A stretch of 34,506 nt of DNA from Treponema sp. (GTDB lineage: Bacteria > Spirochaetota > Spirochaetia > Treponematales > Breznakiellaceae). Location: contig JAITRH010000092.1 in assembly GCA_031288495.1 (NCBI GenBank), positions 1-34,506 on the forward strand. Reading direction: 5' to 3'. Of the stretch, positions 1-34,506 are shown one piece after another. A program made the position numbers and the translations under genes. Under the pieces are notes generated by a model that saw only the letters and a list, made by a program, of their open reading frames with translations, made no database searches and was not told the DNA's origin. Numbering within the stretch: the stretch's first letter is position 1; the number at the start of each line of letters is the position of its first letter.

Positions 1-87
1 CAGGGGAAACCGGTTATTGATTTCCTGTACGACTGTGTCTATTCCGGCTTGAACAATCTTCCTTCACCATCGTTGTTGCAAAATTAA
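1..87 (+). CDS. C-terminal fragment of a CDS truncated by the left window edge (…QGKPVIDFLYDCVYSGLNNLPSPSLLQN*)
   Basis: Open frame from base 1 to TAA at 85-87; the composition looks protein-like, but it is too short to assign. Confidence 0.35.
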   Translation, partial: QGKPVIDFLYDCVYSGLNNLPSPSLLQN

Positions 88-356
88 ATTATACTCCTTC
101 TCATGATTACACCGGTGAACGGTTACTATTTATTTTTATACAAGATATGATTTGCGGCGGCATCCGATGATTCCGCAGAATCCTGGCCGGATTTATACGC
201 AAGATTTTGATTTGGGTGAATCCGAGGGTGATTTGACCCTCTAAACTGGTGATTCGGCCCCCTGAAGGTTCATGCGGGACAGGCATGAAAACACGGAGTC
301 GGAATATCCGCCCTAAAGGCAGCCGTTACCGCCGCATACTAAAGGTCCGGTTTACC

Positions 357-1583
357 TCAAGGAATGTCCGCCAGCAGGGCCCCGGTTTTGGGATCCCGTT
401 TTTCCGGCCCTCTTAAGGTACACATGACCAGTTTCCCGGATTTGTTGCGGTTTCTTGGTTCCTGCTCAAGCACCAGAACAAGTCCCCGGGCAGAACAGCC
501 GTACCGTCCATACCTGGTCTGGGCCGCCTCCCTCTTCTTGGAGCGGTAAGGCACGGGAAACCTATCTGAGAGAATCCGGACCGGGAGCGTTTTTTCTTCC
601 CCCTGAGGAAGTTCCGGTTCTTTTCCTACCGGACCGGTAAGCAGAAAACTTAAGGCTGCCCGCTCCTTAGGAAGTCCTGCAGCAGTGGAAAGGGTATGCA
701 AAGCTGAAGGCGCATCTTCTGTATCAAAGGTAAAATGGCACCACTTAGGGGTTCTTGCTTGATAAGGACAGTGTCCCTGATGAGGACAGGGCGTATATGG
801 CCTCTGTCCCCGGGTAAGCAGGGCGCTTCGTAGCGCCGTGATCCATGCCCCAGACCAGGGAACCCCTGGCTCAAGGACCAGGATGGAACCCGATGCACTA
901 ACCAGGGAGGAAAGGAGCCGGCTGGTTTTATCCGCAGCCTGCTGCAAAGCCCTGGTATCCGCGTGGGGTATTCCCTCAAAGCGTTCATTGAACACATGAA
1001 GCGCCGAGACCAAACGGGCTTGAGGGCCGTATATCGGCGCTCCCAGAGATGCATGGATGGGTTTGATGATCCAGGGAGTAGCTCCTACCAAGGCGTGAAA
1101 GAGCCGCTCTCCTGCATCAAGGACCGGTGTGCTCCTATCGAGGCAGTGGAATTCAAGGGGAAGCTGCCGTAAATCAGGCCGGCCAATCCAAAGGGCCAAG
1201 GCCAGGGTCAGCGGCCCGGAGCCTAGGTCAATAATAACATCCCCCGCAGCGAAATGGAGGGGTAAGCCCGGGAGGAGCCGGCACAGGCGATAGCTGTTCC
1301 ACGGAAGAAAATACCGTAGATAAGCTGAAAGTAAACCCTTGGTACTTAAATAGGAATTATGGCGTTCACCCCGGCTTCTGGTGAGCAGCCGGGAAAGCTC
1401 CGCGACATCCCGGGGCAGGGTAACCCGGAAACGCCGAGGCAGGGGAAACACCTGGTCGATCAAACGGAGGAGTTCCTCGAGGGTACGACGGACTTCAGGA
1501 GTTAAAGGTGGAAAAAGGTCCATCAGGGCTTTTGAGTGTTTTGGGGGTACCGGTTTTAGGGTTTCTCCCTTTAACCAACCCAT
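357..1583 (-). CDS. Rsm22-family (ribosomal small subunit Rsm22-like) methyltransferase
   Basis: SAM-binding motif VIIDLGSGPLTLALAL; C-terminal CPHQGHCP…WCHF cysteine pattern typical of the Rsm22 family. The true start may be M21 (about 1523), because the upstream ORF ends at 1495. Confidence 0.75.
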   Translation of the reverse strand: MGWLKGETLKPVPPKHSKALMDLFPPLTPEVRRTLEELLRLIDQVFPLPRRFRVTLPRDVAELSRLLTRSRGERHNSYLSTKGLLSAYLRYFLPWNSYRLCRLLPGLPLHFAAGDVIIDLGSGPLTLALALWIGRPDLRQLPLEFHCLDRSTPVLDAGERLFHALVGATPWIIKPIHASLGAPIYGPQARLVSALHVFNERFEGIPHADTRALQQAADKTSRLLSSLVSASGSILVLEPGVPWSGAWITALRSALLTRGQRPYTPCPHQGHCPYQARTPKWCHFTFDTEDAPSALHTLSTAAGLPKERAALSFLLTGPVGKEPELPQGEEKTLPVRILSDRFPVPYRSKKREAAQTRYGRYGCSARGLVLVLEQEPRNRNKSGKLVMCTLRGPEKRDPKTGALLADIP

Positions 1584-1872
1584 AGAGGGCTATTAAACCG
1601 GAACGAAGCGCCCCTATCTGAGCCCGAAGGTCCTGCTGCTCCCCGGATACTTCCCTAAAGAGCTGGTTCCGGGCCCCTTCCAGGGTAAAATGCCGGTCAT
1701 AAAGGAGGTATTTGAGCCTAAACAGGATGTGCAGATCCTGATTTGCATAGAGCCGTCTTCCCTGTCGATCCTTATGGGGCTGTAACAGGGGAACCTCTTT
1801 CTCCCAGTACCGTATGACGTAGTTCTTCAGCCCTAAAAGCCGTTCCAAGTCGCTCAAGGTATAGAAGATCAT
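1495..1872 (-). CDS. MerR-family transcriptional regulator
   Basis: N-terminal MerR helix-turn-helix (YTLSDLERLLGLKNYVIRYWEKEVPLLQPHKDRQGRRLYANQDL). Confidence 0.8.
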   Translation of the reverse strand: MIFYTLSDLERLLGLKNYVIRYWEKEVPLLQPHKDRQGRRLYANQDLHILFRLKYLLYDRHFTLEGARNQLFREVSGEQQDLRAQIGALRSGLIALYGLVKGRNPKTGTPKTLKSPDGPFSTFNS

Positions 1873-1875
1873 GGT

Positions 1876-3270
1876 TTATTCCTTTCCATTCCGGGCTGCT
1901 TTCCCGGAATGCCGCAGCTCAATGGCGATGGGTATCTGGGGAAAACCCAGATCCTGACGGATCTTGTTACGGAGATAGGACACATAGGAAGGGCTGACCG
2001 CCGGGGGACGGGACACAAAAAAGACGAATTTGACCGGCTTATCCGAAACTTGCAAGGCGTACTTTATCTTGAATCGGCTCTGGGGGCCTATGGGAGGAGG
2101 ATACTCCTCAAGCCACCCTTCAAGGGCCCGGTTAAGGAGGCCGGTATCAATATGTCGTATGAGCTGACCATACAGTCTCAGGGCAGTATCCAACAGCTTG
2201 TCTATCCCGGTTCCATCCTTGGCGCTCACCGGAATAATCGGCGCATATTCCATCTTGGCGAATAGAAACCGGATCCGATCCTGGATCGCCTGTACCTGGT
2301 TCTTCACCTGGGGCATGGTATCCCATTTGTTGAGGACCATGATGATACCCCGGCCCTGATCATGGGCCAAGGCAGCGATCTTTTTGTCCTGATCCGAGAA
2401 CCCTTCCGTTGCATCGATCACCAGAAAGACCAGATCCGCCTGGGCAATGGCTTTGATGGCCCGGTTCACCGAATAATATTCGATATTTTCTGTAACCTTG
2501 GTTCTCCGCCGGATCCCCGCAGTGTCTAGGATTTTAAAGGTTCGGTTTTTATACTGGAATACCCCCTCCACCACATCCCTCGTGGTCCCTGGCATAGCAC
2601 TGACAATCGAAGCCTGGGATGCGGTGAACCGGTTGGAAAGGGTGGACTTCCCGGTATTGGGCTTCCCCAGTAGGGCAATGCCTATGGTTTCTTCCAGGTG
2701 TTTCGCCCCCTCTTCGTGCTCCTGGACCTGGGAAAAATCAAGCCCCTCAAGGATCCCTTTTTCCAGATCCGTTACATGATCCCCGTGTTCTGCAGAGATC
2801 ATAAAGAGCCGATCAAAGCCATAGGAGAGGCAGTTCCAGGCATCGTCCGCTCGGCGGCCCCCTTCGGTCTTATTCACCGCTACCAGCAGCCGGTCCTGGA
2901 AAGGCCGAAGGAATGCAATAAATTCCTCATCCTCATGGGTGATTTTTCCGGCTTCTAATATCAGGATGATCCGATCCGCTTGTTTCAGGGTCTCCAGGGT
3001 TCGCGCCTGCACGAGGGCATCCAGGATTCTTAGGGACTCATCCGCTGTTTTTTCCAGCTTAAACCCGCCGGTATCAATGAGCCTTAGGGGTTTTCCCTGG
3101 ATAAACGTATCCATCCCCACGGGGTCCCGAGTAACTCCTGGCGTCGGATCCGTGATGGCCCGGCGGGTATGAACCAGGCGGTTGAAAAGGGTGGACTTCC
3201 CCACATTGGGCCGCCCCACCAACACGACTACCGGAAGATTCCGGTAGGACTTATCGGGATCGAATTTCAT
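1876..3270 (-). CDS. der: Ribosome biogenesis GTPase Der (EngA), two G domains
   Basis: Two P-loops (GRPNVGKS, GKPNTGKS), DTGG/DTAG and NKWD motifs, C-terminal KH-like domain. Confidence 0.95.
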   Translation of the reverse strand: MKFDPDKSYRNLPVVVLVGRPNVGKSTLFNRLVHTRRAITDPTPGVTRDPVGMDTFIQGKPLRLIDTGGFKLEKTADESLRILDALVQARTLETLKQADRIILILEAGKITHEDEEFIAFLRPFQDRLLVAVNKTEGGRRADDAWNCLSYGFDRLFMISAEHGDHVTDLEKGILEGLDFSQVQEHEEGAKHLEETIGIALLGKPNTGKSTLSNRFTASQASIVSAMPGTTRDVVEGVFQYKNRTFKILDTAGIRRRTKVTENIEYYSVNRAIKAIAQADLVFLVIDATEGFSDQDKKIAALAHDQGRGIIMVLNKWDTMPQVKNQVQAIQDRIRFLFAKMEYAPIIPVSAKDGTGIDKLLDTALRLYGQLIRHIDTGLLNRALEGWLEEYPPPIGPQSRFKIKYALQVSDKPVKFVFFVSRPPAVSPSYVSYLRNKIRQDLGFPQIPIAIELRHSGKAARNGKE

Positions 3271-5008
3271 AGTCGCTGGGAAAATGTTCGGCCATCCAGG
3301 CTTCCACCAGGAGGGTAACGTGGTGATAAGAGGTACACTGCAGGGCCTTTTCCGCTAAGATCCGGCAGCTTTCCAGGGTTACCCCCCGGATGATTCGTTT
3401 AACCTGGGGGATAGACTGAGCAGTCATACTAAACTCATCCAGCCCCAAACCTAAAAGCAGGGCTGTCGCGGAGGGATCTCCGGCCAATTCACCGCACATG
3501 GCTGCGGTAATTCCCTTTTCATGAGCACTCTGGATGATCTTTCTGAGGTACCGGAGCACCGCCGGATGAGAAGGCTGGGCCAGATAATTGACCCGCTCGT
3601 TTCCCCGATCCACCGCAAGGCAATACTGGATGAGATCGTTGGTACCGATGGAAAAGAAATCCGACCGTTCCGCAAGAATATCCGCGGTCATGGCTGCGGC
3701 AGGTACTTCAATCATGATCCCCACTTCCATAGCGTCGCTATAGGCTTGATTTTTCCTGCGGCACTCAGCTTTGGCCTCCTCGAGGATACTCAGGGCCTGC
3801 TCTAATTCCTCGATTCCGGAAATCATAGGAAACATGATCCGTAAGTTTCCGTTGATACTCGCCCGCAATAAGGCCCGCAGCTGGGTCTTAAAAAGCTCGG
3901 GCCGGGAAAGGGAAAACCTGATGGCCCGCCAGCCCAGGAGAGGATTCTTTTCATCGGTGGCCTGGAAATTGGGAAGCAGCTTGTCCCCACCGTTGTCCAG
4001 GGTTCTGATGGTTACCGGCTTGTCTTCCATGGCTTTGAGGACATGACTATAGGCCCGGTACTGCTCATCTTCGGCGGTAGCCTGTTTTGGGGTGAGAAAG
4101 AGGAATTCTGAACGGTACAGCCCGATACCCTCTGCACCGTAACGGGAAATCTGATCCGCTTCTTCGGGAATTTCAATATTAGCCTTGAGGCAGACCCGAT
4201 GCCCGTCTTTTGTCTCCGCAGGTACTTCCCGCAGTTCCAGAAATTCATCAAAACGCTTACGGTATTGATCGATAGCCCTCTGGTACTGCCACAAAACCTG
4301 GGTATCTGGATTAATGATCACCTCTCCGGAAGTACCGTTTACCACCAGTTTATCACCTTTATCAATTTCTTTGGTGATGGTGGAAAGTCCCAACACGGCG
4401 GGAATATCAAAGGCCCGGGCAAGAATGGCCGTATGAGAAGTCCTTCCCCCGGCATCCATAACAATGGCCTTGACCCGTTTCTTGTTCATGGCTAACACAT
4501 CTGAAGGCAACAAATCATGGCTCACCAGGATCACATCAGAGCTCAGATCCGCTAGGGAAAACTTCTTAACGGACAAGAGCTGGTGCATTACCCGGCGAGA
4601 TACATCGGAAATATCCGCAGCCCGTTCGCGGAACTGGGAATCGGGAGAAGCCATTAAACGCTGGGATAATTCATGGGAAATATCCCAAAACACCCATTCG
4701 ATATTTTGCAGGCTGTCCTTGAGGTGATCCTTAATCTGGTCCTGAAAGTCTATATCTTCCAACATCATCAGATGAGACTGAAAGATAGCGGCTTGTTCTG
4801 TGCTCACTTCCCGTAAGGCCCGTTCATGCAGGCTTTTGACTTCTTCCGCCGCTTCATGATTAGCCGTAAGAAACCGCTTCCATTCGGATTCGACCTGGTT
4901 CTTGCGGATGCTATATCGGGGAATCTCGGGAAAATCATCCTCCAAATATAAGAAAGCCTTTTCGATAGCTATACCCGGAGACGCAGGAATACCCGTGAGT
5001 TTTTTCAT
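3251..5008 (-). CDS. ptsI: Phosphoenolpyruvate-protein phosphotransferase (PTS enzyme I)
   Basis: Active-site GGRTSHTAILAR, GIGLYRSEFLFL, IGTNDLIQYCLAVDR and CGELAGD motifs. Confidence 0.95.
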   Translation of the reverse strand: MKKLTGIPASPGIAIEKAFLYLEDDFPEIPRYSIRKNQVESEWKRFLTANHEAAEEVKSLHERALREVSTEQAAIFQSHLMMLEDIDFQDQIKDHLKDSLQNIEWVFWDISHELSQRLMASPDSQFRERAADISDVSRRVMHQLLSVKKFSLADLSSDVILVSHDLLPSDVLAMNKKRVKAIVMDAGGRTSHTAILARAFDIPAVLGLSTITKEIDKGDKLVVNGTSGEVIINPDTQVLWQYQRAIDQYRKRFDEFLELREVPAETKDGHRVCLKANIEIPEEADQISRYGAEGIGLYRSEFLFLTPKQATAEDEQYRAYSHVLKAMEDKPVTIRTLDNGGDKLLPNFQATDEKNPLLGWRAIRFSLSRPELFKTQLRALLRASINGNLRIMFPMISGIEELEQALSILEEAKAECRRKNQAYSDAMEVGIMIEVPAAAMTADILAERSDFFSIGTNDLIQYCLAVDRGNERVNYLAQPSHPAVLRYLRKIIQSAHEKGITAAMCGELAGDPSATALLLGLGLDEFSMTAQSIPQVKRIIRGVTLESCRILAEKALQCTSYHHVTLLVEAWMAEHFPSDYEIRSR

Positions 5009-5223
5009 TGACTGAAAGATACCCTAAAAAAGGGGTCTATGGCAAGTAGGGATCAGGGCTAATGCAGGTATTCACGATAAACCCTTAAAAACTTCCAGGA
5101 ATAGCGGTCATTTTCCTCGGCTGAATCACACAAACGGTTTATAAAACCCCATCCCTTTTCAAAGTAAAAGCGGCTTGAATAGAAAAGATAGGGCTCATCT
5201 TTTTTAAATCCGAACTTATCCCA

Positions 5224-5297
5224 TGGGCGATACAAGAGTCGAACTTGTGACCCCCAGCGTGTCATACTGGTGCTCTAACCAACTGAGCTAACCGCCC
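5224..5297 (-). tRNA. tRNA-Val, anticodon GAC
   Basis: Minus-strand cloverleaf GGGCGGT-TA-GCTC-AGTTGGTTA-GAGC-A-CCAGT-ATGACAC-GCTGG-GGGTC-ACAAG-TTCGACT-CTTGT-ATCGCCC-A. All stems pair, the anticodon is GAC, and CCA is not encoded. Confidence 0.93.
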
Positions 5298-5402
5298 TTA
5301 ATTCCCCGACATCCTCCTCTCTTCTAAAACTTCCTGTCAGGGATTATTCCCTCACCTTATCACCTTTGCAAACAAGGTTCAAGTATCTGGAAAAAAACAG
5401 TC

Positions 5403-5876
5403 TTATACCCGCTCACGGATAACCACATTGACCTCAATTTTACCACAAGGCCCCAATTCCATAGGAACAATCAGGGCCTCCACTTTGAGATTATTCGATA
5501 CCTCCATGTTGTCACCGGTAAAAAGTGCGGGGGGGGTCAAGTCAAACTTAAAACCCAAATCATGGAGTTTGGTAACCGCTTGACCGGTTATCATATTGGC
5601 CAATTCCTGAATCGTTGCCTTGGCCATTTCATCCATGGTGGTGAACTTTTCACCGCCGTTCATGGCTCCGGCTACTGCCAAAGCCGTCTCTCTCGTCATA
5701 TCGAAAATAACTCGCCCTTCCACATCCCCTGCAAGACCCACCAAAGCCGCCACACCCTGGATCGCCATGGTTGCTGACTTCAGGTAGAGAGAACCACGAA
5801 TAACCTCGGTGCCAAGAACTTCTTTGAGAATATTATAGGTCGATTCAACAAAGGGGTTAATATATTCAACACGCAT
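5403..5876 (-). CDS. cheX: Chemotaxis phosphatase CheX
   Basis: CheX-like sequence (YINPFVESTYNIL…, E..N(M)ITG motif), directly downstream of cheA and cheW. Confidence 0.88.
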   Translation of the reverse strand: MRVEYINPFVESTYNILKEVLGTEVIRGSLYLKSATMAIQGVAALVGLAGDVEGRVIFDMTRETALAVAGAMNGGEKFTTMDEMAKATIQELANMITGQAVTKLHDLGFKFDLTPPALFTGDNMEVSNNLKVEALIVPMELGPCGKIEVNVVIRERV

Positions 5877-5897
5877 ATTACATACTCCTTATCTGAA

Positions 5898-7241
5898 TTA
5901 ACTTTTACTATACAAAAATGCGGAGACAGGCTCTTTCCCTATAGATGCCCAATTATCTCCGGACAATACCTCATTTTTCCCCAAAATAATGACTCCCTTA
6001 TCTTTGAGTTTTTCAGAACAATCCGCGATCAGCCCCTCTTGACTGTCCACAGGAAAGAAAGAAATAAGATCCCTCGCCAGGATAATATTTAAATCCGGCA
6101 AGACATTATTATTCAAAACATCGTGGTATTCAAACACAATTGAATCCTTGATAACTTGATTAAACACATACCCATTACGCCCCTTAATCATGAAACTGCG
6201 GCAATATTCCGGCATCTTGTTCAGATCAAAGGTCATGTTAGGCGCGTCTGCTATGGCCATAATATCATTATCATTGGCCCAAATCTTTATGTGTCCATCA
6301 GGATACCGTAATCTAAGTATACAAGCAAATGAAAAAGTTTCATACCCCTTTCCACAGCCTAGTTCCCATACCTGGATGTTATTTGAATTCATATCCGGCA
6401 GTATATCCCTCACCTGCGCGGCATAGGCATCGCTCCAGAGTTCATTGGTATGGGGAGAATAAAAATCAACCAGGTATTCTTCGGCCTCAGCGGCGTTCTT
6501 GAACTGCAAGTCCGCATCGGTACGGGTACTGCTCCATTCAAGAAATTGTTTGCGAAACCATTCCTCGTTAATGGGGCTGACCGAGAAGTGCTTCAATGCG
6601 GCAAGACTTTCTTGTATAAAACCAAGGGTCGTATCTGAGATAGCCGCCAGCCTGTCCTGGGGTTGCTCTGGAATAGGAACCGGAGGTACGTAGTAAGTAT
6701 CCCCCGGACCCTCCTGAATAGCGGTTCGTGGTTTCTGCTTCTCCTCTTCTTTCTGACTAAACATCCGCAATACATCAAGAATGACATAGAGATAGCCATC
6801 CTTTTCCACTACCCCGGTGATGAATTTGATGTTGATTTCTCCAAACATGGGGTGAGGAGGCTGAATGGTTTCGGAATTGATACCTACCACCTTGTCTATC
6901 TTATCAACAATGGCGCCATATACCCGCTCATCCAGATGCAGGATGAGCATATTTTCCTGACCATCCGGCCGGCGCTCGCTCTTCATGTGAAAGAAGGATC
7001 TGAGGTCAATAATGGGGATAATATCCCCTCGCAGGTTGTATACCCCCTTCACAAAGGAGACCGCATTAGGCACATAGGTAAATTTATCTGCCTTGGCAAT
7101 CTCCTTGACATTCATAATATCCACTCCATAATCTTTACCCGCGAGGGAAAAAGTTACCATCTTAAAATCAACCGTATTGGCCCGTTCTTTCTGTTGCTGC
7201 AACTCGGTGTTTACCGTTGCTAAGTCTTTAATCACCGCCAT
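5898..7241 (-). CDS. cheW: CheW fused to a C-terminal CheR-like methyltransferase domain
   Basis: N-terminal CheW fold (VDFKMVTFSLAGKDYGVDIMNVKEI…VYNLRGDIIPIIDLR); C-terminal CheR-like motifs VWELGCGKGYETFSFA and NIILARDLISFFPVDSQ. Confidence 0.88.
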   Translation of the reverse strand: MAVIKDLATVNTELQQQKERANTVDFKMVTFSLAGKDYGVDIMNVKEIAKADKFTYVPNAVSFVKGVYNLRGDIIPIIDLRSFFHMKSERRPDGQENMLILHLDERVYGAIVDKIDKVVGINSETIQPPHPMFGEINIKFITGVVEKDGYLYVILDVLRMFSQKEEEKQKPRTAIQEGPGDTYYVPPVPIPEQPQDRLAAISDTTLGFIQESLAALKHFSVSPINEEWFRKQFLEWSSTRTDADLQFKNAAEAEEYLVDFYSPHTNELWSDAYAAQVRDILPDMNSNNIQVWELGCGKGYETFSFACILRLRYPDGHIKIWANDNDIMAIADAPNMTFDLNKMPEYCRSFMIKGRNGYVFNQVIKDSIVFEYHDVLNNNVLPDLNIILARDLISFFPVDSQEGLIADCSEKLKDKGVIILGKNEVLSGDNWASIGKEPVSAFLYSKS

Positions 7242-7252
7242 AGTTTTCCTCG

Positions 7253-9628
7253 CTACCGTATTGATGCTTCACGGATTTGGCGTTGCTCCAATTCCTTGCG
7301 AAGACCAAGCTCTAAAAGCTGACTCACGTCAATGATAAGAGAAACCGAGCCGTCTCCCAGGATCGATGCGCCTGCAATCCCTGGAGAATTGGTGTACTGA
7401 TCCCGCAGCGGCTTAATCACCACATCCTCCTCACCAATGAGGCTGTCTACCATGAAGCCCATCTTCTTTTCAGCGCTCCCTACGATAACAATGAAGTTAT
7501 ACTCCTGCTGTTTCTCGGTCTTTATCCCGAAAAGCCGGTTAAGGCGGAGCAGGGAAACCACATCGTTACGGATGTTGAACACTTCATAGTTATCAATCTT
7601 CCGGATTTCTTCCGCCTTGATTCGCAGGCTTTCGATAACCGACGTAATGGGGATGGAGTAGATTTCAGAACCAACCCGGACCAGAAGGCCCTGAATAATC
7701 GCCAAGGTAAGGGGCAATTTAATGATGAATTTGGTCCCCTTTCCCCGTTCGGAAGTAACCGTAACCGTGCCGTTGAGCTTTTCAATCTGCCGGCGGACCA
7801 CATCAAGCCCAACCCCCCGGCCCGAAATGGCGGTAATGCTCTTAGCCGTAGAGAATCCCGGCTCGAAGATCAGGTTAAATGCCTCAATATCGGTCAACAC
7901 CTTATTCGGATGGATGATACCCCGTTCAATGGCTTTGGCCTTGACGGCATCTACATCAATACCCTTACCATCATCAGCGATCTCAATGATGATCATGTTA
8001 CCTTCATTGGTCGCCTTGAGGAGCACCATTCCCTCTTCAGGTTTTCCCGCGGCTTTGCGCTCTTCCTGGGATTCAATGCCGTGATCTACGGAATTACGGA
8101 CCGAGTGCATGATGGGATCCAAGAGGTCCTCGATAACCGATTTATCCAGTTCCGTTTCTTCCCCTTCGACCACCAAATTGATCTTCTTGTTAAGGCTCTT
8201 GGACAGGTCCCGGACCAGACGGGGGAAGCGTCCGAAGATCTGGCTAATCGGTACCATCCGGATCCGCATGACCCCTTCCTGGAGCTCACCGGTGATACGT
8301 CCCAGATTCTGAGAGGTGGAACGGAATTTGCCGACATTACTCTTCACCGCGGCTTCAAACCCATCAAAAAGGGAGAAAATATCCCCGTATTGCTCTCCAA
8401 TCTCTTTCCGTATGTCCTTGATGGAACGGCCTTCCTGAATACTTTCAAGATAACTGGGCAGGCTGTCAAAGAGGCTTTTAATTTTATCTCGGTAGGTGGC
8501 TTCTAAGGTATGGAGATCATTAACCAGGTCACTGAACTGATTGCTTATTTGATTAAAGGTGGCCTTGGTGATAACGGTTTCTGAAACCAGATTAAGCAGG
8601 TCGTCAATCCGCTTGGAGTCAACCCGCAGTATGGAACCCGCCTCTTTTCCGGCCTTTCTGGCATCTGCCGATTCTCTGGCGCTCCCCGCCCTGGTATGCT
8701 CCTCTACTTCTGCCACCACCGCTTTGGGAGCCACGGTCGCGGGAACAACCTTGGGAACCGCTGCCACGGGGGCCGGCTGAACCGGTTTCGGCAGGGTCTC
8801 CGCAACCAAAACTACCGGCGACACTCCTATGATCTCGTTTATATTGACAATCTCCGCCCCGAGGCTCACATCAGGAATTATCACATGCCGCTTTAACTCA
8901 TCAACGCTCTTACGGCTGGCTATATAATAATCTACTACCGGGAAGAAATTATCTTCATAGAGCTGCTCAAAATCCGGAGAGGTTTTCAGTATCGTACCGT
9001 CCTCTTTGAGCGAGGCGTATATTTGGATACCTCCCACGGTATTCATCAGCCCGTTTTCATCAAAATGCACGGAAACTCGATAAATCGGTACGCCCGTTTC
9101 CCCGGATTCCTTGAGCTCCAGTAAATCGTACTCTGAAAGACCTCCCACAGCCTTGATCGCTACCGCTGTTTGCACAGGAGGCGGGGGTGGAGGAGTAGGC
9201 GTGGTCTTGGAAGTTTTTTTACGGCCCGACTCTTCAGGCAGCAAAACCGAAAGACGCCCTTCTATCGCGGAGGTATCCTCGGTATATACGGAGCCATCCA
9301 TACGCTGGGTAATCATTGCCTTGATGATATCAATGGCCGCTAGAAGGGTATCAACCACATCCTCATTTATGGTGACTGCATCGGACCGAATAGCATCCAA
9401 TACATCCTCAACCAGATGCGTAAAATGGGACAATTCCATCATTTCTACGGTAGCCGCTCCCCCTTTTAGGGTATGAGCTGCCCGGAAAATCTCGTCCACC
9501 GCATCGCGGTTTCCACCCTCATTTTCAAGAACCAAGATATTTTGTTCCAGGCTGTCAACTTGCATTTGGGCTTCGCTGAAAAAGTCTTTAAGCAATTCTT
9601 CGTTATTAGGATCCAGATAGTCACTCAT
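7253..9628 (-). CDS. cheA: Chemotaxis histidine kinase CheA
   Basis: P1 AAHTLKGGAATVEM, H-box/N-box HSVRNSVDHGIE, G-boxes DDGKGIDVD and GRGVGLDVV, C-terminal CheW-like domain. Confidence 0.96.
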   Translation of the reverse strand: MSDYLDPNNEELLKDFFSEAQMQVDSLEQNILVLENEGGNRDAVDEIFRAAHTLKGGAATVEMMELSHFTHLVEDVLDAIRSDAVTINEDVVDTLLAAIDIIKAMITQRMDGSVYTEDTSAIEGRLSVLLPEESGRKKTSKTTPTPPPPPPVQTAVAIKAVGGLSEYDLLELKESGETGVPIYRVSVHFDENGLMNTVGGIQIYASLKEDGTILKTSPDFEQLYEDNFFPVVDYYIASRKSVDELKRHVIIPDVSLGAEIVNINEIIGVSPVVLVAETLPKPVQPAPVAAVPKVVPATVAPKAVVAEVEEHTRAGSARESADARKAGKEAGSILRVDSKRIDDLLNLVSETVITKATFNQISNQFSDLVNDLHTLEATYRDKIKSLFDSLPSYLESIQEGRSIKDIRKEIGEQYGDIFSLFDGFEAAVKSNVGKFRSTSQNLGRITGELQEGVMRIRMVPISQIFGRFPRLVRDLSKSLNKKINLVVEGEETELDKSVIEDLLDPIMHSVRNSVDHGIESQEERKAAGKPEEGMVLLKATNEGNMIIIEIADDGKGIDVDAVKAKAIERGIIHPNKVLTDIEAFNLIFEPGFSTAKSITAISGRGVGLDVVRRQIEKLNGTVTVTSERGKGTKFIIKLPLTLAIIQGLLVRVGSEIYSIPITSVIESLRIKAEEIRKIDNYEVFNIRNDVVSLLRLNRLFGIKTEKQQEYNFIVIVGSAEKKMGFMVDSLIGEEDVVIKPLRDQYTNSPGIAGASILGDGSVSLIIDVSQLLELGLRKELEQRQIREASIR

Positions 9629-9756
9629 ATAGGATTAATTTTATACACAATTCACGTTACGTCAAGATAGTTTAGCCCATTTTACGACGAGAACCGGGTG
9701 TTTTTTATAGTTTATCTATATCGCTCCCGCCATGGGGATCCCGGGGTAAGGGCTGC

Positions 9757-11589
9757 TTATTCGCTTATAAAGACCATATCCGTTTCAGGGATCCGCACCG
9801 ACGAGAGGGTGAGGAGCACCGGCTCATTCGGTTCCAGGTCCCTTTTGACGGGTACCTGGGTCTCTACGCCCAGGGCGGGGATCATGATAAGGGAGCGGCT
9901 GCCTCGCTTTTCCAGCATCACCCCTTCCCAGGAGGAGCCTTTTTTATCCGATAAATACACCGCAGTCCAGTGGGCCCGGGAAGCCCGCTCCGCCTGTACC
10001 GTGGCAAGAGCCGCGGCTTCCCCTGCGCCAAGCCTGAGGAGCAGCTCCTCTTCCCCCAAAGGGGCTTTTTGCCGCAGCAAAGCCCGGATCTGCTGGTGGG
10101 CCAAGAGGTCTGTATACCGGCGCAAGGGGCTCGTAACTTGGGTATATACATCCAGCCCCAAGCCCCAGTGGATTCCCGGTTTCACCGAAAGGCTTCGGGG
10201 GTGCATGCAGCGGCGAAGCTGGTAGGAACCGGCCATACCGCCCAGCGGGACATGGGGAAGTTCGCCGGTTTCCTGGTTTACATAGGGGAAGGGAAGGCGC
10301 CGCCGCAGGGCCCAGCGGGCGGCGCCTTCCCCGGCAAGGAGCATACATTCCCGGACCACCTCCGCAGACGCATAGGCTGCCAGGGGTTCAATGGATACCT
10401 GCCCCTCGGAAACCGTGATATGCACTTCGGGGAATTCCATGAACACCGCCCCGGCGGTACGCCTGCGGGCCAGGTTCTTTTCCGCTATCCTGAAGAGGGC
10501 CCTTAATTCCGGGGCCTGTGGGCCGTGCCCCTTAAGCAATGCGTCGGCCTCTTCGTAGGTCAAACGGCTTACCTTGACCCAGGAACGGAAGACCGCCGTT
10601 TCCATCACCGCTCCCGCTTCATTGAGGCTTATCTTGAAGGAGAGCGCCGGGGAGACCGCTTCCAGGCCTAAGGCATACAAGGAGCGGGCTTCTTCGGCAA
10701 GCATCATGGACGCTCCTTCGGGAAGGTAGAGGGTGGCCCCACGGTTCCGGGCTTCCCCATCCTCCGGGCTTCCGGGCAGGATCGAGGCCCCCGGATCCGC
10801 TACATGGACCCACAGACAAGAACCCTCCACTGAAATCGCATCATCCGGATCATTGCTCCAGGCGTTATCAATGGCAAAGGCTTTAAGGTAGGTCAGATCC
10901 ACCCGATCCTCATCCCGGGGAGGAGGGTTTACGGGAATTTTTGCAGACCCCGGGGAGAGGCCGAACCTGAAGGGGTGGGGATTGAGCCAGGGGGTCCAGC
11001 ATCCTGCCTCAAGCAGGACCCTATGGGCGCCCTGGGGAGATTCAGGCATCTTCAGGTCTTTGAGGGTACGGCTTTTATCGGTTTTACCATAGGCCAGGGC
11101 TTCCACATCATGGAGAAACCGGCGATCCTCAGGAAACTTCAGGGTCCGAGCCTTGAGGCGTTCCAAAAAAGCCTCCCGTTCCGCCACGTCCTGCTGTTTT
11201 TCAGTCCGTTTCTGGGTTTCCGCTGCGAGTTCCTCCCGGGACCGGCCCTGTACCTCCTTAAGGGTTCCCGAGAAATACAAGCCCTCCTTTACGAGCCGGT
11301 ACGCGGCCCAGGCGGTACTTCCCGTGTACTCCCCGTAAACCAACTCGGTCAGCTCCTGGAAGGAAACTCTATTCCCTTCCAGCAGTTCCCAGGCAGCCCG
11401 GACATCTGCTTGGGGGAGTTCCTGCTCAAGGCTCTCCAAAGTACAAGGCCCCGGATGGAGCAGTTCAATGTCCTTTTCCCGAACTCGCAGGGATTCGCCT
11501 CCCTCAAGGCATATCCCTATCTTTTCTCCGATGTCCTTTACCAGGGCAGGACGGCTTTTATACACCACAAGACTTCTTTCCCGTATCAT
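9757..11589 (-). CDS. RNase II/RNB-family exoribonuclease
   Basis: RNB-domain motifs AIDNAWSNDPDDAISVEG, HVADPGA, YTQVTSPLRRYTDLLAHQQI. The start is placed at ATG 11587-11589 (MIRERSLVVYKSR); the upstream part of the ORF looks noncoding. Confidence 0.88.
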   Translation of the reverse strand: MIRERSLVVYKSRPALVKDIGEKIGICLEGGESLRVREKDIELLHPGPCTLESLEQELPQADVRAAWELLEGNRVSFQELTELVYGEYTGSTAWAAYRLVKEGLYFSGTLKEVQGRSREELAAETQKRTEKQQDVAEREAFLERLKARTLKFPEDRRFLHDVEALAYGKTDKSRTLKDLKMPESPQGAHRVLLEAGCWTPWLNPHPFRFGLSPGSAKIPVNPPPRDEDRVDLTYLKAFAIDNAWSNDPDDAISVEGSCLWVHVADPGASILPGSPEDGEARNRGATLYLPEGASMMLAEEARSLYALGLEAVSPALSFKISLNEAGAVMETAVFRSWVKVSRLTYEEADALLKGHGPQAPELRALFRIAEKNLARRRTAGAVFMEFPEVHITVSEGQVSIEPLAAYASAEVVRECMLLAGEGAARWALRRRLPFPYVNQETGELPHVPLGGMAGSYQLRRCMHPRSLSVKPGIHWGLGLDVYTQVTSPLRRYTDLLAHQQIRALLRQKAPLGEEELLLRLGAGEAAALATVQAERASRAHWTAVYLSDKKGSSWEGVMLEKRGSRSLIMIPALGVETQVPVKRDLEPNEPVLLTLSSVRIPETDMVFISE

Positions 11590-11753
11590 CAGGGTGAGTC
11601 TAGCATGTACCGTACAGCCTGAGAAGTAGGCGCTTCTATAAGCCCGAAGGGGACCCGGTATCATCCATGCAGGAACAGGACCCTGCCCTTGCATACCGTG
11701 AATCCGGCCATACGCAAAAAGTCCGCCGGACCCTTGTTCCGCCGCAGGATAAA

Positions 11754-11775
11754 GGCATGGGAATTTTCCCATGCC
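11754..11775. repeat. Near-perfect palindrome GGCATGGGAA-TT-TTCCCATGCC
   Basis: 10-bp inverted arms with a 2-nt centre, between the RNB gene and the CTAG array; possible operator or terminator. Confidence 0.6.
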
Positions 11776-11841
11776 TCGGTGGAACCGCCCCAGGGTCAGC
11801 AAGGTACGAAATGGTGTCCCCTGATGTGGAAGGCCCACCTA

Positions 11842-12154
11842 CCTAAGGTGTGGGGACCCACTAAACTAGGGTGTGGGGCACACCTAACTAGCCCCAAGGG
11901 GTCGGGGTGAACTAGCCCCCGGGAGTCGGGGCCTAGTAGCCCCAGGAGGTCGGGGCCAACTAGGGTGTGGGGGCACACCTAACTAGCCCCGGGGGGTCGG
12001 GGTGAACTAGCAACCGGGAGTCGGTTCCAACTAGCAACCGGGGTCGGTTCCAACTAGTAACTGGAGTCGATTCCTACTAGCAACTGTAGGACGCACTCAA
12101 CTAGGGTGTGGAGGGCACATAAGCCTATGTGGAAGACATACATAAGCCTGTGCC
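11842..12154. repeat. CTAG-phased array of hairpin-forming degenerate repeats (period 21-27 nt, mostly 22-24)
   Basis: CTAG at 11866, 11888, 11912, 11933, 11960, 11983, 12007, 12031, 12054, 12077 and 12101. Inter-CTAG units are inverted repeats such as GCCCC…GGGG, CAACC…GGTT and GGTGTG-GGG-CACACC. Degenerate half-units flank the core on both sides. Confidence 0.9.
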
Positions 12155-12265
12155 TTTGATACGGTCTGTAAGCGTAAGGCCCAGGGCTCTGCAAACCCTC
12201 CCCTTCCCCGGCCGGGCGCCCCTGTCCCTGGTCGGCGGAACGAGGCGGAGGATATATACTGCTAT

Positions 12266-12283
12266 GGGGGCCGAAAGGCCCCC
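12266..12283. repeat. Perfect GC-rich hairpin GGGGGCC-GAAA-GGCCCCC downstream of the nifH-like stop codon
   Basis: 7-bp perfect stem with a 4-nt loop; no clear T-run on the minus strand, so it may be a processing or stability hairpin rather than a terminator. Confidence 0.6.
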
Positions 12284-12316
12284 CCGGAGATTTTCTTGAC
12301 CGCGGAAGGGGTTTCC

Positions 12317-13204
12317 CTATATATTGGCGCTCAGTTCTTCGCGGATTTCCCCTTTTTCTATGGCCAGCAGGTACTGCCCCCACCTGGCCGCCCATTCCCG
12401 CAGTTCCTGAATCCCCAGCGGGGAAGGGGTCTTTGATTCGGTATGGGCGGCGATTCTCTCCGCCAGGTCCAGGTATATACGGGCCTGAGCCGAATCCGGG
12501 GCTGCTTCCACCGTGGTCTTCCCCTGGAGCTCGCATTGGGTAACCGTTACCGAACGGGGAATGTAGGCGACCACCTGGGTCTTGGTCTTGGCCGCAAAGT
12601 CGTCCACAATTTCTTTTGCATAAGGCCGGTTGATGGAATTGGCAATAAGCCCGCCAAGGAGCGCGCCCCCGGCGTTGGAATACTTTTGGATGCCCCGGAA
12701 CAGATTATTCGCCGCATAGAGGGCCATGAAGTCCGCAGAGGACACGGTGAACACATGCTCGGCAATACCTTCCCGAATGGGCATGGCAAATCCGCCGCAG
12801 ACCACATCCCCCAGGACATCGTAAATCACAAAGTCCAGCTCCAGGGCTTCGAAGATCCGCTGCTGCTTAAACAGTTCCACCGCCGTGATGATGCCCCGGC
12901 CCGCACAGCCTACCCCCGGCGCAGGCCCTCCGGCTTCAACGCAGTAAATGCCGTTATACCCCCTGAAGATGACCTCCCGGGCATTAACCTGGCTCTTTTC
13001 CCGGAGGGTATCCAGCACGGTGGGGATATACGTCCCGTCCCGCAGGGTATTGGTGGAATCGCTTTTCGGATCGCAGCCGAACTGCATCACCTTGTACCCA
13101 AGCCGTGAAAGGGCCGCGCTCAAATTCGAGGTGGTGGTGGATTTTCCTATACCCCCCTTGCCATAAATGGCAATCTGCTTAGCTTTTATGGTTCCTGTTC
13201 CCAT
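12317..13204 (-). CDS. NifH-like nitrogenase reductase component (nitrogenase-like, probably group IV)
   Basis: P-loop [33 protein letters not shown] and [18 protein letters not shown], so both 4Fe-4S ligand Cys are present. Confidence 0.93.
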
Positions 13205-13260
13205 CGGTTCTTTCCTTTCCGCGATTTTTGCGGTTTCCTGCCCGGAGCTTGTACCAAACC

Positions 13261-14784
13261 CTAGAAATTGCTTTCCGGAACATAGGTAATGTACGAGAAA
13301 GGATCCCGCTCATACCATTCCTTTTTAAAGGGCAGCGGTGTATTAAGGGAAAGCTGCCGGTTGAACTCGCTGTTCCGCAGGGTTTTGTTGAGCCGCCGGG
13401 CAACCTCGAAAACCCCGGAATACCCGCAGTAATTGTAGGTCGGGCCGAAGAGGGGCAGGATCGGAAGCCCGTGTTTGGCCGCAATGTTGTTACCCCCTAC
13501 ATGGGTGATGAGCACATCGGGCTTGAGCTTGGTGAGGATATTCGACATCTCAAAGGGCTGGTTGGTGGCCACGCTGAACGGTACTGCATCCACGGCTTCG
13601 AGGGTCTGGAAGACAGGTTCTATGAAACGGTCGTAATGGTGGGCTTTGAACCCGACCACTTCCATGCCTAAATCCTGCATGATTTCCGCCGTAGCCACTA
13701 TCCTGACTTCCCCGCCGGCGAGATACACCGTTTTCCCGGCCAGGGTTTTCCGGTACGGCTCAAGGGCGTCGTCGAGGACCCGGGTTTCCGCCTGAATAAG
13801 CCTGTCCGCTTCCGTATCCAGATCAAAATGATGGGCTATCTTCCGCAGCCATCTGCCGGTATTACGCTTCCCGATAGGGATGGTATCCACCACAAAGGGG
13901 ATGCGGTACTTCTCTTCAAGATGGCCGACAAAGTAATCGTCGTGGGTGCCGCAGATGCTCACATTAAGGGAGGTTTCCAGGGCGTATTGAAAATCCTGGG
14001 GTTCTGCATAACAGGGAATAAAACAGACCTCTAGTCCAAGCCCTTCAAGGAGCCGGCGCAGCTCTCCCTCATCAAGACGGCTCATGGAACCTACGTTGAG
14101 AATGTTTACCTTCCGGCTTTTCCGGTAGGCCGCGCGGAACCGGTCCAGATCGCTTTCCCACAGGGGGCGTTGCCGTTCCGGATAGCGCACGTATTTCTTT
14201 AAGATCCCATGATAGACCGCATCATAGGCGGTGGCCATGAGTTTTGTCTTAAACCCTTCACAGTGAATAGGCATGATGATTCCTGCGGTTTCCTGCTGAA
14301 GCTCTGCGAGGATACGGTCTATGTCGTCTCCGATGAGGGCGGGGACACAACTGTTGGCCACAATAATCGTTTCAGGCCGGAATTCCCGGTCCGCATACCG
14401 CACCGCTTCGGCGAGTTTCTTTTCCCCGCCGCCGATGACATCCGATTCGTCCAGGTTCGTGCTGATCCAGATAAGCCCCTCGGAAGCAGGGTCCCTCAGC
14501 TGTTTGAAGGCCTTGTTCTGGCCGATATTGCCCACGGAACACATACCGCAGCCTATGGGGCCGTGCATGATGAGCACCGCGTTCCGTATGGAATTGAGAA
14601 TGGCCAGGCTCAGGGTAAATTGGCACCCCTGGGCCATGGTAAATAAACGGTTCGACAGGTTGGTGCATCCTGCCGCGTGAGCCCTTTCGCAGGTTTTAAC
14701 CTGGCCGCAGGTTCCGCCAAACGCGATACTGGCGCGCAGCCGATCTTCCCTGCTGGGTGCGGACTTAGCATCTAAAAAATTCAT
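13261..14784 (-). CDS. NifD-like catalytic subunit (nitrogenase component 1 alpha-like)
   Basis: P-cluster-type Cys in [15 protein letters not shown] and [13 protein letters not shown]; cofactor-Cys-like [31 protein letters not shown] upstream of ATG. Confidence 0.9.
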
Positions 14785-14837
14785 CTGTTTGCTCCTCTTT
14801 CTTCCTCTGCACGTAATAAAAAATACTGCCCTATCCC

Positions 14838-16178
14838 TTACCTTCCTGCCACAAGGTAGGTGATGATATCTTCGGTTAAGGACAGTCCGCCGGTAAAGCC
14901 CGCATAGGCCCGGTTCATGACGCAGCGGCCGGTTACAGGAAAGCTCAGCGGCACCAGGGGAAAGCCCAGTTCTTGGGCCAGGTCCCGTTCAAAAGAACTG
15001 CCGATGATAAGCCCGGGGCTTAAGGGATCGTAATACCGGTTATTCCGATTCTGGGGCCACACCTCCCGGAGGTATTTTTTTACCGATGAGGTATCGCTGT
15101 CAAAATACACCCGTGGGGTAAGGCCTGAATGTAAGTCCCTAAACTGGGCGCTTACGCTTTCTTTCTGGGGGGGATCAAGAAAATCCGTTACCACCGCCAG
15201 TTCCGGAAGCCAGCCCAGTTCATCCGAAAGAAACCGGGTAAGGGCCGGAGCATAATTGGAATCCCCTACAAGGATAACGTACCGCTGGAGGTCGACGTCA
15301 TTATAAATATCTGCAAGCCGCTCGAAGTAATGGTAATAGATGCTTTTTTCTTCTTGAATGACGCGGGCGGTATGCCGGGGATCGATGGCCAGGGCATCTC
15401 CCAGGGTTTTTAAAAAAACCTCCCCTGCGAGGGCGCCGATAGGAAAGGGGGTAACGAGATAGGGGATACCATGAACTTCCTTAAACTGCTTTGCCGCCTC
15501 TATACCACCGGTATGGGAAACCACCACGGTGAGGGAAGCCCGGCCTGCCTGTTTGAAATTATCCAGGGTTTCCCCTTCGCCAAAAAAGGTATTGACGGTA
15601 AGTCCCAGTTTTTCCAGGAGTCTTTTGATTTCCCGCAAGTTACCCTGCCAAAAGACATCCTGAGCAGGAACAATACCGAGGACATTCACCGTCAGGGGAT
15701 CTTTGGTGTCAGATTTGGGTATGTAGGAGGTAATGAGCCCCTTCAGCAACAGCTCGTACCCCGTAAAGGCATTGCCTTTGAAACTCGGGGTAGGGACCGC
15801 GATCACCGGTTTTTCAGCGTCTTTGAATTCCGCTACCACCGAAACCGTATCATCCCCGATCATGTCCACCATACAGCCGGTAAGGACCACGAAGAGATCC
15901 CCTTCGAGAATTTCAAGGGAAGCCTTAATCTGCTCCCGTAACCGGCCTTCACCGCCGAATACCACATCCCGTTCAACGATATTGGAACTGGGCAGGGCTA
16001 AGCCGCCGCAGTACCCCCCTCCCAGATACGCTGCCCCTGCATTGATCGCCATACTGATGTTACCGCCGCAACCTGCGGAAGCATGGATAATGGGGATCGC
16101 CCGCGGGATGGCCCTGAGGGTTCCCACCGCGCCCCCAAGGGCACAGGTGTACCGGGGCCGGTCAACAAATTTACTCAT
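14838..16178 (-). CDS. NifK-like subunit (nitrogenase component 1 beta-like)
   Basis: P-cluster-type Cys in YTCALGG, SAGCGGN and LTGCMVDMIGDD; TPSFKGN motif. Start reassigned to ATG 16176-16178 (MSKFVDRP), with AAGGAGG upstream. Confidence 0.9.
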   Translation of the reverse strand: MSKFVDRPRYTCALGGAVGTLRAIPRAIPIIHASAGCGGNISMAINAGAAYLGGGYCGGLALPSSNIVERDVVFGGEGRLREQIKASLEILEGDLFVVLTGCMVDMIGDDTVSVVAEFKDAEKPVIAVPTPSFKGNAFTGYELLLKGLITSYIPKSDTKDPLTVNVLGIVPAQDVFWQGNLREIKRLLEKLGLTVNTFFGEGETLDNFKQAGRASLTVVVSHTGGIEAAKQFKEVHGIPYLVTPFPIGALAGEVFLKTLGDALAIDPRHTARVIQEEKSIYYHYFERLADIYNDVDLQRYVILVGDSNYAPALTRFLSDELGWLPELAVVTDFLDPPQKESVSAQFRDLHSGLTPRVYFDSDTSSVKKYLREVWPQNRNNRYYDPLSPGLIIGSSFERDLAQELGFPLVPLSFPVTGRCVMNRAYAGFTGGLSLTEDIITYLVAGR

Positions 16179-16198
16179 ATTTCTTGTATCCTCCTTAA

Positions 16199-17122
16199 TT
16201 AACCATGAGAAAAGGTATACCCCCGTTCTTGTTCTTGGTATGCGTAGAGCCGCGGGGAAAGGTCTTGCTGCCCCAACATGCCCGCGGCATCTGCCCGGCA
16301 ATGCTGGCAATGCCTAAACACCGGCAGATACCCTTCTGCGGTTTCCCGGGCATGGGAAAGTTCGGTACAGTCCGGCGCTACGGCAAATGCCGCATCATGC
16401 GCCCCGGCCTGTGGGGATGGTTCCTTTGGGGGAATCAAAGGGATGATGTTGATGATCCGGGCCCCTAAGGTCTTGACGGTCCGGGCAATCTCGGCGATAT
16501 GGGCGCCGTTGATCCGGGGGATGAGGACGATGTTGATCTTCACCAGGATCCCCCGGGCCGCGGCTTTCCGAATACCCCGCTTCTGGGCTTCGATAAGCAG
16601 GGCCGCCCCTTCCCGTCCCTCGTACCGTACTCCCTGAAAAATCACCTGGGAGCAGATGGGTTCCAGAATACTCGGATCTACGGCGTTCACCGTAACCGTC
16701 AGGGTCTGAACCCCTACCCGGAAGAGGTCATCTACCGAAGGTTCGAGGAGCAGGCCGTTGGTACTGAGGCACTTGATAAGGTCCGGGTATGCTTGGTGGA
16801 CCCGCTCAAAGGTTTCCAGGGCATGATGGGTCGCAAGACTATCCCCGGGACCGGCGATACCCACCACGGTAATTTCAGGACACATATCCAAGGCTCGGCG
16901 TACCAGGCCCAGGGCTTCTTCAGGACTGAGGAGTTCCCCGCTGAGCCCGGGCCGCTGTTCATACGGTTCCGGGCCGGTTTTGGCAATCGAGCGCCTGCAA
17001 AACCGGCACTGAATATTACAAGCGGGGCTTACCGGGAGGTGGATCCTCCCCCGGTTCAAATGGGCTTCCCCGGAAAAACAGGGGTGCTGCTTTTGCACCT
17101 GTTCCCTACCCAACAATCTCAT
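16199..17122 (-). CDS. NifB-like radical SAM protein (cofactor maturase)
   Basis: HPCFSGEAHLNRGRIHLPVSPACNIQCRFCRR (CxxxCxxC), GIAGPGDSLA, CQHCRADA. ATG 17120-17122 with GGAGG is preferred over the upstream TTG in the ORF track. Confidence 0.92.
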   Translation of the reverse strand: MRLLGREQVQKQHPCFSGEAHLNRGRIHLPVSPACNIQCRFCRRSIAKTGPEPYEQRPGLSGELLSPEEALGLVRRALDMCPEITVVGIAGPGDSLATHHALETFERVHQAYPDLIKCLSTNGLLLEPSVDDLFRVGVQTLTVTVNAVDPSILEPICSQVIFQGVRYEGREGAALLIEAQKRGIRKAAARGILVKINIVLIPRINGAHIAEIARTVKTLGARIINIIPLIPPKEPSPQAGAHDAAFAVAPDCTELSHARETAEGYLPVFRHCQHCRADAAGMLGQQDLSPRLYAYQEQERGYTFSHG

Positions 17123-17136
17123 AGGTACCTCCACCC

Positions 17137-18087
17137 TCAAAACTGAGGCCGTTCTAAGGATGCAAACAAAGGGGTGGAAAGATACCGTTCCCCCGTATCA
17201 GGGAGCAGGACCACGAGGATCTTCCCGGTAAACTCAGGGCGCCGGGCTATCTGGGTTGCGGCAAACGCCGCAGCTCCTGAGGAAATCCCCACTAAGAGGC
17301 CCTCCCGGGCAGCCAGACGCTGCGCAGCGGTATATGCCTCTTCGGTACGGACCTTGTAAATCTCATCGTACACCCCGGTGTTAAGGACCTGGGGTACAAA
17401 CCCCGCACCAATGCCCTGAATCTTGTGGGGGCCCGGGGCAGAACCGGAAAGGACCGCCGAATCATAGGGTTCCACTGCGGCCACGTGTATCTGGGGATTG
17501 CGCCCTTTTAAAACTTCCCCCACCCCGGTGATGGTGCCTCCCGTACCGATACCGGATATAAAAGCCCCTACTTCCCCATCCGTATCCCGCCAGATTTCTT
17601 CTGCCGTGGTCTTCCGGTGTACTTCGGGATTTGCGGGGTTGTTAAATTGCTGGGGGATGTAGGAGCCGGGAATCTGAGCATGCAGCTCCTCTGCCTTTCT
17701 AATGGCCCCTTTCATGCCGTCCTTGCCCGGGGTAAGGACCAGTTCTGCATTCAGGGCCTTGAGCAGATTCCTTCGTTCGATGCTCATGGTATCGGGCATG
17801 ACCAGGATGATCCGGTATCCCTTGGCCGCGGCGACAAAGGCAAGGCCAATGCCGGTGTTGCCGCTGGTGGGTTCAATAATAACGCTCTCCGGGCTGATGA
17901 GGCCCTGCTCTTCCGCGGCTTCAAGCATCCCCAGGGCAATACGATCTTTGACGCTGCCGAGGGGATTAAAGTATTCCAGTTTCGCCACGAGGCGTCCTTT
18001 AAGCCCCAAGTCCTGGGCGTATCTTCTGAGTTCCAAAAGGGGGGTATTACCAATCAGATCGGTTAAGGTTCCCGCAATTCCTGGCAT
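17137..18087 (-). CDS. cysK: Cysteine synthase A (O-acetylserine sulfhydrylase)
   Basis: PLP-lysine region [46 protein letters not shown]. Confidence 0.93.
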
Positions 18088-18251
18088 AATATGGTTTCCT
18101 CCATGTATTGATCCTTGACTCCAGAATACCCCGGTGGTATCCGGGGCTGGGTTCGTTTTTTAACGTTTTGGGTTATTGAGCTCCTTGCACACCTCGGTTA
18201 GGGCGGAACCTTTGTTTCCGATGCTGCTTTATACCGTACACCGCCAACACC

Positions 18252-18395
18252 TTAGGCGGCTGGAACATACAAGCAGTCCACTGGACCCCATTCCTTGCCG
18301 TTGACCTGCCATACCTTGAGGCTTGGCGTTTCACCCGCTCGCCCTTGGGCCAAGGATTTTTCTCCCTGAACCCAGGGTTCTTTTTCTTGACCCAA
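18252..18395 (-). CDS. Hidden small ORF (47 aa) MGQEKEPWVQGEKSLAQGRAGETPSLKVWQVNGKEWGPVDCLYVPAA, TTG start
   Basis: TTG with GGGAG 8 nt upstream, between the ABC binding protein and cysK. It is below the size cutoff of the ORF track. The same frame is open for another 17 codons after the TAA. Confidence 0.3.
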   Translation of the reverse strand: MGQEKEPWVQGEKSLAQGRAGETPSLKVWQVNGKEWGPVDCLYVPAA

Positions 18396-18421
18396 GGACT
18401 TTTCTCCCGTGGCAACAGCCT

Positions 18422-19435
18422 CTATTTATAAAGGGAATCCGGAACCCCGGGTAAAGCTACAAAGGTGTTTTTGGTCAGGGCATCCACGTTAACCGACGTA
18501 TCCACCAGCTTTATCCGCTGGAGGTCCCGGGCATTACGGCTAATGGCACTTTCCACTTCTTTCACCGCAGCTCGGTAGTTGTAGGTTTTAAGAATCTGGG
18601 CGTTCACCCTGGGATCCCCGGCTACGTACTTCTTTTCGTCCATGAGACGGGCGGTCTCCTCCTGATTCTCCTGTACATACCGGGCGGCCTTTTGGATGGC
18701 CCGAGTAAACCTGGCCAGGGTTTCCGGGTAGTTTTCAAAGACCCGATGGGACGCCACAATAACACAGCAGAATTCATCTTTGAGATAATCATCAGTAGCG
18801 CTATTGATGATCACCCGGCCTTTACCTTCATTTTCGATTATCCATGCAGTGGGATCGTTTATGGCGATAGCGTCCACTTGTTCCCGTTCCAGGGCCAAAG
18901 GCAGTTCTGTCGTAGGATAGATAAGCCATTCCACTTCAAGGTTATCCGCACTTACCCCAATACCGAGCTCGGCCAGGTAGCGCTGGGTAATGACGGTTCC
19001 GCTGGCGTTCATGCTGCTGGTACCGATTTTTTTACCCTTGAGATCCGCCGGGGTTTTGATAGCCGAATCAGGACGGACCAAGACCTTGATACACCCTGTA
19101 TGGAGGCCCAGGGGAATTTTAACATCCAGCCCATTAGCCAGGGGTTGGATCATCGTAGCCAACAGGTTGTTGGTAACATCAATTTGGCCGGTGGTTAAGA
19201 GCTGGGCGGCCTGGCCGGTATCGATCTTGACCTCCTCATAGGTAAGCCCCTCTTCTTCGTAGTAGCCCTTTTCTCTGGCGATAAAGAAAGGAGCGGAACA
19301 GAGCCCCGCGGTAATACCCACCCCAATCTTAATAACATAATCCGCTTCCTTTACGGAAGGCTCCTGGGCTCCTTTTGCCTGAACACTCCAGAGGATGATA
19401 CAAGCCAAAAAGAAAACAAAGATCCGCTTTTTCAT
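18422..19435 (-). CDS. ABC transporter substrate-binding protein, NMT1/SsuA/TauA-like
   Basis: Signal peptide MKKRIFVFFLACIILWSVQAKG; SBP motifs (SAPFFIAREKGYYEEEGL, DLKGKKIGTSS, NDPTAWI). Confidence 0.85.
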   Translation of the reverse strand: MKKRIFVFFLACIILWSVQAKGAQEPSVKEADYVIKIGVGITAGLCSAPFFIAREKGYYEEEGLTYEEVKIDTGQAAQLLTTGQIDVTNNLLATMIQPLANGLDVKIPLGLHTGCIKVLVRPDSAIKTPADLKGKKIGTSSMNASGTVITQRYLAELGIGVSADNLEVEWLIYPTTELPLALEREQVDAIAINDPTAWIIENEGKGRVIINSATDDYLKDEFCCVIVASHRVFENYPETLARFTRAIQKAARYVQENQEETARLMDEKKYVAGDPRVNAQILKTYNYRAAVKEVESAISRNARDLQRIKLVDTSVNVDALTKNTFVALPGVPDSLYK

Positions 19436-19501
19436 ATACTGCTCCTTCTTTATATATGATTTTCCGTCATCTGCTATGGAGGTAACGGAAAGGGATTCCC
19501 C

Positions 19502-20365
19502 TTATAAATAGTAGGGCAACTCTTGTTTAGTCCCGGCGAAGTGCAAAATCTTGAGTATCTTGGCCCGCAGATCCAGAAAATCAGGATCCCCCCGCTGCCG
19601 GGGCCGGCCAATACCCATCTGAAGGATCTGTTCGATCTTGGCAGGACGGCTTGACATCACCACGATCCGGTCCGCCATATAGATGGCCTCATCTACATCG
19701 TGGGTAACCATGATCGTGGTCATGCCGTGGTGTTCCCATATTTTGAGGATCTCATCTTGCATGTTCATCCGGGTAAAAGCGTCAAGAGCACCTAAGGGTT
19801 CGTCCAGGAGTAACACTTTGGGCTTATTCACCAAGGCCCTGGCTAAGGCGGCCCGCTGGGCCATACCCCCGGATAGATGGTGGGGATAGGATCGCTCAAA
19901 CCCCTCAAGACCTACCAGTTTAAAGAATTCAGGAATCCTGGTTTTCTCTCGTGGGTATACTCCTCGGGCCCTGAGTCCAAAGGCGATATTTTCATAGATA
20001 GTTTTCCAGGGGAAGAGGGTCGGATCTTGGAAGACCAGGCCTCGTTCGTATCCAGGCCCGCCGATTTCGGCATCATCCAGGTTCAATCTTCCTTTATCAG
20101 GAAGGACAAGCCCTGCGATGAGCCGTAAGAGGGTTGATTTTCCGCATCCTGAGGGTCCAATGAGGGCAATAAATTCTCCGGCCTTGAATTCCAGGTTGAT
20201 ATCCGCGAGAACAATTATGTCCGGCGCGTCGAACTGGGGAAAAGATTTATGCACCCCTTGTATCCGAATGGTTCCGGCCTTTTGCGCCGATAGACTTGGT
20301 GTTTCTTGGGGGATGAGCGGTAGTGTTACTGTTTTCGAGTTTAGTCCTTTTGATTTTGTTACCAT
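19502..20365 (-). CDS. ABC transporter ATPase, nitrate/sulfonate/taurine type
   Basis: Walker A GPSGCGKST, signature LSGGMAQRAALARAL, Walker B VLLLDEPLGALD. Confidence 0.93.
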   Translation of the reverse strand: MVTKSKGLNSKTVTLPLIPQETPSLSAQKAGTIRIQGVHKSFPQFDAPDIIVLADINLEFKAGEFIALIGPSGCGKSTLLRLIAGLVLPDKGRLNLDDAEIGGPGYERGLVFQDPTLFPWKTIYENIAFGLRARGVYPREKTRIPEFFKLVGLEGFERSYPHHLSGGMAQRAALARALVNKPKVLLLDEPLGALDAFTRMNMQDEILKIWEHHGMTTIMVTHDVDEAIYMADRIVVMSSRPAKIEQILQMGIGRPRQRGDPDFLDLRAKILKILHFAGTKQELPYYL

Positions 20366-21441
20366 CGGATGGTTCCTTTCTGCCAGTTCAAAACTTTGTT
20401 GCGTATTTTAAACTGGAGGTTAATTAACAGGGAGAAGGTAAAGGCGATGACAATAAGGGCTGCATACACTTGAGGATAGGCGAGGGTTTCCCGCTGCCAG
20501 TTGATGTACCAGCCTATACCGAATTTGCACCCGATCATTTCCGCTGCCATGAGCGTAAGGAAAGATGCGGAGGTTCCATTAAAGATCCCGACAAAAATAC
20601 TGGGAGCTGCCGCGGGCAGGGCAATAGAAAGAATGTTCCGCAGGTTACTTGCCCCCAAGGTACTGGATACCTCAAAATAGGTCTTTCGTACATTGAGAAT
20701 CCCCGAACTGGTGAGGATGGTGGTGGGGAACCAGACCCCCAGGGCAATGAGAAAAAGACTGGCATCGGTAGCTCTGGTGAATACCACCAAGGCTATGGGG
20801 ATCCACGCGGTGGAAGGAATAGGCCCCACAATACGGATAAACGGCATGATCCAATAGTTCCACCGCTGACTCCAGCCAATGAAGGTTCCGGTAAGCACTC
20901 CTAAGAAGACGCCTAAGACAAAGCCTCCCAGGAGGAGTCTTAAGGAATACCCGAGGCATTGCAGTAGGAACCACCAGTCCTTGATAAAAACCTCAATGAT
21001 CCGTTCGGGAGCTGGAAAATAGAGACTGGGGATCAGATTCAACTTGATGGTGATAAGGTCATAGGCGCTGAGGCTGAGAAAGGCTACGCCGAAGAACCAG
21101 GATTTATAGACCAAGCGCTCCCGATGCTTGCGGTTAACCATACTCACCAGCCCCCAAACCGTGAACACCCCGAGGAGCAGGTATATGAATAGAGAAAAAT
21201 AGGGGAGTTCTTTTACTCGATACTGCGGATGGGTTGGCAGCGTGTGATGTAAACCCAGGACCATTCCCAGGGATGCAAGGGGGATAAGGATGCACCAATT
21301 AAAACCGGGGTTTGAGATCAGCTTCCGGCTGGTATTGTTGAGCCGTAAGCGCAGATTCTTGCCTGTAGGCGTCTCTATACCACCCGGTCCCCTTCGCGTA
21401 GTAAGGATAGGCTCATTTTTTTCTTGCAGTAAATCCGACAT
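20359..21441 (-). CDS. ABC transporter permease, nitrate/sulfonate/taurine type
   Basis: Multi-pass protein with binding-protein-dependent permease motif (TLGASNLRNILSIALPAAAPSIFVGI). ATG 21439-21441 with GAGG SD is preferred. Overlaps the ATPase start. Confidence 0.85.
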   Translation of the reverse strand: MSDLLQEKNEPILTTRRGPGGIETPTGKNLRLRLNNTSRKLISNPGFNWCILIPLASLGMVLGLHHTLPTHPQYRVKELPYFSLFIYLLLGVFTVWGLVSMVNRKHRERLVYKSWFFGVAFLSLSAYDLITIKLNLIPSLYFPAPERIIEVFIKDWWFLLQCLGYSLRLLLGGFVLGVFLGVLTGTFIGWSQRWNYWIMPFIRIVGPIPSTAWIPIALVVFTRATDASLFLIALGVWFPTTILTSSGILNVRKTYFEVSSTLGASNLRNILSIALPAAAPSIFVGIFNGTSASFLTLMAAEMIGCKFGIGWYINWQRETLAYPQVYAALIVIAFTFSLLINLQFKIRNKVLNWQKGTIRW

Positions 21442-21513
21442 ACCGAGGCACCTCACCATATTTTATAAATTATAGGTATTTACTAGTATAAGTAATACAC
21501 TATAATTAGTAGG

Positions 21514-21542
21514 AATATACCGAAAAAACAAAGATAGGTCAA
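21514..21542 (-). promoter_or_regulatory. Candidate sigma70-type promoter of the ABC-cysK-nif-like operon (TTGACC-N17-TATATT)
   Basis: Minus strand: TTGACC at 21542-21537 and TATATT at 21519-21514, exactly 17-nt spacer, about 70 nt upstream of the permease start. Confidence 0.5.
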
Positions 21543-21604
21543 GGGGAAATTTAGTTTTTTTATAGTATAAGGCCCTTGCCGTCTGTATCGACATAGCAAA
21601 GGAA

Positions 21605-21640
21605 TACCCGGTACGTCCTGGGTTCAGTCCGTACCGGGTA
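21605..21640. terminator. Perfect 11-bp inverted repeat after the SLBB gene (TACCCGGTACG-N14-CGTACCGGGTA)
   Basis: Lies 15-50 nt past the stop of the SLBB gene; only a weak T-tract follows, so it is a terminator candidate. Confidence 0.45.
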
Positions 21641-21654
21641 CATACCGCACCTCG

Positions 21655-23163
21655 TCAGAATACACCGCTAATCGCTAGAATTGAGAGGGTTGCAGAAATA
21701 ATGGACAGTATCGAGGTAATAATAGGGCCGAATTGATTAAACTTAGCCGAGAAGGTATTGATCGGTACGGAGATCATGGATTCCGGAGGCATATATCCTG
21801 AAAGGGATAGACTTTTATTATTCAAATCAAAAGCCTTAATTCCCCGGCCGTTATTTAAAAGCTCATCCCGTCCTCCCGCAAGATTGATATAGTACTCAAC
21901 CCGCCGATCCGGTACATAGGGATACCGTCCCGGGGCTTTTACGGCTCCGCTGACCAGGATAAAGTATTGACGGAAGGGAATGATAATAGTATCGCCGTTT
22001 TCCAAGGCTACATCTTTGGAGAAATCATTGTTATACAAGAAGGGACGTAAATCAACCGGGAACTGCTGTTCTCCTCTCAGGATATAAGCGTTGGCCAAAT
22101 CCGATATCGCAGTGAATTGGGTACGTAGGGTTCTCACCGCATTGCCCAGGGTTTCCCCTTGATAGAAAGGGTATTCCATTCTTGAGGTTCCTTCAATTTC
22201 TGCACTGGTTTCTTCTACTTCAGTAGTACCCCGGGCTTGGGAAATAGCTCCTTCAAAAAAAGCAACCGGACGATTTCTTCCTTTATTACCGATAGATACG
22301 ATATCCTGGTCTTCCAGGATGATTTGATCGATATCTTGAGCCGAAGCGAATTTGGTTTCTCCAGGAACACCTTCAAGGGTATTGATCCGAGATACTCGGA
22401 TTAGGTTTATATCCGCGTTGAGGGTGAAGCCGTCTGCGTAATAGGAGACCAGTGCTTGGAGGGACTCCCCGGTGAGCAATTCATAGGTACCGGGCCTAAA
22501 GACTTCGCCGGTAATGGTGACAATACGGCCGGCGGCAGGGATATGGATTTTGTCTCCGGGACGGATGTAGGGGTCCTGGGAGAGGTCGCCAAAGCGGCGG
22601 GCTAAAAACAGGTCATAGGTCACGGGATTGCCCGAGGCGGGGCTTACCGTGACAAACCGGGTGGACGCCTTCCCCGTGAGGTTCGTCGCCAACGCCGATA
22701 ATCGCGTGAGTCCGTCAACAGAAATAGTACCGGATCTGATAGCTTCTCCCATTACCAAAACATTGAAATGCCCCATGTGAGTTAAGGTAAAGGAGACCCC
22801 GGACATGGGATAATTTCGGGAAACCAGGTTGACCACCTCGTTCCTCAATTGGAGATAGGTTTTACCCCGGCCATTTAAAGTGCCCATGTTTTGCACTTTT
22901 AATTGGTACCCGGCATCTAGGGTAAGGGGCGTGGTAACCGCCCCTCCCAGGGCAGTAGCAAAATAGGTAAGGGTATAGACATCACCAGGGGTTGCAGGAT
23001 AATCCGAGGTAGAGAGCGCCAGCATGAGACGAGAAGCCAGAGTTTCAGAACTTGTTTGTTGAGACAAAGAACTTTCAGAACTTTGGGGAGATACAGGAAC
23101 GATTCCTAGTAATCCAATAACAACTGCAATTCCTAAACATTTACCGATAATTTTAGTAGTCAT
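21655..23163 (-). CDS. SLBB-domain polysaccharide biosynthesis/export protein
   Basis: N-terminal signal sequence; repeated SLBB-like segments (…IHIPAAGRIVTITGEVFRPGTYEL…, …FILVSGAVKAPGRYPYVPDRRVEYYINLAGG…); C-terminal hydrophobic helix. Confidence 0.8.
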   Translation of the reverse strand: MTTKIIGKCLGIAVVIGLLGIVPVSPQSSESSLSQQTSSETLASRLMLALSTSDYPATPGDVYTLTYFATALGGAVTTPLTLDAGYQLKVQNMGTLNGRGKTYLQLRNEVVNLVSRNYPMSGVSFTLTHMGHFNVLVMGEAIRSGTISVDGLTRLSALATNLTGKASTRFVTVSPASGNPVTYDLFLARRFGDLSQDPYIRPGDKIHIPAAGRIVTITGEVFRPGTYELLTGESLQALVSYYADGFTLNADINLIRVSRINTLEGVPGETKFASAQDIDQIILEDQDIVSIGNKGRNRPVAFFEGAISQARGTTEVEETSAEIEGTSRMEYPFYQGETLGNAVRTLRTQFTAISDLANAYILRGEQQFPVDLRPFLYNNDFSKDVALENGDTIIIPFRQYFILVSGAVKAPGRYPYVPDRRVEYYINLAGGRDELLNNGRGIKAFDLNNKSLSLSGYMPPESMISVPINTFSAKFNQFGPIITSILSIISATLSILAISGVF

Positions 23164-23235
23164 ATAACCTCACTGAATAATATAGTGCTTGTACGTTATA
23201 GAAAAAATTTTATTCTGTCTATACGTCCTATAAGA

Positions 23236-24168
23236 CTATCCTGTTAATACAGGAATATTACGCAGTATAAGCTGTTTATAAGTCATGGTAGTACTTGTAG
23301 TACAGGCATATAACAGTCGATTAAAGAGTTCAGGGGCAACCCGACGGCGATTGGTACGAAAACAAAATTCTGAAAGATATGCGGATAAATATTTGGTTCC
23401 TAAACCATGATAGGTACCTGCAATAAATGCTTTTGCATTGGAAATCATCGTATGGAGCCATTTCAAATGGTCGGGATTCTTTCTATCGTACAACGACAAA
23501 GTCCTACAACGGTATTTTCCATCTGTCATGGCCTTCATATAAGCACGATAAGCCTCGCTATTGATCGTCGATCCCTCAGCGATGTGTTTATTCACAAAGT
23601 CTACCAGACCCTGATCTTGCTTGGTTTTAATAACATCCATTTTTATATATTGGGGTCTGCCTTGTTTATCTAGGGATATACCTGCTACTACCGGTACGGT
23701 ATGAGTGCTGCCGATCCGTTTGCCCTCTTCTCTAGGAGCATTAAAGGATGTTTCGTCTAATGCGACGATTCCTGCAAGCTGATATTGGGCGTCGCAATCC
23801 CCCATAGCTTTCCTAATCTTATGTAACATGAGCCATGCTGCTTGATATGACAGGTTCAGTTCCGCAGTGAGCCGCGTCGCAGAAATCCCCCGTTTATCGT
23901 GTGCCGCTAAGTAGATGGCCCAAAACCATTTATGCAAAGGTACATGGCTTCTATGGATTATGGTTCCTGCGCTTACGGAAGTCTGATGCTTGCAGGCTTT
24001 ACATTCATAACGTTTTCGTTTTTCTATAAGATAATAGGTCGTATTTCCACATCGGGGACATATAAAACCATGGGGCCATTTGATATGGAACAGGTGTTTT
24101 CTACATTTTTCTTCGGTGTCGAACTTTTTTTGAAAGTCTAACAGGGTCATCTTTTCGTGTTTTGCCAT
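23236..24168 (-). mobile_element. IS1595-like (ISXO2-type) transposase with N-terminal zinc ribbon
   Basis: Zn ribbon CPRCGNTTYYLIEKRKRYECKACKHQTSVSAGTIIH; DDE-type core VALDETSF and NAKAFIAGTYHG…EFCFRTNRR. Terminal inverted repeats were not resolved by eye. Confidence 0.85.
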
Positions 24169-24295
24169 AAAGGTCTCCGGTAGAATTATTTTCTTATCTT
24201 GTATCGGGTTTTATAAAAACTTTCAATCCCTTATACTCTCAGGTAAAGTAATACTTGGCAAGCTTGCCTATAGGGGTGTATCCTAGGGGTATCGT

Positions 24296-25057
24296 ATGAA
24301 TGACATGACAAGCAATCAGGCCTATGACAACCATGAGTATATTTCTCGCATACTCGAAGTAGGAATAAGGTGCTTATGCAGCGCAGACCCGGATATTGAA
24401 CGGCTTCTGGGCAACAGAATGGGAGCGCTGGTACCCTTGCTTGAACAGTATATCTGCGAAATTGAACGCTTTAACCCGGTTTACCATCTGGTGAAGGTGC
24501 GGAACCGCCGGGAACTGGTGGTCAAGCATATCCTTGATTCCCTAGGCCCTTTGGGGATCATGCTTCGTTTCACTGAAAACCTTGGCGGCGGGTCTATCCC
24601 TCCCCGGCGTTTTGCGGATGTAGGTTCCGGTGCAGGCCTGCCGGGCATCCCCTTGGCCATCGGTTTCCCGGATAGCGAACAATATGGGTTCACCCTGATT
24701 GAGCGGATGGGAAGGCGGGCCGGGTTTCTTAGAAATACCAAGGCCATATTAGGGCTCACCAATGTTACGATTGAAGAAGGGGAGATGGAAAAGTCCCCTT
24801 CAGGACGGTTTCATCTCATCACGTTCAGGGCCTTTCGGCCTTTGGAGCCACGGCTCCTTACATCCCTTTTCCGGCTTTTGGCTCCGGGAGGGGTCTTGTT
24901 CGCCTACAAGGGCCGCCAAGAAACCATTGCCTCGGAGATGCTCCGGGTGGAAACCGTTCTTGGAAGCTGGGAGCAAATACCCCTCAGGATCCCCTTCCTT
25001 GAAGAGGAGCGGCATGTGGTGGTACTCAGACCTCCGCGGCAAGGCGGTATTAATTAA
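24296..25057 (+). CDS. rsmG: 16S rRNA (guanine-N7)-methyltransferase RsmG (GidB)
   Basis: VKHILDSLGPL, FADVGSGAGLPGIPLAI, FHLITFRAFRPLEPRL. Confidence 0.93.
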   Translation: MNDMTSNQAYDNHEYISRILEVGIRCLCSADPDIERLLGNRMGALVPLLEQYICEIERFNPVYHLVKVRNRRELVVKHILDSLGPLGIMLRFTENLGGGSIPPRRFADVGSGAGLPGIPLAIGFPDSEQYGFTLIERMGRRAGFLRNTKAILGLTNVTIEEGEMEKSPSGRFHLITFRAFRPLEPRLLTSLFRLLAPGGVLFAYKGRQETIASEMLRVETVLGSWEQIPLRIPFLEEERHVVVLRPPRQGGIN

Positions 25058-25173
25058 CGTGAGTTCGACGGGGGCCACAGATTACGCAGATGTTTCATTC
25101 CCAAATCCTCTTAATCTGCGAAAATCAGCGTAATCTGTGGACTTTTTCTTCTTTATCGAACTCACGTTAATTA
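25051..25173. repeat. Nested perfect inverted repeats (MITE-like / large cruciform)
   Basis: Outer 18-nt arms TAATTAACGTGAGTTCGA (25051-25068) / TCGAACTCACGTTAATTA (25156-25173). Inner 13-nt arms CCACAGATTACGC (25075-25087) / GCGTAATCTGTGG (25128-25140). GCAGAT/ATCTGC inside. Confidence 0.9.
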
Positions 25174-25357
25174 GTTCGCGGTGAAGGAATAAAGAAACTA
25201 AGCTGCACAGGGCCCAAAGGATAGGTTCGCATCTTTTTCTTTACCGGAACGGTAAGGCCGCGCAAATCCGGGATTTTCCCCCGGAGCGAAAGGGACGTGA
25301 GGGCCCCTGATCTGAAGCGCCTTCCTGCAGCAGGAGCAGGACCTTTGCAGCCTGGGA

Positions 25358-25993
25358 CTATAGGTTTCCGGTAGAGAGCCCATCCTCCGCAGGTATTTTT
25401 GTTTTGAAATCCTGTAGAACCCTTTGGCAGGCAGCCTCAATGCCTATCCGATCCAGGGGCCGTGTATCGGTATGTCGGGCCATAATCGTGTGTTCCAGCC
25501 GGGCATTGAGCAAATGAAATACCAGTCGCAGTTGTTCTTCCATCATGGCGGCTCCCCGGGGATCCGGAGAACCAAAGGTAACGAGAAAAAGGGCGTATTT
25601 TGGTCTTCCTACGGGTTTTTGAATCCCCAAAGAAAATTTAGCTTCATAGTACTGCTGGGTACGGTCAAAAATAGCCTTCAAAGGAGCGGGGAATCCCAGG
25701 CAAAATACCGGAGAAGCCACCACTAAAAAATCCGCATCTTGAAAGGCCCGGTCCAGGGGAGTGAAATCATCATAAGTACAGCCTTGGGTGTGTTTACAAT
25801 ACCCGCAATGGATGCAGGGTTTAAGGCCAAGCTCATACGCAGAGATGATCCGCACCGGATCTTCTGGCTGCATCTGAGCGTGCCACTGAGCGACAAAACA
25901 ATCCACCAGGGTTGCCGTCACTCCCCGGGGACGGGGAGAACCCATCAATACCAGGGCATTTTTTGGTTTTTGGATCTTGTTGGTTTCTCCCAT
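25358..25993 (-). CDS. NADPH-dependent FMN reductase / iron-sulfur flavoprotein family
   Basis: Flavodoxin-like ALVLMGSPRPRGVTATLVD, CIHCGYCKHTQGC, ASPVFCLGFPAPLKAIFDR. Start placed at ATG 25991-25993. Confidence 0.8.
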   Translation of the reverse strand: MGETNKIQKPKNALVLMGSPRPRGVTATLVDCFVAQWHAQMQPEDPVRIISAYELGLKPCIHCGYCKHTQGCTYDDFTPLDRAFQDADFLVVASPVFCLGFPAPLKAIFDRTQQYYEAKFSLGIQKPVGRPKYALFLVTFGSPDPRGAAMMEEQLRLVFHLLNARLEHTIMARHTDTRPLDRIGIEAACQRVLQDFKTKIPAEDGLSTGNL

Positions 25994-26004
25994 ACCGGTC
26001 TTCT

Positions 26005-27090
26005 TTAGGTCTCGCTGCTCATCCTTTTGGCCATCTTCTGGATCCCTTCCCATAAACCGTTGAGATAACAAACCCCCAAAGCCCGGTCATACAGACCATA
26101 ACCCGGCATGGCCTTTTCTCCCCAGATGGCGCGACCATGATCCGGCCGGATAGGACCGTCAAAACCGGTATCGTAGAGGGCCTTCATGATGGCAAACATA
26201 TCCATAGACCCGTCTGCGGAGAGATGGGCGCATTCCTCAAAATTACCGGGACCATGGTGGCGGAGGTTCCGCACATGGGCACAGTGGATCCGGCCTTTGA
26301 GGGCGCTGATAATGTCTGGAATGTCATTACGGGGATTAGTACCCAGGCTACCGGTACAGAGGGTTACGCCATTGTAGGGATTATCCACTGTGGTAATGAG
26401 CCTGAGGAGTTGTTCCTTGCAGGTCATGATCCGGGGGAGTCCAAATACCGACCAGCCAGGATCATCCGGATGCATGGCCATCTTGATACCGTAGTGTTCA
26501 CAGGTAGGCATGATCGCCTTAAGAAAATAGGTGAGATTGGCAAAGAGCTGTTCCCCATCAATGCCCTGGTATCGCTCAAAAAGCCTTTTAAGATGGCTCA
26601 AACGTTCAGGTTCCCAGCCTGCCAGGGTATACGCTTGGGATTGGGCCTGCATAGTTTTGAACAGCCCTCCAGGATCCATGCGATCCAGGATCCTTTGATC
26701 GTAGCTCATAGCCGTACTGCCGTCGCTTCGCGGCTTGGCCAGATCCGAACGGGTCCAGTCAAAGATAGCCATAAAATTATAGCAGACCATAGATATACCC
26801 GCTTCCCCTAAACGGCTCAGGGTAGCGATATAATGGTCAATATACAGGTCCCGTTCCGGTTCCCCTATCTTGATAGCATCGTGAACATTGAGGCTCTCAA
26901 TTCCTGCCAGAGTAAGCCCTGCGGCTTCAACCTCGGCTTTCATGGCCATGATGGCTTCTCGTTCCCATACATCCCCTGACTGGGTTCCATATAAGGTCGT
27001 AATAACCCCCCTTACCCCGGGGACTTGTCGAATCTGTGCTAAGGTAACAGAATCATAGCCGGTTCCAAACCAGCGCATCGTCATGTGCAT
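26005..27090 (-). CDS. uxuA: Mannonate dehydratase
   Basis: MTMRWFGTGYDSVTLAQIRQVPGVRGVITTLY…, MAMHPDDPGWSVFGLPRI, RPDHGRAIWGE. Confidence 0.94.
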   Translation of the reverse strand: MHMTMRWFGTGYDSVTLAQIRQVPGVRGVITTLYGTQSGDVWEREAIMAMKAEVEAAGLTLAGIESLNVHDAIKIGEPERDLYIDHYIATLSRLGEAGISMVCYNFMAIFDWTRSDLAKPRSDGSTAMSYDQRILDRMDPGGLFKTMQAQSQAYTLAGWEPERLSHLKRLFERYQGIDGEQLFANLTYFLKAIMPTCEHYGIKMAMHPDDPGWSVFGLPRIMTCKEQLLRLITTVDNPYNGVTLCTGSLGTNPRNDIPDIISALKGRIHCAHVRNLRHHGPGNFEECAHLSADGSMDMFAIMKALYDTGFDGPIRPDHGRAIWGEKAMPGYGLYDRALGVCYLNGLWEGIQKMAKRMSSET

Positions 27091-27117
27091 AAGGTGATTA
27101 TACTCAAAAGCCGGTTC

Positions 27118-28134
27118 TTATTCAAAGGACAGGACGATCTTCTTGATAGATGGGTCTCCTGCATCGATCATGCTGAAGGCTTTAATGGCCTCCGCAAAGG
27201 GAATTACATGAGAAACCGCCCCTTCGATGGGGATCTTCCCTTCATTATAAGCGGCAATTACGTCTTTAAACTTGTGGTTCTGCAGTCGTGAACCTCGGAC
27301 ATCCAATTCCTTAGCGGTGATCTTGAACTGCTGTACCGGGGAAGGCTCATCTAAGAAGGCCATAGTGATGATCCGGCCTGCGTTGCAGGTGAGGTCTGTA
27401 AGTAGGGGCAGAGAACCGGGGAACCCTGCGGCGTCAATCGAAACCGTAGGACCCCAAAGAGTATATTCCTTGAGTTTTGCGGCGAGATCTTCTTTCTTTG
27501 CATTGATGACTTCACTTACCCCCAAGGCTTTGGCTTCTACGAGGCGCTCGTCCACCACATCCGAAACGATGATACGGGCGCCGGTTAAGCGGGCCGCCTT
27601 AATGAGGCTTTTTCCCAGAGCCCCGGCACCGAGAATGAACAGGATATCTTCTTTGGTGATTTCCGCCCGGGAACAGGACTGAAAGGCAATGCTCATAGGC
27701 TCGATCATCACCGCATCGGTAAAGGAAAGTGTTGGCGGCAAGATATGCATGGCTTCCTCTCCGGCTGCCAAGTACTCCCGGTAACCTCCGTCAATGTGAA
27801 CCCCCCGGACTTTCAGGTTACAGCAGATATTGGGTCGGCCGATGCTGCAGGGATAACAGGTACCGCAATTAACGATCTGATCCACAATCACCGGGTCTCC
27901 GACCTTCACATGGGTAACGTCTTTCCCAATTTCCACGACCACCCCTACTATCTCATGCCCCATGACCCGGGGATAGGTTGCTACCGGGGAAGTACCGTGG
28001 TAAATATGCACATCAGAACCGCAGATCCCTGCAGCTTTCACCTGTACTAGGACATCGGTGGATTTTTCTATCCTAGGGACATCCACCTCAAGCATCTTGA
28101 GAACCTTTGGCTTTTCCGTTAGTAGTTGTTTCAT
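27118..28134 (-). CDS. Zinc-dependent medium-chain alcohol dehydrogenase
   Basis: GICGSDVHIYHG, GHEIVGVV, structural Zn CGTCYPCSIGRPNIC, Rossmann GAGALGKS. Confidence 0.9.
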   Translation of the reverse strand: MKQLLTEKPKVLKMLEVDVPRIEKSTDVLVQVKAAGICGSDVHIYHGTSPVATYPRVMGHEIVGVVVEIGKDVTHVKVGDPVIVDQIVNCGTCYPCSIGRPNICCNLKVRGVHIDGGYREYLAAGEEAMHILPPTLSFTDAVMIEPMSIAFQSCSRAEITKEDILFILGAGALGKSLIKAARLTGARIIVSDVVDERLVEAKALGVSEVINAKKEDLAAKLKEYTLWGPTVSIDAAGFPGSLPLLTDLTCNAGRIITMAFLDEPSPVQQFKITAKELDVRGSRLQNHKFKDVIAAYNEGKIPIEGAVSHVIPFAEAIKAFSMIDAGDPSIKKIVLSFE

Positions 28135-28206
28135 CTTTTCTCCCTAATAATAAAGGTGGCGAACATTCTGTTCAGAAAGTTGTGGGGCAAACAGCATAAA
28201 CTCCTC

Positions 28207-29547
28207 TCATCTAAAAAGGCTCAGGATTGAAGGAACCGGCACCCGCGGCACATACCCCGCAAACCATTTGAGGGGCAGCATGATCGTTTCGGGGATCAGG
28301 GTCATAACAAGCAGGAGAAAGCACTGGACAATGAAGTAAGGCAGGGTAGGCATCAGGATTTCTTCCATTTTGACTTTACCCGTTGCGCAGGCAACATTGA
28401 GGACCGGCCCAACCGGCGGGGTAAGCAGGCCGAGGACGTTTACCAGTACAAAATTGATACCAAAGTAAACCGGATCGATTCCCGCAACTCTAAGCAGGGG
28501 CAGGAAAATCGGGGTTAAAATAAGAATCGTGGGCACCACGTCCATAGCGGTTCCCACGAGAAGAACCACCACCATCAGCATCCCGTTTAGCAGGATGGGC
28601 CGGTCGGTTAATCCGCTCAACGCAGCGGTGATCATCTGGGGCATCCGGGCGATAGTCATGATATAGGCCGCAACCTGGGCGGCGGCCGCGAGGAACATGA
28701 CCACGCTGGATGTTTTCGCGGCGCCGATGAGGGCCTTGAATATATCCCTGGGTTTGAGTTCCCGGTACACCCAAACCCCCACAAGAAGCGCGTACACCAC
28801 GGCCACAACCCCCGCTTCGGTGGCGGTAAACACCCCTCCCCGGAGTCCCACAATGATAATTACCGGGAGGAGCAATGCCCATAGCCCGCTCAGAAATATC
28901 CACAGGGTTTCTTTGATCGTCGGTTGCGGTGCGTCGGTTTTAACCGCGTCTTTGCGGGAGATAAAGAACCAGCAGATGCTCATAATTATGGTGAGGTATA
29001 TTGCCGGCGCTATACCGCCAAGAAAAAGGGACTTGATCGAAACCCCTGCCGCAACGCCGTATACGATCATGGGGACCGAAGGAGGCATAATGGGCGCTAC
29101 CATATTGCCTGCGGCCACAAGCCCTGCGGCTTTTGCCCGGTTATAGCCGGAATTTGCCATCATGGGGATGAGGATAGCCCCCAGGGCGGCGGTGCTGGCT
29201 ACGGCGGAACCCACAAGACTAGCAAACATGAGGCAGGCAAGGATGGTAACATAGCCCAGGCCGCCCCGGACCCGGCCCACAAAAATATTACAAAAGTTTA
29301 TGATCCGCTTGGTAAGGCCGCCCCGGTTCATTAGTTCTCCGGCGACCACAAAGAATGGCAGGGCCATCATGGTAACGCTGTCTACTCCCCTCATGAGTTG
29401 AGCCGCTATAATTTGCGGATTAGTGGAAGTTCCCCCCATGTGGAGCGCCGTAGCGGAGGAACCGAACAGCAAAGAGAAGGCAATAGGAAGGCCCAGCATC
29501 ATCGATCCGCAGAGGTACACCAAAAATAGAATTATCAAACCCATCAT
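28207..29547 (-). CDS. dctM: TRAP transporter large permease (DctM)
   Basis: Multi-pass protein with SATAALGAILIPMM-like and GLLTPPVGPVLNVACA motifs typical of DctM. Confidence 0.92.
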   Translation of the reverse strand: MMGLIILFLVYLCGSMMLGLPIAFSLLFGSSATALHMGGTSTNPQIIAAQLMRGVDSVTMMALPFFVVAGELMNRGGLTKRIINFCNIFVGRVRGGLGYVTILACLMFASLVGSAVASTAALGAILIPMMANSGYNRAKAAGLVAAGNMVAPIMPPSVPMIVYGVAAGVSIKSLFLGGIAPAIYLTIIMSICWFFISRKDAVKTDAPQPTIKETLWIFLSGLWALLLPVIIIVGLRGGVFTATEAGVVAVVYALLVGVWVYRELKPRDIFKALIGAAKTSSVVMFLAAAAQVAAYIMTIARMPQMITAALSGLTDRPILLNGMLMVVVLLVGTAMDVVPTILILTPIFLPLLRVAGIDPVYFGINFVLVNVLGLLTPPVGPVLNVACATGKVKMEEILMPTLPYFIVQCFLLLVMTLIPETIMLPLKWFAGYVPRVPVPSILSLFR

Positions 29548-29553
29548 TTTCTC

Positions 29554-30090
29554 CTATTGTATGCTGTCTTGCATTTGATCCGCTTCAGTGTCATCCCGTA
29601 TTGCAAGCAGAGCCGCTACCGGCATTTTCATAACGATGAGGCGGAATATATTCACCAGGGCAATGGTGCCGATGGCAATACCGGTAATAATCCCCGATGC
29701 GTATACGAGAAAAGTCGGAAATTTGGTGGCTACCCAGTTGTCATGCAAATTCTGGAGAACCAGCCCCCAGCTTCCCTGGGTTAGAATGACCATAAGCCAG
29801 ATAACTCCAGCCTGTACCAAAAAGTAGATGATTCGCTGGGCGATAACCGGTACCCGCGATAGTATGCTGTCGATGATAAGGTGTTGGTTATCCCTCATGG
29901 CTCCGATGGAACCCAGATACACCAGGTATATAAAGCAGAGCCGGGCGATTTCCTCAGACCAGGCAAAACCCTTGCTGAACAGGTACCGGAAGAGCACATT
30001 CATAAAGACAAGGATTATCATAACCGCTAGAAAAAAGGCAATCAGAATTTCAATAGCCTTAAAAAGGGTATCCAACATCTTTTTCACCAA
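29554..30090 (-). CDS. dctQ: TRAP transporter small permease (DctQ)
   Basis: Four hydrophobic helices, FSKGFAWSEEIARLCFIYLVYLGS motif. Confidence 0.88.
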   Translation of the reverse strand: MVKKMLDTLFKAIEILIAFFLAVMIILVFMNVLFRYLFSKGFAWSEEIARLCFIYLVYLGSIGAMRDNQHLIIDSILSRVPVIAQRIIYFLVQAGVIWLMVILTQGSWGLVLQNLHDNWVATKFPTFLVYASGIITGIAIGTIALVNIFRLIVMKMPVAALLAIRDDTEADQMQDSIQ

Positions 30091-30171
30091 AAACCTCCCC
30101 TAACAACACAGATAAAACCCTGCCCTTGGTTAGCCCCTGATATTGAAATCAGCAGGCTAACCAGGAGAACC

Positions 30172-31206
30172 CTATTTGACCGCTTTGATCCGCTCAGTCA
30201 GGGATTTTGCCCACGGGTTTTCCGCATAGAGTTTGTCGGTAAGAGGCTGAATCAACTCGATGATCCGCTGCTGATCCGCTGCGGCAGTGGGCGTTACGAT
30301 TACCCCTTTATCCTGCAAGAATTTGCGGTCGCTATCCACACTCTTGATGTAGTCATCCCATGCCTTCACCGTCGTGGCTTTTGCCGCATCGGTGACGATC
30401 TTTTGCTGCTCTGGGGTGAGTTTATCGTAGAAACTTTGGCTTACCACGATTTCCAGGGTAGCGATGATATGATTGGTCTCATAGAGATATTTCTGTACCT
30501 CATAGAAAGCCTGGCTTATCACCGTAACCATACCATTGTCCTGACCATCCACCACGCCGGTTTCCAGAGCAGAGAAAAGTTCTCCCAAGGGGATAACCTG
30601 TGCGCTGGCCCCTAAATTTTCGGCAATTCCTACGTGGATCGGGTTACCGGGCATCCGGAATTTCTGACCCTTAAATTCATCCACGCTGGTGAGGGGCTTA
30701 TTACTCGTAAAGGTCCGGGCGCTGTTCGGCCCCCAAGCCAACATGTAAACTGAAGGAAATTTCTGATGGAATTCCTTGTTAATTTCCTCTGCAATGGGAC
30801 CGGTCCAGACGTTCTTCGCATGGTTAAGATCCCGGTACAGGAAGGGCCAGTCGGAAATCAGCATGGTGGGATATTCCTGGTTCATCGGGGTACCCACAAT
30901 GGCAACTTCAATGGTTCCGTTGCGGACTCCGTTCCACAGATCCGCTTCATTACCCAGGGTACCATCGTGGTATACATCTACTTTGAGGGCCCCCCCTGAG
31001 GCTTGTTCAATCTGGGGCTTAAATACGGTATCCAAGGCTGCTGCCATGGGATGGGTACCGCCCCAGTTGTCCCCTACCTTGATAGTTACCGTTTTCACGG
31101 TTGAACCCGCTGCAGGTCCTTGGTCTTTACCGCCAGTGGCAAAGAGACTGCCCACGGTAGCAAAGCCTAACAAAACCCCTACTACCCATTGTTTTCTACA
31201 TTTCAT
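30172..31206 (-). CDS. dctP: TRAP transporter substrate-binding protein (DctP)
   Basis: Signal peptide; FRMPGNPIHVGIAENLGASAQVIPLGELFSALETGVVDGQDNG. Start reassigned to ATG 31204-31206, with GGAGG upstream. Confidence 0.9.
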   Translation of the reverse strand: MKCRKQWVVGVLLGFATVGSLFATGGKDQGPAAGSTVKTVTIKVGDNWGGTHPMAAALDTVFKPQIEQASGGALKVDVYHDGTLGNEADLWNGVRNGTIEVAIVGTPMNQEYPTMLISDWPFLYRDLNHAKNVWTGPIAEEINKEFHQKFPSVYMLAWGPNSARTFTSNKPLTSVDEFKGQKFRMPGNPIHVGIAENLGASAQVIPLGELFSALETGVVDGQDNGMVTVISQAFYEVQKYLYETNHIIATLEIVVSQSFYDKLTPEQQKIVTDAAKATTVKAWDDYIKSVDSDRKFLQDKGVIVTPTAAADQQRIIELIQPLTDKLYAENPWAKSLTERIKAVK

Positions 31207-31579
31207 GGTTTCCTCCAAAAGAATGTAAAGATTATTTCATTAAATACTACCATGGAGCTAGGGTCGTGTCAACTTTTTTATAGCAGCCTAAGGCAATTTC
31301 TGAGAGCCCCTTTTCAGGTAAGATAAACCCGGCATATCAATGCTTAGGGATACTCCCCAAAGTATGATGGAGGCATTTTGGTACGAAGCCAAAAAGCGTT
31401 AATCCGTGATACCATAATAAACGCGCTTCCCTGATCCTGAGCCGTTTTTCCCGCAGCATACCGGTGGAGATCCCCTGCCCATTGCTTTCTCGGGGGTAAA
31501 TGCGTAACCCGCTTCCCCCTGCACATTTTCTACAAGTTTATTGGCGTATCCCAGGGTTCTTTACATAACAAGGGCCTGT

Positions 31580-32371
31580 TCACCGGGCTTCGGCAATGGC
31601 TAAGGTCCATACAGCCTTGTTAAGAGGATCCGTCCAGGTTTCCAGTACATAAAAGCTCCCTAAGGTACCGGAAGCCTTGACTTCATTGCTGTTTACCGCT
31701 GAAAAAGACGAAAAGGCACCCCTTGAGTCTTGGACACTTTCCACCTTGGAGGTTACGGTATTTGAAATGGATTCAATAATCGAGAAAACCGCATTTTCAT
31801 AGGAGGCAATCACCGTATCTTTATGGTACAATCGAGGTCCCGCGAATCCAACCCCTACCCAAAAACCGGAAATTCGTTTCGGAGGATTATCCACCCATTG
31901 AGGCCGTTCGGTTTTAGCGGCATACCGGTGCTTAATCGGGAGACTTTGGGAAGCCCGATACCGAGTCCGGACAAAAACCGCCTGGTGCTCGATCCATACA
32001 TCCTGTTCGGGATCAAATTCCAGGGCCTCCCGGTAATTTCCATACCCTTCATTATCGTAATGCAAGGTCGCTTCATGTTCGGATCGGTAATCCAAAAACC
32101 CGGTTCCGATCTCCACCCGGTGTAAGACTTCCCCGCTTACCCTTTGGAAAAAGGCTACCCGCCGGGCGGCATCTTCCAGGGCTAAATCAATAGCCTCCTG
32201 GCGGTTCATCCGCACCCCCGCCACACCGATAAAGATCAATTCGTTTTTTTCTTCCTCTACCGGTGAGAAGTTCAAAAAATCCTGATCTAAAGGAACTGAA
32301 CCCTGGGGATTCGGAGAACCGGCACAAGAAAACAAGAGAACCGAACAAACTAACCCAGCATACCATAGCAT
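31580..32371 (-). CDS. Putative lipoprotein, LPP20-like
   Basis: Signal peptide with lipobox-like LLFSCAG; sequence resembles the neighbouring LPP20-type protein in layout. Confidence 0.55.
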   Translation of the reverse strand: MLWYAGLVCSVLLFSCAGSPNPQGSVPLDQDFLNFSPVEEEKNELIFIGVAGVRMNRQEAIDLALEDAARRVAFFQRVSGEVLHRVEIGTGFLDYRSEHEATLHYDNEGYGNYREALEFDPEQDVWIEHQAVFVRTRYRASQSLPIKHRYAAKTERPQWVDNPPKRISGFWVGVGFAGPRLYHKDTVIASYENAVFSIIESISNTVTSKVESVQDSRGAFSSFSAVNSNEVKASGTLGSFYVLETWTDPLNKAVWTLAIAEAR

Positions 32372-32429
32372 AAGGGATATCCTTCAACGGTATGGAGGAT
32401 CGAATCCCCCATATCCGTCATAGAGCTGT

Positions 32430-33008
32430 TTACTGATTTACCACCTCAGGCTTCGTGTTGATCCGTTCTAATTGCTGATCCATCAGCTTGAGGGCTTCCA
32501 TAGCCTTAAACTCCGCATATCGGGATGCTTCATTCTCAATAACATCTGCGGCAGCCCTGGCGGCATCGGTCTTACTATAGGAGATGAGGACCCAAAAAGT
32601 ACCGTCCTTTGTCTGTTCCCGCTTCACCGGTATCGCGCCTCTTAAGGTGGTTTGGGTTAACTGCCGGCCAACAATTTCAGCAAACTCAAGGCTGGCCTGG
32701 CTATTCTCGGTCCCTGCTGAACGGGCATAGTCGGTGATCATGGCCTGTACATTGGCATTGAGTTGGAAGGCCAAGGATTGCCGGGCCCGGGATTCCGCCA
32801 TGGTCATGGACTGGTTAATGGTGGACAGTTTTGCGCTGCCGATACCGAAGATCGCGTCTTCTTGGATCGGCGGATCTATAACGAAACCCGGTAGATCCGC
32901 CGGGGCTCCACCCCGTGAGGATGAGGAAGACGAAGCACAACCTACCCCGGTCAAGACAGCCAAGGCCAAAACGAAGAGAACAGGATACTGCTTTCTCAGC
33001 TTTTTCAT
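32430..33008 (-). CDS. LPP20-family lipoprotein
   Basis: Lipobox LTGVGC followed by a Ser-rich linker; AIFGIGSAKLSTINQSMTMAESRARQSLAFQL typical of LPP20. Confidence 0.75.
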   Translation of the reverse strand: MKKLRKQYPVLFVLALAVLTGVGCASSSSSSRGGAPADLPGFVIDPPIQEDAIFGIGSAKLSTINQSMTMAESRARQSLAFQLNANVQAMITDYARSAGTENSQASLEFAEIVGRQLTQTTLRGAIPVKREQTKDGTFWVLISYSKTDAARAAADVIENEASRYAEFKAMEALKLMDQQLERINTKPEVVNQ

Positions 33009-33428
33009 AAAAACTCCTTAATAAAATAACATCCAGGTCTTATACAAGAACCTGATATCAAAAGGTACTATGAGCGATTTGCCCGCTTATCCCTTTAGAT
33101 TCACAAGTATACCCGATAGGGATTGGTACGGTGTCCCTGCCTAGTTCCTTGCATCAGGATGAACCGCTTCAGTTGCAGGAATAGGGAGATTCTGCTCAAA
33201 CCCTACCGTACCTCCTGCAAATACAGGAGAAGCACACCCAACCTGACGCCAGTGCTGCCTATAGTATAGCTATTTTGCCATATCCTAGGAACTTTGTCTA
33301 GCAGGACAACGGCATTTATATTTCTTTATATAATAAGGATTTACCCCTTAACCTACAGGGTACCTTTGGAAACTTATTTCCGTATTTTATAAAGAGTTAA
33401 AAAACTAAATGACGCTGCCCTGATGAGC

Positions 33429-33469
33429 GGGGCGGTTTTAAAATATACCATTTTGTTTGATACCGCCCC
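33429..33469. repeat. Inverted repeat GGGGCGGT…ACCGCCCC
   Basis: 8-bp perfect arms spaced 25 nt apart in an otherwise gene-free stretch. Confidence 0.45.
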
Positions 33470-33802
33470 TTGTACCCGGCCTTTCTTTAACCTGCCTAAT
33501 TAGTACTATAGCACGTTGGCCGATATTTTTCAGCTATTTTAACCAACAGCTCCATTACTTTAAATCGAACCCTCCTTGGTACCCCATCATACAATGAACC
33601 GGCAATTCGGCATCTTTCGGCCCTTCGGCTTTTCCCTTCTGGTCTTGCCTCAGTTTGAGGGGGCCATGCACCGAAGAGAAACCGGAGCTCGGAACCGACC
33701 TTCGGAAAAGGTTTCCCCACGCAAGACCGGCACTTGCAAAGTGGTCTTTCTTTATGGGTTTTTCCCCTTTTGGGGATACTCCCTTCTTCCGTCGAACTTC
33801 TT

Positions 33803-33865
33803 GCGTAAGGACTTGATCGTGCCACGCGTAAGGGCTTGATCGCGCCACGCGTAAGGACTAAAGGG
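33803..33865. repeat. 23-nt tandem repeat (GCGTAAGGACTTGATCGTGCCAC type), about 2.7 copies
   Basis: GCGTAAGG starts at 33803, 33826 and 33849, exactly 23 nt apart. Confidence 0.85.
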
Positions 33866-33890
33866 CTCCGGAAAAACGGAAAGGGTGGCA

Positions 33891-33925
33891 GAAAGGCTGC
33901 AGCCTCAACGACACAGCAGCCTTTC
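33891..33925 (-). terminator. Rho-independent-like terminator for the Fe-S gene
   Basis: Perfect 10-bp stem GAAAGGCTGC-N15-GCAGCCTTTC, followed on the minus strand by TGCCACCCTTTCCGTTTTTCC. Confidence 0.65.
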
Positions 33926-33940
33926 CTGAAAAGAACCGGG

Positions 33941-34506
33941 TTAGAACCGCGGCAGATTGAGGATCGTCTCTTTTCTCCTGCAATCCGGGCAGAGCGCTAA
34001 ATTACCGTGGATGCCGGGAAGGGTCTTCTCCCGGGCCAGTTCCAGGGCTTCTCTCGTTGTAAAGGACGCGCCGCACCTTTCGCAACGGACGAGACTGAAA
34101 GTCTTGTTCCAGAGCGTCCTCGTATCCCTCGTCTCGGTACATTCGATAGCGCCTACCGGACAGACCTGGGCGCAGGCGCCGCAGCCTATACAGTCCGCGG
34201 AACCGGCGTCGTAGGGCGTGGAGACCTTTTTCGCGGTTCCCCTCCCCACGGCGGCGATCGCGCCATTCCCCAGGGCGGTGCAGGCCGCGGCGCAGCGTCC
34301 GCACAACACGCATTTCAGGTCAGGGGGCAGCACATAGCGCGCGCTTTGGGGAACCGAGTACGCAGCGCAGAGTTCCTGTAAGTATGCGTCCTGGGGCGCG
34401 CGGTCCCGCAGCATCGAGAGGATCCCCCGGCGCAAACTGATTATTTTTTCGCTTTTGGTGAAGACTTCGCAGGAGCCTTTGAGGGGGTAGACGCAGGAGG
34501 CAACCA
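33941..34506 (-). CDS. Multi-cluster ferredoxin-like / NuoG-HoxU-type Fe-S protein, truncated at right window edge
   Basis: CVLCGRCAAAC and CIGCGACAQVCPVGAIEC 4Fe-4S motifs. The frame stays open to the window edge (VASCVYPLKGSCEVFTKSEKIISLRRGIL…), matching the end of a NuoG/HoxU-type 2Fe-2S domain. Confidence 0.8.
   Translation of the reverse strand, partial: VASCVYPLKGSCEVFTKSEKIISLRRGILSMLRDRAPQDAYLQELCAAYSVPQSARYVLPPDLKCVLCGRCAAACTALGNGAIAAVGRGTAKKVSTPYDAGSADCIGCGACAQVCPVGAIECTETRDTRTLWNKTFSLVRCERCGASFTTREALELAREKTLPGIHGNLALCPDCRRKETILNLPRF

Follow-up and report, generated by a model that had tools for sequence, protein, structure and literature searches.

REPs have been described with a GTAG or a CGTC tag, and the GTAG kind has a dedicated RAYT. 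RAYTs act on hairpins of ~23 nt and cut between C and T; a mutant substrate carrying CTAG was still cut by one of them, though less efficiently (PMC8266576). Head-tail REP dimers are absent or rare in most genomes, and a related kind, the TIRtrons, consists of RAYT relatives flanked by terminal inverted repeats (TIRs) together with TIR repeat families; the TIRYTs described there all retain HUH and Tyr (PMC3733652).

The window analyzed here, a stretch of 34,506 nt that forms contig C180 of a 2.72-Mb, 83%-complete assembly, treponeme-like and probably from a termite-gut spirochaete, carries an array of hairpin units joined by CTAG. As in REPs and BIMEs, the units are intergenic palindromes of 20-50 nt in many copies; a tetranucleotide marks the foot of the stem, units of different types alternate in clusters, and the stems vary from species to species. 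In contrast to REPs and BIMEs, the foot is a CTAG common to adjoining units; GTAG overlaps 32 of 126 units and GGAG 9 of 126, so that a GTAG (or GTGG/CGTC) foot is not the rule. Moreover, the arrays run head-to-tail instead of pairing units head-head or tail-tail, they form a 47-nt higher-order repeat of two types, A and B, and, in the 83%-complete assembly, a search for an active RAYT bordered by the same repeats turned up no more than two Y1 relatives that lack HUH. The spacing near 24 nt and the palindromes are reminiscent of CRISPR, but the repeats are contiguous, with no unique spacers. There is also a likeness to TIRtrons and TIRYTs, since a RAYT-like cassette and a small element of ~50 copies share the inverted ends GTCAACAnGnTAAGG, although the gene family lacks HUH and Tyr and yet is multicopy. 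The small element, non-coding and with a hairpin-rich interior, also resembles MITEs that carry tandem repeats inside or beside them, but the arrays occur without it too and are more uniform than its interior.

The array between the nifH-like and RNB genes

The array sits 3′ of the nifH-like gene and 5′ of the RNB gene; these two genes lie on the minus strand (Table 1). The original prediction had listed eleven CTAGs and ten spacings, and both lists matched exactly: CTAG starts at 11866, 11888, 11912, 11933, 11960, 11983, 12007, 12031, 12054, 12077, and 12101, at distances of 22, 24, 21, 27, 23, 24, 24, 23, 23, and 24 nt. On the plus strand, the unit order is A B B B' A B C C C C/A, and TRF independently recovered periods of 23, 24, and 47/48 nt. 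As had been suspected, CTAG is scarce, with 35 occurrences in the window versus 98.8 expected from dinucleotide shuffles. Because 11 of these 35 are packed into the 239 bp of the array, the regularity is beyond chance. The array had been placed at 11842-12154; its recognizable part covers 11866-12104, and the flanks, at about 11831-11865 and 12105-12153, turned out to be decayed units. Within the latter, positions 12122-12152 are 90% identical to another locus of the same genome (L312).

Table 1. Features in and around the CTAG-phased array
Feature	Position	Strand	Basis or remark
RNB-domain exonuclease gene	9757..11592	-	context; start read as ATG at 11592
Intergenic region	11593..12316		724 bp
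Right ("R") end of inverted-repeat element	11788..11826	+	89.7% identical to L312/L079 copy, E 7e-9
Decayed units, other array border	about 11831..11865	-	
CTAG-phased hairpin array, 10 complete units	11866..12104	-	CTAG positions, TRF, DNA fold z -6.1
A-type unit (GGTGTG..CACACC)	11866..11887	-	
B-type unit (CCCC..GGGG)	11888..11911	-	
B-type unit, 21 nt	11912..11932	-	junction shifted by 3 nt
B-type unit, 27 nt	11933..11959	-	complement of 3-nt shift in 21-nt neighbor
A-type unit	11960..11982	-	
B-type unit	11983..12006	-	
Three C-type units (CAACC..GGTT)	12007..12076	-	
Hybrid unit, C-like left arm and A-like right arm	12077..12100	-	hairpin broken, 2/5 pairs
Decayed A-like unit and two 13-nt repeats	12101..12153	-	ACATAAGCCTATG / ACATAAGCCTGTG
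nifH-like gene	12317..13204	-	context

In two relatives of the same genus, G009 and G002, a nifH-like gene is followed by the RNB gene in the same order (NifH 94.6% and 93.2% identical, respectively), and the gap between them is array-free and about 170-180 bp long, versus 724 bp here. As judged from these two orthologous gaps, the array is a recent insertion or expansion at this site; the other relatives fetched have no nifH at this place and are uninformative on its age. The inserted region is bracketed by a 13-nt inverted repeat, CCTTGTTCCGCCG / CGGCGGAACGAGG, at 11732-11744 and 12233-12245, 488 nt apart. Searching Rfam 15 at the gathering score gave no match to the array, one tRNA being the sole match in the window, and phage and plasmid collections gave none to the array either. 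A pattern match in IMG/VR (L318) proved to be an unrelated phage carrying chance CTAGs and was discarded.

Hairpin units and their dispersal

Each unit of 23-24 nt reads as CTAG, ~1 nt, one arm of a 5-bp stem, a loop of 4-5 nt, the other arm, and ~4 nt leading to the next CTAG. The GGTGTG..CACACC, CCCC..GGGG, and CAACC..GGTT units that had been proposed were all present, and a single hairpin register was common to types A (GTGTG/CACAC), B (CCC/GGG), and C (AACCG/CGGTT) and to rarer types, the arm changes being compensatory in that one register. Folded as DNA, the minus strand of the array formed a chain of small hairpins at -56 kcal/mol versus -35.3 ± 3.4 for shuffled sequences (z -6.1; 0/200 shuffles), and it did so as RNA too (z -4.3; 0/200 shuffles). 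An ungapped alignment of 37 distinct 24-nt units gave a covariation score of 0.634, versus 0.195 ± 0.031 when shuffled and at most 0.236 when slid, with 76.8% of cells paired versus 50.9 shuffled and at most 50.3 slid, figures that overstate independence because the units are mutually related and the register was picked after inspection. The slid controls preserve the relatedness of the units, yet they score far below the real register. In the same alignment, two-sided changes were seen at all five stem pairs, and the fourth pair was weak (unpaired in 23 of 37 units, mostly of type B). A separate count on 126 units, taken from arrays only, agreed with this result (Watson-Crick fraction 0.69-0.77 versus 0.43-0.48 column-shuffled). 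Folding and covariation thus exceeded shuffled controls, as anticipated. The covariation indicates that hairpins are kept or remade; taken by itself, it leaves selection on structure indistinguishable from palindrome-templated repair or whole-unit copying.

The window array is one of more than 20 dispersed non-coding hairpin arrays in the genome, comprising ~200 units. Indeed, a pattern search found 194 CTAG triples with the array spacing, blastn with the array gave 51 matches, and the stretches fetched were parsed into 23 arrays with 201 units; a stricter CTAG-only rule (at least three CTAGs each) yielded 27 arrays. The search for units elsewhere, which the original prediction had put forward, was therefore positive in the host, and among the relatives searched only G008 has unit sequences in common with it. 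The arrays are intergenic, some of them overlapping short open frames that are mostly just above 100 codons and possibly not genes. Open frames bordered 14 arrays on either side; they were divergent at 6 of these arrays, tandem at 6, and convergent at 2, counts that are approximate because the gene calls are plain open frames. Within an array nearly all units have one orientation, and A (23 nt) and B (24 nt) units alternate, with 102 A/B transitions versus a mean of 64.3 and a maximum of 84 in within-array shuffles.

We then consider the relatives, a genome set that we take from the isolate codes to be of termite-gut origin. CTAG-phased triples in G006, G013, G019, and G022 stood well above the number to be expected from their phased-GATC control and the background CTAG/GATC ratio, and most other genomes had none. 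In G000, phased CTAG triples relative to phased GATC ones gave a ratio of 2.3 versus a background tetramer ratio of 0.13 (0.13-0.15 where measured). The comparison among genomes is indicative, as triple counts rise with array length and composition was taken from G000, G006, and G008 only. Stems in these arrays differ from those of the host, for example TACC..GGTA and CGCG..CGCG in L191, where hybrid units also occur. More generally, non-coding tandem arrays in stretches of G006, G008, and G000 (L209-L268) cluster at 21 and 23 nt (multiples 42, 63, and 46). Many of them are devoid of CTAG, and since CTAG is rare in the arrays of stretches not chosen for it, CTAG phasing marks a subset and is no general rule. 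Self-complementarity was significant in 8 of 32 arrays of 21-24 nt, so the idea that all such arrays are hairpins was weakly supported.

The neighboring element and RAYT-like genes

A second repeat, with the motif GTCAACAnGGTAAGGRR, occurs ~105 times in the genome. Many copies face each other in inverted orientation at a distance of about 130-230 bp, giving a small element of ~150-230 bp whose left and right ends are distinct. A right end of this element lies next to the window array, its motif GTCAGCAAGGTACGAAA starting at 11795. The two repeats are linked: 11 of the 27 arrays have an element end at most 150 bp away, versus 0.53 expected (Poisson P about 1e-11), and 16 have none within 150 bp. 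At three loci (L282, L284, and L311), the array is flanked by two directly repeated left ends.

The right end (GGACAAAATTCCTTAACTTGTTGACAG) also terminates a RAYT-like gene cassette (L059). The neighboring element therefore shares terminal inverted repeats with a transposase-type gene, as MITEs and TIRtrons do, but that gene lacks the HUH and Tyr of a transposase: NHIHLL is replaced by PADGFEL/EEGFQLP and the C-terminal Tyr region is gone, whereas intact RAYTs of relatives, which include L333 of G013 and L326 of G008, have both NHIHLL and the C-terminal Tyr motif. The loss of NHIHLL was read directly in both host genes and in one G008 copy. These two Y1 relatives, without HUH and catalytic-Tyr region, are those of the host; the 83%-complete assembly yielded no intact Y1/HUH gene, and no CTAG array lies within about 1.5 kb of either relative. 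TIR-flanked cassettes of this RAYT-derived family were seen in the host (L058 and L059) and in G002, G005, G008, G009, and G022. The family is multicopy, ranging from 2 copies per genome to no fewer than 94 in G022, and, although conserved, it is apparently non-catalytic. Its named relatives come from Treponema and Spirochaetaceae MAGs, and a literature search for RAYTs in Treponema returned unrelated papers only. We had considered this gene as the driver of the arrays and dropped it, because genomes rich in the gene are not those rich in arrays: G009 has 45 copies and 0 phased CTAG triples, and G006 has 0 copies and 67 triples. In G013, two copies of GGGTCAGACACAGCAA enclose a CTAG array with a 23-nt period (L333, 2049-2140) that flanks an intact RAYT gene on its 3′ side.

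Spread and upkeep of the arrays

We favor, with some reserve, the view that the window array is one local instance of a selfish palindromic satellite dispersed through the genome, REP/BIME-like and mobile, linked with a TIRtron-like element. The observed dispersal, recent arrival, conservation of the hairpins in one register, and link with the inverted-repeat element count in its favor, as do the A/B alternation, the empty sites in relatives, and the RAYT-flanking array of G013. The lack of an intact Y1/HUH gene in the 83%-complete assembly, the copy-number mismatch, the 16 of 27 arrays whose nearest element end is more than 150 bp away, and the GTAG count of 32/126 count against it. The satellite would have spread with or by the inverted-repeat element, which shares terminal repeats with the RAYT-like cassette, and arrays may grow or shrink when replication slips or when exchange between CTAG junctions is unequal. 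What would maintain the hairpins is that every unit passes through a single-stranded hairpin state, most likely in the hands of a putative single-strand nuclease of the Y1 kind cutting at or near the CTAG foot; alternatively, replication bypass might correct one arm against the other. We infer cutting at CTAG by a Y1-type enzyme, transfer by the element, and slippage at the junctions from the biochemistry of RAYTs (PMC8266576) and the RAYT locus of G013.

A serious rival is plain slippage with palindrome correction, and it may hold, although we doubt it: slippage would build neutral minisatellites, and quasi-palindrome (template-switch) correction and unit copying would keep the palindromes, with no enzyme or function involved. 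The A+B higher-order repeat and the head-to-tail orientation are what unequal exchange or slippage typically leaves behind, hybrid units exist (12077-12100 and L191), and so do the 21- and 23-nt non-coding arrays of G006, G008, and G000, many CTAG-free and 8 of 32 self-complementary. Yet this leaves unexplained why the arrays are dispersed over many loci, why they go with the inverted-repeat element, and why a scarce tetramer serves as junction (2.3 versus 0.13 in G000). The satellite reading might be taken further, to a new class of CTAG-tagged palindromic satellites of termite-gut treponemes whose single-strand nuclease reads CTAG and hairpin shape and not stem sequence. Arrays would then keep arising in different genera with a common junction and a 21-24-nt period, whatever their stems, and the catalytically dead multicopy RAYT-derived protein would be a binder or regulator. 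We regard this extension as rather improbable.

On the coding strand the array follows the stop of the nifH-like gene, and it folds well as RNA (z -4.3), which could suggest a functional RNA or transcript-end structure: a hairpin chain that shields the nif-like transcript, terminates it, or is released from its 3′ end by processing. We deem this very unlikely, and a nif-specific RNA role unlikely: the array is missing from the orthologous gaps of G002 and G009, and neither a T-tract terminator within it nor an Rfam match was found. Furthermore, members of the family occur where the flanking genes are divergent (6 of 14 arrays), tandem (6), or convergent (2), so the array is not the 3′-UTR feature that had been envisaged. 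As for the selection for structure that had been proposed, the covarying arms stood, and a function tied to the nif locus did not, given the absence from two close relatives. The fixed CTAG and regular spacing also raise the possibility that CTAG is the recognition core of phased sites on double-stranded DNA, bound by a protein of the nucleoid, partition, or replication type. This is hardly tenable, because a spacing of 23-24 nt (period 23.5 nt) amounts to 2.24 helical turns and places successive sites off any single helix face; in addition, the more than 20 arrays are dispersed, variable in copy number, and absent from most relatives, and sequence-specific binding does not explain covarying arms.

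The array thus looks like a variant of known bacterial hairpin repeats and not a switch for the nitrogenase-like genes, a caution that covarying hairpins adjoining an operon need not be regulatory RNA. It bears on how hairpin repeats arise and spread in bacteria, and a genome with tens of CTAG-linked arrays, alternating types, an empty site, and relatives with other stems offers material for testing whether structure, sequence, or slippage is the driver.

Other repeats and mobile sequences were noticed along the way. The window contains a second 23-nt tandem repeat at 33803-33859 (GCGTAAGGACTTGATCGCGCCAC, 2.5 copies, 91% matches) and an IS1595-family transposase gene at 23236-24168. In G008, one and the same end of an insertion sequence (protein start MELSQKQFKQVTPLLPKQRGHVKID), presumably IS5-like, abuts the CTAG of three different arrays (L047, L048, and L052; first ~115 bases), as if CTAG arrays were its target.
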